Positions 1-64,000 of a stretch of DNA of 64,000 nt are shown here, one piece after another. Where the stretch lies: positions 2,370-66,369 of the forward strand of contig DS999222.1 of assembly GCA_000156295.1 (NCBI GenBank), given 5' to 3'. The stretch is from a marine gamma proteobacterium HTCC2148 (GTDB taxonomy: Bacteria; Pseudomonadota; Gammaproteobacteria; Pseudomonadales; Halieaceae). The notes under the pieces are model-generated. The model had not been told where the DNA came from, did no database searches, and saw only the letters and a list, made by a program, of their open reading frames with translations. Positions within the stretch are counted from its first letter, which is position 1, and every line of letters begins with the position of its first letter. Both the position numbers and the translations under genes were made by a program.

Positions 1-1
1 T

Positions 2-121
2 CTGGCCCTGGAAGCCAATGCACTGTTTGGCAAGACTGGTCCAATGACCAGTGTGAAGGGTGTCATTCACTGTAGTGTCGGCGTGACTGCGGTAATCTGG
101 GCACTGCTGGCGTTTCTTTAG
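2..121 (+). CDS. C-terminal fragment of an integral membrane protein, family not recognised
   Basis: Only the last 39 codons are inside the window; the reading frame is open from the first base and stops with TAG at 119-121. The fragment ends in a hydrophobic helix (VTAVIWALLAFL) preceded by a short loop with GPMTSVKG, so it looks like the last transmembrane segment of an inner-membrane protein. It is not the end of elongation factor Ts, which often precedes pyrH in proteobacteria. A strong terminator follows 17 bases later, so it belongs to a separate transcript from pyrH. I do not recognise the family. Confidence 0.55.
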   Translation: MALEANALFGKTGPMTSVKGVIHCSVGVTAVIWALLAFL

Positions 122-138
122 ACACTGAGTTGCTACAC

Positions 139-169
139 AAGCCCGCCCCGTTCAGGGCGGGCTTTTTAT
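139..169 (+). terminator. Intrinsic terminator after the first gene
   Basis: A perfect 10-bp stem, AAGCCCGCCC at 139-148 and GGGCGGGCTT at 155-164, with a six-base loop is followed by a T-rich tail. It closes the upstream transcript and isolates the pyrH operon. Confidence 0.9.
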
Positions 170-269
170 TGTCGATAAAAGGCATCAGGCCTGTTTATTT
201 CCCCAAATTCACACTGTGGCAGGGAGCCGTTGTCCTGTAAGATACTGCCCATCTCAAGAGAGGCCTTTT

Positions 270-998
270 ATGGCACAGATATCGGGTGATAAGAAGTACA
301 AGCGCATTCTGCTCAAGCTCAGTGGCGAAGCGCTGACGGGTAGCGAAAATTTCGGCATCGACCCCAAGGTTTTGGACCAGATGGCCCTGGAAATAGGGCA
401 GCTGGTGGGTATCGGTGTTCAAGTTGGCTTGGTTGTGGGCGGCGGAAATCTATTTCGCGGCGCTGCACTGCAAAGGGCTGGCCTTGATCGCGTCACCGGT
501 GACCATATGGGTATGCTGGCCACGGTGATGAATGCGCTAGCTCTGCGAGACGCCCTGGAGCGCTCTAATATATCGACACAAGTCATGTCCTCCATCCCCA
601 TGAGTGGCGTGGTTGATCATTACGACAGACGCAAGGCGATTCGCGCCCTGGGCAATGGTGATGTGGTTATTTTTGCCGCTGGCACTGGAAACCCGTTCTT
701 TACGACTGATTCATCGGCTTGTCTTCGCGGTATAGAGGTGGATGCTGAGTTAGTGTTGAAAGCGACCAAGGTAGATGGGGTCTACTCCGCTGATCCGATG
801 AAAGTAAAAGATGCGATTAAGTACGATCGCCTCACCTATGATGAGGTGTTGGATAAAAAGCTCGAGGTCATGGATCTTACTGCAATTTTGCTGTGCCGGG
901 ATCACGAGATGCCAGTGAGAGTTTTTGAAATGGAGAAACAGGGCGCACTGCTGAACATTGTTCGTGGCGGTCAAGACGGCACTCTGATCGAGGGATAG
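270..998 (+). CDS. pyrH: Uridylate kinase (UMP kinase)
   Basis: The protein phosphorylates UMP to UDP in the cytoplasm, feeding pyrimidine nucleotide and UDP-sugar synthesis. It has 242 residues, close to the 241 of E. coli PyrH. KLSGEA (about 16-21) and GGGN (about 57-60) form the amino-acid-kinase nucleotide-binding site, and [14 protein letters not shown] is the family signature. The ATG at 270 is chosen over an upstream TTG-type extension because AGAGAGG lies just upstream at 257-263 and family alignment begins here. It is followed 25 bases later by frr, the usual pair. rpsB-tsf are not directly upstream, unlike the common arrangement. Confidence 0.97.
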
Positions 999-1023
999 TC
1001 GAGCCTATAAAGGAAACTGAATA

Positions 1024-1581
1024 ATGATTGACGATTTAAAAAAAGAAGCCGACGAACGCATGTCCAAGAGCCTCGATGCTCTGAGTCACAACTTCAATAA
1101 AATCCGCACGGGGCGGGCTCACCCCAGTCTGCTTGATGGCCTGCGCGTAGAGTACTATGGCGCTGAAACGCCACTGAACCAGATGGCGAACGTGAATGTG
1201 GAAGACGCTCGCACGCTGTCACTGACTGCCTGGGACAAAACCATGATCCCGGCGATCGAAAAAGCGATCATGAAATCCGATCTCGGACTGAATCCGGCAA
1301 CAGCGGGTGAAGTCATCAGAATTCCTATGCCCATGCTGACCGAGGAAACGCGCAAGGGTTATATCCGTCAGGCTCGGCATGAGGCTGAGTCTGCACGCGT
1401 ATCTGTGCGCAACGCTCGTCGCGATGCCAATGCGATGCTCAAGGAATTGGAAAAAGATAAAGAAATAAGCGAGGACGATGAACGCCGTGGTCATGATGGA
1501 ATTCAAAAAGTGACTGACAGTTACATTGCCCAGGTTGAAAAGATGTTGGCTGCTAAAGAAGCCGACCTGATGGAGATCTAG
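1024..1581 (+). CDS. frr: Ribosome recycling factor
   Basis: The protein acts with EF-G to split the post-termination ribosome. Its 185 residues match the standard length. The characteristic segments [15 protein letters not shown], the central [13 protein letters not shown] and the C-terminal alpha-helical ending are all present. The start ATG at 1024 has AAAGGAAAC upstream. It lies 25 bases after pyrH and 28 before uppS, consistent with one transcript. Confidence 0.98.
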
Positions 1582-1609
1582 GGTCTAGTACCCTGGAACT
1601 TTGACCTTT

Positions 1610-2392
1610 ATGTCCAGTGGCGCCTTCCCCAGAGACGAGTCTGACGCAGGGCCGATGGTAATTCCTCGCCATGTTGCCATCATCATGGATGGCAATAACC
1701 GTTGGGCCAAACGCAATGGTGTTCCTGGGCCTGCCGGCCACCGCGCAGGGGTTGAGGCCGTGCGCAATATATTGCGTGCCTGCCGTAACCACGGTGTCGA
1801 AGTGCTCACAGTCTTCGCTTTTAGCAGCGAAAACTGGGGGCGTCCGCTCCCCGAAGTTCGTGCTTTGCTGGCCTTGCTTTCACGCTATCTGCGCAGTGAG
1901 GTGCGCGAGTTAAACAAGGACGGCATCCGCCTGCGTTTTATTGGTGAGCGCACCCGGTTCAGTGCGCGTTTACAGCGCTTGATGCAGCAGTCCGAGCACT
2001 TGACCGCCGGCAATACTGAGGCGACGCTGGTGATAGCGGTTGATTATGGTGGTCAATGGGACATTGCTCAGGCTACGCAAAAACTCGCTCTTGAGGTGCA
2101 AGCTGGCCGGCTAGTGCCCCAGGATATTACCCCTGAATTAATCGATAGCCACATCTCGGTGGCAGATCTACCCAGACCAGATCTCTGTATTCGTACTGGC
2201 GGTGACGCCAGAATCAGCAATTTCATGCTCTGGCAATTTGCCTACAGTGAGCTTTATTTTACCAATACACTTTGGCCTGACTTCGGCGAGCTTGAGTTTG
2301 CCCGGGCGCTGGCTGATTACAGTCGTCGCGAGCGTCGTTTCGGATTGCGTGATCCAGACGCTATAGCGGCAGGGGGTTCACTCGATGCTTAG
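1610..2392 (+). CDS. uppS: Undecaprenyl diphosphate synthase
   Basis: This cis-prenyltransferase extends farnesyl diphosphate with isopentenyl diphosphate to the C55 carrier lipid used for peptidoglycan, O-antigen and possibly the glycosyl donors made later in this window. IIMDGNNRWAK carries the catalytic Asp (about residue 27) and RTGGDARISNFMLWQ with YFTNTLWPDF is the C-terminal substrate-binding block. The ATG at 1610 gives 260 residues and an N-terminus of E. coli-like length; TTG at 1601 and ATG at 1655 are alternatives and no strong ribosome site decides. It overlaps cdsA by 8 bases. Confidence 0.96.
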   Translation: MSSGAFPRDESDAGPMVIPRHVAIIMDGNNRWAKRNGVPGPAGHRAGVEAVRNILRACRNHGVEVLTVFAFSSENWGRPLPEVRALLALLSRYLRSEVRELNKDGIRLRFIGERTRFSARLQRLMQQSEHLTAGNTEATLVIAVDYGGQWDIAQATQKLALEVQAGRLVPQDITPELIDSHISVADLPRPDLCIRTGGDARISNFMLWQFAYSELYFTNTLWPDFGELEFARALADYSRRERRFGLRDPDAIAAGGSLDA

Positions 2393-3221
2393 ACAGCGGG
2401 TCATCACTGCCCTGGTTATGGTTGGACTGTTTCTGGCTGCAGTTGTGTTCCTGTCAATCAGTGCTCTTGCGGTAGTACTCGGGTTACTGGTTTTGGCAGG
2501 TGGCTGGGAGTGGTCTCGCATGGCGGGTTGGGAGTCTGGCCTTGCCCGGGCTCTGTTTGTCTTTGTGCTGGCGGCAACGCTGGTCGCCCTGGGGATTCAC
2601 TGCCAGTTGCTGGCAGAACCTTCCCGAGAATTAGTACAACCTGTGTTGGGCCTGGCTTGTCTGTGGTGGTCTTTCGCGCTGCTGTGGGTAAAGAGCTACC
2701 CGGGCAGCGCAATGATGTGGAGTAATCGGTTCATGCGCAGCCTGATGGGGCTGTTGATTCTGGCCCCTGCCTGGACGGCGGCCGTTTATCTGCTGAGTTA
2801 CCCCATGGGCGGCATGCTGATGGTGTTGATGGTGCTTATTGTGGCGGCGGCAGACATTGGCGCTTACTTTGCCGGCAAGGCCTTGGGTAAACACAAATTG
2901 GCGCCGGAAGTCAGTCCGGCCAAGACCTGGGAAGGTTTTTGGGGCGGTGAATTGGCGGTGGCTATTATCGCGCTCCTGGTGTGGTATTTCCTGCCTGCTC
3001 AAGGTGCACATATCAGTTTGTTGACCGCACTGACAGTGGCGCTGGCGACCAGCATGGCCTCGGTGGTGGGCGACTTATCTGTGAGTATGGTTAAGCGCGA
3101 AAGTGGCACTAAGGATAGCGGCAGTCTGCTGCCCGGGCACGGTGGGGTATTGGATCGTCTCGATAGTTTGTGTGGCGCCGCCCCTGTATTCGCTCTCGGC
3201 CTGCTGCTGGCGGGGTGGTGA
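2385..3221 (+). CDS. cdsA: Phosphatidate cytidylyltransferase (CDP-diglyceride synthase)
   Basis: The enzyme makes CDP-diacylglycerol from phosphatidate and CTP in the inner membrane, the branch point for all phospholipids. Its 278 residues contain several hydrophobic helices. The family signature near the C-terminus is intact: [11 protein letters not shown], then [12 protein letters not shown] with its metal-binding aspartates. The start codon lies inside the end of uppS, so translation is probably coupled. Confidence 0.96.
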
Positions 3222-3222
3222 A

Positions 3223-4437
3223 GTGACAGCCTCTCTGCGCCAGGTCAGTGTATTGGGGTCCACCGGATCGATTGGGGTGAGTACGCTTGATGTCATTGCC
3301 AGACATCCGGGGGATTTTGCAGTCTACGCATTGGCCGCCAACCGGTCAGTGGAGGCGATGCTGGCGCAATGTTTGCAGCACCAGCCTCAATTTGCGGTGA
3401 TGATGGACGAAGTCGCTGCCCAGCTACTGAGTGATCAATTACCCGCAGATAGCCAGACTCAGGTCTTACAGGGAGAAGCTGGGCTTACTCAAGTGGTGAC
3501 GGCTCCTGAGGTCGATAGCGTGATGGCGGCTATTGTGGGTGCAGCTGGCCTGCCTTCTACGCTCGCTGCCGCGAACGCGGGTAAAACCGTGTTGCTGGCC
3601 AACAAGGAATCGTTGGTCATGGGCGGACACCTGCTGATGCAGGCGGTACGAGAGTCCGGGGCCAGACTTTTGCCCATCGATAGCGAACACAACGCTATTT
3701 TTCAATGCATGCCAGTGGATGAGCAGGCCCGCCCGATGCGCGACGGAATCAGCAAGGTGTTGCTGACGGCCTCTGGTGGGCCTTTCCGCAGCTGGACTTA
3801 TGAACAGATGTACGACGCCACTCCCGACCAGGCCTGTGCCCACCCCAATTGGTCTATGGGGCGTAAAATTTCAGTCGATTCAGCCAGTCTGATGAACAAG
3901 GGGCTGGAGTTTATTGAGGCCTGCTGGATTTTTGACCTGACCCCGGATCTGGTGGACGTCGTTGTTCACCCACAGAGCATTATTCACTCTATGGTGCAAT
4001 ATTTAGACGGCTCTGTGCTCGCGCAGTTGGGCAATCCGGATATGCGCACGCCCATCGCCTATGGACTGGCTTGGCCTGAACGGCTGGTCTCCGGGGTAGC
4101 GCCACTTGACCTGATTGCCACCGCCCGTCTAGATTTTGAGGCGCCTGATGAATCCCGTTTTCCCTGTCTGCGTTTGGCCAGGGAGGCAGTGGCCGTGGGT
4201 GGCACTGCCATGGCCGTTTGCAATGCCGCTAACGAAATAGCAGTGCAAGCATTCCTGGATGAACAACTTCGATTTACCGATATTCCCTCTATTATTGAGG
4301 GTGTAATGGAGAAAGTGAGCATTGTTGAACCCACGGCCTTGAACGTGGTCGAAAATGCAGACAACGAAGCCAGAGAGGTCGCACGTGACCTTCTGGCAAC
4401 TATGACCGGGCACACCCCGGAAGCGAACCTGGCCTGA
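3223..4437 (+). CDS. dxr: 1-deoxy-D-xylulose 5-phosphate reductoisomerase
   Basis: This is the second enzyme of the MEP isoprenoid pathway, converting DXP to MEP with NADPH, and it supplies the precursors that UppS uses. GSTGSIG at residues 12-18 is the NADPH-binding loop; [27 protein letters not shown] and the [21 protein letters not shown] region hold the metal and substrate ligands. The GTG at 3223, two bases after cdsA, gives 404 residues (E. coli has 398) and is preceded by GGCGGGGTGG. Its stop overlaps the rseP start by one base. Confidence 0.96.
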
Positions 4438-5792
4438 TGGACATGCTTTACACTATTTTTATCACCCTTGGCACACTGGCCGTTTTGGTTGCGGTGCACG
4501 AATACGGACACTTTTGGGTGGCCCGTAAGTGCGGAGTTAAGGTGCTGCGTTTCTCTATTGGTTTTGGTACGGCTCTGGCCAGCTGGAAAGATAAGCAGGG
4601 AACCGAATACAGTGTTGCGGCCATTCCTCTTGGCGGCTACGTGAAGATGCTTGACGAGCGCGAGGGCGAAGTTCCCGAGGAGTTACTGGACCAGACGTTT
4701 AATCGCAAGCCTGTGCTTCAGCGTATCGCCGTTGTTGTGGCCGGTCCGCTGGCCAATCTAATACTGGCGGTTGTCGCTTATTGGTTCCTGTTCATGGCGG
4801 GGGAAACAGGCTATGCACCGGTTGTTGGTGATGTAGAGATCGGGTCAATTGCCGATGTGGCCGGTTTGGAAGCCGGACAGGAAATAGTAGCGGTTGACGA
4901 TATCGATACTCCCACCTGGCAGGCCCTGAGTTTTGCCTTGCTCGATCGGATAGGGGATACCGGTACCATCAATTTTACGGTCAAGTACTCTGGGTCAGAT
5001 ATGGTTTACCAGTCTGAAGCTGCGATTGATCGCTGGCTTTCAGAGCAGGAGCAACCAGACTTGTTCGGCGGCCTGGGCCTTATTATGTACACCCCGGACG
5101 TGCCACCGGTTATCGATAGCATTGTTGACGGTGGTCCGGCGCAGCGCACCGGATTGCAGCCGGGTGACCGAATTCTCAGCGCCGATGGCGTTGCTATGGA
5201 AAAGTGGATGGACTGGGTAAAACACGTTCGCTCCAGGCCGGAACAAGCGATAGTTCTAGAATACGAACGCGGAGAACGCTTGCTGACCGGGGAAATCGTG
5301 CCCGATCGTCTAACCGATGAGGATGGCGTCGATTTTGGTCGGGTAGGGGTCAGCGTAGCGATTCCGGAGATGCCCCAGGAACTGGTTCGCAGTTTCGACC
5401 GTGGCCCGATTGAAGCCGCTGGGGCCGCCGTGGTTCGCACCTGGGATTTGATGGGTTTCACCGTAAATTCTATTAAGAAGATGATCATGGGCCTGATATC
5501 GCCAAAAAACTTGAGCGGTCCCATTACCATTGCTAAAGTGGCGTCCGCCTCGGCCAAGTCCGGCCTGGAGTCCTATATAGGCTTCCTCGCTCTGCTTAGT
5601 GTCAGTCTAGGAGTGTTAAACTTGCTGCCTATCCCTGTGCTGGACGGCGGTCACCTGCTTTTTTATACGGTAGAGCTATTGGCTGGACGCCCAGTACCTG
5701 AGAAAATACAGGCGCTGGGTTATCAGCTAGGCCTGTTTCTGGTGCTGGGAATGATGATGCTGGCCTTATATAACGATTTTACGCGCCTGTAA
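4437..5792 (+). CDS. rseP: Site-2 zinc metalloprotease RseP
   Basis: This inner-membrane protease cuts the anti-sigma factor RseA within the membrane, after DegS cleavage, to release sigmaE. HEYGH at residues 21-25 is the zinc-binding HExxH, and NLLPIPVLDGGH in the C-terminal part is the LDG motif with the third ligand. Two periplasmic PDZ domains lie between the membrane segments (around 125-290). It has 451 residues, matching E. coli RseP (450). The position between dxr and bamA is the conserved one and ties envelope-stress signalling to the BAM genes. Confidence 0.96.
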   Translation: MDMLYTIFITLGTLAVLVAVHEYGHFWVARKCGVKVLRFSIGFGTALASWKDKQGTEYSVAAIPLGGYVKMLDEREGEVPEELLDQTFNRKPVLQRIAVVVAGPLANLILAVVAYWFLFMAGETGYAPVVGDVEIGSIADVAGLEAGQEIVAVDDIDTPTWQALSFALLDRIGDTGTINFTVKYSGSDMVYQSEAAIDRWLSEQEQPDLFGGLGLIMYTPDVPPVIDSIVDGGPAQRTGLQPGDRILSADGVAMEKWMDWVKHVRSRPEQAIVLEYERGERLLTGEIVPDRLTDEDGVDFGRVGVSVAIPEMPQELVRSFDRGPIEAAGAAVVRTWDLMGFTVNSIKKMIMGLISPKNLSGPITIAKVASASAKSGLESYIGFLALLSVSLGVLNLLPIPVLDGGHLLFYTVELLAGRPVPEKIQALGYQLGLFLVLGMMMLALYNDFTRL

Positions 5793-5854
5793 CTCTGGCC
5801 GACGAAAAAACACGATAATAGCCTCGCAGGCGTAACCCGTTGATTGAGTGAATT

Positions 5855-8440
5855 TTGATAAAAAGACTGACCCAATATCTGGCGCTGGTACTGATTTTTT
5901 CGGTCCCCGTCGCCTCTGCCGAGACATTCCTCATCTCCGATATCCGGGTGGAGGGGTTGCAGCGTATTTCCGCCGGTAGCGTTTTCGCATCGCTACCTGT
6001 CGGTGTTGGCGATATGGTCGATGAGTACGCTATTCGAGCGTCCGCCCGAAGCCTGTTTGCCACCGGTAATTTCGACGATATTCGTATTGGCCGCGACGCC
6101 AATGTGCTGGTAGTCGTGGTGGCAGAGCGCCCCAGTATCAGCGAAATTAATATCGATGGTAACAAGGCCATTGAAACCGAAGCCCTGCTGGATGGCCTTA
6201 AGGGTTCTGGCCTTGCCGTCGGACAAGTGTTCCAGCGTTCCACGCTGGAAGGTATGCAAATGGAACTGCAACGCCAGTATGTGCAGCAGGGTCGTTATGA
6301 CGCTTCCATTGATACCGAAGTGCTTCCTGAGCCGCGCAACCGGGTGGCGATTAATATCGATGTCGACGAAGGCACCGTGGCCGCAATTAAGCATATCAAT
6401 GTGGTTGGTAACGAGATATTTGTCGACGAAGATCTTGACGATATTTTCGAGTTGAAGACCACTGGGTGGCTTTCATTCTTCACCAATGACGATAAGTATT
6501 CCAAAGAAAAACTCACCGGTGACCTGGAAACCCTGACTTCCTATTACATGGACAGGGGCTACCTCCAGTTCCGGATTGACTCAACCCAGGTGTCGGTGTC
6601 TCCCAATAAGGAAGAGGTGTATATCACTGCCAATGTCAGCGAAGGTGACAAGTTCACCGTGGGAACGGTCGATTTATCGGGCGACCTGGTGTTGCCAGAG
6701 CAGGACTTGCGGCGCTTCCTGTTGGTTGCAGAGGGTCAGACTTTCTCCCAGCAGTTGGTAACTTCCACTGAGGAGTACATGACGCGACGGTTGGGCAATG
6801 AAGGCTACAACTTCGCCAAGGTGACTGGAATACCGGAGGTTGAAGAGGGTAACAATGTAGTTTCTATGAAGTTCTTCGTTGACCCCGGTAAGCGCACTTA
6901 TGTCCGTCGCATCAGCTTTAAGGGAAACATGAGAACTGCCGATGATGTGCTGCGCCGGGAAATGCGGCAGATGGAAAGTTCACCTGCTTCTGCCTCCAAG
7001 ATTGAGCAATCGCGGGTGCGGCTTGAGCGCCTGGGTTTCTTCAGCCGTGCCACCGTGGAGACCCCGCAGGTTGCAGGACATGACGATCTTATTGACGTGG
7101 AGTTTGAGGTGGAAGAGCAGTCATCCGGCAGTATTGGTGCCAGCTTTGGTTATGCCCAGGATGCGGGGTTGATTCTCGGACTGAATCTGCAGGAGGACAA
7201 CTTCATGGGAACCGGCAAGCGGGTCGGTATTAACCTGAATTCGTCCAAGTACCAGGACATTTACAGCTTCAACTACACCAATCCCTACTTCACAGAGGAT
7301 GGCGTCAGCCGCGGCTTTAACCTGTTCTATCGCTCTACAGACCTGTCAGAAGTGAACGTTGCCAGCTATACAACTGATACTTATGGGGCAGCACTAAACT
7401 TTGGCTACCCGATTAAGGAAACCCAGCGTCTGGGCTTCAGCTTTGGTATTTCTGATACTGAAATTACCGCTGGCCGATACGCAGTGCAAGAAATTAAGGC
7501 CAGTCCGCGTTTGGAAGAAAGCGTCGATTATTGGTTCGACAGCACTCAGCTGCAGGACGGGACGTTCGCCGATGTCGAGGAGGTCATGCCGATTGCAGAC
7601 ATCCCGTTTGACTACCTCACCATCCCCGAAGAACTGGGCTTTTTGGATGAAAACGGAGATAACTATCTCAACTGGACTGTTACCTCCAGTTGGAGCCAGT
7701 CCACCCTGAACCGGGGAAGGATGGCGACCCGCGGTACCTCGAACTCAGTGTCTTTTGAGGTTTCTATGCCCGGGTCGGATCTTGAGTTTTACAAACTGAT
7801 CTACCGCGGTGAAATTTATATTCCTATCAGAGGGTCTTGGACCGCGCGCCTGCGGGGCGAGCTCGGTTATGGTGATGGATATGGAGACACTACAGAACTG
7901 CCTTTCTACGAGCACTTCTTTGCTGGAGGCTTCGGCTCGGTGCGAGGTTTCGAAAGCAATACCCTTGGTCCAAGGTCGACACCGGCTGAGTTGTATACCG
8001 CTCGTCAGCCAGTGACCGGGATTGATGATGAAGGCAATCCCACCGAGATAGGTGGGCCGAACGGACAGCAATTTGGCTACGTCGGTAATGACGGGAAGCT
8101 GCTGGTGGAAACCCTGCGAGACGACCCCGATCCCTTTGGCGGCAACGTGTTAGTTGAAGGCAGTGCAGAATTGTTGTTCCCGCTGCCGTTTATCAAGGAT
8201 CGGAGCAAACTGCGCTCCGCATTCTTTGTGGATGTAGGCAACGTGTTTAATACCAAGTGTGCCCCCAGCCAGGTCAATTGCTTCGATGTTGATGCGGACG
8301 AGCTGCGCTACTCAGTGGGTGTCGGTGTTACCTGGATAACCGGTTTTGGCCCGATGACATTCAGTCTTGCCAAACCACTCAACGCAGGCCCTGAGGACGA
8401 GGAAGAAGCCTTCCAGTTCACTCTGGGTCGTGGATTCTGA
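5855..8440 (+). CDS. bamA: Outer membrane protein assembly factor BamA
   Basis: BamA is the central barrel of the BAM complex that inserts beta-barrel proteins into the outer membrane. The chosen start is TTG at 5855, giving a clean signal peptide (cleavage after VASA) and 861 residues. Five POTRA domains fill roughly residues 23-425, followed by the Omp85 barrel. The conserved loop-6 motif is visible as FGSVRGFES, and the protein ends in phenylalanine (FTLGRGF), as BAM substrates do. A gap of 62 bases separates it from rseP; I see no convincing sigmaE promoter in that gap. Confidence 0.96.
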   Translation: MIKRLTQYLALVLIFSVPVASAETFLISDIRVEGLQRISAGSVFASLPVGVGDMVDEYAIRASARSLFATGNFDDIRIGRDANVLVVVVAERPSISEINIDGNKAIETEALLDGLKGSGLAVGQVFQRSTLEGMQMELQRQYVQQGRYDASIDTEVLPEPRNRVAINIDVDEGTVAAIKHINVVGNEIFVDEDLDDIFELKTTGWLSFFTNDDKYSKEKLTGDLETLTSYYMDRGYLQFRIDSTQVSVSPNKEEVYITANVSEGDKFTVGTVDLSGDLVLPEQDLRRFLLVAEGQTFSQQLVTSTEEYMTRRLGNEGYNFAKVTGIPEVEEGNNVVSMKFFVDPGKRTYVRRISFKGNMRTADDVLRREMRQMESSPASASKIEQSRVRLERLGFFSRATVETPQVAGHDDLIDVEFEVEEQSSGSIGASFGYAQDAGLILGLNLQEDNFMGTGKRVGINLNSSKYQDIYSFNYTNPYFTEDGVSRGFNLFYRSTDLSEVNVASYTTDTYGAALNFGYPIKETQRLGFSFGISDTEITAGRYAVQEIKASPRLEESVDYWFDSTQLQDGTFADVEEVMPIADIPFDYLTIPEELGFLDENGDNYLNWTVTSSWSQSTLNRGRMATRGTSNSVSFEVSMPGSDLEFYKLIYRGEIYIPIRGSWTARLRGELGYGDGYGDTTELPFYEHFFAGGFGSVRGFESNTLGPRSTPAELYTARQPVTGIDDEGNPTEIGGPNGQQFGYVGNDGKLLVETLRDDPDPFGGNVLVEGSAELLFPLPFIKDRSKLRSAFFVDVGNVFNTKCAPSQVNCFDVDADELRYSVGVGVTWITGFGPMTFSLAKPLNAGPEDEEEAFQFTLGRGF

Positions 8441-8468
8441 TTTTAATATCTAAACCATGGAGATAAAC

Positions 8469-8987
8469 GTGTTTAAATTTTTGAAAGTTAGTATTGTCGC
8501 ATTGGCGCTTACCGTGCCCGCCGTGGCAATGGCACAAGGCAAGATTGCAGTAGTCAACCTGCAGGAAGCCATTCTGCAAACAGACGCCGCTCAACAGCGC
8601 CTCAACGAAGTTCGTGGCCAGGACGATTACAAGGCAGATAAGGCCGAGTTCGACAAGTTGAAGAAAGAATTTGATGAGCTGGTGAAAAAATTCCAGAAAG
8701 ATGCGGCAGTAATGAGCCAGGAGCAGCAGCTCGCTGCGCGGCAGAAGCTCGCCAACAAGCAGTCAGACCTGGAGCACGTTACCGGCAAACTGCAACAGGC
8801 GGAACAAGGCGCAGGTCAGGCCCTGCTGCAAGAGTTGTCACCCAAAGTGCAGGAAGTCCTGCGCGATCTGATCACTACCGAGGGTATTGGTCTTCTACTT
8901 CAGCAATCTTCTGTCATTCACGCTGACGCCGGATACAGTATCACCGCCAAAGTTACTGATAAGCTGAATCAGCTGCCCACTCAGTAA
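8469..8987 (+). CDS. skp: Periplasmic chaperone Skp/OmpH
   Basis: Skp is a trimeric periplasmic holdase that carries unfolded outer-membrane proteins to BamA. A signal peptide ends at AMAQ, followed by GKIAVVNLQEAIL and a long, charged, coiled-coil-like helical region typical of the tentacles. I place the start at GTG 8469, because GGAG at 8459-8462 sits at proper spacing before it; an in-frame ATG at 8457 lacks a ribosome site. The mature protein is a little longer than E. coli Skp. It lies 28 bases after bamA and just before lpxD, the conserved order. Confidence 0.93.
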   Translation: MFKFLKVSIVALALTVPAVAMAQGKIAVVNLQEAILQTDAAQQRLNEVRGQDDYKADKAEFDKLKKEFDELVKKFQKDAAVMSQEQQLAARQKLANKQSDLEHVTGKLQQAEQGAGQALLQELSPKVQEVLRDLITTEGIGLLLQQSSVIHADAGYSITAKVTDKLNQLPTQ

Positions 8988-8997
8988 TATTGTCGTG

Positions 8998-10008
8998 ATG
9001 ACTCTCGGGGAGTTGGCGCAACGATTTAATCTGACCTTGTCAGGTGACGCCCAGCGCTCCGTATCGGGTTTGGCCACTCTAGGCGGAGCCGGGCCCGATC
9101 ATGTCAGCTTTATTGCCAGCAGAAAATATCTTGAGCAATTAGCCGATACCGCTGCGGCAGCAGTGCTTATCCACCCCGATTTCGCCGATCAATGCCCTGT
9201 TGATACCCTCGTCACCGAGGATCCCTATCTCGCTTTCGCAAGAATGACCTCGTTATTTGATCGGTCTTCCCGGCCTGCAGAGGGCGTGCATCCAGCCGCA
9301 GTGGTTTCTGCTGAGGCTGAAGTCGCCGACAGCGTCAGGATAGCCGCCAACGCGGTGGTGGAAGCTGGCGCAGTTATTGGGGAAGGAGTTGTCATTGGTG
9401 CAAATGCCTATGTCGGCGCAGGCAGTCGGATCGGGGCTAATACCTGCCTGAATCCCGGTGTCATCGTTTATCACGATGTTTGGCTGGGTGCGCGTTGCAT
9501 CGTCCACAGCACTTCGGTGTTGGGCTCAGATGGTTTTGGTTTCGCGCCGGGGCCAGAGGGTTGGGAAAAGATCCATCAATTGGGAGGGCTGCGAATTGGG
9601 GATGATGTCGAGATTGGTGCCGGTACCACTATTGACCGTGGTGCGCTGGAGCATACGGTCATTGAAGACGGTGTCATCATTGATAACCAGGTGCACATTG
9701 CGCACAACTGTCGCATCGGAAAAAATACCGCGATCGCTGGTTGCACCGGTATGGCAGGAAGCACGATCATAGGCGCTAACTGCACCGTGGCGGGCGCTGT
9801 TGCCTTATCGGGTCATATTGAAATCTGCGACGGCGTCCATATTACCGGTATGAGCATGGTGACGCGGTCTATTACCGAGCCAGGCGTCTACTCTTCCGGT
9901 GTCCCTGCGTCACCCAATAGAGAGTGGCGCAAAAATGCGGTGCGTTTTTCACAGCTGGACGGCATGCACAAGCGTCTGGCGGCCATTGAGAAAGGAAGCG
10001 CGCCCTAG
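8998..10008 (+). CDS. lpxD: UDP-3-O-(3-hydroxyacyl)glucosamine N-acyltransferase
   Basis: The third step of lipid A synthesis: transfer of a hydroxyacyl chain from ACP to UDP-3-O-acyl-glucosamine. The protein (336 residues; E. coli 341) has an N-terminal uridine-binding domain followed by many hexapeptide repeats (for example [15 protein letters not shown]) forming a left-handed beta helix. HIAHNCRIG contains the catalytic histidine, and DGFGFAP is the LpxD signature. ATG at 8998 and GTG at 8995 are both possible starts. Confidence 0.96.
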
Positions 10009-10027
10009 AACAAGGAAACATCTCCTG

Positions 10028-10459
10028 ATGATGGATATAGAACAAATTCGGCAGCATCTGCCGCACCGCTATCCCTTTCTTCTGGTGGATAGGGTGGTAG
10101 AGCTTAATCTTGGTGAATCCATCGTTGCCTACAAGAACCTGACAATTAACGAACCTTTTTTTGACGGGCACTTCCCCGGTCAGCCAGTTTTTCCCGGCGT
10201 TTTGCTCGTTGAGGCCATGGCTCAGGCGGCTGGCATTCTTGGTTTCAAGACCATGAACAAGACTCCGGCAGATGGCTCTATTTACTATTTTGTTGGCGCC
10301 GACAAACTGCGTTTTAAGCGGCCTTGTGTGCCTGGTGACAGGGTAATGCTGCGGGCTTCTATCATTTCTGACCGCCGTGGTATTTGGAAGTTTGCTGTCA
10401 GTGCAGATGTGGATGGAGAACTGGCAGCCTCTGCGACGATTCTCTGCGCTGATCGATGA
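10028..10459 (+). CDS. fabZ: (3R)-hydroxyacyl-ACP dehydratase
   Basis: FabZ dehydrates 3-hydroxyacyl-ACP in fatty acid synthesis and competes with LpxA and LpxD for that substrate, which explains its place here. The hot-dog-fold active site is visible as [13 protein letters not shown] with the catalytic His, and VEAMAQAAG with the catalytic Glu. The ATG at 10028 gives 143 residues, with AAGGA at 10012-10016 upstream. It overlaps lpxA by four bases (ATGA). Confidence 0.96.
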
Positions 10460-11226
10460 TTCACGAAACCGCCATTATCGAACCGGGTGCTCGCCTAGCC
10501 GACGATGTCAGCGTTGGGCCCTGGTCTTTGGTGGGGGCTAATGTCGAAATAGGTCCCGGCACGATCATTGAACCTCATGTAGTGATTCGTGGCCCTACTG
10601 TTATCGGGGCAGGTAATCACATTTATCAATTCTCCAGTATTGGCGAGGCTACTCCCGATCTTAAATATCGTGATGAACCGACCAAGCTGGTAATCGGTGA
10701 CAACAATGTTATTCGCGAGAGCGTGACGATTCACCGGGGTACCGTGCAGGATCGGTCTGAGACCACCATAGGCAATGAAAATTTACTGATGGCCTATGTG
10801 CATATCGGCCATGACTCAATTTTAGGCAATAATACGATCCTGGTGAATAATACTGCCCTGGCAGGGCACGTGCGCATCGGTGACTGGGCAATCCTCAGCG
10901 GCTATACCCTGGTGCATCAGTTCTGCAAGATCGGAGCACATAGTTTCAGTGGTATGGGCACAGCCATTGGTAAAGACGTGCCTGCCTACGTCACGGTTAG
11001 CGGTTCGCCAGCCGAGGCCAAGACCATTAATATTGAGGGCCTGCGTCGCCGAGGTTTTTCTGCTGAAGCGATCAGTCAATTACGTCGAGCTTTCAAAATT
11101 CTCTATCGACAGGGCCTGACCCTCGAACTGGCGCTACAACGCCTCGAAACTATGCTGCGGGAAACACCAGAGATTCAGGTGTTAATCGATTCCGTGCGCT
11201 CCTCGGAGCGAGGCATCGTTCGCTAA
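10456..11226 (+). CDS. lpxA: UDP-N-acetylglucosamine O-acyltransferase
   Basis: The first step of lipid A synthesis. The protein has 256 residues (E. coli 262) with hexapeptide repeats through the first two thirds and a helical C-terminal domain. HIGHDS around residue 118 holds the catalytic histidine; GYTLVHQFC and the [10 protein letters not shown] segment are typical LpxA signatures. It begins inside the fabZ stop, so translation is coupled. Confidence 0.96.
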
Positions 11227-11241
11227 ATCCCGGGAGGCACT

Positions 11242-12384
11242 TTGCGTATTGGCGTACTGGCCGGAGAAGCCTCCGGTGATATCCTCGGATCCAGAGTCCT
11301 CAAGGAGCTGCGGGCACAGTGCGATGAATTGATCGTGGAAGGCATCGGCGGTCCGTTGATGGAAGCACAGGGCCTTACCAGTATGTTCCCCATGGATCGC
11401 TTGTCGGTCATGGGCTTTGTCGAACCGCTTAAGCGACTTCCCGAGCTATTGCATATTCGCCGGGCCGTGTTCGAGCATTTTCGTGACAACCCACCCGATA
11501 TTTTTCTGGGTATAGATTCTCCCGACTTTAACTTACGGCTGGAGCGCAAGCTTCGTGAGCAGGGAATCAAGACTGCTCATTTAGTGAGCCCCTCGGTCTG
11601 GGCCTGGCGTCAGGGCCGAGTCAAGAAGATCAAGCAGTCGGTAGATCTCATGCTGTGCCTGTTTCCGTTTGAGACCCAGGTGTATCAGGACCATCAGGTC
11701 CCCGTTCGGTTCGTTGGACATCCTCTGGCGGACGAGTTGCCCAATCGTGTGGACGCCCTGGCTGCGCGTCAGGCCCTGGGGTTGGCAACTGATAATAAGT
11801 TGCTGGCCATGTTACCTGGTAGTCGCAGTGGAGAGGTGAGTCGTTTGGCGCCCGCTTTTTTGGCTGCCGCGCGGCTGCTTTGGCAGCAGAACCCACAGTT
11901 ACGTTTCGTTATGCCTGCGGCTAACACTGCACGTGAGGTCGAATTAAAGGCTCTTTTGGCACAACAGCCGGACCTCCCTGTCACGCTGGTTTGCGGACAC
12001 TCGAGAGAGACGATGGCCGCCGCTGATGCCGTTCTCCTGGCATCTGGCACGGCCACCTTGGAGGCCGCGCTGATCAAGCGACCGATGGTAGTGACTTATC
12101 GCATGGCGGCTTTTTCCTGGTGGCTGGTGACGCGGCTGGTGAAAATCAGCTTCGCGGCATTACCTAACGTATTAGCTGGACGTTCAGTCGTTCCCGAATT
12201 GCTGCAGGATGCGGCGGTTCCTGAGGCCATGGCGGCAGCGATTGAACCGTTACTGGCTGATGAGGCGATAGCGAACCAACTGCAGGCTTTTGACCGTATC
12301 CATGTGCAATTGAAGCAGGGCTATGCGGCCAAAAGCGCAAATGCCTTATTGCAGCTTCATGAAGGAAACCCGGTTGATGGATGA
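11242..12384 (+). CDS. lpxB: Lipid-A-disaccharide synthase
   Basis: This GT19 glycosyltransferase joins UDP-diacylglucosamine and lipid X to give the lipid A disaccharide at the inner-membrane face. The start is TTG at 11242, with GGGAGG at 11232-11237 before it. LAGEASGD at the N-terminus, [19 protein letters not shown] and LPGSRSGEV are hallmark segments; the latter is near the UDP site. It has 380 residues (E. coli 382). It overlaps rnhB by eight bases. Confidence 0.96.
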
Positions 12385-12979
12385 TCTGTTTCAGGTGAGT
12401 TACAAGGGCATAGATATTGCCGGGGTTGACGAGGTAGGGCGGGGGCCGCTGGCGGGTGATGTTGTCACCGCCGCCGTTATTCTCGATCCTTCAAATCCTG
12501 TCGAAGGCCTGCGTGATTCCAAAAAACTCAGTGAATCGCGGCGCGAGGAGCTGGCAATAATAATTCGTGAAAAAGCGATTGCCTGGTCTATTGCCAGGGC
12601 GTCTGTCGCTGAGATCGATGAGCTGAATATTCTTCAGGCGTCACTGCTGGCGATGAAGCGGGCGGTGGAGGCACTAACACCCCAGCCAGGATACGTGCTG
12701 GTCGACGGTAACCGACTGCCTCAGTGGTCTTATCCTTCAGAGCCTGTGGTGAAGGGAGATGACAGGGTGCCTGCTATTGCAGCCGCCTCGATACTGGCGA
12801 AGGTGCAGCGCGATAACGAACTGGTTGCGCTGGAACAGAAGTATCCAGGCTATGGTTTTGCGGCACATAAGGGATATCCCACCGCCGCTCATCTGCATGC
12901 ATTACAGTCACTGGGAGTGACACCAGTTCACCGTCGCAGCTATGCACCAGTGCGGAGAATTATCGAAGCCCAGGGTTGA
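12377..12979 (+). CDS. rnhB: Ribonuclease HII
   Basis: RNase HII removes single ribonucleotides and RNA from RNA-DNA hybrids. [12 protein letters not shown] carries the first catalytic Asp-Glu pair; LRDSKKLS and the later [15 protein letters not shown] segment complete the site. The ATG at 12377 is chosen because the family begins just before this DEVGRG motif and GAAGGAAAC precedes it at 12361. It has 200 residues (E. coli 198). It ends the long pyrH-rnhB run and converges on dolP with a 23-base gap. Confidence 0.95.
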
Positions 12980-13002
12980 GCGTGGTCAGGGCTAGTGCTA
13001 TT

Positions 13003-13578
13003 TCAGTCCAGTAATTCAAATAATTTTACCACTCGTTGTACCCCGGAAGTGTCGGCTGCCTCGGCCGCAATACGTTCTGCTTCGGTCCGGGTGGCTAGCC
13101 CCATCAGATAGACGACGCCATTCTCGGTGACTACTTTGACCCGATTTCCCTGAATGTCTCCACTGGCCAGCATGAAGGATTTTACCTTGCTGGTAATCCA
13201 GGTGTCTGAGGTGCGCGTCATGCCCGAACTGGGAGCAGCGACCTCCAGTTCGTTGTAGATGCGCCTCACTCCTCGCACTTCCTTTACAACGCCGGTGGCT
13301 TGATCTTTCAGTGCCTGGGTGGAGACCTGGCCCGCAATGAGCACATAGCCGTTATAGCTGACAATGACCAGGTGGGCCTTATCAAAGGCGTCGTTGGCGG
13401 CGCGAACATTGACCATAGCCTTGGTTTCAATGCTTTCATCCTCCAGCCAGCGGCCCATTGTTCTCTCTCCCTCCTCTTCTTCAATGGGCTCCGCTTCCAT
13501 TGTGGCAAGCATGCTGCCGCAGCCACCGAGACTGAGTAAGCCAATGCTGAACAGTGCGAGTAGTAGGCGTTGAGTCAT
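13003..13578 (-). CDS. dolP: Two-BON-domain outer membrane lipoprotein DolP (YraP-like)
   Basis: The N-terminus is a lipoprotein signal ending in LGGC, so it is probably lipid-anchored to the outer membrane. Two BON domains follow (roughly 50-110 and 120-190), each with the typical V..NG.V.L.G core (VSYNGYVLIAG and VTENGVVYLMG). In E. coli the homologue DolP supports outer-membrane integrity and BAM function. Between the lipobox and first BON domain is an acidic patch (EPIEEEEGE). It is the last gene of lpoA-yraN-diaA-dolP, the same order as in E. coli, four bases after diaA. Confidence 0.9.
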   Translation of the reverse strand: MTQRLLLALFSIGLLSLGGCGSMLATMEAEPIEEEEGERTMGRWLEDESIETKAMVNVRAANDAFDKAHLVIVSYNGYVLIAGQVSTQALKDQATGVVKEVRGVRRIYNELEVAAPSSGMTRTSDTWITSKVKSFMLASGDIQGNRVKVVTENGVVYLMGLATRTEAERIAAEAADTSGVQRVVKLFELLD

Positions 13579-13581
13579 GAT

Positions 13582-14184
13582 TTATGTTTCCTGGTTGTAG
13601 TCGCCAAAAAGGCTTAATTCAATAAGTTGATACAGGCTTTGCAAAGCCATCGTGTGCAGTTCGATATGCTTTGAACGGGAAGGTGCCTGGATCTGGATGC
13701 ATGGGTCACCGGCGTTGAGCAAAGAGGCCAGGTCGCTGTTTTCGCTGGTGATAAGCGCCACCGTTAACATGCCTCTCTCCCGTGCTGCCTCTAATGCTAT
13801 CGGCAGGTCCGATGATCCCGGGCCGCTGTCGATGAGGAGTAACAGGTCGTTTTCCTGGCCGAGTGCGCGAATTTGACGAGCATAGAGCTGCGCCCGGTCG
13901 TCGCTGCCGGTGGTGCCGGACAAGATGGCGCTGTCAGCGCTGAGGTTGAATGCCGGTAGAGCGGGGCGCTCATGCTCAAGGCCACTGAGCAGGCAATGGC
14001 AGAATAACTGGCATAGCGCTGCGTCTGGCCCATTGCCGCAGCAAAAAATTTTGCCGTCTTGCAGTAGCACCTGAGTGATGAGTTCACTGCTCTGGGCGAT
14101 GGGAGCCGCCAGTTGATCCACCGACATGGCAATAGATTCAATGGTGTCTTGAAAACGCTCGGCAATGATCTGATAGTAGTCCAC
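13582..14184 (-). CDS. diaA: DnaA initiator-associating protein DiaA (SIS domain)
   Basis: A SIS-fold protein of 200 residues. In E. coli DiaA forms a tetramer that binds DnaA and promotes initiation at oriC. KIFCCGNG is the conserved SIS phosphate-loop region and LPAFNLSADSAIL and QIRALGQENDLLLLI follow in family order. I choose GTG at 14184: it has AGGGG five bases upstream, matches the E. coli N-terminus and avoids overlapping yraN; the longer frame from 14229 would overlap. GmhA is a paralogous alternative, but the neighbourhood favours DiaA. Confidence 0.88.
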   Translation of the reverse strand: MDYYQIIAERFQDTIESIAMSVDQLAAPIAQSSELITQVLLQDGKIFCCGNGPDAALCQLFCHCLLSGLEHERPALPAFNLSADSAILSGTTGSDDRAQLYARQIRALGQENDLLLLIDSGPGSSDLPIALEAARERGMLTVALITSENSDLASLLNAGDPCIQIQAPSRSKHIELHTMALQSLYQLIELSLFGDYNQET

Positions 14185-14201
14185 TGATGCCCCTGGCTGA
14201 T

Positions 14202-14561
14202 TCAGTTGGTAAAGGCCCCGCGTATCCACTGCGGGCTATCGTTCGCTGTGGATTGTCGCGGCTCAAAGGTGATCACGTCAAATCTACAGGGCAGATTTGC
14301 AAGTTTTGTGTGGCGTTGCAGAAAAAACTGGGCAGTGCGCAGCAATCGCTGTTGTTTGCGATAGTCCACCGAGGCCGCTGCTGTTGCGAAGCGCGGGTTT
14401 CGGCGCGCCCTAACCTCAATAAAGACCAGGTAATCATTCTGCCTGGCGATCAAGTCGATCTCACCGCAGCGGCAGCGATAATTGCAAATGAGGACCTCAA
14501 CGCCTTGCTGTGACAGGAAGTGTGCGGCGCGTCGTTCGTACTCATCGCCTATCTGCTTCAT
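14202..14561 (-). CDS. yraN: UPF0102 (YraN) endonuclease-like protein
   Basis: A 119-residue member of the UPF0102 family, related by fold to Holliday-junction and restriction-type nucleases; its cellular role is not established. GEIDLIARQNDYLVFIEVRAR gives the PD-(D/E)xK-like core (E-x-D ... F-x-E-V-x-x-R). The start ATG at 14561 is preferred over ATG at 14576 because CAGGGGATCAGC gives it a ribosome site. It sits between lpoA and diaA as in E. coli. Confidence 0.92.
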   Translation of the reverse strand: MKQIGDEYERRAAHFLSQQGVEVLICNYRCRCGEIDLIARQNDYLVFIEVRARRNPRFATAAASVDYRKQQRLLRTAQFFLQRHTKLANLPCRFDVITFEPRQSTANDSPQWIRGAFTN

Positions 14562-14601
14562 GCTGATCCCCTGCATTAACTGTGCTCAAGGGACAGTGTA
14601 A

Positions 14602-16398
14602 CTACAGTGACTTGAGACGGTCGCCATCAAATCTGGCCGGCGGCAGTTCGCGCACTATTTGCAGCTGTGAGTTCATCGTCAACAAGCCAGTGTCTCCGCG
14701 AATGAGTGCATCTGGTCCTGCTTGCAGTTGTACCAGACGCGATTGCAGTAAATAGGCGTCTGCGCCCAGGGCATTGAGTCGGGTGTAGTAATCGCTGTTG
14801 GCGCCAACAAGGGATTGTTGCAGCGCTGGGTTAGAGCCCAGTAACCAGGGCAGCTCGACAATGGTGGTGCCGTTCAAATCCTGGTTGCGACTGTCATCTC
14901 GTGCACCATACGCACTGGAGCTTGCGTAAACCGGCAACGCACCGGCGTAGTGGAAGGCCAGTAGCGGCTTGATTGCGCGTGCCTCTTCTGGTGTGCGACT
15001 CAACATAAAGACAGTGTCGAGGTCTGCTCGTCGCCTGGGTGTAAACTCCAGGTTGATGGCCAGCATGTCGCGTAGTTTGCGACGCCGTTGCTCACTTGCT
15101 TCGATGCCCAGGCCACTTTTGACGCTACTGGAATAGTCGTCCTTACCGGTGTAACTGATCACCTGAGTGGTGGTGCCTCCCAATGCCCGCCACTGCTCGT
15201 CCAGGGCCGATTCCATTTCGTCGCCCCAGCGACCCGCCGGGCGGAGGACCAATGCGCGGCGGCCACCGTCGCCAAATGCCAAGTGGGCCAGTTGTCTGGC
15301 TTCGTCTGCTGGCGCCAGCGATAGCTGTACCAGCGCGGTAGTGCTTGTTGCGACCGGCTGATCAATGCGGTTCAGGGCAATGGTTGGTACAACTCGATTG
15401 GTTTGTTTCGCCAGCTCAGCGACTGAGGCTTTGCTCAAGGGGCCAACCACTAGCTGCGCACCCTGCTGAACGGCGGCCGTGTAGGCCTCGGTCGCAGAAC
15501 CATACAGGTCTGAGTCAATCACCTTCACTTCTGTTGGGGCATCGCCCTTGTCTCTGGCCGTGAAATAGTGCGCCAGATAACCGTCGCGAATGGCTTTACC
15601 TGCTGGTGCGAGACGGCCGCTCAGCGGAAGCACCAGCGCAACCTGTTGTGGCGTCACTGCAGGCTCCAGCATGTATTCAAGGCCGCCAGGAAGCGGCGAA
15701 GCAGCAGGGTGGCCAGGGTAATTGATCTGCCAGCGCGGCAGGGCAGTGCTGAGCGTCGTTGCATTTTCATTGGCGATGTTTGCCAGTTCCAGCCAGCCTA
15801 GCCAGGTTGGATCTGCAGCGCTTGACCTGGCCTGTGCAATCTCGCTTTCCGGGCTGCGCTGCAGGTCGTGCCATAGGCTGCGCTTGAGTCCGGGCAGGTC
15901 CTTTGCCGGTGCAATTTCCATAATGCGGACACCCAGGCGCGCGCTGTCCAAGTACGCTCTTTGCAGACTCAGCAAGTGCCGCTGAAAATTGTATGATCGA
16001 TAGGCAATACCGAGGGCGACCTCGGGGCGGTCCAGCGCTTTCAGTCGGGTACTGGCCTGAACCTGATCCCCGCGCACGTAGTCTATTCTCGCCAGCAGGT
16101 AATCCCGATAATCCCTGTCGTTGCGGGTGAGCGCTTCCTCGTCTAGTAACGCTAAAACGGTGGAGGCGGTCATCCAGTCAAGCTGTCGCAGTGCTTCATC
16201 AGCCTCAGCAAATTGTGGGTGGAATTGCGACGGCGGCAGCTGCACATTTGTTTCGCTAGTCTGATTCTTAAATGTGCTTTGAGTGGTGGAGGTGCCGGCA
16301 CTCTTGTCTTGTTGCGGCGCAGAACCGCAGCCCTGAAGCAGCAGGGCTATTAATGCCAGGACGGCCGGGTGAAGAAACTGGGATTGTTTTACTGTCAT
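14602..16398 (-). CDS. lpoA: Penicillin-binding protein activator LpoA
   Basis: A 598-residue outer-membrane lipoprotein (lipobox LLQGC, Cys at about 24). In E. coli LpoA spans the periplasm to activate PBP1A. The N-terminal part (about 50-240) is helical and TPR-like; the remainder is a periplasmic-binding-protein-like fold starting at VALVLPLSGRLAPAGKAI. It is followed by yraN-diaA-dolP and diverges from rsmI, exactly the E. coli arrangement, which supports the name over a generic ABC-substrate-binding lipoprotein. Confidence 0.9.
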   Translation of the reverse strand: MTVKQSQFLHPAVLALIALLLQGCGSAPQQDKSAGTSTTQSTFKNQTSETNVQLPPSQFHPQFAEADEALRQLDWMTASTVLALLDEEALTRNDRDYRDYLLARIDYVRGDQVQASTRLKALDRPEVALGIAYRSYNFQRHLLSLQRAYLDSARLGVRIMEIAPAKDLPGLKRSLWHDLQRSPESEIAQARSSAADPTWLGWLELANIANENATTLSTALPRWQINYPGHPAASPLPGGLEYMLEPAVTPQQVALVLPLSGRLAPAGKAIRDGYLAHYFTARDKGDAPTEVKVIDSDLYGSATEAYTAAVQQGAQLVVGPLSKASVAELAKQTNRVVPTIALNRIDQPVATSTTALVQLSLAPADEARQLAHLAFGDGGRRALVLRPAGRWGDEMESALDEQWRALGGTTTQVISYTGKDDYSSSVKSGLGIEASEQRRRKLRDMLAINLEFTPRRRADLDTVFMLSRTPEEARAIKPLLAFHYAGALPVYASSSAYGARDDSRNQDLNGTTIVELPWLLGSNPALQQSLVGANSDYYTRLNALGADAYLLQSRLVQLQAGPDALIRGDTGLLTMNSQLQIVRELPPARFDGDRLKSL

Positions 16399-16420
16399 GC
16401 TATGCTGCGTCGCTCAATAA

Positions 16421-16443
16421 GGTGTGATTCACCATCGGGGTGA
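16421..16443. promoter_or_regulatory. Overlapping inverted repeats in the lpoA/rsmI divergent gap
   Basis: Between the divergent starts, GGTG at 16421-16424 can pair with CACC at 16430-16433, and TCACC at 16429-16433 can also pair with GGTGA at 16439-16443. The three half-sites alternate in orientation. They may be an operator for both genes, but no known factor is recognised and the arms are short. Confidence 0.3.
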
Positions 16444-16466
16444 GATGCACAGTATAAGGGGAAAAC

Positions 16467-17303
16467 GTGGAGACCGGGCTGTATATTGTGGCCACGCCCA
16501 TTGGCAATCTGGGAGACATGAGCTCTCGCGCCGTCGAGGTTTTATCCGGGGTTGATCTTATCGCCGCTGAGGACACCAGACACAGTCAACGCCTGTTGCA
16601 GCATTACAGTATCGATAACCCATTAATGGCTTATCACGACCACAGTGACCCGCGAGCCCAACAGCGAATTGAGAGTACACTGGCCCAGGGAGGGAGCGTC
16701 GCCTTGATCTCGGATGCGGGGACTCCACTGATATCAGACCCCGGTTACAGATTGGTTCGCGATATGCAGTCCATGGGGTATGCGGTGCGCCCTGTGCCCG
16801 GACCCAGTGCGGTGATTGCGGCTCTGAGCGTCTGTGGTCTGCCGACCGACAGCTTTCGTTTTGAAGGTTTCCTGCCCGCCAAGGCGGGCACGCGAGCCAA
16901 CCAGTTGCAGGATCTGCAAAGCGAGCACGCTACCCTGGTGTTCTATGAAGCCCCTCACCGCATTGTTGCGACTCTCGCTGCCATGTCCGAGGTGTTTGGG
17001 CCCGATAGAGAGGTGGTTCTGGCGCGCGAAATTACCAAAACATTCGAAACTGTGCGCAGAGGCACTCTTGAGCAGTTGCTCACTTTTGTGGCAAACGATG
17101 CGAACCAGCAGAAGGGCGAAATTGTGCTGGTGGTCGCGGGCAAGCCTCGTGGCGAGGTCGAGCTGGATGAAGCGACACAGCGGTTATTGCGAAGGCTGGC
17201 GCAAGAGTTGCCGGCTAAAAAGGCATCGGCGGTTGTGGCGGACTGCACCGGGCTGAAAAAAAAGGATCTCTATAATTATTTGCTGTCGGTAAAAGGCGAT
17301 TGA
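16467..17303 (+). CDS. rsmI: 16S rRNA (cytidine-1402) 2'-O-methyltransferase
   Basis: RsmI methylates C1402 of 16S rRNA at the ribosomal P site with SAM. The start is GTG at 16467 with AAGGGGAAAA before it. ATPIGNLGDMS at the N-terminus, AAEDTRHSQRLL, and SDAGTPLISDPG are the family's SAM- and substrate-binding segments. It has 278 residues, close to E. coli RsmI (286). It is divergent from lpoA and only about 30 bases upstream of rnpB. Confidence 0.97.
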   Translation: METGLYIVATPIGNLGDMSSRAVEVLSGVDLIAAEDTRHSQRLLQHYSIDNPLMAYHDHSDPRAQQRIESTLAQGGSVALISDAGTPLISDPGYRLVRDMQSMGYAVRPVPGPSAVIAALSVCGLPTDSFRFEGFLPAKAGTRANQLQDLQSEHATLVFYEAPHRIVATLAAMSEVFGPDREVVLAREITKTFETVRRGTLEQLLTFVANDANQQKGEIVLVVAGKPRGEVELDEATQRLLRRLAQELPAKKASAVVADCTGLKKKDLYNYLLSVKGD

Positions 17304-17335
17304 GTCACTTCGCCAGTGCTGTTAGTCTTGCCGCC

Positions 17336-17697
17336 GAGTCGGTCAGACGATCGCTTTCCGGTATTTACCGGGGGGAGGAAAGTCCGGGCTCCATAGGGCA
17401 GGGTGCCAGGTAACGCCTGGGGGGTGCGAGCCCACGGAAAGTGCAGCAGAAAGTAAACCGCCTTTGCGGTTCTTGTTTTCAAGACCAAAAAGGTAAGGGT
17501 GAAATGGTGCGGTAAGAGCGCACCGCGCGGCTGGCAACAGGCGCGGCGATGGTAAACCCCACCCGGAGCAAGACCAAATAGGAATCCTATAGCCGTGGCC
17601 CACGGTGGATTCGGGTAGGTCGCTTCAGGCAGCTGGTGACAGCTGTCGCAGATGAATGGTCGTCCACGACAGAACCCGGCTTATCGACCGACTCACC
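17336..17697 (+). ncRNA. rnpB: RNase P RNA, bacterial type A
   Basis: The catalytic RNA of RNase P, which matures tRNA 5' ends. Helix P1 is formed by GAGTCGGTC at 17336-17344 and GACCGACTC at 17686-17694. The conserved GAGGAAAGTCCGGGCTC near the 5' end, GGTAAGGGTGAAA, GGTAAGAGCGCACCG, AGCAAGACCAAATAGG and the 3' ACAGAACCCGGCTTATCG are all present in the order seen in E. coli rnpB, and the length is similar. Apparent reading frames on the opposite strand here are by-products of this structured RNA. Confidence 0.98.
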
Positions 17698-17704
17698 TTA
17701 TCAG

Positions 17705-17736
17705 GCCCCTCAACCTTACGGTTGAGGGGCTTTTTT
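17705..17736 (+). terminator. Intrinsic terminator of rnpB
   Basis: A perfect 11-bp stem, GCCCCTCAACC at 17705-17715 and GGTTGAGGGGC at 17720-17730, closes on a TTAC loop and is followed by six T. It ends rnpB just beyond helix P1 and insulates the dcw cluster. Confidence 0.95.
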
Positions 17737-17921
17737 ATGCCGTTTTGGACTATAGAGATCGGTTTTAAATAAAAAATCGGCATGTAACTTAAAGTAAAAC
17801 CTTAGCATTTGGTCTTAGAGGGCTGTTTTGGTGAGCTATTTGCCTCAATTCAGTTCGGCTTTTCCTGCAAAAAAGTCTCGTAACGGCCTGAATTTATTGC
17901 GTTTTTTCCTACTTGTCCTTG

Positions 17922-17950
17922 TTGACGATCTGCCGTTGTGCGCCTATAGT
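17922..17950 (+). promoter_or_regulatory. Sigma70-type promoter of the dcw cluster (Pmra)
   Basis: TTGACG at 17922-17927 and TATAGT at 17945-17950 are separated by exactly 17 bases, a near-consensus promoter, and it lies about 75 bases before mraZ. The stretch 17737-17921 upstream of it is AT-rich and I see no gene there. The putative start of transcription, near 17957, is immediately before the MraZ-box array. Confidence 0.8.
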
Positions 17951-17959
17951 GTCGAAAAG

Positions 17960-17994
17960 TGGATATAAGTGGGTAAAACTGTCTTTTTGTGGAA
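17960..17994 (+). promoter_or_regulatory. Candidate MraZ operator: TGGNN boxes with 10-bp period
   Basis: TGGAT (17960), TGGGT (17970), TGTCT (17980) and TGGAA (17990) are each separated by five bases, so they fall on one helix face. MraZ of E. coli and other bacteria binds direct TGGGN repeats spaced by five bases upstream of its own gene. Three of the four boxes keep TGG. Their position just after the predicted transcription start would fit repression. Confidence 0.7.
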
Positions 17995-18024
17995 GATGAA
18001 GACAGGTGAGTGGGGGAATCTAAC

Positions 18025-18480
18025 GTGTTTCGTGGTGTACAGCACATAAATATGGACGCGAAAGGGCGGCTGGCTATGCCAGCACGCCAGCGTGAGCCAT
18101 TGCTGTCCCGGTGTGATGGCCAGATTGTTGTCACTATAGATACCCAGTCCAAGTGTCTCGCGGTGTATCCCCTGCCCGAGTGGGAGCGCATTGAGAAAGA
18201 TATCCAGGGGTTACCCGCCCTGAATCCCTCGGTCAAGCGCTTTCAGCGCCTGGTGTTGGGGTATGCCACGGATATTGAATTAGATAGCAGCGGCAGAATG
18301 TTGTTGCCTCAATCACAGCGCGAGTACGCGCAGCTGGATAAAAGGCTGGTTCTGGTAGGGCAGGGCAATAAGCTTGAGATCTGGTCTGAAGCCCTTTGGA
18401 TGGCCGAGCAGGAACAAGCGCTGGAGGACTCTGGTCCCGACGCTGTGCTGCCCGACGAACTTCTCTCTCTCAAGCTGTAG
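18025..18480 (+). CDS. mraZ: Transcriptional regulator MraZ
   Basis: MraZ is a ring-forming, AbrB-fold DNA-binding protein that represses the dcw cluster from its first position. The start is GTG at 18025 (GTGTTTCGTGG), with GGGGG about eight bases upstream; this gives 151 residues, like E. coli (152). The two tandem swapped-hairpin repeats are recognisable (N-terminal FRG...MDAKGRLAMPARQR and central ELDSSGRMLLPQSQREYA). An upstream in-frame GTG at 18010 is less likely. Confidence 0.95.
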   Translation: MFRGVQHINMDAKGRLAMPARQREPLLSRCDGQIVVTIDTQSKCLAVYPLPEWERIEKDIQGLPALNPSVKRFQRLVLGYATDIELDSSGRMLLPQSQREYAQLDKRLVLVGQGNKLEIWSEALWMAEQEQALEDSGPDAVLPDELLSLKL

Positions 18481-18489
18481 GTGGCCAAC

Positions 18490-19407
18490 ATGCACCAGAC
18501 AGTATTACTACGAGAGGCAGTTGAAGCTCTGGTAACGGCGCCCAGTGGTGCTTATGTCGATGGTACCTTTGGTCGCGGCGGTCACAGTCGTTTTCTGCTG
18601 GATCAGCTTGATGACAACGGCCATCTTCTTGGTGTGGACAAAGACCCTGTTGCCTGTGAATGCGCAGCCCAGCTTTCCTCCGCTGACAGTCGCTTTAGTT
18701 TTTACCATGGTTCCTTTGCCGATCTCCCGCAGCAGTTGCAACTGATGGATATTGACGCGTTCGATGGCATTTTGCTCGATTTGGGTGTCTCCAGTCCGCA
18801 GTTGGATGAGGCAGGTCGGGGCTTTAGTTTTATGAGTGATGGTCCACTGGATATGCGCATGGACACGTCCTCTGGGGAAACGGCTGCGCAATGGCTGTCC
18901 TACGCGGACACGACCGCAATCGCTGAGGTGCTTAAGGAGTATGGCGAGGAGCGCTTTGCCAAGCGCATCGCTGCTGCCATCGTGAAGGCGCGCGAAGTTG
19001 AGCCACTGACCACAACTGCACAGCTGGCTAAAGTAGTGAGCGAAGCCAATCCTCGCTGGGAGAGGCACAAGCATCCGGCCACCCGTGCCTTTCAGGCAAT
19101 TCGCATCAAGGTCAATCGTGAGCTGGAGGATCTGGGTGATCTGTTAGCTTCTTCCCTGGATATGTTGAAAGTCGGCGGTCGCCTGGTAGTTATCAGTTTT
19201 CACTCGTTGGAAGATCGCATGGTGAAGCGCTATATGCGCGATATGGCTCGAGGAGAGCAGCTGCCTGCGGGTGTGCCCGTCACAGATGCGGCGCTTAACC
19301 GCCGGATGAAGCTGGTGGGCAAGGCGACTAAGGCTTCTGATGCAGAAGTGGATGAAAACGTGCGTTCTCGCAGTGCGGTCATGCGAGTGGCGGAGAAAAT
19401 CGCATGA
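18490..19407 (+). CDS. rsmH: 16S rRNA (cytosine-1402-N4)-methyltransferase
   Basis: RsmH adds the N4-methyl group to C1402, the same base that RsmI (16467) modifies on the ribose. [11 protein letters not shown], the SAM-binding [22 protein letters not shown] and the [13 protein letters not shown] segment are family hallmarks. ATG at 18490 (305 residues) is chosen over GTG at 18481 because AGGTGG at 18479-18484 is well placed before the ATG. It overlaps ftsL by four bases. Confidence 0.97.
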
Positions 19408-19739
19408 CTGCCCGGGTCGCAGGAAAAACGATGGTCACGGCCGCGATTGGTGCTGGCGATCCCGCGCAAGGTCGCGCGCTACTGTGGCTGAATGTTGCCG
19501 CGTTGCTGCTGGTGCTGTTGTCTTGTTTTGCGGTGATTCATTCCACCCATGCAACGCGTGAGCTTTACACTCAATTGCAGGTGTTGGAATCCCGGCAGTG
19601 GCATTTGCAGGAAGATTATGGGCGTTTATTACTGGAAGAGAGCACCTGGGCATCACACTACCGGGTAGAAAAGGTGGCTCGCACTGAATTGGGTATGGCG
19701 GAGCCGGACCTGGCGCACTACAAGGTGGTGCGGCGATGA
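19404..19739 (+). CDS. ftsL: Cell division protein FtsL
   Basis: A small bitopic membrane protein of the FtsQLB subcomplex. It has a short cytoplasmic head (about 25 residues), one transmembrane helix ([17 protein letters not shown]) and a periplasmic coiled-coil-like region with an [11 protein letters not shown] heptad pattern. It has 111 residues (E. coli 121). Identification rests on topology, size and position between rsmH and ftsI, as FtsL sequence is poorly conserved. Confidence 0.93.
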
Positions 19740-21478
19740 AGGCTGTGTCTAGAAAGACGCAACCGAAGAAAACAGCGCTCTGGCGCCTTTATCTTGTCGT
19801 GGGTCTGCTGCTCTCGATGCTCTCACTGCTAATCGGTCGTGTGCTTTCTCTGCAGATCCTGGAGACCGAGCGGGGCTATGCGTTTTTGCAAAACCAGGGT
19901 GAAGCGCGGTCCTTGCGTAGTGCAGAAATTCCCGCTTATCGTGGTGTGATTACTGACAGACGGGGAGAACCTCTTGCTGTTAGTACGCCCGTCGTTTCCA
20001 TCTGGGCGGATCCGAGTCGATTGGCCGATAGTGAGAGAGTGCCTGAGTTAGCGCAGTCACTGGGTATGGAGCTGGATGAGCTCAAGGCCAAGTTGGTGCG
20101 CTATGAAGGCAAGCGCTTCATGTACCTGCAGCGGCATCGTGTGCCTCACGAGGCTCGGGAGATCCTCGGCAAGCGTTTCCCCGGTGTTTATGGCGAGCGT
20201 GAGTACCGTCGTTTTTATCCGGCCGGAGAAGTGGCTGCGCAGTTGGTGGGATTCACTAACGTCGATGACGAGGGTATTGCCGGCGTTGAGCTTGCCTACG
20301 ACGAGTGGCTTCAAGGCGCGCCCGGTAAAAAGAGATACATCAAGGACCTGCGAGGCAAAATGGTCAGGGACATCGGCGTGGTAAAGCCCGCCAGCCCGGG
20401 CAAGGATTTACGCCTCAGTATCGACCTGCGGCTTCAGCAGTTGCAGCACCGCGAGTTACGTAAGGCTGTCACCGCAGCAAATGCCGAATCCGGCAGTGTC
20501 GTCACCCTGGATGCACAAACCGGTGAAATTCTCGCCATGGTCAATTATCCGGTATACAACCCCAATAGTCGCAAGAATATGAAAGCGGCCAATATGCGCA
20601 ACCGGGCGATTACTGATACGTATGAACCGGGTTCAACCATGAAGACCATGACGCTGGTGGCGGCGCTGGAAAGCGGACGGTACACCACTACTACCATGAT
20701 CGATACCGCCCCCGGCTGGATCAGGGTCGGCCCGAAAACCTATAAAGATCCTCGCAATTACGGCGAGGTTACGCTGTCCCGTGTGATTGAAAAATCCAGC
20801 CAGGTAGGCGTGACCAAAATGGCGGTTGAGCTGGGTCATGAGCCAATATGGGAAGTCTTCCAACGCTTTGGGATCGGCGAACCCATGGGCACCGGCTTCC
20901 CTGGTGAAAGCAGCGGCATGCTGCCCAGTCGTCCGCGCTGGTACTCCACCGAAAAAATTTCCCTCGCTTTTGGTTACGGTATTACCACCACGCCTTTGCA
21001 GTTGGCGCGGGCTTACACAGTTTTCGCCGCAGGTGGACTGCAGCGCCCCGTTTCTTTGTTAGCGCTGGATGATGGCGAGTTACCTCCTGCCGAGCGTGTT
21101 ATTTCCGAAGATGTTGCCGAGCAGGTGCTAGGTGTGTTGCATGCGGTAACCGGAGAGCACGGCACGGCGCGCAAGGCCAGGGTCGGCGGCTTTCAGGTCG
21201 GAGGCAAGACCGGCACCGTGCGCAAGGTAGGCCCGGGCGGTTATATCGAGGATTCTCACGTGGCATTGTTTGCCGGTCTTGCGCCGGTCAATGACCCGCG
21301 TGTGGTCACGGTAGTGGTGATCAATGACCCGCAGGGAGAAAATTATGGTGGCGGTGCGGTAGCAGCGCCCGTTTTCTCCGCAGTGACCCGTGGCGCTTTG
21401 CGTTTACTGGGCGTCACGCCCTCTGAGTTTCCCCAGGAGCTTGCAGTGAATCGCTCACAGCGTGGAGGTGCAGCCTGA
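19736..21478 (+). CDS. ftsI: Septal peptidoglycan transpeptidase FtsI (PBP3)
   Basis: PBP3 is the division-specific transpeptidase that works with FtsW. A single N-terminal transmembrane anchor is followed by the pedestal domain and the transpeptidase domain. GSTMK holds the active serine (about S300), EKSSQVG the SxN-equivalent, and GGKTGT the KTG motif (K at about 491). It has 580 residues (E. coli 588). It overlaps ftsL by four bases and murE by one. Confidence 0.97.
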   Translation: MKAVSRKTQPKKTALWRLYLVVGLLLSMLSLLIGRVLSLQILETERGYAFLQNQGEARSLRSAEIPAYRGVITDRRGEPLAVSTPVVSIWADPSRLADSERVPELAQSLGMELDELKAKLVRYEGKRFMYLQRHRVPHEAREILGKRFPGVYGEREYRRFYPAGEVAAQLVGFTNVDDEGIAGVELAYDEWLQGAPGKKRYIKDLRGKMVRDIGVVKPASPGKDLRLSIDLRLQQLQHRELRKAVTAANAESGSVVTLDAQTGEILAMVNYPVYNPNSRKNMKAANMRNRAITDTYEPGSTMKTMTLVAALESGRYTTTTMIDTAPGWIRVGPKTYKDPRNYGEVTLSRVIEKSSQVGVTKMAVELGHEPIWEVFQRFGIGEPMGTGFPGESSGMLPSRPRWYSTEKISLAFGYGITTTPLQLARAYTVFAAGGLQRPVSLLALDDGELPPAERVISEDVAEQVLGVLHAVTGEHGTARKARVGGFQVGGKTGTVRKVGPGGYIEDSHVALFAGLAPVNDPRVVTVVVINDPQGENYGGGAVAAPVFSAVTRGALRLLGVTPSEFPQELAVNRSQRGGAA

Positions 21479-22944
21479 TGACATCTCTGTCGCTGGCAGG
21501 TGTTCTGGATATGCCGTCCTGCCCGTCTGCCGAAACCATGATCAGCGGTGTGCAGTTGGACAGTCGCCGGGTGAAGATCGGGGATTTGTTCCTGGCGGTT
21601 CCGGGTGAGATACACGATGGCCGCCAATTTATCGAGCAAGCGGTGGCCAGTGGTGCCGTCGCCATTGTCGCCGAGCCACCGGTGGCCGGCTTTGTCGAAG
21701 CGCTTCAGGTGCCTCTGGTAGAGATGCCAGAACTGCAGCAGGAGTCCGGTTTCATTGCATCTCGTTTTCATAAAGAGCCAAGTGTGAGCCTGCACATGAT
21801 AGGCGTGACCGGCACTAACGGTAAAACCACCACCAGTCGCCTGGTGGCCCAGTTGATTCGTTTGCAGGGAAAATCCTGTGGAGTGATTGGTACGCTGGGT
21901 GCGAGCCTGAATGAAGATGTGGCGCAAGGCGGCAACACGACTCCTGATGCGGTGTCTCTACAGCAGCAGTTAGCAGACTGGCGTGACCAGGGTGTCTATG
22001 CGGCGAGCATGGAAGTTTCCTCGCATGCCATGGTTCAGGGTCGGGTGAACGGGGTGGGTTTTGAGACCGCTGTCTTTACCAACTTGTCTCATGATCACCT
22101 GGACTATCACGGCAGCATGGAAGCTTATGGCCGCGCAAAATTAGCGTTGTTTGCGAACGAGGGCCTGAAGCATGCCCTGGTGAATCTGGACGATGAGTTT
22201 GGCGCCCGGGTTTGCGATGTTGTTGAACCGGGTGTTCAGCTCATCACCTACTCAGTGTCCAATCCGCAAGCAGATGTATTCGTTGAGCAGGCGGATTTTA
22301 GTGCCGGCCGGGTGACCGGTGTGTTGCGCACGCCCTGGGGAACAGGTGAGTTTGTAAGTCCGCTGCCTGGCGATTTCAATCTGGCTAATCTCGCAGCGGC
22401 AGTGAGCGCCGTTACTCTGGCAGGCGAACCGCTGGCCGAAGTTCTCAAAAATGTATCTCGTCTGCGTCCTGTGCCGGGTCGTATGCAGTCCCTGTCTAAT
22501 ACGCTGGGACTGCAAGTCATTATTGATTACGCCCACACCCCGGATGCCTTGGAGCAGGTGCTCACCGCGCTAAGGCTCCATGTCGACGGTCAATTGGTGG
22601 TGGTGTTTGGGTGTGGTGGCGACAGAGATCGTGAGAAGCGCCAGGTAATGGGCCGAGTCGCCTGTGCGATTGCCGATAAGGTGTTGGTGACTAGTGACAA
22701 CCCGCGTGGTGAAGACCCTGCGGCGATTCTTGCCGACATAGAGGTGGGCTGCAGTGGCCAGTATCTGTTGGAGGTAGACCGTTCCACTGCAATTAAACGC
22801 GCCGTTAACGAGGCGGGCGCTGGTGACTGCGTGGTAATAGCCGGCAAGGGACATGAAGATTACCAGGTGGTAGATGGCGAGTATCTTCATTTTAGTGACG
22901 AGGAGCAGGCCCTTGCAGCGTTGGCAGTGAGGGCGGGTAAATGA
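21478..22944 (+). CDS. murE: UDP-MurNAc-tripeptide synthetase (meso-diaminopimelate ligase)
   Basis: MurE adds the third stem residue to UDP-MurNAc-L-Ala-D-Glu. GVTGTNGKTTTSRL is the ATP-binding loop, and DYAHTPDAL and GCGGDRD follow in Mur-ligase order. DNPRGEDP matches the DNPR motif that distinguishes meso-diaminopimelate-adding enzymes from lysine-adding ones, so the peptidoglycan should be of the standard Gram-negative type. It has 488 residues. It overlaps murF by four bases. Confidence 0.97.
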   Translation: MTSLSLAGVLDMPSCPSAETMISGVQLDSRRVKIGDLFLAVPGEIHDGRQFIEQAVASGAVAIVAEPPVAGFVEALQVPLVEMPELQQESGFIASRFHKEPSVSLHMIGVTGTNGKTTTSRLVAQLIRLQGKSCGVIGTLGASLNEDVAQGGNTTPDAVSLQQQLADWRDQGVYAASMEVSSHAMVQGRVNGVGFETAVFTNLSHDHLDYHGSMEAYGRAKLALFANEGLKHALVNLDDEFGARVCDVVEPGVQLITYSVSNPQADVFVEQADFSAGRVTGVLRTPWGTGEFVSPLPGDFNLANLAAAVSAVTLAGEPLAEVLKNVSRLRPVPGRMQSLSNTLGLQVIIDYAHTPDALEQVLTALRLHVDGQLVVVFGCGGDRDREKRQVMGRVACAIADKVLVTSDNPRGEDPAAILADIEVGCSGQYLLEVDRSTAIKRAVNEAGAGDCVVIAGKGHEDYQVVDGEYLHFSDEEQALAALAVRAGK

Positions 22945-24308
22945 TGCGCCCTATGCGCCTTTCTGAATTGCAGGAACCTCTCCAGGGGCGCATTACCGGA
23001 GAGGATGTTTGCTTTACCAATGTCTTTACCGATAGCCGTCAGATTGCGAAGAACGGTTTGTTTGTGGCTTTGGTCGGCGAAAACTTTGATGGCAACGACT
23101 ATGTTGAAGCGGTTGCAGAAAACGGTGCGGTAGCGGCGCTAGTGAGTCGTTCCAGTTCGTCCGCTTTGCCACAGCTGTGCGTAGAGGACACCCAGACAGC
23201 GCTGGGCCGTTTAGGCGCTTTCAATCGCGACTTGTACACCGGTCCATTAGTTGCAATCACCGGAAGCTCCGGTAAAACCACTGCCAAAAATCTTATCAAT
23301 GGCGTGCTTTCCCAGCGCGGCGCTACGCTGGCCACCAACGGAAATTTCAATAACGAAGTGGGTGTGCCACTCACTTTGTTACGGCTGAGCCAGGAGCATG
23401 AGTTTGCTGTAGTTGAAATGGGCGCGGCGCGTCAGGGCGATATCAGTTGGCTGTGTGAGCTTGGTCGGCCTTCTGTTGCGGTATTGCTCAACGCAATGCC
23501 TGCGCACATGGAGAGCTTCGGCAGTTTGGAAACCATTGCCCGAACAAAGGGAGAAATTTTCGATGCTCTTGCTGCTGGCGATGTTGCAGTAGTTAATGCT
23601 GACCAGCCCTGGGCAGAAGACTGGAAGGCGCGAGCCGGAACGGCAACGATTCTAGATTTTTCGTTGAACGGTGATGCCGCAGTCGTCGCCACACAAATTG
23701 AGTCTCACGGCATTGCGGGTAGTTCATTTGTGGCAGTCACGCCAAAGGGGTGTGTTGACGTTTCCCTGCGGCTTCCGGGCGAGCACAACATAGCTAACGC
23801 TTTGGCGGCCATCGCCGTAGGCCTTGCCTGTGAGCTGGCTCTGGATGAAATCGCGGCCGGCCTTGAGTCGGTTGCACCGGTAGCAGGTCGGCTTTCAGTG
23901 CAGGTTGCCGCATCAGGAGCGCTGGTGATAGACGATTGCTACAACGCTAATCCGGGTTCGGCGCTAGCCGCCATCGATACGCTGGCTGCGAGTGAGGGCC
24001 AGGGGACGCTGGTCATGGGCGCAATGCTGGAGCTGGGCGAAAATAGCGTTGAGCTGCATCGACAGCTTGGCGTCCATGCACGGGAAGCAGGCCTGGCTCA
24101 ATTCTGGGGTGTGGGTGCTGAGCTCAAAGTTGCCGTGGATGCATTCGGGGAGCGTGGTCGCTGGTTTGAACACTGTGATCAAGCGGTCGTGGCCGCCTCG
24201 GCGTCGTTTTCACAGGGAGACACTGTCTTGATTAAAGGTTCCCGTGGTGCGCGCATGGAACGGGTATTGCAAGCCTTGGTCCCCGATCAAACGGAACGGG
24301 AGAGCTGA
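22941..24308 (+). CDS. murF: UDP-MurNAc-pentapeptide synthetase
   Basis: MurF adds D-Ala-D-Ala, made by DdlB encoded further along the cluster. [13 protein letters not shown] is the ATP loop, [14 protein letters not shown] and [10 protein letters not shown] are MurF-specific blocks. It has 455 residues (E. coli 452). Alternative ATG at 22944 directly follows the chosen ATG at 22941; either fits. Confidence 0.97.
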
Positions 24309-24310
24309 CT

Positions 24311-25393
24311 ATGTTGTTGTTGCTAGCGGAATACCTGGCCCAGTATCAAAATGCATTTACTGTTTTCCAGTACCTGACCCTGCGCGGCATCCTCGCTGCA
24401 GGCACCGCACTTGCCATTTCCCTCCTGGTGGGTCCCACCATGATTCGCAAGCTGAGCTATCACCAGGTTGGGCAGGCAGTGCGCGATGACGGTCCGCAAA
24501 GTCATTTAAGTAAAGCGGGTACACCGACCATGGGCGGCGCGCTGATCCTGGTCGCTATCGCGATTGCGACGCTGCTTTGGGCTGACTTGAGCAATCCGTA
24601 TGTATGGGTTGTATTGCTTGTCACTGGCGTTTTCGGCGCAGTTGGATGGGTAGATGATTATCGCAAAGTCGTAGAAAAGGACTCCAGAGGCTTGCCCGCT
24701 CGTTGGAAATACCTTTGGCAGTCAATAGCAGGCCTGGCAGCTGCTCTTTACCTTTACCTGGCGTTTGATACGCCAGTGACCACGGAACTCTACGTTCCAT
24801 TTTTGAAAGACTTTTCGCTGACGATGGGGCCGTTGTTCGTGGTGCTGGCCTACTTTGTGATTGTCGGTTCCAGTAATGCGGTAAATCTCACCGACGGGTT
24901 GGATGGTCTGGCGATTCTGCCGACCGTCATGGTGGGTGGCGCGCTGGGTATCATTGCCTACCTCACCGGTCATGTCGACTTTGCTCGTTACCTGCAAATC
25001 CCCTACGTAGCAGGCAGTGGGGAGCTGGCGGTGTTCTGCGGCGCTATTGCCGGCGCAGGTCTCGGCTTCCTCTGGTTTAACACTTACCCCGCCCAGGTCT
25101 TTATGGGTGATGTAGGTGCCCTGGCGTTGGGTGCGGCACTGGGAACGGTAGCAGTGATCACCCGTCACGAAATCGTCTTTTTCATTATGGGCGGCATCTT
25201 TGTGCTGGAAACTGTTTCGGTGATCCTGCAGGTGGCCTCGTTCAAGCTCACTGGCAAACGCATATTTCGTATGGCGCCAATTCATCACCACTATGAATTG
25301 AAGGGTTGGCCCGAGCCGCGGGTCATTGTGCGCTTTTGGATTATTACTGTGATGTTGGTCCTGTTCGGGCTGGCGACGTTAAAGCTGCGCTAG
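24311..25393 (+). CDS. mraY: Phospho-MurNAc-pentapeptide transferase
   Basis: MraY transfers phospho-MurNAc-pentapeptide to undecaprenyl phosphate to make lipid I in the inner membrane. It has 360 residues (identical to E. coli) with about ten transmembrane helices. [18 protein letters not shown] with catalytic aspartates, and [15 protein letters not shown], which holds the conserved HHH region, are all intact. Confidence 0.98.
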
Positions 25394-25403
25394 GGCTGAG
25401 GGA

Positions 25404-26771
25404 GTGATACAGGCAGTGGCATTGGATTTAATAGCAAGCAGTGAACATCGGGTAGTCGTCGGCCTCGGCGTCACCGGTTTGTCCTGCGCGCGCCACCTGT
25501 ATCGATTGGGCGTTAGCTTCTCGGTTGTCGATACTCGCAGTCAGCCGCCGGGACTGGAACAGCTGCGCCAGGAAATGCCTGAAGTGGCTGTTTATGCTGG
25601 CGAATACCCCGATGAGCTGATTGCTTCGGCCACTGAGTTGATTGTAAGTCCCGGTATTGCAATCGATGAGCCGGTGGTGGCGCATGCAGCGTTAGCAGGC
25701 GTTAAGGTGGTCGGGGACATTGATCTGTTTGTCCGCGAAGCGAAAGCGCCGATCATTGGTATCACCGGTTCTAACGCCAAGTCTACGGTGACAGAGCTGG
25801 TTGGTGATATGGCTCGCCGCGCCAAATTGAATGTCGGTGTAGGCGGCAACCTGGGAACTCCGGCGCTGGATCTGTTGGACGATGAGCGGCAGCTCTATGT
25901 ACTCGAGCTATCCAGTTTCCAGTTGGAAAGGGCGGGGAAATTGGGCTTGGCAGTGGCCGTTGTATTAAACCTCAGTGCTGACCACCTGGACAGGCATGGC
26001 AATATGCCGCGCTACCATCAGGCCAAACACAGAATATTTATGGGCTGTTCTACAGCGGTCGCTCACAGTGACGATCCGCTGACCGTTCCACTGTTGGAAG
26101 ATTCAGTTCCAGTAGTGGGTTGGCGACTGGGCGAGCCAGCGCTTAATGGTTTTGGCTTGCGACGGGATCAGGGCGTTGAGTGCCTGAGTCATGGCTTCGA
26201 ACTGTTGATGCCCGTCACTGAGCTTGCCATGGAGGGCCGTCACAACGTGGCCAATGCACTGGCGGCGTTGGCGCTGGGCCATGCCGCTGGGCTGCCATTG
26301 GACGCCATGCTCGATTCCCTGCGTCACTTTGCAGGACTGCCGCACCGCTGTGAACGGGTTGCGGTTATTGAGGCCGTATGCTTCGTCAATGATTCCAAGG
26401 GTACCAATATTGGCGCTACGAATGCAGCGCTTACCGGGATTGGTGGCGAACACAATATTGTGCTGATCGCCGGGGGCCAGGGTAAAGGGGCCGACTTCAG
26501 GGAACTGCGCGGTACCGTTCAAAAACATTGCAAGCACGTAGTGTTGATCGGAGAAGATGCGCCGAAAATCGAAGCAGCGCTGGCCGATGTCGTTGAGGTG
26601 ACACGAGTTGACACCATGGAGCAGGCCGTGGCTCTGGCGGAAAAACAGGCCTCGGCTGGAGATATTGTATTGCTCTCGCCTGCCTGTGCCAGCTTCGATA
26701 TGTTTTCTGGTTACGTGGCAAGAGGCGAGTCTTTTGTGGACTCCGTCGGCAGGCTTGGGGGCGATCAGTGA
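25404..26771 (+). CDS. murD: UDP-MurNAc-L-alanine:D-glutamate ligase
   Basis: MurD adds D-glutamate to UDP-MurNAc-L-Ala. The N-terminal GLGVTGLSCARHL is the uridine-binding region, GITGSNAKSTVTEL the ATP loop, and GLPHRCERV and FVNDSKGTN the C-terminal signature. Note AKST in place of the usual GKST in the ATP loop, as is seen in gammaproteobacterial MurD. The start is GTG at 25404 with GGGCTGAGGGA before it. It overlaps ftsW by four bases. Confidence 0.96.
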   Translation: MIQAVALDLIASSEHRVVVGLGVTGLSCARHLYRLGVSFSVVDTRSQPPGLEQLRQEMPEVAVYAGEYPDELIASATELIVSPGIAIDEPVVAHAALAGVKVVGDIDLFVREAKAPIIGITGSNAKSTVTELVGDMARRAKLNVGVGGNLGTPALDLLDDERQLYVLELSSFQLERAGKLGLAVAVVLNLSADHLDRHGNMPRYHQAKHRIFMGCSTAVAHSDDPLTVPLLEDSVPVVGWRLGEPALNGFGLRRDQGVECLSHGFELLMPVTELAMEGRHNVANALAALALGHAAGLPLDAMLDSLRHFAGLPHRCERVAVIEAVCFVNDSKGTNIGATNAALTGIGGEHNIVLIAGGQGKGADFRELRGTVQKHCKHVVLIGEDAPKIEAALADVVEVTRVDTMEQAVALAEKQASAGDIVLLSPACASFDMFSGYVARGESFVDSVGRLGGDQ

Positions 26772-27907
26772 ATCGAGCCGTGCCCACTCCAGCCGCACTA
26801 ATGCCAGATCCAGGCATTATCGTGCTTGGCCTGTCACTGGTGCTGGTCGGTTTGATTGCGATTAGCTCCGCGTCTATCGAATACGCGCAGATCAATTACA
26901 ACAGCACCACTTTTCACACCAAGCGCCACTTGATCTACATGGTCGTCGCCGGGATTGCCTCGGTTGCAGTGTACCGAATTCCCCTGCAGTTCTGGGAGGA
27001 GACGGGCTGGATATGGTTGTTCGCAGCGCTGGGCCTGTTAATTCTTGTACTGATTCCGGGAGTTGGTCGTGAGGTTAATGGCAGCCAGCGCTGGTTACCC
27101 CTGGGTCCTTTTACCCTGCAGCCGTCTGAGTTTGCCAAGCTGGCTATGATTGTTTACCTGGCCGGTTACATGGTGCGCAGGGAACATGAGGTTCGTCACC
27201 AGTGGCAGGGTTTTCTCAAGCCCATGGCCGTGCTGTTCGCCGCCACCTTATTGCTGATGGTAGAGCCCGATTTCGGGGCCACGGTTATCGTCGCTGGCAG
27301 TGCCTTTGGCATGTTGTTCCTTGCCGGGGTAAAGCTCGGCCACTTCCTGGTAGTGCTTGCAGGTGCGCTCGGTGCGCTGTTGGTATTGGTTGTCAGCGAA
27401 CCCTATAGAGTGAAGCGTTTGACGGCATATACAGACCCTTGGGCTGATCCTTATGACACTGGCTTTCAACTAACCCAGTCGTTGATCGCCTTTGGTAGAG
27501 GCGAGTGGTTTGGCGTTGGCCTGGGTAACAGTGTGCAGAAGTTGTTTTATCTGCCCGAGGCCCACACTGATTTTGTGTTCTCTATCTGGGCCGAGGAAAC
27601 CGGTTTTATCGGCGCCCTGACGGTCATTTTGCTCTACGCCGCCCTGATTGGTCGAGTGCTCTGGGTGGGCCGCGCAGCACAACTGGCGAATTATCCGTTC
27701 GGCGCTTACCTCTGCTATGGCATTGCGCTGGTTTTTTCAGGCCAGGCCTTTGTCAATATGGGCGTGAGTTCAGGCTTGCTCCCTACCAAAGGCTTAACCC
27801 TTCCTTTCGTCAGCTACGGTGGCACCAGTCTGATTATCTGCTGTGTCATGTTAGCTCTGGTATTGCGCGTTGATTGCCAGGTGCGCTTATCGGGGGGGCG
27901 ATCATGA
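26768..27907 (+). CDS. ftsW: Septal peptidoglycan glycosyltransferase FtsW (SEDS)
   Basis: FtsW polymerises lipid II at the septum as partner of FtsI. About ten transmembrane segments are visible over 379 residues; GSQRWLPLGPFTLQPSEFAKLA, the SEDS signature, and the C-terminal PTKGLTLPFVSYGG are intact. The start is GTG at 26768. It overlaps murG by four bases. Confidence 0.97.
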   Translation: MNRAVPTPAALMPDPGIIVLGLSLVLVGLIAISSASIEYAQINYNSTTFHTKRHLIYMVVAGIASVAVYRIPLQFWEETGWIWLFAALGLLILVLIPGVGREVNGSQRWLPLGPFTLQPSEFAKLAMIVYLAGYMVRREHEVRHQWQGFLKPMAVLFAATLLLMVEPDFGATVIVAGSAFGMLFLAGVKLGHFLVVLAGALGALLVLVVSEPYRVKRLTAYTDPWADPYDTGFQLTQSLIAFGRGEWFGVGLGNSVQKLFYLPEAHTDFVFSIWAEETGFIGALTVILLYAALIGRVLWVGRAAQLANYPFGAYLCYGIALVFSGQAFVNMGVSSGLLPTKGLTLPFVSYGGTSLIICCVMLALVLRVDCQVRLSGGRS

Positions 27908-29012
27908 GCAGCGGCCTCAAGGGCAAAGTGCTGGTGATGGCCGGTGGCACGGGAGGTCATGTTTACCCAGCCCTGGCTGTCGCAAGTGAGTTGCGCGTGC
28001 GAGGTTATCTGATTGAGTGGGTAGGCACCCGACGAGGGTTGGAACATCGTGTTGTGCCCGCTGCTGGCTTCCCCATTCATTATCTTTCTGTGCGAGGCGT
28101 TCGTGGCAAAGGGGTTATAGACCGCCTGATGGGACTGCTGTTTCTGGCGTGGTCTTCTCTGCAGGCCTTATGGATGATGCTGCGCAGTCGACCGAACTGC
28201 GTCGTTGGTATGGGTGGCTACGTGGCGGGTCCTGCGGGAGTTGCCGCGTGGTTGTTTCGCCGTCCGCTGTTAATACACGAACAGAATGCGGTGGCGGGCA
28301 CCACCAATCGGCTGCTGGCTCCAATGGCTAAATCTGTAATTGCGGGCTTCCCGAGTGCTTTTCGAGATGATATTGAATTTGAAGTGATTGGAAACCCGGT
28401 GAGGGAAGCGCTGGTAGAGGCTGCAGCAGCAGCGCAGTACAACTACAACGGCAAGCGTCCGCTGCGTTTGCTGGTGTTGGGGGGAAGCCTGGGCGCCAAA
28501 CCAATAAACGATGCATTGCCAGGTGTGGTTCGCCGCTTGTTGCGCGGACGCCGAGTCGACCCGACTGAAGTTTGGCACCAAACCGGCGATGCCCATGCAC
28601 AGACTGTGATCAAAAGTTATGGCGATTTGATTAGCGATACGGTGCGTGTTGTGCCCTTTATCGAGGATATGGCCGCAGCATACGCCTGGGCGGACGTGGT
28701 GATTTGTCGGGCGGGAGCACTGACAGTTTCTGAACTTGCGGTGATGGGCGGCCTTCCGTGCTCGTGCCGTTACCCCACGCGATCGATGACCATCAGACGG
28801 CTAACGCCCACTCCCTGGCTGATCGCGGTGGCGCCATCCTGTTGCCGCAGAGCGACATGACTGAAGACGCTTTGATTATCGCGTTGCGCGCCTACATGGA
28901 CCACCCCGAGCGTTTGCGCACCATGGCAGAGGCGGCTCGAAAAGCCGCGGCTCCCGAGGCTACACAGCAAGTGGCCGATGAAGTGGAGGCGCTGATTGAT
29001 GCCGCTCGATAA
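27904..29012 (+). CDS. murG: UDP-GlcNAc:lipid I GlcNAc transferase, reading frame broken by a one-base deletion
   Basis: MurG makes lipid II from lipid [15 protein letters not shown], the [12 protein letters not shown] segment and [12 protein letters not shown] are hallmark sites. The first frame runs from ATG 27904 past ELAVMG and then turns into a non-MurG tail that stops at 28858-28860. The typical C-terminus ([25 protein letters not shown]) continues in another frame from about 28750 to 29012. Adding one G to the G run at 28746-28748 reads [16 protein letters not shown] without a break and gives about 369 residues (E. coli 355). Since MurG is essential, a base-calling error is the simplest cause. 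Confidence 0.93.
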
Positions 29013-30435
29013 GAACGTTTACACAGTCCCCGAAATGCGCCGCATTCGCCGCATTCACATGATTGGTGTGGGCGGCACGGGCATGAGTGGCATTGCCGAG
29101 GTATTGGTTAATCTGGGGTATCAGGTGGCCGGTTCCGATTTGAGGGAGAGTCCGGTCACTGAGCGCCTGCGTGACAGAGGTGTTGAAGTGTTCATTGGAC
29201 ATCGCGCCGCAAATGTCGGAACTGCTGATGTGGTAGTGAGTTCCAGTGCCGTCGATGAAAGCAACGCGGAGGTGGTCGCCGCAAGAGAAGCCCGCATACC
29301 GGTCGTGCCTCGCGCAGAAATGCTCGCGGAACTGATGCGCTATCGCCATGGTATTGCGGTAGCCGGTACACACGGCAAAACGACTACCACCAGCCTGATT
29401 GCCAATGTCTTTGGCGAAGCTGGTTTGGACCCAACCTTTGTGATCGGTGGCCTGGTGAACAGTGTTGGCAGCAATGCGCAACTCGGTGCCAGTCGATTCC
29501 TGATTGCTGAGGCCGATGAAAGTGATGCCTCGTTTCTTCATCTGCAGCCCATGGTTACCGTGGTGACGAATATCGAAGCTGATCATATGGACACCTATGG
29601 CGGTGACTTCGCGGTTTTACGCAGAACTTTCCTCGAGTTTTTGCACAATCTGCCCTTTTACGGTGTGGCGGTACTTTGCATTGATGACCCGGTTATAAGA
29701 GAGCTGCTTCCCGAGGTTAGTCGGCAGGTGGTTACCTACGGATTTGCAGATGATGCCGATTTTCGGATCAGCAATATGCAGCGCGACGGCTTGACCACCG
29801 GATTTACTATTAACCGTCCTTCTAACGAGCCACTGCCAGTCACCCTGAATATGCCGGGTCTGCATAACGTGCTCAACGCTGCCGCAACGGTGGCTGTGGC
29901 TTGCGATGAAGGATTGGAGGACGAAGCGATTCAGTCAGGATTGGCAGGCTTTGCCGGCGTTGGACGACGCTTTACCCGCATGGGTGAGCTGAATTTGCCT
30001 GGCGGCACTGCCTTGTTGGTCGATGACTATGGCCATCATCCCACCGAGGTGCGTGCCACGCTGGATTCGGCGCGACAGGCCTGGCCGGAGCAACGGGTTG
30101 TGATGGTTTATCAGCCCCATCGCTACTCCCGGACCCGTGACCTGTATGACGATTTTGTATCGGTACTTTCGCGTTGCGATGTGTTGATTTTGTTGGAGGT
30201 CTACGCGGCGGGGGAGGAAGCCATTCCCGGTGCTGACAGTCGCAGCCTGGCTCGCAGCATTCGTCAGCGCGGGCAGCTGGAGCCGATTTTTGTCGAAAAC
30301 ATCGAAGATGTGCCACAAATACTTTGTTCGGTAGTAGAGCAGGGTGATGTTGTCGTTACCCAGGGAGCGGGCAATATTGGCGCACTGTCCAAAGAGCTTG
30401 CCGCGATGAGCTTTGAGCAGGGAGCACGGTCATGA
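28999..30435 (+). CDS. murC: UDP-N-acetylmuramate:L-alanine ligase
   Basis: MurC adds the first stem residue, L-Ala. [15 protein letters not shown] is the nucleotide-binding N-terminus, [12 protein letters not shown] the ATP loop, and [10 protein letters not shown] and QPHRYSRT the later Mur-ligase motifs. ATG at 28999 (478 residues) is chosen over TTG at 28996 because GGAGG at 28985-28989 precedes it. It overlaps the restored murG frame by 14 bases. Confidence 0.97.
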
Positions 30436-31355
30436 GTGGGCAAGACCTGAAGCGCATGACGATCGCGGTTTTGCTGGGCGGCACCTCTGCAGAGCGAGAC
30501 GTATCCCTGCTAAGCGGACGTACCGTCTCTGATGCTTTGCGTGGGCTAGATTATTCTGTGCGCGATGTGGACCCGGCCGATGCAGATTGGGTCGCACAGC
30601 TGCAGGGAGTGGATTATGCCTTTAACGCCCTGCATGGTCCCGGTGGAGAAGACGGCACGATACAAGGTGCCTTGGAAGCCCTGGGGATTCGCTATACCGG
30701 TTCAGGTGTTCTGGGTTCTGCCCTGGCGATGGACAAGCGGCGCAGTAAGCAGCTGTGGCAGGGCATAGGCATTGCAACTGGCGGCTTTGAAATGCTGGAC
30801 GCCGATACCGACTGGCAGGCTGTGATAGACCGCCTCGGTAAGGTGTTTGTAAAGCCTGCCTGCGAAGGTTCATCCATTGGCATGGCACCGGCAAGCGATG
30901 CAGAGTCGCTGCGCACGGCTTATGAAGGTGCCGCGGCCTACAGCGGTGGAGTGATGGCAGAAAAGTTCATTAATGGTCCCGAGTACACGGTCGCCATATT
31001 GGGCGATGAGGCATTGCCTTCTATCCGCATGGTGACGGAAAACGAGTTTTACGATTACGACGCCAAGTACCTGTCTGACGATACCAGCTACCACTGCCCC
31101 AGCGGCTTGAATGCGAGTGAGGAGGCACAAGTGGGGGCAATGGCTCTCGCGGCTTTCCGCTCTCTGGGCTGCGCAGGTTGGGGAAGAGTCGACACTATGC
31201 GTGACAGTGATGGACGCTTCTTCGTGCTGGAAGTGAACACCATTCCCGGTATGACCTCGCACAGTCTGGTGCCCATGGCGGCGCGACAGGCAGGTATGGA
31301 AGTGCCGGCATTGGTGGAACGGATACTGACACTGGCGTCGGAGGCGAAGCACTGA
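30432..31355 (+). CDS. ddlB: D-alanine:D-alanine ligase
   Basis: An ATP-grasp enzyme supplying the D-Ala-D-Ala dipeptide used by Mur[17 protein letters not shown] at the N-terminus, [19 protein letters not shown] and [15 protein letters not shown] are the family signatures, including the metal-binding Glu-Asn pair. It has 307 residues (E. coli DdlB 306). It overlaps murC by four bases and ftsQ by one. Confidence 0.97.
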
Positions 31356-32287
31356 TGGGTCTTGCAATCAAGCTGCCTCAATTACGCTCCCGGCCACAAA
31401 AACCCGGGACTGAGCAGCGGACGCGTCGGCCAGACCAGCGGCCCGAACGCAAGCCTAAATCGAGGCAGCCTGCAGCGGAGCAAACGCGCAGGACTCGCAG
31501 TGCCCCGGCCAAAGGGGCAACACGCAAGACGACGGCCCCGGCCAAACGGCCGTCTATCCGCTTTAACTGGCTGAATCGCATTTTGATTTTGGTTGCCACA
31601 GGGGTGGTGACAGTAGCGGTTCTGCAGGCCTATATCACTCTGCAAAGCATTCCAGTGGAGCGTATCTCGGTGACTGGTGAGCTTGAGCACACACAGACGA
31701 CCGCGGTTCAGGACATGGTTTATCCCGCATTAACCGGCGGCTTCCTGGGCGCTGATCTGGCCCAGGTGCAGAAGCAATTAGAGGTCTTACCCTGGATTCA
31801 CGAAGCCACGGTCCGGCGTGTATGGCCCAACGCTCTGGAAATACATGTAGTAGAGCAGTTGCCTATCGCCAGATGGGGTGACACCGGTTTCCTGAATCAC
31901 GAGGGCGAGGTGTTTCGCCCCAGTCAAAGAGATGCGTGGCAGGCCCTGCCTACATTAACTGGCCCGGAGAACACAGCGCCAACCCTGATGCGCACCTATC
32001 AGCGGTTGGTGGATTCGTTGGCCCCTCTGGGGCTGAGCTTGAGTCAGCTGTCAGTCGATGATCGCGGTGAAATAGCGGCTGTACTGGCGGGTGGTCAACG
32101 CATTGCCATTGGTAGGGACGATTTTCTGGAGCGAATGAAGCGGTTCAAAGCCGTATTCAGGTCAGAGTTGGTGGCCCGGATGACGCAGGTGTCCAGTATA
32201 GATTTGCGCTATGAGCGCGGAGTGGCGGTGTCTTTCAAGACCGCCGTAGAAGTACCGGAAACAAACAGCAATAACAAGAAGGCGTAG
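31355..32287 (+). CDS. ftsQ: Cell division protein FtsQ
   Basis: A bitopic division protein that scaffolds FtsL, FtsB and later proteins. A very basic, proline-rich cytoplasmic tail of about 68 residues precedes the transmembrane helix (ILILVATGVVTVAVLQAYI). The periplasmic POTRA domain begins at IPVERISVTGELEHT, and the beta domain contains LPWIHEATVRRVWPNAL, the usual FtsQ block. The cytoplasmic tail is clearly longer than the roughly 25 residues in E. coli. Confidence 0.95.
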   Translation: MGLAIKLPQLRSRPQKPGTEQRTRRPDQRPERKPKSRQPAAEQTRRTRSAPAKGATRKTTAPAKRPSIRFNWLNRILILVATGVVTVAVLQAYITLQSIPVERISVTGELEHTQTTAVQDMVYPALTGGFLGADLAQVQKQLEVLPWIHEATVRRVWPNALEIHVVEQLPIARWGDTGFLNHEGEVFRPSQRDAWQALPTLTGPENTAPTLMRTYQRLVDSLAPLGLSLSQLSVDDRGEIAAVLAGGQRIAIGRDDFLERMKRFKAVFRSELVARMTQVSSIDLRYERGVAVSFKTAVEVPETNSNNKKA

Positions 32288-32301
32288 AGGGAGACACTGC
32301 C

Positions 32302-33540
32302 ATGGGCAGCGCGCAGGACAAGAAAATGATCGTTGGGCTCGACATAGGTACCTCCAAAGTGGTGGCGATTGTCGGCGAGGTCGGCATGGATGGTGAGATC
32401 GAGGTGGTGGGTATTGGGTCTAATCCGTCCAAGGGCATGAAGAAAGGAGTGGTCGTTAATATCGAATCCACCGTGCAGTCGATTCAGCGGGCAGTGGAAG
32501 AGGCTGAGCTGATGGCCGGGTGCCAGATTCACTCCGTTTACGTGGGGATTGCCGGCAGCCATATTCGCAGCCTTAACTCCCATGGCATCGTTGCCATTAA
32601 GGATAAGGAGGTGTTCGGGCACGACCTGGAGCGAGTGATTGATGCGGCGCAGGCCGTGGCAATTCCTGCTGACCAGAAAGTGCTGCACATTCTGCCCCAG
32701 GAATATGTGATCGATAACCAGGAGGGCATTAAGGAGCCGCTGGGAATGTCCGGCGTGCGCCTGGAGGCCAAAGTGCACCTGGTGACCTGCGCCGTCAATG
32801 CGTCGCAGAACATCGAGAAGTGTATTCGCCGCTGTGGTCTTGAGGTAGAAGAAACGATTCTCGAGCAGCTGGCTTCCAGCTATTCCATTCTCACCGAAGA
32901 CGAGCGGGAACTGGGTGTTTGCCTGGTTGATATTGGAGGCGGCACTACTGATATCGCTATCTTTACCGAGGGCTCTATTCGCCATACCGGGGTGATTCCC
33001 ATTGCGGGAGACCAGGTGACTAATGATATTGCCATGGCCCTGCGCACACCTACTCAGCACGCTGAAGAAATCAAGATCAAGTACGCCTGTGCCCTGACCC
33101 AGCTCGCGGGAGCTGATGAAACCATCAAGGTGCCCAGCGTGGGTGACCGTCCGCCCCGGGATCTGTCGCGGCAATCGCTTGCAGAAGTGGTGGAGCCTAG
33201 ATACGACGAGTTGTTCACCCTGGTGCAGGCTGAGCTGCGTCGTTCCGGCTATGAGGACATGGTACCGGCGGGCATCGTGCTGACCGGGGGCACTTCCAAG
33301 ATGGAAGGCGTCGTGGAATTGGCAGAAGAGATATTTCATATGCCGGTGCGGGTGGGTTATCCGCAATCGGTACAGGGGCTAAACGACATTGTGCGCAACC
33401 CGATCTACGCCACCAGCGTGGGCCTGTTGCAGTACGGCGTAGACCACATGGAAGAGGGGGGCGCAGGCTCCGTTCGCAACAGTGGTTCAGCGGAGAGTTG
33501 GATCAGCCGGGCGAAAGCCTGGATTTCAAGCAATTTTTAA
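32302..33540 (+). CDS. ftsA: Cell division protein FtsA
   Basis: An actin-like ATPase that tethers FtsZ to the membrane. GLDIGTSKVVAIVGE is the phosphate-1 loop, VDIGGGTTDIAIF the phosphate-2 loop and VLTGGTSKMEGV the adenosine motif. The C-terminal ESWISRAKAWISSNF is a good amphipathic membrane-targeting helix. It has 412 residues (E. coli 420). It lies 51 bases before ftsZ, which has its own strong ribosome site. Confidence 0.97.
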   Translation: MGSAQDKKMIVGLDIGTSKVVAIVGEVGMDGEIEVVGIGSNPSKGMKKGVVVNIESTVQSIQRAVEEAELMAGCQIHSVYVGIAGSHIRSLNSHGIVAIKDKEVFGHDLERVIDAAQAVAIPADQKVLHILPQEYVIDNQEGIKEPLGMSGVRLEAKVHLVTCAVNASQNIEKCIRRCGLEVEETILEQLASSYSILTEDERELGVCLVDIGGGTTDIAIFTEGSIRHTGVIPIAGDQVTNDIAMALRTPTQHAEEIKIKYACALTQLAGADETIKVPSVGDRPPRDLSRQSLAEVVEPRYDELFTLVQAELRRSGYEDMVPAGIVLTGGTSKMEGVVELAEEIFHMPVRVGYPQSVQGLNDIVRNPIYATSVGLLQYGVDHMEEGGAGSVRNSGSAESWISRAKAWISSNF

Positions 33541-33591
33541 GCGGTAAACCGTCGTGTGAAGACGCGGCATTTTAATAAAAGGGGAAGAACC

Positions 33592-34761
33592 ATGTTTGAG
33601 CTAATCGACAACGTACCAACCAATGCGGTGATCAAGGTGATCGGCATAGGCGGAGGCGGCGGCAACGCTGTGAAGCATATGATCGATCACTCGGTCGAGG
33701 GCGTAGATTTTATCTGCGCCAACACCGATGCCCAGGCCCTTTCGGACATTGAGTCCAGAACAGTGCTGCAACTGGGCGGCGACATTACCAAAGGCCTGGG
33801 AGCAGGCGCCAACCCTGAAATTGGTCGCGCGGCAGCTATGGAAGATCGCGATCGCATCGCCGAGTCCCTGCACGGGGCTGACATGGTGTTTATCACTGCT
33901 GGTATGGGTGGCGGCACCGGCACCGGCGGCGCGCCCGTCGTTGCCGAGGTTGCTCGCGAAATGGGCATTTTAACGGTAGCCGTGGTGACTCGTCCTTTCC
34001 CCTTCGAGGGTAAGAAACGGCTGAAAATTGCCCATGAAGGTGTGGCAGAACTGCAGCAGCACGTGGATTCTTTGATCACTATTCCCAATGAAAAATTGCT
34101 GGAAGTGCTAGGTAAAAATACCAGTCTCCTCGATGCATTTAAGGAGGCAAATGATGTATTGTTGGGCGCTGTTCAGGGGATCGCTGACCTGATTATCCGC
34201 CCCGGTATGATCAACGTGGACTTCGCCGATGTGCGAACCGTTATGTCGGAAATGGGTATGGCGATGATGGGCACTGGTAGCTCCAAGGGCGAAAATCGCG
34301 CTCGCGAAGCCGCAGAGAGAGCCATAAACAGCCCCTTGTTGGACGACATTGATTTACAGGGTGCTCGCGGAATTCTGGTTAACATTACCGCTGGCCTCGA
34401 TCTCGCGCTGGGCGAATTCGCCGAAGTGGGCGATACCATCGAGGAATTTGCATCCGAAGAAGCAACAGTTGTAGTCGGTACGGTTATCGATCCTGATATG
34501 ACCGAAGAGCTTAAGGTGACCGTTGTTGCCACTGGGCTGGGCGCTGAGGCGGCGAGAACACCGCTGCAGGTAGTAGACAGCGCACCTAAGCCGGCAGTGG
34601 CTTCCACGGAAGCCGACGAGGCGCCCGACTACCGGGATCTGGATCGCCCCGCGGTGCAGCGCAGACAGCGCGCCGCAGGTGGCCAATCTACAGCTGTTGC
34701 AGCGGACGCAGACGAGGAGTATTTTGATATTCCTGCGTTTTTGCGTCGGCAGGCTGATTAG
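33592..34761 (+). CDS. ftsZ: Cell division GTPase FtsZ
   Basis: The tubulin-like protein that forms the Z ring. VIGIGGGGGNAV and the GGGTGTG signature (about residues 106-112) bind GTP. The C-terminal peptide DIPAFLRRQAD is the conserved FtsA/ZipA-binding tail. The ATG at 33592 (389 residues) is preceded by AGGGGAAGAA; an upstream in-frame ATG at 33556 is not expected by homology. Confidence 0.98.
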   Translation: MFELIDNVPTNAVIKVIGIGGGGGNAVKHMIDHSVEGVDFICANTDAQALSDIESRTVLQLGGDITKGLGAGANPEIGRAAAMEDRDRIAESLHGADMVFITAGMGGGTGTGGAPVVAEVAREMGILTVAVVTRPFPFEGKKRLKIAHEGVAELQQHVDSLITIPNEKLLEVLGKNTSLLDAFKEANDVLLGAVQGIADLIIRPGMINVDFADVRTVMSEMGMAMMGTGSSKGENRAREAAERAINSPLLDDIDLQGARGILVNITAGLDLALGEFAEVGDTIEEFASEEATVVVGTVIDPDMTEELKVTVVATGLGAEAARTPLQVVDSAPKPAVASTEADEAPDYRDLDRPAVQRRQRAAGGQSTAVAADADEEYFDIPAFLRRQAD

Positions 34762-34796
34762 CAGGTCGCAACCCGGAGGTGTTCCGGAGCGACCTG
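34762..34796 (+). promoter_or_regulatory. Nested hairpin between ftsZ and lpxC
   Basis: Starting at the base after the ftsZ stop codon, CAGGTCGC (34762-34769) pairs perfectly with GCGACCTG (34789-34796), and inside it CCGGA (34773-34777) pairs with TCCGG (34783-34787). No T run follows, so it is not a typical intrinsic terminator. It may set relative ftsZ/lpxC mRNA levels or be a weak attenuator. Confidence 0.5.
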
Positions 34797-34835
34797 GCAG
34801 CCGTTAGACAGCAATAGGCTACGGTTAGGGTAATT

Positions 34836-35750
34836 ATGATTCGACAACGTACGTTGAGAAATGCGATCAAGGCGACTGGCGTCGGCTTGCATACGGGTGA
34901 GAAGGTCTACCTGACTTTAGCGCCCGCGCCGGTGAACACCGGTATTGTGTTTCGCAGAGTAGACCTGAATCCGGTGGTGGAAATCCCGGGTCGGGCCGAC
35001 AACGTTGCCGATACCACTCTCTCCACCGGTCTTCTCGCTAATGGCGAAAAGGTTTCCACGGTAGAACATCTGATGGCGGCTTTGGCTGGCCTGGGTATTG
35101 ATAATGCCTATGTCGATGTCAGTTCGCCGGAAGTGCCGATTATGGACGGCAGTGCGGGTCCGTTTGTGTTCCTTATACAGTCCGCTGGTATTGAGGAGCA
35201 AAACGCACCCAAGAAGTTTATTCGCATTAAACGCAAGGTCACAGTCGAGGATGGCGACAAGGTAGCCAGCTTCCTCCCCTTTGATGGCTTCAAGGTCTCT
35301 TTTACCATCGATTTTGACCACCCTGTTTTTCGCGATCGCACTGCCCACGCCGATATCGATTTCTCAACCACCTCCTTTGTGAAAGAAATCAGTCGAGCCC
35401 GCACCTTTGGCTTTATGCATGAAATCGAATACCTCCGCTCCAAGGGCCTTGCCCGGGGCGGCAGCGTAGACAACGCTATCGTGGTCGATGAATACCGCAT
35501 CCTCAACCAGGACGGCCTGCGCTACGACGATGAATTCGTGCGCCACAAGGTGCTGGACGCCATTGGTGACCTGTACCTGCTTGGTAACAGCTTAATTGGT
35601 GAGTTTCGTGCCTACAAGTCAGGTCATGCCCTCAACAATGCATCCCTGCGCGCCTTAATTGCCCAGCCCGATGCCTGGGAGGTCGTGACTTTTGAAGATG
35701 AGGCCACAGCCCCTATTTGTTACTCATTGAGCCCTGCCGCCGCCATTTAG
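34836..35750 (+). CDS. lpxC: UDP-3-O-acyl-N-acetylglucosamine deacetylase
   Basis: The committed step of lipid A synthesis, a zinc amidase. [11 protein letters not shown] carries the first zinc histidine, and [14 protein letters not shown] the second zinc His and Asp. The active-site GHALNN segment is also present. It has 304 residues (E. coli 305). In enterics LpxC is turned over by FtsH from its C-terminus; here the protein ends in AAAI, a hydrophobic tail compatible with such control, which is inference only. Confidence 0.97.
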
Positions 35751-35869
35751 GCTCAATTCTCGCCGATACCCCCAAATTGGGCATCAGTTCACACCCCGGG
35801 TTTCAATCCATAGCGTCAGAGGGGGTTTTGTGGCATAGTCGCCCACCGATTTGCCTCGATTTCGTCTAA

Positions 35870-36799
35870 ATGAAAGTAATTCTCATTAGTCGCAAGCACG
35901 GTGGGTCTCGCTCCGTTGAACTGGGGCGTTGGTCCCGTGCGCTACTCTCCCTTTGCTGCCTGGGTTTACCCTTGGGCATGATTGCGGGCGGCTTTATGCT
36001 GGGGCAGGAAAACGAAGCCAATTCCATGCGGGGCATGGCGTTGGATGGCTTGCAGGACGAGCTGGAGCAGCAACAGAAAGAGCTGGCAGCCCTGCAAACC
36101 CAGGCTGAGCTTAAAATGCAGGCTATGACCCTGAGCCTGGCGCGGCTGCAGGCGCGAATGACTCGTCTCGACGCGCTGGGCCAGCACTTGACCGCTATGG
36201 CCGACTTAGAAGAAGGCGAGTTTGATTTTAGTCAGCCGCCTGCCATTGGTGGTCCCATTGGTGCTGAGTTCAATGTTGAGTACGACACGGGTGACCTCAG
36301 CGCGGAGCTGGGCTTGTTCCAGGCGCAATTGTCAGACCGCGAGCAGCAGTTGGAGATTCTTGAGTCGCTGCTAGCCAATCGTAAACTGGAAGAACAGAGC
36401 TGGCTTTCAGGCCGGCCTGTAGAGAAGGGCTGGATTTCTTCTCATTATGGCAAGCGCAACGACCCCTTTACCGGTAAGCCTGCTTTTCACCACGGTATCG
36501 ATTTCGCTGGTAAGGAAGGCACCAATGTTATAGCCGTCGCCTCTGGCGTAGTCACCTACACGGGCAGTAAGTCCGGCTATGGCGAAATGGTGGAAATTTC
36601 CCACGGTGACGGCTTTGTCACTCGCTACTCTCATAATAAGGAAGTGTTGGTTAAATCCGGCGATGTCGTTCGCAAGGGCGAGGCCATCGCCCTGATGGGA
36701 TCCACTGGCCGTTCCACTGGCGCTCACGTACATTACGAAGTCTATAAACACGGCCGTTCGGTCGACCCCTCGAGCTACGTTCGACGCACCAGTCGCTGA
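35870..36799 (+). CDS. Membrane-anchored M23 (LytM) peptidase
   Basis: A 309-residue protein with an N-terminal transmembrane anchor (about 28-46), a coiled coil (about 55-115, rich in QQQKELAALQ-type heptads) and a C-terminal M23 domain (about 195-300). Zinc ligands are intact: HHGIDFAG for H-x3-D and HVHYEV for HxH, so it should be a working peptidoglycan endopeptidase rather than an EnvC/NlpD-like activator. It occupies the slot between lpxC and secA filled by secM in enterics and by an M23 peptidase in Pseudomonas. No clear ribosome site precedes ATG 35870. Confidence 0.9.
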   Translation: MKVILISRKHGGSRSVELGRWSRALLSLCCLGLPLGMIAGGFMLGQENEANSMRGMALDGLQDELEQQQKELAALQTQAELKMQAMTLSLARLQARMTRLDALGQHLTAMADLEEGEFDFSQPPAIGGPIGAEFNVEYDTGDLSAELGLFQAQLSDREQQLEILESLLANRKLEEQSWLSGRPVEKGWISSHYGKRNDPFTGKPAFHHGIDFAGKEGTNVIAVASGVVTYTGSKSGYGEMVEISHGDGFVTRYSHNKEVLVKSGDVVRKGEAIALMGSTGRSTGAHVHYEVYKHGRSVDPSSYVRRTSR

Positions 36800-36885
36800 C
36801 GCTCCATTGACAACTTTTTAATCTGCTCCCGCCCATCTGTGTCAGTTGTGCGGTCTGAATCCTATTTATGACAAGTTGAAAGCTG

Positions 36886-39600
36886 ATGATTAGCAATTTT
36901 CTGAAAATGATTTTTGGTTCCCGTAATGATCGGGAGCTGAAGCGTATGGGCAAGGTAGTCAAGCGAGTGAATGCCCTGACCGATGAGATCACGGCACTGA
37001 GCGATGCTGAACTGGCGGCCAAGACTGACGAGTTCAAACAGCGCCTGGCAGACGGCCAGAAGCTCGATGACATTCTGCCCGAAGCGTTTGCCGTAGTTCG
37101 GGAAGCGGGCGATCGGGCACTGGGGTTGCGCCACTTTGATGTGCAGCTCATTGGCGGTATGGCTCTGCACGAGGGCAAGATTGCAGAGATGCGCACCGGT
37201 GAGGGTAAGACCCTGGTAGCAACGCTGCCTGCTTACCTCAACGCGCTGACCGGCAACGGCGTACATTTGATCACTGTGAATGATTATCTTGCTAATCGCG
37301 ACGCCCATTGGATGGGACCCTTGTACGAGTTCCTGGGCGTGTCGGTGGGTGTCATTCGTTCTGGTCAAGCGCCTGAACAAAAAGCCGCTGCCTATAGCGC
37401 AGACATTATTTATGGCACCAACAACGAATTTGGTTTCGATTATCTGCGTGACAACATGGCCTTTACCATGGAAGACCGCATGCAGGGCCAGTTAGCTTTC
37501 GCCATTGTGGATGAAGTGGACTCTATCCTGATTGACGAGGCCCGCACGCCGCTGGTGATTTCTGGTGCCTCCGAGGACAGCTCAGAGCTGTATAAAAAAA
37601 TCAATCGCCTGATTCCTTCTCTCAAGCCAGACCTTGAAGACGAAGCGGGACACTACACTGTCGATGAGAAGCAGCGGCAGGTGGAGCTGACCGAATCGGG
37701 TCATGAGTTCATCGAAGAGATGATGATTCGCGAGAAGTTGCTGGAGGAGGGCGATAGCCTTTACGCTGCAACAAACCTCAACTTGCTGCACCACGTGAAT
37801 TCGGGGCTTCGGGCCCACGTGCTGTTCCAGCGCGATGTGGAATACATTGTTCAAGATGGCCAGGTAGTGCTGATTGACGAGCACACTGGTCGTACCATGG
37901 CTGGGCGGCGTTTGTCCGAAGGTTTGCATCAAGCCATTGAGGCAAAAGAGGGCGTTAATATTCAAAGTGAGAGCCAGACATTGGCTTCCACCACCTTCCA
38001 GAATTACTTCAGGATTTACGGCAAGCTCGCTGGTATGACGGGTACCGCTGATACAGAGGCTTTCGAATTCCGCCAGATTTACGGATTGGAAGTGCTGGTG
38101 CTGCCTACTAACGTAAAGCAAAAGCGCAACGACATGAACGACCTGGTCTATTTGAGCCGGGAGGAAAAGTTTGGTGCCATTGTTGCTGATGTTAAAGAGT
38201 GTATGGAGAACCAGGCGCCAGTGCTGGTGGGTACTGCATCGGTCGAAACCTCGGAGGAATTATCCGCGCGTTTCCGTGAGGCCAAAATCCAACACAAGGT
38301 GTTGAATGCCAAGTACCACGAACAGGAAGCTGAAATTATTGCTCAGGCGGGCCGGCCAGGGGTCGTTACCATTGCCACCAATATGGCTGGTCGAGGCACT
38401 GACATTGTTCTGGGTGGCAACCTGGAGGCGGAGATCACTGCCGCAGGTGAAATCAGTGAAGGTCGCAAGGCTGAATTGACCGAGGCCTGGGGACAGCGCC
38501 ATTCGCAAGTTCTGGAAGCGGGCGGTTTACACATCCTGGGTACTGAGCGCCACGAGTCTCGTCGTATCGATAATCAGTTGCGTGGCCGAGCAGGTCGCCA
38601 GGGTGACCCTGGTGTCTCCCGTTTTTATCTGTCTCTTGAAGACAACTTGATGCGTATTTTTGCCTCCGATCGGGTGAAAAACTTCATGCAGGCCCTCGGT
38701 ATGGAAAAGGGCGAGGCTATTGAACACCGCATGGTGACTAACGCTATTGAGAAAGCTCAACGCAAGGTTGAGGGACGCAACTTTGATATTCGCAAGCAGT
38801 TGCTGGAATACGATGACGTGGCCAACGACCAGCGTCAGATTATTTACCAGCAGCGCAATGATTTGTTGGGCGAAGCAGATATCTCTGAAACCATCACCGC
38901 CATTCGCGCCGACGTGGTAAATGAGGCGGTCGACAGCTATATCCCACCCATGAGCGTGGAAGAACAATGGGACTTGCCAGGGCTGGAAAAAGCGCTGGAG
39001 ACTGAGTTTGCAGTGCCACTGCCCGTGCAGCAGTGGCTGGAAGAGGACGACAAACTCCATGAAGAGGCTCTGCGCGAGCGCATTGCTAGCGACGTTCAGG
39101 CGGCCTACGACCAAAAGAGCGAGGACGTTGGCCCTGACATGCGCAAGATCGAGAAGCAGATCATGCTTCAGGTTTTGGATACTCTGTGGAAAGAGCACCT
39201 GGCCACTATGGACCACCTGCGTCAGGGTATTCATTTGCGAGCTTATGCCCAGAAGAACCCCAAGCAGGAATACAAGCGTGAATCCTTTGCCCTGTTCGAG
39301 GAACTACTCAGCAGTTTGAAAATGGAAGTGGTTCGCTTCCTCAGCCATGTGCAGATTCAGCGCCAGGATGAGGCCGCGCTTATTGAGCAACAGCGGCGTA
39401 ATGCAGCTGATCGAGAGAAGCTGGCATTTCAGCATGCGGAAGCATCAGGGATGCCTCCCGAGACTGTCGAAGGCCAACCCGCTGAGCAAGCGCCTATGCC
39501 AGAGACTTATGTTCGCGATCAGCCCAAAGTAGGCCGCAACGACCCATGCCCTTGTGGCAGCGGTAAGAAATACAAACAATGCCACGGCAAGCTCTCCTAG
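36886..39600 (+). CDS. secA: Preprotein translocase ATPase SecA
   Basis: The motor of the Sec pathway. MRTGEGKT (about residues 102-109) is the Walker A loop and [14 protein letters not shown] the DEAD box. [33 protein letters not shown] and [17 protein letters not shown] are the expected second-nucleotide-domain blocks. The C-terminus has the zinc-binding SEC-C motif [13 protein letters not shown]. It has 904 residues (E. coli 901). No secM-like arrest peptide is seen upstream. Confidence 0.98.
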
Positions 39601-39612
39601 AGGCTTGATGCG

Positions 39613-40839
39613 ATGGCTGTAGGCAACGACAAGCTCCCTCACTTACTGCCCGTTTCGGGGGTCAGGCTCGCGACCGTATCGGCGGGCATCAAGAGCGCCG
39701 GACGCAAGGATCTGGTGTTAATGGAGCTGGCTGCAGCAAGCCGTTGTGTGGGGGTGTTCACTCAAAATGCGTTTTGCGCGGCACCGGTTACTGTCGCTAA
39801 AGATCATCTGCAGCTTTCAGATAATCAGCCCGGCTACCTGATCGTTAATACTGGTAACGCTAACGCTGGAACAGGCGAGCAAGGTATTGCCGATGCTCGC
39901 AGCTGCTGTGCTGCAGTTGCTCAAGTTGCAAATACAGAAGCATCACAGGTGCTGCCTTTTTCTACCGGCGTAATTGGTGAGCCGTTGCCAGTAGAGTTGA
40001 TTGCTGACGCTATTCCCGCTGCCGTTGCAGGTTTGGCAGATTCCGGTTGGGCTGATGCCGCCGAAGGGATTCTCACTACAGACACGCGGCCCAAGGGTCT
40101 TAGCGTTCAATTCAGTTGTGATGGTCAGGATTACGTGGTGACCGGTATCGCTAAAGGTGCCGGAATGATTCGCCCTAATATGGCGACGATGCTGGGTTAT
40201 GTTGCGACGGACGCAGCAGTTGAAATCGCCATACTGCAGAAAATTTTGTCTGAAGCCACAGCCATGTCGTTCAATCGAGTCACCGTAGACGGCGATACAT
40301 CGACTAACGACGCCTGTGTATTGGTCGCGACCGGTGCGGCGTGTAATGAGCTTCTGGCGAACGCCGATCAGCCTCTCTATCGAGCGCTGGCCGACGCAGT
40401 GCAGGAAGTGTGCGTCTCGCTCGCCCAGGGGCTGGTTCGTGACGGAGAGGGTGCCAGCAAGTTCGTCACCGTAGAGATTAATGGCGGAGTGAACGAGCAG
40501 GAATGTCTTGATGTTGCGTTCACTATTGCCCACTCACCGCTGGTGAAAACTGCACTGTTTGCATCTGACCCTAACTGGGGACGATTATTGGCTGCTATTG
40601 GCCGTGCCGGACTGGCAGACTTGAATGTAGATCGCGTCGGACTTTATTTGAACGATGTACTGATCGCAGAAAACGGCTGCCGCGCTGGGTCTTACACAGA
40701 AGCTCAAGGCGTCAAAGCTATGGCGCCCGAGAATATCGTCATTCGGGTAGAACTCAATCGCGGCGAAGCAACTGCCAGCGTATGGACGACTGACTTTTCC
40801 TACGACTACGTGAAAATCAACGCAGAATACCGCACCTGA
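39613..40839 (+). CDS. argJ: Glutamate N-acetyltransferase / ornithine acetyltransferase
   Basis: ArgJ recycles the acetyl group between acetylornithine and glutamate in the arginine pathway. GAGMIRPNMATMLGY contains the autocleavage site before Thr that yields alpha and beta chains. TGNANAGTG and the DPNWGRLLAAIGRAG segment near the C-terminus are family hallmarks. It has 408 residues. AGAGG at 39599-39603 precedes the ATG. Whether it also uses acetyl-CoA (bifunctional) cannot be read from the sequence. mutT begins one base after its stop. Confidence 0.95.
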   Translation: MAVGNDKLPHLLPVSGVRLATVSAGIKSAGRKDLVLMELAAASRCVGVFTQNAFCAAPVTVAKDHLQLSDNQPGYLIVNTGNANAGTGEQGIADARSCCAAVAQVANTEASQVLPFSTGVIGEPLPVELIADAIPAAVAGLADSGWADAAEGILTTDTRPKGLSVQFSCDGQDYVVTGIAKGAGMIRPNMATMLGYVATDAAVEIAILQKILSEATAMSFNRVTVDGDTSTNDACVLVATGAACNELLANADQPLYRALADAVQEVCVSLAQGLVRDGEGASKFVTVEINGGVNEQECLDVAFTIAHSPLVKTALFASDPNWGRLLAAIGRAGLADLNVDRVGLYLNDVLIAENGCRAGSYTEAQGVKAMAPENIVIRVELNRGEATASVWTTDFSYDYVKINAEYRT

Positions 40840-40840
40840 T

Positions 40841-41236
40841 ATGCAAGTCGTGCATGTTGCTGTTGGTGTGATTCTGGATGCAGAAAAAAATATTCTTCTA
40901 ACCCGTCGACATGATCATTTGCACCAGGGCGGTCTCTGGGAGTTCCCTGGAGGAAAGGTCGAGCAGGGCGAAAGTTTAGATGCTGCCCTCGCCCGTGAAT
41001 TGCATGAGGAGCTGGCGATCAAACCAGTGAAGACCTCGCCCCTGATAGAAATTCATCATGACTACCCGGACAAATCGGTCTTTCTTGATGTACATGTGGT
41101 GTGGGAGTACAGCGGTGAAGCACAGGGGGTCGAGGGGCAGCCCATGGCGTGGGTGTCTGCTGCTGAATTGTCAGACTATGATTTTCCGGAAGCGAACAAG
41201 CCCATTGTTGCAGCGATCGTGCTTGAACTTACCTAG
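40841..41236 (+). CDS. mutT: 8-oxo-dGTP diphosphatase MutT (Nudix)
   Basis: The enzyme removes oxidised dGTP from the nucleotide pool. The Nudix box GGKVEQGESLDAALAREL followed by HEEL is intact at the metal-binding Glu residues; the usual Gly after the EE pair is Ala (EELAI). It has 131 residues (E. coli 129). The argJ-mutT order is common in Pseudomonas relatives, where MutT follows argJ near coaE. Confidence 0.94.
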   Translation: MQVVHVAVGVILDAEKNILLTRRHDHLHQGGLWEFPGGKVEQGESLDAALARELHEELAIKPVKTSPLIEIHHDYPDKSVFLDVHVVWEYSGEAQGVEGQPMAWVSAAELSDYDFPEANKPIVAAIVLELT

Positions 41237-41325
41237 GTGTTGTTGAGTTCAGGTTGAAGTTCAGGACCTTTTATTTTCGAGCGGAGCGCCTGCTCGAACC
41301 CTCTCCGGGCATGACCGCGAATGAC

Positions 41326-41931
41326 TTAGGTGCCCAGCTCTGCCCTCGCCAAAAACTGTACATGCAGTGCTTCCACCACTGACTCCAGTCGCTCAAGCGA
41401 CCCTGAATTGTCGATCACAATATCAGCCATTTCTACGCGTTCGGCGCGCTTCATCTGTGCCGCCATAATCCTTTTCACCTGCCCCTCGTCATTATCATCC
41501 CTTGCCATGGTGCGTTCCAGTTGAACGTCTTCAGGAACATCAACTACTGCGACGAGTTCTACCAGCTCCCGCTGACTGGTTTCGAGTAACAAGGGCGAGG
41601 CAAATATAGCGTAAGGCGAGGTGACTGCCTCCAGTTGGTCGACGATTTCCTGGCCGATCAAAGGATGTGTTAATTGCTCTAGCCAACTTCGCTCGGCGTC
41701 GTTAGAGAATACTCTTTGTCGCAGAGCAGCCCTGTTCAGTGAGCCGTCCGCCAGAAGAATATCCGCGCCAAAGTGATTTGCTATCGCAGCAAGAGCAGGG
41801 CGCCCTGGCTCAACCACCACGCGTGCAGCAATGTCTGCGTCAACGACTGTAATTCCCCGGTCCTCAAACTTGCGCGTGACGGCTGATTTGCCGCTACCAA
41901 TACCGCCGGTGATACCGACTACCAATGACAT
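41326..41931 (-). CDS. coaE: Dephospho-CoA kinase
   Basis: The last step of coenzyme A synthesis. GITGGIGSGKSAV is the P-loop at the N-terminus; VDADIAARVVVEPG and the SPLLLET segment are CoaE features. It has 201 residues (E. coli 206). It follows pilD by one base, the standard pilBCD-coaE arrangement, and converges on mutT. The 89-base gap to mutT holds a direct repeat GTTCAGG-N5-GTTCAGG and a 6-bp hairpin TCGAGC/GCTCGA, but no convincing terminator. Confidence 0.96.
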   Translation of the reverse strand: MSLVVGITGGIGSGKSAVTRKFEDRGITVVDADIAARVVVEPGRPALAAIANHFGADILLADGSLNRAALRQRVFSNDAERSWLEQLTHPLIGQEIVDQLEAVTSPYAIFASPLLLETSQRELVELVAVVDVPEDVQLERTMARDDNDEGQVKRIMAAQMKRAERVEMADIVIDNSGSLERLESVVEALHVQFLARAELGT

Positions 41932-41932
41932 A

Positions 41933-42799
41933 TCAGTTGAGCCCCGCCGAATTCAGGTAGGCCTCGGTGATGAGGTCCCCCCACAACAATGAAATCCATC
42001 CGGCGGCGGCCAGGTAAGGCCCGAACGGAATGGGTATTTCCTTGCCGCGATTTTTAAGGATCATCAGCCCTATGCCTACAACAGCCCCCACCAGAGATGA
42101 CAGTAAAATAATTAGCGGCAGTGCCTGCCATCCCATCCAGGCTCCCAGCGCGGCCAACAGCTTAAAGTCGCCATAACCCATGCCTTCCTTGCCGGTGATG
42201 AGTTTAAAAACCCAGTAAACGCTCCATAGAATCAGGTAGCCGGCCATCGCCCCGATCACCGCATCGCCCAGGGTCACGTAGGTGCCATTAAGGTTGAACA
42301 GAAGCCCCAGCCACAGCAATGGCAGGGTAATGTCATCTGGCAGCAGCTGGTGATCTACATCGATCATCGTCAGCGCAACCAGAGACCAGGTTAAAAACAT
42401 CGCGCCAAGTAGTGCCCAAGATGCCGGGAAATACCACGCGAGCGCCAACGTCAGTAGACCCGTAATAAGTTCCACCGTGGGATAACGCAGGGAGATTGAA
42501 ATGCTGCAGTTAGCGCATTTCCCTGCTAGGAGCAGATAGCTTAGCACCGGAATGTTCTGCCAAGCCTTGATCGGCGCCTTGCAATTGGGACAGTGCGAGT
42601 TGGGCACTGCCAGCGTCAGTGTCTGGTTTTGCTTTTCCCCCTCAAGGTCGAGCAATTCGCAGCAATCACTGCGCCACCGTGACTCCATCATGATGGGTAG
42701 GCGGTGAATAACTACATTGAGAAAACTGCCGACCACGAGCCCTAGAGAGAGTAAGGCAAGGTAAAGCAACCAGCTGTTCTGGTTGAGTGCGTCTAACAT
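41933..42799 (-). CDS. pilD: Type IV prepilin peptidase / N-methyltransferase PilD
   Basis: PilD cleaves prepilins after the conserved Gly and methylates the new N-terminus, in the inner membrane. It should process PilA from 46210. CPNC and CANC are the two cysteine pairs of the zinc site in the cytoplasmic domain, and GMGYGDFKLLAALGAW is the catalytic GxGD-type motif. It has 288 residues and about eight transmembrane segments. Confidence 0.97.
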   Translation of the reverse strand: MLDALNQNSWLLYLALLSLGLVVGSFLNVVIHRLPIMMESRWRSDCCELLDLEGEKQNQTLTLAVPNSHCPNCKAPIKAWQNIPVLSYLLLAGKCANCSISISLRYPTVELITGLLTLALAWYFPASWALLGAMFLTWSLVALTMIDVDHQLLPDDITLPLLWLGLLFNLNGTYVTLGDAVIGAMAGYLILWSVYWVFKLITGKEGMGYGDFKLLAALGAWMGWQALPLIILLSSLVGAVVGIGLMILKNRGKEIPIPFGPYLAAAGWISLLWGDLITEAYLNSAGLN

Positions 42800-42816
42800 G
42801 GAAGCTGTCCCGTCGC

Positions 42817-44037
42817 TTAGATTACAGATCCCAGCATAAATATTGGCAGGTACATTGCGATCAGCAGGCCACCCACCAATACGCCGAGAATGGACATGAT
42901 AAGGGGCTCAAGTAATGAACTAAGGTTGTCGACGGCATCGTCTACTGCTTGCTCATAGTGATCAGCGACCTTGCTAAGCATCTCGTCTAGTGCGCCAGAT
43001 TCCTCACCAATGGAGACCATTTGCATTAGCATATTAGGGAACAGCCCTGTGGCTTTGATGGAGTTATACAGCGTTGTTCCTGTGGTCACGTCGTCTTTGA
43101 TTTGTCTGATTCCTTTCTGGTACACAGAGTTACCAGCGGCTCCCGCGGTCGATTCCAGGGCATCCACCAGAGGTACACCGGCGGCGAAGGTCGTGGCCAG
43201 CGTACGGGAGAAGCGTGCGATTACTGCATCGTGCACAATGCCACCTACAATGGGTGTTTTAAGCCACATCTTATCTAAAAACTCCGAAAACTTGACTGAT
43301 CTAAATTTGGCTTCCCGGAGTGCGAAGCCTATGGCGGTCATGGCAATTAGCATGATGAACCACCACTCCTGAACCCATTCGGAAAGATGCATGACAAATA
43401 GGGTAAATGCCGGTAGGTCCGAACCGAAATTCTGGAAGGTGCTGGCAAAAACCGGGATTACTTTGATCAGCAAGATTAGCGTTACAACAACAGCGACGGC
43501 CATTACGGCGATTGGATAGGTCATCGCCTTTTTGATTTTAGCCTTGAGCGCTTCAGTTTTTTCCTTATACGTTGCAACGCGATCAAGCATCACTTCCAGT
43601 GTTCCAGACTCTTCCCCTGATGCGATCAAGCTGCAGAACAATTCGTCGAAATGCCTGGGATGTTTCGCTAATGAAGGGGCCAACCCAGTACCTGATGCAA
43701 CATCGTTCATGATCTCGACGATTAGCGTTTTCATGCGAGGCTTTTCTACACCGTCTGCAACGATCTCAAAGCTTTGCACCAGCGGTACACCGGCTTTCAT
43801 CATGGTGGCGAGTTGACGCGTAAATATAGCAATGTCTGCCGCTTTAATTGCTTTGCCCTGGCCTGAGCCAAAAAGAGGCTTCGGCTTCTTTTTAACGGAC
43901 TTGGGCTTGATGCCCTGGCGACGTAATTGAGCCTTGGCCATTGCGCTGCTGACCGCCGAAATCTCTCCTTTACTGCTGCGGCCGTTCTTATCGGTACCGC
44001 TCCAGGTAAAAACGTCACTTCCTGTTGCTGTTGCCAT
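42817..44037 (-). CDS. pilC: Type IV pilus inner-membrane platform protein PilC
   Basis: PilC is the membrane platform on which the PilB motor works. It has 406 residues with two T2SF (GspF) domains (about 75-200 and 280-400), each followed by membrane helices. FTRQLATMMKAGVPLVQ and FSRTLATTFAAGVPLVDALE are the two matching repeat signatures. It lies between pilB and pilD on the same strand. Confidence 0.97.
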   Translation of the reverse strand: MATATGSDVFTWSGTDKNGRSSKGEISAVSSAMAKAQLRRQGIKPKSVKKKPKPLFGSGQGKAIKAADIAIFTRQLATMMKAGVPLVQSFEIVADGVEKPRMKTLIVEIMNDVASGTGLAPSLAKHPRHFDELFCSLIASGEESGTLEVMLDRVATYKEKTEALKAKIKKAMTYPIAVMAVAVVVTLILLIKVIPVFASTFQNFGSDLPAFTLFVMHLSEWVQEWWFIMLIAMTAIGFALREAKFRSVKFSEFLDKMWLKTPIVGGIVHDAVIARFSRTLATTFAAGVPLVDALESTAGAAGNSVYQKGIRQIKDDVTTGTTLYNSIKATGLFPNMLMQMVSIGEESGALDEMLSKVADHYEQAVDDAVDNLSSLLEPLIMSILGVLVGGLLIAMYLPIFMLGSVI

Positions 44038-44075
44038 CGTGCTTACCGCCCCTTTCGTATTTCCATATTTCTTAT

Positions 44076-45791
44076 TCAGTCAACCGTTATGCGGTTGGCC
44101 TCTTCCAGTGTGGTCACTCCCTGTGCCACCTTTTCCAGCGCCGATCTGCGAAGAGTACTAAATCCTTCCTCGGTTGCGGCCTCCTGGATTTGCAGAGAAT
44201 TGCCTTCTTCCATAATTAGTGTGGCAATTTTCGGGGTTATCCTGACAACCTCGTAGATACCCACGCGGCCCTTGTAACCCTCGTTACAGGCATTGCAGCC
44301 TACTGCATGAGTTATGGTCGCGTCCGCTAATTGTTCTTCAGTGAATCCCTCGTTTAGCAGCGTTTCGTGAGGAATTTCAGCGGGTATCGCGCACTCTTTA
44401 CACAGCCGTCGCGCGAGGCGCTGAGCAATAATCAGGTCAACGGAAGTCGCCAGGTTGAAGGCGGGAACACCCATGTTGAGCATTCGAGTGACGGTTTCTG
44501 CAGCGCTATTGGTGTGTAGAGTCGATAACACAAGGTGGCCTGTTTGAGCAGCCTTGATCGCAATTTCCGCTGTTTCCAGATCTCGAATTTCACCGACCAT
44601 GATGATATCGGGGTCCTGGCGAAGGAATGAGCGCAGCGCCTCGGCGAAGTTAAGACCGACTTTGGCGTTTACATGAACCTGGTTTATTCCCGTCAGATTA
44701 ATTTCAACCGGGTCTTCCGCTGTTGAAATATTGCGTTCGGGCGTATTGAGAATATTAAGGCCTGTATAGAGTGACACAGTTTTACCGGAACCCGTGGGGC
44801 CGGTGACCAGAATCATGCCCTGGGGTTGGTCCAGTGCTTTGAGATACAGCTCTTTTTGATCCGGTTCATAGCCTAAGGCGTCAATGCCTAGTTGCGCGCT
44901 GGTCGGGTCCAGAATACGCAGTACGATTTTTTCCCCAAACAATGTTGGTAGCGTGTTCACACGAAAATCAATAGCTCGATTGCGAGATAGCTTCATCTGA
45001 ATGCGGCCATCCTGCGGCATTCGACGCTCGGAGATGTCCATTTGCGACATCACTTTAAGGCGAGCTGCCAGGCGACTGGAAAGATTGCGAGGAGGCTTTA
45101 CCATTTCTCGCAAGATGCCATCGGTACGAAAGCGGACTCGGTAATCGTTCTCATAGGGTTCGAAATGAATATCTGAGGCGCCTTGCTTAATTGCGTCAAT
45201 TAAGACTTTATTGACGAAGCGAACTATGGGGGTCTCGTCGACCGCATCGTTTCCCTCGTCAGCATCTGTGCCTCCAGCACTGGATACATCGATATTATCG
45301 AGGTCGTCTGCTTCCAGGTCACCAAGCCCATCACTCAGACTGTCCTGGGTTTCGACCCAGGCTTCGATCATCTTGGAGAGTGCTCTTTCCTCGAGCAAGA
45401 CCGCATCAGTGTTGATGCCCGTGTGAAATTTGATTTCATCCAAAGCGGCCAGGTTGGTGGGATCAGACACGGCGATGAATAGTCGGTTACCTCTGCGGTA
45501 AAGTGGAAGAGCATGATGCTTTAACACCAGGTCCACCTCTACGAGGTCAGCGGGCATGGTAGAACGATCAAAGCAGGTCGTATCGAGTTGCGGTACGCCA
45601 AACTCCTGGGCAGCAACTGCTGCGAGCTGCATACTGTCGACATTTTTCTTCTCGACGAGGTATGTCACCAGCGGTAGCTGCTCCATGGAAGCTTCGCGCT
45701 GAGCATTAGAGGCCTCGTCGGCAGAAATTAGCCCCTCGGCGACCAAGCGGCCTGCCAGGCCACTGAGTTGTCCGATTCCTTTGTCATTCAT
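44076..45791 (-). CDS. pilB: Type IV pilus assembly ATPase PilB
   Basis: The extension motor. An N-terminal MshEN domain is followed by the GspE-type ATPase with GPTGSGKTVSLY (Walker A), LRQDPDIIMVGEIRD (Walker B) and TGHLVLSTLHTNSA (His box). Four cysteines (CKEC and CNAC) form the zinc site. I choose ATG at 45791 (571 residues) because Pseudomonas PilB begins with the same MND and GGGGAT lies upstream; an in-frame GTG at 45824 would add 11 residues. Confidence 0.96.
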   Translation of the reverse strand: MNDKGIGQLSGLAGRLVAEGLISADEASNAQREASMEQLPLVTYLVEKKNVDSMQLAAVAAQEFGVPQLDTTCFDRSTMPADLVEVDLVLKHHALPLYRRGNRLFIAVSDPTNLAALDEIKFHTGINTDAVLLEERALSKMIEAWVETQDSLSDGLGDLEADDLDNIDVSSAGGTDADEGNDAVDETPIVRFVNKVLIDAIKQGASDIHFEPYENDYRVRFRTDGILREMVKPPRNLSSRLAARLKVMSQMDISERRMPQDGRIQMKLSRNRAIDFRVNTLPTLFGEKIVLRILDPTSAQLGIDALGYEPDQKELYLKALDQPQGMILVTGPTGSGKTVSLYTGLNILNTPERNISTAEDPVEINLTGINQVHVNAKVGLNFAEALRSFLRQDPDIIMVGEIRDLETAEIAIKAAQTGHLVLSTLHTNSAAETVTRMLNMGVPAFNLATSVDLIIAQRLARRLCKECAIPAEIPHETLLNEGFTEEQLADATITHAVGCNACNEGYKGRVGIYEVVRITPKIATLIMEEGNSLQIQEAATEEGFSTLRRSALEKVAQGVTTLEEANRITVD

Positions 45792-45972
45792 CTGTGCTAC
45801 ATCCCCAAACGAGGTAAAATACACGAGCTAGTTTACTTCAAGCAGGCTTCGCCAGTATAAACTTTGCCAGCGGACGCTCATAGCATTCTATGACTCTCAA
45901 AGTTAGAAAAGTCAACATTCTATGCAATTGCGCAGCTACGGGCTATTTTTGAGTGAACCAATCACGCCAGAT

Positions 45973-45989
45973 CTGACAAAAATTGTCAG
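45973..45989. promoter_or_regulatory. Inverted repeat, candidate PilR enhancer site
   Basis: CTGACAA-AAA-TTGTCAG has two perfect 7-base arms around a three-base spacer. The arms contain TGTC, the core described for PilR half-sites in Pseudomonas. The distance of roughly 150 bases upstream of the sigma54 start point is normal for an enhancer-binding activator. PilR is not encoded in this window, so assignment is an inference. Confidence 0.45.
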
Positions 45990-46108
45990 TAACAGCCTAA
46001 TTCGGCTAGTGATCTGTGGCGGTTTAGTCTGAAAAACACTGCTACGAAAAGATGTAACTCATTGAATTTAAAGATTAATAAGATTTTTTGAACTGAAGTT
46101 GAAGAACA

Positions 46109-46125
46109 TTGGCTTGTTAAATGCA
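46109..46125 (+). promoter_or_regulatory. pilA: Sigma54-type promoter of pilA
   Basis: TTGGCTTGTTAAATGCA has the GG and GC doublets of the -24/-12 elements at the required spacing and keeps TTGGC and TGCA of the consensus. It would start transcription near 46136, leaving a leader of about 74 bases. Sigma54 with PilR controls pilA in Pseudomonas and many relatives. Confidence 0.65.
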
Positions 46126-46209
46126 TACTGACGACTAAGCCTAAAGGATTAAAAGTTACTCACGGCTGTCTCAAAAAGTGCAATTTATCTCTCAACGGAG
46201 TAGGGAAAT

Positions 46210-46722
46210 ATGAACATCCAAAAGACAACTCAAAAGGGTTTTACCCTTATAGAACTGATGATCGTGATTGCGATCGTTGGTATTTTGGCAGCCATCGCGC
46301 TGCCTGCTTATCAAGATTACATCGTGCGCTCAAAGATGTCTGAGCCGACGGCGGCATTAGCCGAGGCAAAAACGACGATTGCTGAATATTATGCGACAAA
46401 TGCCCAGTTGCCCGTTACCGCTGGTAAACAAGAAACGTCTTACGGCTTAAATACGGGGCCTCGAAATACAGACGTTCTCGACTATGTGTCAGTGAGGGAT
46501 GTACCGGGTTCAGGGGTTCTGGTCTACGCTGTCGTTAAAGCGGGCACATGGGGCGGGACCGTGGCCGAACGATATTCGTTTGCCCTTTCCGGTACTACGA
46601 ATGCAGATGGTAGTATGAAATGGACGTGTAAGCCTGGCGATGGCGCAGCGGAAAATTACGGAGCGACTGCAGACGAGGGTCCAGTGCCAACCAAGTATCT
46701 TCCTGCAAATTGTCGTGGATAG
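46210..46722 (+). CDS. pilA: Major type IV pilin PilA
   Basis: A type IVa prepilin with a 10-residue leader ending in KG, cut before [20 protein letters not shown]; the mature Glu5 is present. The mature chain is about 160 residues. Two cysteines (WTCKPGD and ANCRG) near the C-terminus would form the D-region disulfide. GGAGTAGGGAAAT is a strong ribosome site. The mature part shares [11 protein letters not shown] with the broken pilin at 52203. Glycosyltransferase genes follow directly, so this pilin is the likely glycosylation acceptor (inference). Confidence 0.96.
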
Positions 46723-46758
46723 ATTTCGGAACATGGCGTGAGTTCGACGCCGTACTAT

Positions 46759-46790
46759 AAAGCCCGGTTAGCCGGGCTTTATACGTTTTG
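46759..46790 (+). terminator. Probable terminator of pilA
   Basis: AAAGCCCGG (46759-46767) and CCGGGCTTT (46772-46780) form a perfect 9-bp stem with a TTAG loop; the T-rich tail is interrupted (ATACGTTTTG), so some read-through into the glycosyltransferase genes is likely. Confidence 0.7.
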
Positions 46791-46845
46791 ACTTTTCACA
46801 AAATTTCTCTTGCAGGGTGTTACGGGCGCTCTGTATAACTCTTGC

Positions 46846-48777
46846 ATGCTGTTTCAGACCAATCGTATTTTATTGCTCGCCGGTGTTTTTATTGCGCTCG
46901 CTTATTGGTCGGGACTGACTGGCCCTTTCTTTTTCGATGATTTACCGAATCTCACTGAAAACTATCGCCTCATCAATCTAGATTCTACCGAAGCCGATAG
47001 CTGGCGAACGGCCGCCTACAGTTCTACCGCTGGCATGTTTTATCGACCGCTTAGCATGATAACTTTCGCTGCGAATCTGGCTTTTTCTGGGGAGTTATCA
47101 CCATTTTCGCTGAAGGCAACGAATCTTGCTTGCCATCTACTGATAGCGTTTAGCGTTTATTATTTTTGTGGCTTGGTGCTTCGGAGTCCGGTGCTTGCAG
47201 GTAGTAAATTTTCTGAACTGGATCAAAAGTATATAGCCATTTTCGCAGCCGCCATCTGGGCTTTACACCCTCTTCATGTGTCGACTGTCCTTTACGCTGT
47301 TCAGAGAATGGCCCAACTCTCCACGTTAGCGGTATTGGCTGGGCTGATTGTCTTTTTAGTCTATCGCTTAAAGTGGGCAAAATCAGGGTGCACTGGGGGC
47401 GAACTCTTGGCGGCGGCGCTATGGACGATCATTATTTCGATCATGGCCGTTCTTTCCAAGGAAAATGGCGCGATATTGATCTGGCTGATTCCCGTGCTGG
47501 AATTAACCCTTTTCAGGGGGCTGTGGGCTGGTAAGACACACCGTGTGTTGGAAGTATCGACTTGGTTCATTTTTCTGACACCATTGCTGTTGATTATCGT
47601 TGCTTTGGCAATCGAGCCCTCTTTAATAGGGGCGAGGTTCGGCAACAGAGAGTTCACATTAGAGGAGCGCCTGCTTACTCAGTCGCGGATTCTTTGGCAA
47701 TATCTTGGGTGGTTAAGCTGGCCTGATATCCGTAACATGGGGTTCCACCATGATGACATCACTCTCTCTTTTAATTTACTGAACCCCATAACAACCTTAG
47801 GCAGTTTAATTGCCTGGTTCTGTGCGCTTGTTGCAGCCTGGCGTCTTCGCGATCGCTCCCCGTTGGTTATTTTTGGGCTTCTTTTCTACCTCGTATCTCA
47901 CAGTATTGAGTCAAGCTTTTTACCACTGGAAATGGTTTACGAGCATCGCAATTACCTACCCAGCGTAGGGTTAACGGTTGCGTTCTCGTGTATTTTTTGG
48001 ATGTGCGGTAAGCGATTAGCTCCAGAACGAGTGGGCTTTGTTGCAGTGTTAATGACACTTGGACTGTTCGCCCTCTGTGCCATGCGGTCGATGGTCTGGT
48101 CAGACTTTCAGTCACTGGCATACTTCAATGTCAAGAATCATCCGAATTCCCCCAGAGCCAATTTTTTGTACGGACAAATGTTGTATGCAGAGTCAATTGC
48201 CTTGCGCTCGGTAGCGTCGGAATCTGATCAGCGAAAAGCTGGCATAGTATCTGCGAGATCTCATTTTGAAAGAATGCATGAACTCTCTCCCAGGGACTTT
48301 GCTCCTCTTGTAATGCTTCATCAGATAGACGGGCAATTCTTTCCAGAATTACCTGACGGTGAACAATGGCTGTCAAAGTTGGTTGACTTGGCCGAGTCCC
48401 GCCGTTTGCAGGCCTCCGACAGGACGTTTGTTGATGTGCTGATTAAGTATTCCATTAGTGAATCTGGCTTGGCGCATATTCAAGAGGTAAATAGCATGCT
48501 CAACACTCTGCTGCTGCGCTACCCCAGCAACTCAGGCTTGGTTTTGATGCAATATGACTTATTGAGTGGCATGGGGGGGAGTTCAGAGGAGCGGCGTGAG
48601 GAGCTACTTTCGGGCTATTTACATCGATACACCGAGAGCATCGCGATTCAGATGGCGGCCGCTAGACATTTGCATAACTCAAATTTAGGCGAAGCGTACG
48701 TTCATTTAGGTAAAGGTCTGGCGCAGGATAGAAAGCGCAGATACCTGTCCTCACTCAAGCGAACCTTCGAGCAATGA
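46846..48777 (+). CDS. TMTC/PMT-like GT-C membrane glycosyltransferase with C-terminal helical repeats (1)
   Basis: About 643 residues. The first 410 or so contain about ten hydrophobic helices; the C-terminal third is soluble and TPR-like. The first outer loop carries FFFDDLPNL, the acidic pair expected of GT-C lipid-phosphosugar transferases, followed by RPLSMITFAANL, ALHPLHVSTVLYAVQRMA and EHRNYLPSVG, which parallel TMTC/protein O-mannosyltransferase relatives. It probably transfers a sugar from a polyprenyl phosphate to a protein, with PilA as the obvious candidate. No good ribosome site marks the start; ATG 46846 is a guess (alternatives TTG 46810, GTG 46819). Codon and base use is AT-richer than the flanking core genes. 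Confidence 0.7.
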   Translation: MLFQTNRILLLAGVFIALAYWSGLTGPFFFDDLPNLTENYRLINLDSTEADSWRTAAYSSTAGMFYRPLSMITFAANLAFSGELSPFSLKATNLACHLLIAFSVYYFCGLVLRSPVLAGSKFSELDQKYIAIFAAAIWALHPLHVSTVLYAVQRMAQLSTLAVLAGLIVFLVYRLKWAKSGCTGGELLAAALWTIIISIMAVLSKENGAILIWLIPVLELTLFRGLWAGKTHRVLEVSTWFIFLTPLLLIIVALAIEPSLIGARFGNREFTLEERLLTQSRILWQYLGWLSWPDIRNMGFHHDDITLSFNLLNPITTLGSLIAWFCALVAAWRLRDRSPLVIFGLLFYLVSHSIESSFLPLEMVYEHRNYLPSVGLTVAFSCIFWMCGKRLAPERVGFVAVLMTLGLFALCAMRSMVWSDFQSLAYFNVKNHPNSPRANFLYGQMLYAESIALRSVASESDQRKAGIVSARSHFERMHELSPRDFAPLVMLHQIDGQFFPELPDGEQWLSKLVDLAESRRLQASDRTFVDVLIKYSISESGLAHIQEVNSMLNTLLLRYPSNSGLVLMQYDLLSGMGGSSEERREELLSGYLHRYTESIAIQMAAARHLHNSNLGEAYVHLGKGLAQDRKRRYLSSLKRTFEQ

Positions 48778-50687
48778 TGAAAGAGCGGATCGGCCACAAG
48801 AGAGGAAATAATTTTTTGTCGGTGCTTCGGATTTTATTTTTTCTTGGTGTAATGGCTTTTACGGCCTGGGTTTACTTCCCAGGCATTCAAGGCCCAGTGC
48901 TGCTCGATGATCATTCCAGCGTCACCAAGATTGGAGATTTAACCGACAGTCCTGAGCTTGCAGTTGATTACATATTTGGAGATCGTTCGGGTGTCATGGG
49001 GCGTTCGCTCAGTATGGCCACTTTTGTTTTTGAACGCATGGTTTCTGACCGTGGGATGCCTCTCTCCAAGTCGGTAAACGTAGCTCTTCATTTATTTAAT
49101 GGTAGCTTGATTATTGCGCTATTGTGGCAGTTGTTTAGGTTTGCCGGCTTTTCTGGCTTTCATTGGCTGTCGCTGATCTTAGGCGCTCTCTGGCTGTTGC
49201 ACCCGCTTTTAATAAGTACGGTGCTGTATGCAGTCCAAAGGATGGCAATGCTTGCCACTACCTTTATGTTGCTCGGTTGCCTCAGTTACGTTTCATGGCG
49301 ATTAAAACTAATAGAAGGAAAGTTTTCCTGGTGGCGCCTCGGATTGCTGCCGGTGTTTTTGCTGCTCGGGCTTTTCTCTAAAGAAAATGCGATCCTGTTG
49401 ATTCCAGTCGTGCTTCTTCTCGAGGTTCTTTGGTTTCAGTTCGCCGGTCCTGACGGCAAAATCATCCCAGTTCTGCGTAATCTTTCGTGCTCTTTGATTG
49501 TCATCGGGCTTCTCGGTGCGGTGACAGCTGTTTTGCTCCGCTGGGAGTGGTGGCAGGCGAAATTTAGATGGCGACCATTTACTTTGGAGGAGCGGCTACT
49601 GACGGAAAGTCGGATTCTTTGGGATTACGTTGCACAGTGGTACATACCAGACGTGTCAACTATGGGCATATACCACGATGATATTTTGCTGTCTCGATCG
49701 TTCTTCGAACCAATCTCCACATTGTATTCTTCTGTTGCCTGGTTGTTGGTAGTCATTTTTTGTCTGGCGCTCTGGTTTACCCGCTTGGGCCGCTATCTCG
49801 CTTTTGCCATCCTTGTTTACCTCGTGGGGCACTCGATAGAATCGACAATTTGGCCGTTAGAACTTTATTTCGAGCATAGAAATTATTTTTCTTCTCTGGG
49901 CCTTTTGCTTATTCCGGGCGTGCTGATAGGTCTTGCGACTAAAAAAGAGCCAAAAGTTGGCCCTCCTCTAACAGTCGGCTTGGCTTTTTTTGCCATTATA
50001 CTTTGTATGCAAACCAGCTCACAGGTGACGATATGGTCTAGTCGGCCACTATTCGTACTTGCAAATGTTAGTGGGCATCCCAACTCACCCAGAGCCAACA
50101 TCGACATGGCTGTGCAATTAGCACGATTTGGAAATTCTAATACGGCGCACGAATATTCTAAGAGAGCGTTTGAGGCCTCGAGTATAGAGAGAAAAGGAGA
50201 GTACTTACTGAGGAACGTATCACTGAGCTGTATTGCAGGAGAAGCTGTTGATCGTCGTCAGGTCGATCAGATTGGCGCTTTAGGTGAATACCGCCCATTT
50301 GGTTCAGTCACAACACTGCTTGTTTTTGCAAGGTTGGTGCAAAATGGATCCTGCAAAATAGACGATGCCATGTATACCGCCGATCATTTAGAGCGCTTGT
50401 TCTTCGGCGACGATAGTAAGTACACGACGTCAGCGAAAAACTATTCCAATCTGGCGGTCTTGGAGAACGGGCTGGGTAGGTACGAAAATGCACTAATCTA
50501 TATCCAGAAGTACTTGGAGAAAATCCCCAATAACTCGCGTGGGTTGCTTATGGAACTGCATTTCGCGGTATCCCTAGAAAAGGAAGATATCGCCGAAAAG
50601 GCAATTCAGAAGCTGAACGAGCTAATGGATCAGGGTAAGCTGTCGGTTCAAGAGCAACAAACATTGGCAATGTATGTAAGGAGTTAA
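48774..50687 (+). CDS. TMTC/PMT-like GT-C membrane glycosyltransferase with C-terminal helical repeats (2)
   Basis: A paralogue of the preceding gene (637 residues), overlapping it by four bases. It repeats the same landmarks: LLDDHSSV in the first loop, RSLSMATFVFE, LLHPLLISTVLYAVQRMA, LEERLLTESRILW, HSIESTIWPLELYFEHRNY and HPNSPRANID at the start of the TPR-like region. The two proteins are clearly diverged copies, perhaps acting on different sugars or sites. The function stays inferred; an O-antigen-ligase type enzyme is less likely because the TMTC order of motifs is kept. Confidence 0.7.
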   Translation: MMKERIGHKRGNNFLSVLRILFFLGVMAFTAWVYFPGIQGPVLLDDHSSVTKIGDLTDSPELAVDYIFGDRSGVMGRSLSMATFVFERMVSDRGMPLSKSVNVALHLFNGSLIIALLWQLFRFAGFSGFHWLSLILGALWLLHPLLISTVLYAVQRMAMLATTFMLLGCLSYVSWRLKLIEGKFSWWRLGLLPVFLLLGLFSKENAILLIPVVLLLEVLWFQFAGPDGKIIPVLRNLSCSLIVIGLLGAVTAVLLRWEWWQAKFRWRPFTLEERLLTESRILWDYVAQWYIPDVSTMGIYHDDILLSRSFFEPISTLYSSVAWLLVVIFCLALWFTRLGRYLAFAILVYLVGHSIESTIWPLELYFEHRNYFSSLGLLLIPGVLIGLATKKEPKVGPPLTVGLAFFAIILCMQTSSQVTIWSSRPLFVLANVSGHPNSPRANIDMAVQLARFGNSNTAHEYSKRAFEASSIERKGEYLLRNVSLSCIAGEAVDRRQVDQIGALGEYRPFGSVTTLLVFARLVQNGSCKIDDAMYTADHLERLFFGDDSKYTTSAKNYSNLAVLENGLGRYENALIYIQKYLEKIPNNSRGLLMELHFAVSLEKEDIAEKAIQKLNELMDQGKLSVQEQQTLAMYVRS

Positions 50688-50689
50688 CT

Positions 50690-51556
50690 TTGGATTTTAG
50701 TATTATCCTGCCAGCTAAAGATGAGGAGCAGGGCCTAGCCGTTACCCTCCCATCTCTTAAAAAAAAATATCCACGCGCTGAGATTATCGTTGTTGATGAT
50801 GGATCCAGTGATGGAACTCTAGTTATCTGTGAGCAGCATGATGTAGTGGTGGTTAGTCATCCTTACAGTAAAGGCAATGGCGCGGCCATAAAATCCGGAG
50901 CACGAGCGGCTACCAAAGATTACCTCGTGTTTATGGACGCGGATGGACAACATGATCCTAGTGATGTAGAGAAGCTTGTATCCAAGTTGGAGGAGGGCTA
51001 CGACTTGGTGGTTGGGGCTCGAAGCGGGCGTCATTCTCAGGCCAGTTTCGCTCGCTGGAGTGCAAACAACTTCTACAACAAGTTAGCGAGTTGGATGGTT
51101 AACAGGAGGATCGATGATCTGACATCTGGTTTTCGTGCGGTTGATCGTAAAAAATTCCTAAGTTTCCTCTACCTATTACCGAACGGCTTTAGCTATCCTA
51201 CAACATCTACGATGGCGTTTTTTCGGGCAGGCTATTCGGTGGGTTTTGTTCCAATTGACGTTGCTCAACGTCTTGGAAAGAGCCATGTTAGTCTGTTACG
51301 AGACGGTGTCCGGTTTTTCTTGATCATCTTTAAAATAGGCACGCTATATTCCCCACTAAAGGTTTATTTTCCAACTGCTTTTTTTATGGCGGGGCTAGGA
51401 ATAGCAAATTATGTCGTGGCGAATTTGAGTGCTGGCACGCTCCGCTTCACGAATATGAGCACCTTGTTGATCCTTACTGGAATGATAATTTTTCTCATCG
51501 GTCTTCTGTCCGAACAAATAACCAACTTGCAATATAAGGACTCGAAAGACGAATAA
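50690..51556 (+). CDS. GT2 polyprenyl-phosphate sugar synthase (Dpm1/GtrB-like) with two C-terminal membrane helices
   Basis: A 288-residue GT-A enzyme: IILPAKDEEQGL and VVDDGSSDGT bind the nucleotide sugar, and MDADGQHDP has the DxD-type metal site. TSGFRAVDR is typical of dolichyl- or undecaprenyl-phosphate mannose/glucose synthases. Two C-terminal hydrophobic helices (about 225-275) anchor it to the membrane. The start is TTG at 50690 with a near-perfect AAGGAG six bases earlier. It lies two bases after the second GT-C gene and is the likely source of their lipid-linked donor. Confidence 0.85.
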   Translation: MDFSIILPAKDEEQGLAVTLPSLKKKYPRAEIIVVDDGSSDGTLVICEQHDVVVVSHPYSKGNGAAIKSGARAATKDYLVFMDADGQHDPSDVEKLVSKLEEGYDLVVGARSGRHSQASFARWSANNFYNKLASWMVNRRIDDLTSGFRAVDRKKFLSFLYLLPNGFSYPTTSTMAFFRAGYSVGFVPIDVAQRLGKSHVSLLRDGVRFFLIIFKIGTLYSPLKVYFPTAFFMAGLGIANYVVANLSAGTLRFTNMSTLLILTGMIIFLIGLLSEQITNLQYKDSKDE

Positions 51557-51717
51557 AGACTTTTTCGTTTGATTGTTGGCTTTCGCCCAACGGCATGAGG
51601 AGACTCGTAATCCTAAACTGCAGGTTGTAATTTTGGTATCTTTCCTTGCTGAGTGGTGTGGCCTCACGCGATAAGCTGCCATAGTTGAGGCAACTTGGAT
51701 GGAACTAGGACAAGGCA

Positions 51718-52199
51718 CTGGACAATAGAAGAAAAACACTAGTCATTAATAAAAAATTTTAGTACCAGTATGGCTTGCTGGCGGCATCACTCACTGTCCT
51801 TGTGGCAAATTTTTTTTGCTGATTGCTTTTTTGCCTAACTCAACGTCGATTTCCATCGGTGCCGGTGAGACCCTGGGTATTGGCTTGTTTGAGCTGCTGC
51901 TAATTTCGGCAGTTTGGTACGCCAGTATTCGCTTCAGCCTGAAAGTTGCCGGCCCGGTTTATGTCTTCAACTGTAAAATTCAATCGTTTTTTGCCGGCGA
52001 TTTGGGCTCGAGAGTGAGGCTCAGAAAAAGCGATCTATTTCAGAGTGAAGCTGCCTAAATAAACCGCAGCCTGGCATTGTTAGCAGACCATATTAAACGG
52101 GTTGATATAGCGGCACAGAGCGTGCTCGACGGATCAGAAGAGGCGGGTCGGGAGAACTTACTGGCCGAGCTGCGCGGTTTCAGAGAAGTGGAGGACTGA
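51718..52199 (+). pseudogene. Degraded HAMP-type membrane protein gene
   Basis: A decayed reading frame is recovered by joining frames. It begins near DNRRKTLVINKKF, meets an in-frame TAG at 51760-51762, resumes as YQYGLLAASLTVLVANFF, needs one extra T in the T run at 51810-51817 to continue into LLIAFLPN, and then has an in-frame TAA at 52056-52058 before the final 46 codons, which end at 52197-52199. Two membrane helices and KVAGPVYVF...FFAGDLGSRVRLRKSDLF resemble the short HAMP-containing proteins related to chemotaxis receptors. No good start codon remains. At least three lesions argue for real decay. Confidence 0.75.
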
Positions 52200-52202
52200 T
52201 CG

Positions 52203-52685
52203 ATGTTTGCCAGCAATGACGCCAAAGATAAACTAAGAGATTCATCCCCCTAGTCCGGCTTCACCCTGATAGAGCTCATGGCCGTGGTTGCAATTGTCAG
52301 CATTCTCGCTGTCATAGCGCTTCCTGCCTATCTCGATTACGTTACACGTTCAAAAGTTAGCGAAGGCTTGGTGTTTGTCTCTGAGGCAAAAACAACTATC
52401 GCTGAGTATTACCACACGAATAGGGAGTTCCCACTAGACAATGAGACGGCGGGTCTCACGCAGGCATCAAGCTATGGCCGCTATGACTTTATAAGAGGTC
52501 TGAGTGTTGGGCCTGGTGACGGTATCATTACAGTCACATTCAAGCTGCAGGGAACCCAAGGCGATGATAAAGATTTGCAGCTAATTGCGGATACCTCCGG
52601 AGTGGAGGTTGTATGGGAGTGCAAAGCACCTGACACGCCAAGAGGGATAGGCAGTAATTTCGTGCCGCCCAGTTGTCGTGGATGA
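52203..52685 (+). pseudogene. Second type IV pilin gene with an amber codon at the prepilin cleavage site
   Basis: From ATG 52203, preceded by GGAGGACTGATCG, the frame reads MFASNDAKDKLRDSSP, TAG at 52251-52253, then [15 protein letters not shown] and a full pilin body to 52685. One change (CAG to TAG) would explain the loss. The remainder is intact: [12 protein letters not shown] matches the [12 protein letters not shown] of PilA, and two cysteines near the end (VWECKAP and PPSCRG) form the D-region pair. The shorter frame from ATG 52278 lacks the leader and cleavage site. It starts four bases after the degraded HAMP gene. Confidence 0.85.
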
Positions 52686-52736
52686 TAACGCCCTTCCCAG
52701 ATTTTCTTGTACGTAATTGCCTAAGCTGGAGCAGAT

Positions 52737-54908
52737 TTAGCGGGCCTTCGCCTCCCTCCTGCGCGCATGCAAAACCGGCTCCGTATATCCACTAGGCTGC
52801 TCCATTCCCAGAAACACCAGATCGCAAGCGGCCTGAAACGCCATATTATTGGCAAAGTCGGGCGCCATATTGTTATAGGCAGGATCACCTGCATTCTGTT
52901 CATCAACCACAACCGCCATTCGCTCCAGCGTTTCCCGAACCTGCTCTTCTGAACAAACGCCATGCCGCAGCCAGTTGGCCAGGTGCTGGCTGGAAATGCG
53001 CAGCGTTGCCCGATCCTCCATCAATCCTACATGGTTGATATCGGGAACCTTGGAGCAGCCGACACCCTGATCAATCCAGCGGACCACGTAACCGAGGATA
53101 CCCTGGGCGTTATTGTCCAGTTCGCGCTGTATGTCTTCGGCTGATAGGCCTTCAGCGCCCTTCAAGGGGATGTCGATGATGTCGTCAACGGAGGCAGGTG
53201 CTCGGCCTTTCAGTTCTTCCTGTCGCTCGGCTACATTCACTTCGTGATAATGCATTGCGTGCAGTGTGGCTGCGGTGGGCGAGGGCACCCAGGCGGTGCT
53301 GGCGCCGGCCATGGGGTGGCCTATCTTGGTTTTGATCATTTCACCCATCAGGTCAGGCATGGCCCACATGCCCTTACCAATCTGTGCTTTTCCGATCAGG
53401 CCACAGGCCAGTCCTTTGTCGACGTTCCAGTCTTCGTAGGCGTTAATCCAGGGCTCCTGCTTCATGGCGCCCTTGGGTGTCATCGCACCGGCTTCCATGC
53501 TGGTGTGGATTTCGTCTCCGGTGCGGTCCAGGAATCCGGTGTTGATGAATACCAGACGATCTTTGGCGACGCGGATGCACTGCTTTAAATTAATCGTGGT
53601 GCGGCGTTCTTCATCCATAATGCCGACCTTGAGGGTGTTGCGGGCCATGCCCAGACCATCCTCGATGCGATCGAATAGTTTGCAGGTAAAGGCGACTTCA
53701 TCGGGGCCGTGCATCTTGGGCTTTACGATGTACACACTGCCTGTACGGGAGTTGCGCGGCGCGCTGTCGTCTTTATTCAGGTCGTGCAGGGCGATCATGG
53801 CGGTGAACATGCCGTCCATAATGCCTTCGGGGATTTCATTGCCTTGTGCATCCAGAATAGCTTCGTTGGTCATCAGGTGACCGACGTTACGCACGAACAG
53901 CAGGCTTCGGCCAGGCAAGGTCAATGTGGAGCCATCAGTGGCGGTGAATTGACGATCAGGGTTCAGAGTTCGGGTGAGGCTTTTACCGCCTTTCTGAAAC
54001 GCTTCTGCGAGGTCACCGCGCATCAGGCCAAGCCAGTTGCTGTAAACGACCACTTTGTCTTCGGCGTCAACGGCAGCGACAGAGTCTTCGCAATCCTGGA
54101 TCGTGGTCAGAGCGGATTCCAGACACACATCTTTAACGCCGGCTTTGTCGGTGGCGCCAATCGGAGTGCTCGGATCGATCTGGATTTCGATGTGCAAGCC
54201 GTTGTGGCGCAGCAACACGCCGGAAGGGGCATCGGCATTGCCGGTAAACGCAACGAGTTGCTCCGGGTCCGCAAGTGCACTGATCACCCCATCATTTAGC
54301 TCTACCTGCAGCTTGCCATCGACTATGGTGTAAGCCACTGCCTGCATGTGGTCGCTGCTAGTGAGGGGGCAGTGTTCGTTAAGAAAGTCACGAGCATAGG
54401 CAATGACCTTATCGCCTCTGACCGGGTTGTATGCGCCCGCGCGCTCAGCGCCACCTTCCTCTGAGATCACATCGGTGCCGTAAAGCGCATCATAGAGGCT
54501 GCCCCAGCGGGCGTTGGCGGCATTGAGCGCAAAGCGTGCGTTCATTACCGGTACGACCAACTGCGGACCTGCGAGAGTGGCGACTTCAGGGTCTACGTTT
54601 TCCGTGGTAATCGAAAAGTCGTCTCCCTCAGGCAATAGGTAGCCAATTTCCTGCAGAAATGCCTTGTAGGCCGCCTTGTCATAGTCTGCGCCGGAGTTGG
54701 CGCGATGCCATTGGTCAATCTTCGCCTGCAGATCCTCGCGAACCTGCAGTAATGCACGATTCTCTGGCGCCAACTCGGTGATCACCGATTCCAGGGCCTG
54801 CCAAAAATCGGCTGCGGCAATACCGGTGCCCGGGGCGATGTCGTTCTCCAGCAAGTGGTGGAGAACGGAGGCAACTTGCAGGCCACCCTGCTGGATACGA
54901 TCTGTCAT
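52737..54908 (-). CDS. glcB: Malate synthase G
   Basis: A 723-residue enzyme (E. coli GlcB 723) that condenses glyoxylate with acetyl-CoA in the glyoxylate/glycolate pathway. [21 protein letters not shown] is the characteristic G-type block, and the [22 protein letters not shown] segment is also conserved. No isocitrate lyase or glycolate oxidase gene is in the window. Its upstream region contains a T-N11-A dyad at 55022-55034 and the LysR gene is transcribed toward it, so regulation by that protein is possible. Confidence 0.97.
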
Positions 54909-55021
54909 GATGTTGTCCTTGTGATTTTGCCGGAGTCAGGGGTATCTCCAGTATTGGCTGCGAGTTTAGGAGGCAGAGTTAAATTTAGCTAATTTATCGT
55001 TTCTATCGCGGGCATTCCCGA

Positions 55022-55034
55022 TGTGAATTTCACA
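55022..55034. promoter_or_regulatory. T-N11-A dyad upstream of glcB
   Basis: TGTGAATTTCACA has perfect six-base arms around one base and fits the T-N11-A rule for LysR-type sites. It overlaps the last codons of the LysR gene and is about 115 bases upstream of the glcB start. An 8-base palindrome TTAGCTAA lies between it and glcB. Confidence 0.4.
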
Positions 55035-55986
55035 GAGTGGGTTCCTGGCCATCAAGCTCTCTCGCCGTATCGGCAATTAATTTTCGGAGCCAGCGATTGG
55101 CCGGGTTGTGCTGAAGCAAAGGGCTCCAGGCCATTTTCAGTTCCAGCGGGGGTATGTCCAGGGGCGGATCGCGCAAGACAACTCGTGGGTTGTCGCGTTT
55201 GAGGAGCGCCGCTCGAGTGGGCAAGGTGACGATCAGGTCGTTCTGTTCGGCCAGCGTCATTGCCGCTTGGTAGTGACGGGTAAAAACGCGAATTTGGCGT
55301 TTTTTCCCCAGCTTGTTGATGGCTAGATCTACCCAACCCAAGCGCTGGACATCATCCGGGTTAACGCCAACGCCCACACCCATGCCGGTTTTACTCACCC
55401 AAACGTGATCGCCTGCGAGGTAGTTATCCAGGGTGAAATTTTCCAGCATCGGGTGATCAACGTTGAGGATGCAGGAAAAAGTATCGTCCCACAGGTGAAT
55501 TTGGTGAAAGGACTGGGGCATGGAGTCAAAGCGGTTAATGACCATGTCTACTTTGCCGCGCTCCACGTCCAGGAAGCTCACGTCTGACGGGGTCATAATG
55601 TCCAGAGTGATACCCGGCGCGAGATCGCGAAGCTTGGCGAGCACCGCCGGAAACAGGGTGGCTTCGCCGTAGTCACTGGCCATGATTCGAAATACGCGCT
55701 GTGCCTGATCGGGCTCAAAATCACTACGGGGCTGCACAGCCTTGTCGATTTTGCTGAGTACTTCCCGTACAACAGGTTCCAGCTCAAGCGCGCGTTCAGT
55801 GGGGGTCATGCCGTCACTGGTGCGAACCAGCAGGGGGTCGTCAAACAGCTCACGTAAACGCCTCAGTCCGTTGCTCATGGCAGGCTGGCTGAGGCTGAGT
55901 TGGTTGGCCGCCTGGGTGACGTTGCGTTCGCGCAATAGAGCATCCAGGTAAACCAGCAGGTTCAGGTCGATTCGATTGACGTTCAC
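55030..55986 (-). CDS. LysR-family transcriptional regulator
   Basis: A 318-residue LTTR: an N-terminal winged HTH with NVTQAANQLSLSQPAMSNGLRRLRELFDDPLLVR, given here in part as the diagnostic LSLSQPAMSNGLRRLR, followed by a linker helix and a two-lobed substrate-binding domain starting near FRIMASDYGEA. The NodD/LeuO-like subfamily is suggested by RIDLNLLVYLDALL. It is divergent from the acyl-CoA dehydrogenase gene and runs toward glcB. A dyad box just upstream of its own start fits autoregulation. Confidence 0.93.
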   Translation of the reverse strand: MNVNRIDLNLLVYLDALLRERNVTQAANQLSLSQPAMSNGLRRLRELFDDPLLVRTSDGMTPTERALELEPVVREVLSKIDKAVQPRSDFEPDQAQRVFRIMASDYGEATLFPAVLAKLRDLAPGITLDIMTPSDVSFLDVERGKVDMVINRFDSMPQSFHQIHLWDDTFSCILNVDHPMLENFTLDNYLAGDHVWVSKTGMGVGVGVNPDDVQRLGWVDLAINKLGKKRQIRVFTRHYQAAMTLAEQNDLIVTLPTRAALLKRDNPRVVLRDPPLDIPPLELKMAWSPLLQHNPANRWLRKLIADTARELDGQEPTL

Positions 55987-55997
55987 GTCTTCTCCGT

Positions 55998-56012
55998 ATT
56001 CACTTTGTGAAT
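55998..56012. promoter_or_regulatory. LysR-type T-N11-A operator in the lysR/acyl-CoA dehydrogenase gap
   Basis: ATTCAC-TTT-GTGAAT is a perfect 6+3+6 dyad and contains TTCACTTTGTGAA, a T-N11-A box. It lies 11 bases before the LysR start codon and about 140 bases before the divergent dehydrogenase, the classic place for an LTTR site. Confidence 0.6.
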
Positions 56013-56149
56013 GATGAAAATACTGTCTATAGCTTTGGGGAATTATACCTATAGGGATAAAATTGCCAACGGTTTTGAGACAGCCGTTTCCTTATCGCCT
56101 CACCTGTACTACCTTCGCCACCGACATTTAGATCATTTCAGGAGTTACC

Positions 56150-57919
56150 ATGGGCACATATCGCGCACCCGTAGAGGATATGAACTTTCTTATTGACGAG
56201 GTTCTGGATGCCGAAAACGCACTTGGGACTCTCCCGGATTTTGCCGACTACGGAGTGGGCTCAGAACTGACCACGGCTTTACTGGATGAGGCTGCAAAGC
56301 TGGCGGGTGATGAGCTAGCGCCGCTGCGCCGGGTGGGTGACGAGCAGCCTGCGGTTTGCACCGATGGCGCAGTGACTGCCCCGCCCGGGTATGATGCGGC
56401 CCTGCGGCAATTGGCAGAGGGCGGTTGGATCGGTATTTCATCGGACCCCAGGTATGGCGGCCAGGGTTTACCGGAAATTTACAACACGGTCGGTCACGAA
56501 ATGTGGAACGGTGCCAATATGGCTCTCGGGCTGGCCCCCATGTTGAGCAGTGGTGCGGCGCTGGCCATTCATGCCCATGGCACAGAAGCGCAAAAGCAGA
56601 CCTACCTGGAAAAAATGAACACCGGACAGTGGATGGGCACCATGAACCTGACTGAGTCAGGTGCAGGGTCTGACCTGGGTGTGATGAAGGCCAAGGCAGT
56701 GCCAGAAGGCGACCACTACCGTATCAGCGGCCAAAAAATCTACATCACCTGGGGAGATCACCAGTCCACAGAGAACATTATTCACCTGGTGTTGGCCAAA
56801 CTGCCCGATGCCCCTGAGGGCAGTCGCGGCATTTCATTGTTTATTGTCCCCAAGTTCCTGGTCAATGACGACGGCAGCCTGGGTGAGCGCAACGATGTTT
56901 ATCCGGTATCTTGCGAACATAAGCTGGGCATTCACGGCAGTCCCACCTGTGTCATGGCCTTTGGTGATGACGAGGGCGCTATCGGCTATTTATTAGGTGA
57001 AAAAAATCGAGGCCTGGCTTGCATGTTCACTATGATGAACGAGGCGCGTCACAAGGTGGGTGTGCAGGCGCTTGGTGCGTCCGAGGGCTCCCTGCAGAAA
57101 GCGGCTGCCTATGCTCGCGACCGAGTACAAGGCGGCGTCCCTATTATCGAGCACCCCGATGTAAAGCGCATGCTATTGACTATGAAATCCATGTGCGAAG
57201 CCATGCGCGGGTTGGCTTACACCGAAGCCGTTACTATGGATTTGGCCCATCGCGGCCCCCAGGAAGATCGCCCGCTTCAGCAGTCCCGTATTGACCTGAT
57301 GATTCCCGTCATCAAGGGTTGGCTTTCCGAAGTGGCGCAGGAAGTAACCTCACTGGGCTTGCAGGTTCACGGTGGTATGGGTTTTGTGGAAGAAACTGGC
57401 GCAGCACAGTATTTGCGCGATGTGCGGATTACCCCGATTTATGAAGGCACTAATGGCATTCAGGCGGCGGACCTTGTGTCTCGCAAGTTGGGTCGAGATG
57501 GCGGCGCTACAATGGAAGCGATGATGACCGAGGTGAACGCTACGATCACCCGCCTGCAGGCAGCCGGTGATGCTCGCCTGACGGGAATCGCCGGGTCGCT
57601 TACACGAGCCATGGCAGATCAGGAAAACGCCACCCGGATTGTGTTGGCCGAGCTCAAGGAGGACCCCAATGTTGCCCTGGGCGCTTCCTTCGAATATATG
57701 ATGCAAACAGGCTACTTGTTTGGAGGCTGGCATTTAGGTCGATCAGCCCTTGTTGCTTTTGAGCGCCTGAAAAACGGCAGTGATAACCCCTTTTACGAAG
57801 CTAAAATTGGTACTGCCCAGTATTACGGTGAGCAAATTCTTCCTCGCTGTGCGGCTCATGCTGGCGCGGTTGCCGGTGCTCGCGGGGCGCTGCAGTCGTT
57901 CCAGCAGGAGTGGATCTGA
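56150..57919 (+). CDS. Acyl-CoA dehydrogenase, long (DmdC-like) type
   Basis: A 589-residue FAD-dependent acyl-CoA dehydrogenase. [13 protein letters not shown] and the IYITWGDHQ segment form the flavin/substrate site, [10 protein letters not shown] and [12 protein letters not shown] the C-terminal signatures. An extra C-terminal domain of about 120 residues follows, as in the family of 3-methylmercaptopropionyl-CoA dehydrogenase (DmdC). The substrate cannot be read from sequence; DMSP-derived thio-acyl or a fatty acyl-CoA are both possible. AGGAG at 56139-56143 marks the ATG. It diverges from the LysR gene. Confidence 0.9.
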
Positions 57920-57921
57920 TC

Positions 57922-58401
57922 ATGGTGCGTATCAGTACCCCTGATCTCACTGACCAGTGTCCCGCGGCGCGGGCCATTGAACTACAGTTCAACAATTACG
58001 GTGCGGTCAGGCAGTTCGCTGGCCCAGCGGTGACGATTAAATGTCACGAGGATAATTCACTGGTGAAAGCGCTGGTCGAAGAGACAGGAAAAGGGCGAGT
58101 CATCGTTGTTGATGGAGGCGGTTCACTGCGCCGGGCCTTACTGGGTGACATGCTTGCTGAAAAGGCAGCAACAAATGGTTGGGCTGGGCTGGTGATCAAT
58201 GGTGTGATTCGCGACGTGGACGAGATTGGCAGAACAGAACTGGGCGTGCAGGCGTTGGGTACTACACCTCTCAAAACAGAGAAATTAGGCGTGGGACAGC
58301 GCGATGTCCCTGTTTCTATCGGCGGTGTGATAGTAAACCCCGGAGAGTATATATACGCCGACAACAACGGCGTCATTGTCAGCGAAACGGCGCTGCTATA
58401 G
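57922..58401 (+). CDS. rraA: RraA-family protein (regulator of ribonuclease E activity A-like)
   Basis: A 159-residue protein matching RraA across its length: [32 protein letters not shown], the [14 protein letters not shown] segment and [14 protein letters not shown]. coli RraA binds RNase E and slows RNA turnover; related proteins are oxaloacetate decarboxylases or aldolases with the same fold, so the role is uncertain. ATG 57922 is the likely start (GGAG at 57906-57909); GTG 57910 is in frame. It is three bases after the dehydrogenase and its 3' end overlaps nadC. Confidence 0.88.
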
Positions 58402-59244
58402 CAGCCTCATTGAAAGATCCAGTGCCTTGCAGTTTTTCGTGAGAGCGCCAATCGAAATGTAGTCGACTCCGGTTTCTGCAATAGGACGCAAGGTTTCGTC
58501 GGTCACGTTGCCAGATGCCTCAAGCTCGGCCCGTGCCCCGGTTGCAGCAACGGCGGCGCGCATATCTTCAAGTGAAAAATTATCGAGCATGATTCTATCT
58601 GCACCGGCGGCGAGCCCTTGCTCTAGTTCATTCAGGCTTTCTACTTCCACTTCTACGGGTTTACCGGGAGCATTCTCTCGTGCGGCCAGAACAGCATGAA
58701 CGATTCCGCCACAGGCGTTGATATGGTTTTCCTTGATCAGGAATGCATCGTAAAGGCCCACGCGATGGTTGTGGCACCCTCCGCAGTGAACCGCGTATTT
58801 CTGGGCGATGCGCAGGCCGGGTATGGTCTTGCGGGTGTCCAGTAACTTGACTCCGGTGCCTTCAACGAGCGAGGCATAGTAGTTGCAAATACTTGCCGTT
58901 CCCGACAGTAGCTGGAGAAAGTTCAAGGCTGCCCGTTCTGCTGTCAACAGCCCGCGTGCGGGCCCGGAAACAGTGAATAAGCTGTCGTTTGCCGACAAGC
59001 GATCGCCATCATGCGCCAGCCATTCCAGCGAGATCGACGAGTCCACTTCGGCGAAGACTGCATCTACCCAGGCCCGACCACACATTACTCCGGCCTCTCT
59101 GGTGATCACCAAGCCATTGGAGCGGGCGTCCGCGGGAATCAATTGTGCGGTGATATCGCCATCGCCAATGTCCTCAGAGAGTGCAGCCAGAATATTTTCA
59201 CGTATCTGCTGTGGCGTTGGCGTGACCTTGTGGCTTGTTGTCAT
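58396..59244 (-). CDS. nadC: Nicotinate-nucleotide pyrophosphorylase (quinolinate phosphoribosyltransferase)
   Basis: NadC forms nicotinate mononucleotide from quinolinate and PRPP in NAD synthesis. [13 protein letters not shown] at the N-terminus, [12 protein letters not shown] with substrate-binding Arg and Lys, [13 protein letters not shown] and EVEVESLNE are the signatures. The ATG at 59244 gives 282 residues; frame upstream continues to 59352 but is not conserved and would overlap ampD. It is divergent from ampD, a common gene pair in gammaproteobacteria. Confidence 0.96.
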
Positions 59245-59351
59245 GGCTGCTTTGCGCTTCCAAAAAATAGGCGCTGATTGTATCAGGGCTGCCAAATGCT
59301 CGCGACAGTTTGCCCGTTGAGAGGGCTGATAGACTCCCTTATGATGGAGCA

Positions 59352-59942
59352 ATGGGGGATGCCAATAATAAGTACACCGTGATAGCAGGCTGGTTAACTA
59401 ACGCCAGGCGGGTTCCTTCAGATAATTTTGAACCCCGCCCTTCCGGTTTTCAGCCTGAACTGCTGGTTATCCACAATATTTCACTGCCGCCTGGGCAGTT
59501 CGGTGGCGACTGCATAGAGCGTTTTTTTGGCAATTGCCTGGATTGGGATGAACATCCTTTTTTTGAGGAAATTCGTGATGTGAAGGTATCTTCCCACCTC
59601 CTTATCCAGCGAGGCGGTGAGGTTCTGCAATTTGTCAGTTTTGATGATCGGGCCTGGCATGCCGGAGTTTCACAGTATCAAGGTAGAGACAACTGTAACG
59701 ACTTCAGCATAGGCATTGAGTTGGAGGGCACTGATGAGCTGCCTTATACCGATTTGCAATACCAAAGCTTGCAGGCGATAAGTCGTGCCCTGTTTGCTAC
59801 TTACCCCGGCCTGTGCGCTCAGCGCGTCGCGGGTCACTGTGATATTGCTCCCGGCCGTAAAACAGATCCGGGGCCCGCGTTCGACTGGCAGCGTTACTTG
59901 CAGCCATTGACTGTCAATGACAAAAAGGAGTTTGGTGCATGA
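59352..59942 (+). CDS. ampD: 1,6-anhydro-N-acetylmuramyl-L-alanine amidase AmpD
   Basis: A cytoplasmic zinc amidase that recycles anhydro-muropeptides and so lowers AmpC beta-lactamase induction. [14 protein letters not shown] holds the first zinc His, HAGVS the substrate site, and [19 protein letters not shown] the second His and the zinc Asp. The ATG at 59352 gives 196 residues (E. coli 183). No ampR or ampC gene is in the window. It overlaps ampE by four bases. Confidence 0.95.
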
Positions 59943-60778
59943 CTTTTCTCGCCCTGATTATTGCTTTGGTTTTGGAGCGCTTGTCTCCACTGGAGGATTG
60001 GCTGGATGGAGGCGGCTGGTTTGATCGATGGCAGGGGCAACTCGCATCCCTGGGTTTGGGTGGCGGTCTGCAGGCGGTGTTTAGTGTAGGAGTCCCTGTG
60101 GTCCTTGCACATCTGGTACTCAATGCACTGCAGCCTCTTCTTTTCGGCCTGGCTTGGATGGCAGCGGCGGTGTTATTGCTGCTTTACAGTTTTGGGCGCA
60201 GCAACCTTGGAGCGTTTCAAGAACGGTATCGTAGCCAGTGTCGTCGAGAGGACTTTCAAGCGGCATGGTTGGCGACCTCTTCTGAATTTAAGTGGTTCGA
60301 ACCGAAGGAGCAACTGGACGCGATATTGATTCATAAGCGTATTCAACAAGGCTTCCTATATGAGAACTATCAGCGTTGGTTTGCTGTTTTATTCTACTTT
60401 CTGTTGCTCGGACCACTTGGAGCCCTCGCTTATCGGTTGCTGTATATGACCTGTGAGGGCGAAGCCTCCCGGCAACATATATTGTTTTACGTCGACTGGG
60501 TTCCAGTGCGTTTGTTGGCTGCGGCTTTCACGCTGACGGGTAACTTTGTCGCCAGTGCCGACGAGTTATGGGATGCCTTGCGAGCGCCGGGGATGTCCTC
60601 TTCCGAGGTTTTGTTTACCGTTGCCATGGCGGCCACCGGGCAGGATAGGGTGCCGGACGAGGAGGGCGGACTCAGCGGGCAGCGAGCCGCCATCGAGAAC
60701 GAGATGTTTGCCGCGCTAGTAAGGCGCGCGAGTGTGTGTTGGGTTGCGGTGATAGCGGGTCTGGTTGTGATGTTCTAG
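59939..60778 (+). CDS. ampE: Regulatory membrane protein AmpE
   Basis: A 279-residue inner-membrane protein in the ampDE operon (E. coli AmpE 284). It begins with a hydrophobic stretch followed by LERLSPLEDW, has further membrane helices around 50-85, 150-170 and the C-terminus, and NYQRWFAVLFYFLLLGPLGALAYRL, cited here only in part as NYQRWFAVLFYF. Its exact function is unknown; it is conserved with AmpD and distantly related to CobD/CbiB-like membrane proteins. Confidence 0.92.
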   Translation: MTFLALIIALVLERLSPLEDWLDGGGWFDRWQGQLASLGLGGGLQAVFSVGVPVVLAHLVLNALQPLLFGLAWMAAAVLLLLYSFGRSNLGAFQERYRSQCRREDFQAAWLATSSEFKWFEPKEQLDAILIHKRIQQGFLYENYQRWFAVLFYFLLLGPLGALAYRLLYMTCEGEASRQHILFYVDWVPVRLLAAAFTLTGNFVASADELWDALRAPGMSSSEVLFTVAMAATGQDRVPDEEGGLSGQRAAIENEMFAALVRRASVCWVAVIAGLVVMF

Positions 60779-60879
60779 TCCGTCGATTCTCCCCAAGGGG
60801 CCAAACAGGCAGAATTTCCGGTAGCTGCTAAGCTCAGGGAAGGACAGCTCATAAAGCGGCCCAGGTCGCTGCCAAGCCC

Positions 60880-62448
60880 ATGCCTGACGACTACAGCGAA
60901 ACGACGCTGCCGACGTTGCGTGATGCCATCGCTGAGTCGGTTGCCTCTCCTGGTCTGCAGTGCACGATAATCTTTCATCCCTGCGTGGAACGCATCGGGC
61001 AATGTGCGTTGCTGAGCTGCGCGCAAAAAGAGCATATCCTCGGTCGTCAGGCCCCGTTATTTTGCGCAAATTCTGCTACCAAGCCCTTACCGTTGGAAGA
61101 TCCGTACATCAGTCGGCATGCGCTGGCAGTCACTGTCGAGGATGATGGAATCACCCTGTGCCGCTCTGCTGCTGCCAGCCGCTGTCGGGTTGCGGGGGAG
61201 GAGCTACTACAGGCTGAACTTTTTATAGGCAATGCGCGGCTTGCGGCAGGCGTGCCATTGGCTTTGTCGCATACGGTGGTGCTTATGCTGCGCCGAACAT
61301 CTGTCCTTAAGTCGCCTGGCCCTGCTGCTCTTGATAGATCGCTGCTGGGAAGCAGTGCTGTCATGGATCGATTGCGAGAGGAGGTCATGCGCGCCGCCTG
61401 CAGTGATTCGGATGTCCTGATAATGGGTGAAACCGGCGTGGGTAAAGAACTGGTTGCTCAAGCCATCCACTGCAATAGTCGTCGGTCCGACGAACCGTTG
61501 GTGAGTGTCAACATGGCAGCGGTTCCAGCCGGGCTTGCCAGCGCTTTACTGTTTGGCAACACCAAAGGCGCGTTCACCGGTGCAGACAAGGCCCGCGCCG
61601 GATACTTTCGGGAAGCCCAGGGAGGAAGTCTGTTTCTGGACGAAGTCGGGGATACTCCTGAAGAGGTTCAGCCGCTGTTACTTCGCGCGCTGCAGCAACG
61701 CGAGATACAGGTTGTTGGCGGCAGTGCGCGCAAGGTCAATGTGCGTGTGATTTCCGCGACAGATGCTGAAATTGATGGAGCGTCGTGTAATTTTAAGTCA
61801 GCACTGCGGCACAGGCTGGCCGCGATTGAACTACGGTTACCAGCGTTAGCGGAGCATTCAGAGGACATTGGTGAGCTTCTCATGCACTTCCTTTCCAGGG
61901 CATGCGAGCGCGAGGGGCGTAAGGACTTGCTGCCTGCTGCCCACAGTGCCGCTCATTCCCTGGCCCGATGGGCTGACTTGTTTCACCGCTTCAGCTGTTA
62001 TCACTGGCCGGGCAATATCAGGCAGTTGGAAAATTTCGCCGGGCAAGTGGTGGTTGCTAGCGATACTCAATTGCGTATCCCTGCACCCATAATTGCAGAA
62101 ATCGATGTGAAAAAATCAGCGGTTGGGGCCTTTGTCGAGAAGGGCCCCGGGGTTTCAGCTAAACCGCGCAAGCCAATGGACATCACGGAAGTAGATTTTG
62201 TGAAAGCCATGGAGCACAGCCTGTTTGAAGTTGCGGCGGTAGCTGGTGAACTGGGTGTCAGTCGTCAGTCAATCTACCGTCGAATTGATGCGTCAGCCAG
62301 ATTCCGACGGGCTTCGGAAATTCCCATGCAGGATATTCAAACAACACTGGCCAGTTGCGGTGGCAGCCTGGGTAAAGCGGCGTTCAATCTGGAGGTTTCC
62401 GCTTCCGGGCTGCGCCAGCGACTGCGCTCCTTGGGGACTCCCGCATGA
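60880..62448 (+). CDS. FHA-domain sigma54 enhancer-binding activator
   Basis: A 522-residue regulator in three parts. Residues about 35-145 form an FHA domain (ILGRQAP ... PYISRHALAV), a phosphothreonine reader. Residues about 160-395 are the AAA+ sigma54 activator: GETGVGKE (about 182-189), KGAFTGADKARAGYF with the GAFTGA loop that contacts sigma54, LFLDEVG (Walker B) and WPGNIRQLENF. The C-terminus has two Fis-like HTH units, AGELGVSRQSIYRRI and CGGSLGKAAFNLEVSASGLRQRL. It has no receiver domain. The kinase gene follows nine bases later, so phosphorylation by it is the likely input. Confidence 0.92.
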   Translation: MPDDYSETTLPTLRDAIAESVASPGLQCTIIFHPCVERIGQCALLSCAQKEHILGRQAPLFCANSATKPLPLEDPYISRHALAVTVEDDGITLCRSAAASRCRVAGEELLQAELFIGNARLAAGVPLALSHTVVLMLRRTSVLKSPGPAALDRSLLGSSAVMDRLREEVMRAACSDSDVLIMGETGVGKELVAQAIHCNSRRSDEPLVSVNMAAVPAGLASALLFGNTKGAFTGADKARAGYFREAQGGSLFLDEVGDTPEEVQPLLLRALQQREIQVVGGSARKVNVRVISATDAEIDGASCNFKSALRHRLAAIELRLPALAEHSEDIGELLMHFLSRACEREGRKDLLPAAHSAAHSLARWADLFHRFSCYHWPGNIRQLENFAGQVVVASDTQLRIPAPIIAEIDVKKSAVGAFVEKGPGVSAKPRKPMDITEVDFVKAMEHSLFEVAAVAGELGVSRQSIYRRIDASARFRRASEIPMQDIQTTLASCGGSLGKAAFNLEVSASGLRQRLRSLGTPA

Positions 62449-62457
62449 TCAATTTCC

Positions 62458-63864
62458 GTGTCTGATAACAGTATCGGGCCCTACCGTATTGTGCGCCTGA
62501 TAAAAAGCGGCGGTCAGGGTCAGGTTTACCTCGGCTATGATGGCCGTCTGCAACGTCAGGTGGCTATTAAAATTCATCAGTTGCCGGAGCTACGGGCGGC
62601 GCGCAAGCAAGCGCTTGCCGAGGCTCGTAAGGCTTCTCGAATTAACTGTCCCCGCGTTGTACAGGTCTACGATTTAATGGAATCCAGCGATCACCTGGCG
62701 ATTGTGATGGAGTATGTTCCCGGCTGTGACCTGGAAGAATTGCTCAGGCGATGCCGCCTTGAAGTGGCCAGTGCTTTGACGGTTGCCACTGACATCTCGG
62801 TGGCGCTTGCTTCTGCGCGTCAGCAGAAAGTCGTTCATGGAGACCTCACAGCAGCCAACGTGCTGGTGAATCGACAGGGCCGGGTAAAGTTGACGGACTT
62901 TGGTATTGCTCGTGCGGTGGATGACTCAGTCCTGCCACTTGCAGGTAGCTATAGCGCTTTGACGCCAGAACATCTGCAGGGCGGGCCACTGGATGTGCGC
63001 ACCGACCTGTTTGCTCTGGGTTGCCTGTTGTTTCGGATGCTAACCGGCGAACAGGCATTTTTCCGGGATGGCCGCTTGGACACACAACTGTTGCTCGCGG
63101 AGCACAGGCCGGTATTAACAAGCCGCCTCGTCCTTGAGGCAGGTGTTCCCCCTGAGTTAGATGCGCTGGTCAGCCACCTGTTGCAGAAGAGTCCGGCGAA
63201 TCGGCCCAACAATACCCATACTGTTCGACGCGAGTTACGCAAAGCCCAGCAACAGTTGCCGCTGGCTCAGTGTGATAGTTTGCAGCGACAAGCCAGGCCC
63301 TACTTTCGCCAGGAGTCGCCAGAAGACATTCCTTTGGAGATTCCTGTGCAACTGAGGGAGCGGGGTAAGTCTGCTCTTAAGGGCTCCTGGCCTAGAAGCA
63401 CCGGCAAATGGTTAAAAGCTTTGCGTGCGTCCACTCGGATTGCAATGGGCGCCAGTGCTCTCGCTGCGCTGGTAATCGTGACTGTGTTGGCGATGCAGGT
63501 TTATCCAACCCGGGTCCATTTTGAAGCACCGGCCTTGAGTCTGGAGCACCACAGGGAAATACCTAAACCCATTGACCAGCAGTGGCTAATGGACAAAGTG
63601 GTTAGCGCGGCTGAAGCGGAACTTGGTCCTATGCAGGTGAGTGGAGCGGTTCGTCCCAGGGCTTATTATGCAGAGCTTGCCGCTGCTGAGCCGGAGCTCG
63701 TTCTTAGCGTCAGTCTGCGCTGCAGCGAGGCACTTTGCCTGTATTCGATTTCAGGTGCGCGAGGTGAGGAGTTTGACTATCGCCAGGTCGCCATCGCGCC
63801 AAACCTGCCTGAGGAGGTTTGGGCCGGTCTTATCGTCCAGAGCACGCGCTCGTTGCTCGAGTGA
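62458..63864 (+). CDS. Membrane Ser/Thr protein kinase (Hanks type)
   Basis: A 468-residue kinase. The catalytic domain (about 8-270) has SGGQGQVYLG, VAIKI with the ATP-binding Lys, HGDLTAANVL (about 127-136) and DFG (about 147-149), so it is probably active; the catalytic loop reads HGD, a non-RD kinase. A transmembrane helix at about 327-347 follows a basic stretch, leaving a periplasmic domain of about 120 residues with two cysteines (RCSEALC). The start is GTG at 62458 with no clear ribosome site, perhaps coupled to the upstream gene. It pairs with the FHA regulator. Confidence 0.9.
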   Translation: MSDNSIGPYRIVRLIKSGGQGQVYLGYDGRLQRQVAIKIHQLPELRAARKQALAEARKASRINCPRVVQVYDLMESSDHLAIVMEYVPGCDLEELLRRCRLEVASALTVATDISVALASARQQKVVHGDLTAANVLVNRQGRVKLTDFGIARAVDDSVLPLAGSYSALTPEHLQGGPLDVRTDLFALGCLLFRMLTGEQAFFRDGRLDTQLLLAEHRPVLTSRLVLEAGVPPELDALVSHLLQKSPANRPNNTHTVRRELRKAQQQLPLAQCDSLQRQARPYFRQESPEDIPLEIPVQLRERGKSALKGSWPRSTGKWLKALRASTRIAMGASALAALVIVTVLAMQVYPTRVHFEAPALSLEHHREIPKPIDQQWLMDKVVSAAEAELGPMQVSGAVRPRAYYAELAAAEPELVLSVSLRCSEALCLYSISGARGEEFDYRQVAIAPNLPEEVWAGLIVQSTRSLLE

Positions 63865-63867
63865 CCT

Positions 63868-64000
63868 TTAAAGTTGCCATGCAACGCTGGCGGCGAGAAG
63901 CATCTGAGAGCCAAAATAAAGCGGTGTACCCCACAGACCATTGATTCGGTCGGCGCTTACAAATTGGCGCCTGGCGACAGCCAGATCAGAAAAAGCGAAG
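63868..64000 (-). CDS. C-terminal fragment of an unrecognised protein (minus strand)
   Basis: The last 43 codons of a gene entering from the right end; the stop TAA is at 63868-63870. It reads ...FADLAVARRQFVSADRINGLW..., shown here in part as RRQFVSADRINGLWGT, and ends in LLAASVAWQL. Alternating hydrophobic residues at the end might be a membrane or barrel strand. I do not recognise the family. It converges on the kinase gene with a gap of three bases. Confidence 0.5.
   Translation of the reverse strand, partial: FAFSDLAVARRQFVSADRINGLWGTPLYFGSQMLLAASVAWQL

Follow-up and report, generated by a model that had tools for sequence, protein, structure and literature searches.

The stretch of DNA analysed here, 64,000 nucleotides long and referred to as the window, raises the question of what two genes for membrane glycosyltransferase-like proteins and a third for a lipid-sugar synthase are doing directly downstream of pilA. 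From sequence comparisons, it is very probable that they form a TfpW-like pilin glycosylation cassette that includes a gene for making its own donor, in which the two GT-C-like enzymes, GTC1 and GTC2, would transfer a lipid-linked sugar made by GT2 to PilA. The three genes recur in the same order, have recognisable homologues and are present or absent as a unit by the pilin gene, and the residues predicted to contact ligand are conserved in GTC1 and GTC2 alike. Among the papers listed by searches of an open-licence library, none was seen to describe a pilA-GT-C-GT2 cassette.

Layout and recurrence of the cassette

Table 1. Features of the pilin locus, with positions in the window
Feature	Position	Strand	Basis
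pilA, type IV major pilin, 170 aa	46210-46722	+	Pfam Pilin 2e-12, N_methyl 3e-10
Terminator-like stem in the pilA/GTC1 gap	46756-46783	+	12 pairs, T-containing tail
GTC1, GT-C-like membrane glycosyltransferase with TPR-like tail, 643 aa	46846-48777	+	profiles, motifs
GTC2, GTC1 paralogue, GT-C-like with TPR-like tail, 637 aa	48774-50687	+	profiles, motifs
GT2, Dpm1/GtrB/AglJ-like polyprenyl-phosphate sugar synthase, 288 aa	50690-51556	+	domain matches

The GTC1 start is an ATG, with an open frame reaching back to a TTG at 46810. GTC1 and GTC2 overlap by 4 nt, and GT2 starts with a TTG 2 bases past the GTC2 stop. These coordinates agree with the preliminary description of two overlapping membrane genes 3' of pilA with a GT2 gene two bases on, and the motifs it listed (DD, RPLS/RSLS, YAVQRMA, EHRNY and a TPR-like tail) are present; the gene set is confirmed as real. 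ORFs at 41933-45824, which by eye are presumably pilB, pilC and pilD, are divergent from pilA, and a second pilin-like ORF and glcB follow GT2. The RNA fold of the pilA/GTC1 gap (46722-46800) gives a z of -5.0 against shuffles, and its stem is the longest of six terminator-like sites in the region, a class that is not enriched there (6 found versus 7.8 expected). The stem may damp expression of the cassette, and a terminator of this kind is described in PMC11841053 as a common feature of pilin-accessory cassettes.

The gene order is not a matter of chance, since it recurs at dozens of other loci. A survey covered 119 loci of the GT-C family. Of the 106 with enough sequence, 97 carry a same-strand pilin gene no more than 1.5 kb upstream and nine do not; the median distance to the GT-C open frame is 63 bp. 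For GT2, looked for up to 3.5 kb downstream, the count is 94 of 105 (absent at 11), and 80 of 93 loci have both neighbours. In keeping with the main reading, varied sugar-related genes come after the cassette at ten loci picked outside the host family. Within the host's own family the figures are 36/36 for the pilin, 36/36 for GT2 and 34/34 for both. Loci rather than genomes were counted (genomes G061 and G058 give two each), with GT2 scored by six-frame checking. Not counted were L160, which is a second contig of G314, and L133, which shares a contig with L171; L171 is also left out of the linkage counts, and L134-L171 comprise most of the profile matches beyond the other loci. Eleven control loci with distant GT-C matches only, one of them a fragment, have a pilin upstream in three of TfpW type and in none of the other eight. 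The conserved link to pilA in relatives, whose absence the preliminary description had named among the things that would refute it, was looked for and held.

PilB is encoded at the cassette locus in 36 of 38 host-family loci, the other two being near a contig edge. Where the cassette is missing, the pilin is followed directly by glcB in 6 of 11 host-family members with PilB; 11 of the 23 members without the cassette have no clear PilB, several of these assemblies being incomplete, and among seven cassette-bearing genomes checked for PilB, one (G029, fragmented) has no clear PilB. Genes of 379 and 159 aa, which we take by eye to encode an alanine dehydrogenase and an Lrp-type regulator, are common downstream in the host family and were rejected as part of the system. 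More widely, with a cut-off of E<=1e-12 the GT-C family profile matches 112 of 369 genomes in the class sample (~30%), and for 103 of these genomes the best match reaches E 1e-60 or lower; as only the best 29 loci were read, with flanks of ~1.4 kb, the pilin share may not hold for weaker matches. None of the 14 phylum-sample loci has a strong GT2 within ~1.4 kb. A single-sequence search of genome contigs gave one deltaproteobacterial locus, and no relative was found in viral contigs.

Proposed donor supply and the paired GT-C-like proteins

GT2 combines a GT2 domain with hydrophobic C-terminal segments. It matches Pfam Glycos_transf_2 (1.7e-33), NCBIfam AglJ (3e-37, yet under the curated cut-off) and the solved GtrB sll0501, ArnC and dolichol-phosphate mannose synthase, which bears out the Dpm1/GtrB-like assignment made at first sight. 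GT2 falls below the curated cut-off of all 25 NCBIfam models shown, so that none of them names its sugar. Judging from its family, GT2 would load a single sugar from a nucleotide sugar onto polyprenyl phosphate on the cytoplasmic side of the cytoplasmic membrane. The lipid-linked sugar would then have to cross to the other side, a step that may fall to either of two GtrA-family proteins whose genes lie elsewhere in the genome, on other contigs. To call the module self-contained was too strong, since the cassette has no GtrA-family flippase and no sugar-nucleotide gene is found from GT2 to the second pilin-like ORF and glcB.

It is rather unlikely that GTC1 and GTC2 transfer or polymerise an oligosaccharide for which GT2 makes one donor only, in the manner of the D-Araf homopolymers that TfpW adds according to PMC11841053. 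In its favour, several out-of-family loci carry additional genes after the cassette, of glycosyltransferase, epimerase, methyltransferase, MBOAT or asparagine-synthase-like type. The window, however, holds no further sugar gene between GT2 and the second pilin-like ORF and glcB, and GT2 matches makers of single-sugar polyprenyl phosphates.

GTC1 and GTC2 share 34% identity over 479 aa and have 11 hydrophobic segments each, with the DD pair after the first; YAVQRMA and EHRNY are common to both, and YRPLS in GTC1 corresponds to GRSLS in GTC2. The DD pair is predicted to lie in the first periplasmic loop and the TPR-like tail in the periplasm. As a single query GTC1 has no Pfam match above chance and none in NCBIfam or the PDB, and the tail of GTC2 gives weak Pfam TPR matches below the cut-off. 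A 31-row family profile finds TPR proteins as its top PDB matches; the sole match of the membrane-only profile A2, a tetraspanin (E 0.058), is weak and was judged to be chance. Pfam searches with the 31 rows gave one weak DUF5935 match (E 0.0014) and, as the only GT-C-type model, a weak PMT match (E 0.0081) in a single row. AlphaFold2 with a three-row alignment produced an unusable model of GTC2 (pLDDT 47, pTM 0.28). Nevertheless, a place for the family near TMTC/ArnT-like GT-C enzymes is supported by the comparisons below, and the likeness first proposed for both enzymes holds at the level of profiles and motifs.

With a donor in place, GTC1 and GTC2 would put the sugar on Ser or Thr residues of PilA while the pilin is still held in the membrane, ahead of its assembly into pili, as homology and linkage suggest. 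The paralogues may divide the labour by acting at different sites, by adding the first and the second sugar, or as a Pmt1/Pmt2-like pair. That one of them is the sole catalyst and the other a non-catalytic partner is unlikely: the second Asp of the DD pair is missing in 6 of 33 GTC1 sequences (present in 27) versus none of 33 GTC2 sequences, and single-GTC cassettes occur at other loci, but the first Asp, the Lys, the Tyr of Y286 type and the EL5 Arg are kept in 33/33 of GTC1 as in 33/33 of GTC2, and first-position copies group together in the tree.

PilA as the candidate acceptor

Identification of PilA as the acceptor is better supported than before, and it is still from homology and position that we infer it. 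Richer Ser/Thr content in the pilins of cassette-bearing species was considered and rejected, there being no difference between 36 pilins of cassette-bearing and 11 of cassette-less relatives (P 0.6). Ser117 and Thr120 of mature PilA (in LSGTT) are both Ser/Thr in 26 of 36 pilins with the cassette versus 1 of 10 without, in a comparison that left out the second pilin of L205. This difference has no significance, with four independent contrasts on starred PilB-tree branches and five on all, and the pair is a lead only.

It is improbable that the cassette glycosylates some other envelope target (minor pilins, tip proteins, exported proteins or lipid) and lies by pilA for co-regulation: the remote relative by profile, ArnT, is annotated as acting on lipid IVA and the Ser/Thr content of the pilins is uninformative, but a pilin gene is the neighbour at 97/106 loci, PilB is at the same locus in 36/38 host-family loci, 11/23 cassette-less members lack a clear PilB (several in incomplete assemblies), and the homologue TfpW acts on the adjacent pilin in the account given by PMC11841053.

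Relation to known glycosylation systems

The preliminary description set these genes apart from TfpW; this was wrong, as TfpW of PA7 is a remote homologue. TfpW, the arabinosyltransferase of group IV pilins, has been studied in P. paraeruginosa. In PMC11841053 and PMC12369383 it is a pilin glycosyltransferase, and the former has it acting on the pilin encoded beside it. Family profile A1 finds the TfpW ORF, taken from the PA7 genome, at E 6.6e-17. In hhalign, the family (156 rows) matches three TfpW-type proteins at 99.7% (E 1e-26, 552 columns) and at 98.8-100% over several alignments, versus 0.9-54% for six reversed or block-shuffled controls. BLASTP of PA7 TfpW against GTC1 or GTC2 gives no match at E<=10, and the TfpW-like protein of locus L126 matches GTC2 at E 0.009. 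TPR motifs are reported for TfpW, along with Thr64/Thr66.

Like the GTC proteins, TfpW (P. paraeruginosa PA7/Pa5196) is a GT-C-like protein of ~640 aa whose first loop carries DD, and in PA7 its gene also comes immediately after pilA and points away from pilB. D, D, R67, P142, R154, K205, E206, Y286 and R368 are common to TfpW and the GTC family, whereas Q153, M155, E355, E366, H367 and Y370 of the family are missing in all three TfpW-type rows, which form one starred group apart in the tree, with the GTC proteins outside the TfpW subfamily. Accessory genes differ as well: in PA7 tfpW is followed by tfpX and the TfpW-like gene of L126 by UbiA, LPG-synthase-TM, FAD and SDR genes, whereas the window has two paralogues and GT2, with no UbiA/FAD/SDR arabinose-type genes within the cassette. 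By these comparisons, the system encoded at the locus appears to be akin to that of TfpW but to use a different donor module.

Animal TMTC1-4, O-mannosyltransferases that join GT-C to TPR, appear to resemble the family in their 11 hydrophobic segments and TPR-like tail. Against the motif positions in PMC7801869, compared for M1-M5 and M7, parts of four published ligand motifs survive in the family, which keeps DD, the R of RP, the R of RxD, KE, the EL4 Asp and the EL5 Arg; DD (M1), the R of M2, KE of M4 and the R of M7 are kept in 93-100% of 153 family rows. Unlike those TMTC motifs, it has no SHKS of M2 (SHKSYRP), an N for the T/Q of M4 after KE, and no DW of M5, the W being gone; in M3 (RxD), R154 is kept and the D is replaced (QRMA). 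The DUF1736 model gave no match in the Pfam search.

A wider reading, offered tentatively, is that this is a common, little-described glycosylation system for type IV pilins, present in the class and outside it, modular and perhaps passed on horizontally. O-mannosylation by animal TMTCs and arabinosylation by TfpW would be two branches of a single TPR-GT-C superfamily whose acceptors are recognised in the folded state. In such a system a GT-C resembling TMTC, with TPR as its substrate arm, would be combined with donor modules that can replace one another (GT2, GT2 with an epimerase, or arabinose-type UbiA/FAD/SDR genes), and the obligate pair of the host family would be a bacterial counterpart of paired PMT/TMTC enzymes. 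If the cassette does serve pilin glycosylation, TfpW would be an outlier of a large pilin-linked enzyme family whose profile matches ~30% of sampled class genomes. The cassette would also offer a bacterial, gene-removable system for acceptor choice by GT-C plus TPR enzymes, human TMTCs included, and would make testable the reason why one family retains two paralogues. Pilin sugars are reported in PMC11841053 and PMC12369383 to render pili resistant to certain phages.

The ArnT/ArnC/ArnD route, which brings aminoarabinose to lipid A, shares the logic of a GT2 polyprenyl-phosphate-sugar synthase and a GT-C enzyme, and in the PA7 genus an epimerase-family gene joins the set at two loci, one of which also has a weakly deacetylase-like gene. 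Neither phmmer nor profile searches against the PDB brought up ArnT. In hhalign it reaches 3.1% for E. coli ArnT alone, 18.3% with A2, 8.0% with A1 and 52.9% over 128 columns with the large family set, a weak similarity. With the distant set it reaches 96.1% over 126 columns, and it is through such distant relatives that profile homology to the GT-C clan is seen. The acceptor is expected to differ from that of ArnT. GT2 resembles Dpm1, GtrB (sll0501) and AglJ in both its domain and its hydrophobic C-terminal segments. TfpO/PilO and PglL/PglO fill the same role in pilin O-glycosylation but are of Wzy_C type, whereas GTC1 and GTC2 have no Wzy_C-type match in Pfam or NCBIfam; the TfpO gene, according to PMC11841053, likewise lies in a pilin cassette.

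The cassette at pilA and its spread

pilA in the window (taken from contig C31 in genome G000) is followed by two tandem GT-C-like membrane glycosyltransferase genes with TPR-like tails, GTC1 and GTC2, and by GT2, a Dpm1/GtrB-like gene. The pilins and GT2 were assigned by Pfam, and pilB, pilC, pilD and glcB were named by eye. The stretch of spacer between pilA and GTC1 folds with a z of -5.0 as RNA, and one study describes a terminator 3' of the pilin gene as a common trait of pilin-accessory cassettes (PMC11841053). The second pilin-like ORF has an in-frame TAG immediately ahead of its SGFTLIEL processing motif, so that its leader is cut off, and it is probably a broken gene; a relative (L033) has a 168-aa pilin at the matching position.

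Features of the window and of loci in other genomes
Feature	Position	Strand	Remark
pilB, pilC, pilD	left of pilA	leftward-running	three ORFs
pilA	46210-46722	+	pilin
Terminator-like stem	46756-46783		12 pairs, between pilA and GTC1
GTC1	46846-48777	+
GTC2	48774-50687	+
GT2	50690-51556	+
Second pilin-like ORF	52278-52685	+	between cassette and glcB
glcB	beyond second pilin-like ORF	opposite	malate synthase G
Third GT-C copy	L061:732-2504	+	away from pilA
Short GT-C pieces	L229:3-1378	-	three
Window-type cassette, PA7 genus	L122:8038-12775		G435
Window-type cassette, PA7 genus	L123:4556-9740		G450
TfpW-like cassette	L126:6673-13267		another family of the order

GTC1 matched in 51 of 97 genomes: its own, 37 of 60 from other members of the Halieaceae and 13 of 36 from elsewhere in the order. 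A1, a profile of 31 aligned relatives, matched 72/390 genomes of the order sample (E<=1e-10), 112/369 of the class sample (E<=1e-12; best E weaker than 1e-60 in nine) and 23/299 of the phylum sample (E<=1e-60), 13 of these 23 lying outside the class. Neighbourhoods were examined at 119 family loci. A pilin lay within 1.5 kb upstream on the same strand at 97 of the 106 loci with at least 600 bases upstream (exceptions L072, L137, L146, L151, L163, L168, L225, L235 and L236), a GT2 within 3.5 kb downstream at 94 of the 105 with at least 1 kb downstream (exceptions L071, L072, L082, L136, L146, L157, L163, L164, L166, L225 and L237), and both together at 80 of 93. For the window's own family the counts were 36/36, 36/36 and 34/34, respectively. 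In the phylum sample, an upstream pilin was present at 11 of 14 loci (12 of the 14 lie outside the class, 10 of these with the pilin), and no strong GT2 was found within about 1.4 kb of flank sequence at the 14. Eleven loci had distant GT-C matches only, one of them (L170) a fragment. Of these, the three TfpW-type loci had an upstream pilin and the other eight had none, and thus the pilin link is not general to every such gene. Distant GT-C+TPR-type genes with no pilin neighbour occur at L125, L128, L130, L131 and L132, some adjoining weakly GT2-like genes. No description of a pilA-GT-C-GT2 cassette was found in open-licence literature, surveyed mostly through listings.

Relatives lacking the cassette, the two paralogues and the acceptor

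GTC is missing from 23 of 60 family relatives. A PilB orthologue scoring 700 bits or more is present in 11 of the 23; another 11, several of them with incomplete assemblies, show no clear one, and in the last a fragment sits at the end of a contig. The same threshold was reached by six of seven cassette-bearing genomes checked, the exception being the fragmented assembly G029. In six of the 11 PilB-bearing, GTC-less relatives (L203, L205, L207, L209, L211, L212) glcB directly follows the pilin (L205 has two), with no cassette between them; in L202, L204, L206 and L208 the genes are arranged otherwise, and the L210 sequence stops too soon. Type IV pilus genes therefore occur without the cassette, the presence of which requires five changes on the PilB tree, four of them forced by starred branches.

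GTC1 and GTC2 share 34% identity. A FastTree phylogeny of 171 rows places all 34 first-position copies from the family on one side of a single low-support branch; a starred 35-row set holds them and one other. The second-position copies need four changes, with 22 of 34 in one starred set alongside two single copies. An old duplication with both lines retained is the simplest reading of these sequences. Elsewhere in the order, rows of at least 500 aa comprise 46 single copies versus four tandem pairs, and a second copy is also present at five of 29 class loci. The two putative enzymes may modify different sites, work one after the other or form a heteromer. The third copy in L061 faces a pilA-linked pair in the same stretch, and the short pieces in L229, 3' of a full-length copy, are possibly a decaying paralogue.

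PilA is the best candidate acceptor, given its linkage to the cassette and the parallel with TfpW, the pilin arabinosyltransferase of Pseudomonas paraeruginosa PA7. A Ser/Thr pair at mature PilA residues 117 and 120 occurs more often where the cassette is present (26/36) than where it is absent (1/10), a comparison containing too few independent contrasts.

TfpW homology and variable donor modules

The pilA region of the PA7 genome (G442, L120) reads pilB, pilA, a 641-aa ORF and a 245-aa ORF; the order pilA-tfpW-tfpX, as given in PMC12369383, identifies the last three as these genes, and PMC11841053 gives PA7 TfpX as 244 aa. A1 matched the 641-aa ORF at E 6.6e-17, and hhalign of TfpW against A1 gave 98.8%. 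The preliminary description held that the gene set does not match TfpW, which is wrong at the profile level: an alignment of 156 members of the family scored 99.7% against one of three TfpW-type proteins (E 1e-26, 552 columns), with one reversed and five block-shuffled controls at 0.9-54%. BLASTP with PA7 TfpW retrieved neither GTC1 nor GTC2 at E<=10, and a TfpW-like protein of L126 matched GTC2 at E 0.009. On these profile comparisons, TfpW is a homologue of the window family, which is a separate branch. TfpX-like ORFs (49-66 bits to PA7 TfpX) lie in or near window-type cassettes at L071, L145 and L168.

Donor modules vary between loci; the predicted donor gene of the window family is GT2. 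At L126, pilA, a TfpW-like GT-C and genes for UbiA, LPG-synthase-TM, FAD-binding and short-chain dehydrogenase proteins form one run; the downstream genes fit the D-arabinose-lipid route of TfpW, and this cassette may carry its own arabinose-lipid pathway. Five of 25 genomes of the PA7 genus matched, two with TfpW-type (G442, G451) and three with window-type genes (G435, G450 and G225, the last cut at a contig start). In G435 and G450 the window-type GT-C and GT2 follow a pilin and precede a UDP-GlcNAc-2-epimerase-family gene and one more gene, which is weakly deacetylase-like (under the Pfam cut-off) in L123 and has no Pfam match in L122. Across ten picked loci outside the family, 17 of 20 further downstream proteins had matches, among others to glycosyltransferase, DUF354, MBOAT, nucleotidyltransferase, dehydratase, methyltransferase, radical-SAM, asparagine-synthase-like and ABC-transporter models. 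Such varied sugar-related genes support a predicted role of the cassette in a glycan with variable sugars. For a flippase, two GtrA-family genes located elsewhere in the genome are candidates.

Fold and likeness to TMTC enzymes

Searched as a single sequence, GTC1 had no match in NCBIfam or PDB and no Pfam match better than chance, and GTC2 gave only weak TPR matches in its tail (Pfam). Over the 31 A1 rows, Pfam assigned TPR models to a few and a weak PMT match to one; A1 has 21 invariant columns, the start Met among them, and its C-terminal part matched TPR proteins in PDB. GT2, which has C-terminal hydrophobic segments, is closest to AglJ, GtrB and ArnC; for all the NCBIfam models listed, its score stays under the model's cut-off.

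An ArnT set (29 ORFs plus E. coli ArnT) matched the distant set of 15 rows, among them the TfpW-type proteins and L032, by hhalign at 96.1% (E 3e-9, 126 columns; controls at most 15.5%). Directly against the window family it gave 52.9% (128 columns; controls at most 7.2%); the figures were 18.3% and 8.0% for smaller alignments and 3.1% for E. coli ArnT by itself. AlphaFold2 with three rows only reached a pLDDT of 47. Support for a GT-C fold in the window family therefore comes from motifs and from transitive profile homology, and not from a structural model.

Human TMTCs have 11 deduced segments, and several of their motifs are assigned to dolichyl-phosphate-mannose and metal binding in PMC7801869; GTC1 and GTC2 have 11 hydrophobic segments each. 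In a comparison covering M1 to M5 and M7, the window family differs from TMTCs in having QRM, with the Asp of RxD missing, and in not keeping SHKS of M2, T/Q of M4 and W of M5. GTC1 and GTC2 keep at matching places the DD of the first loop (D31/D32 and D45/D46, respectively), the Arg of RP (R67, R77), the Arg of RxD (R154, R156), the KE after segment 5 (K205/E206, K203/E204), the Asp between segments 7 and 8 (D303, D302) and the Arg before segment 10 (R368, R369). In the family's alignment, with 33 rows each for GTC1 and GTC2, all or nearly all rows have these TMTC-like residues, apart from the second D of DD, which 27 of the 33 GTC1 rows retain.
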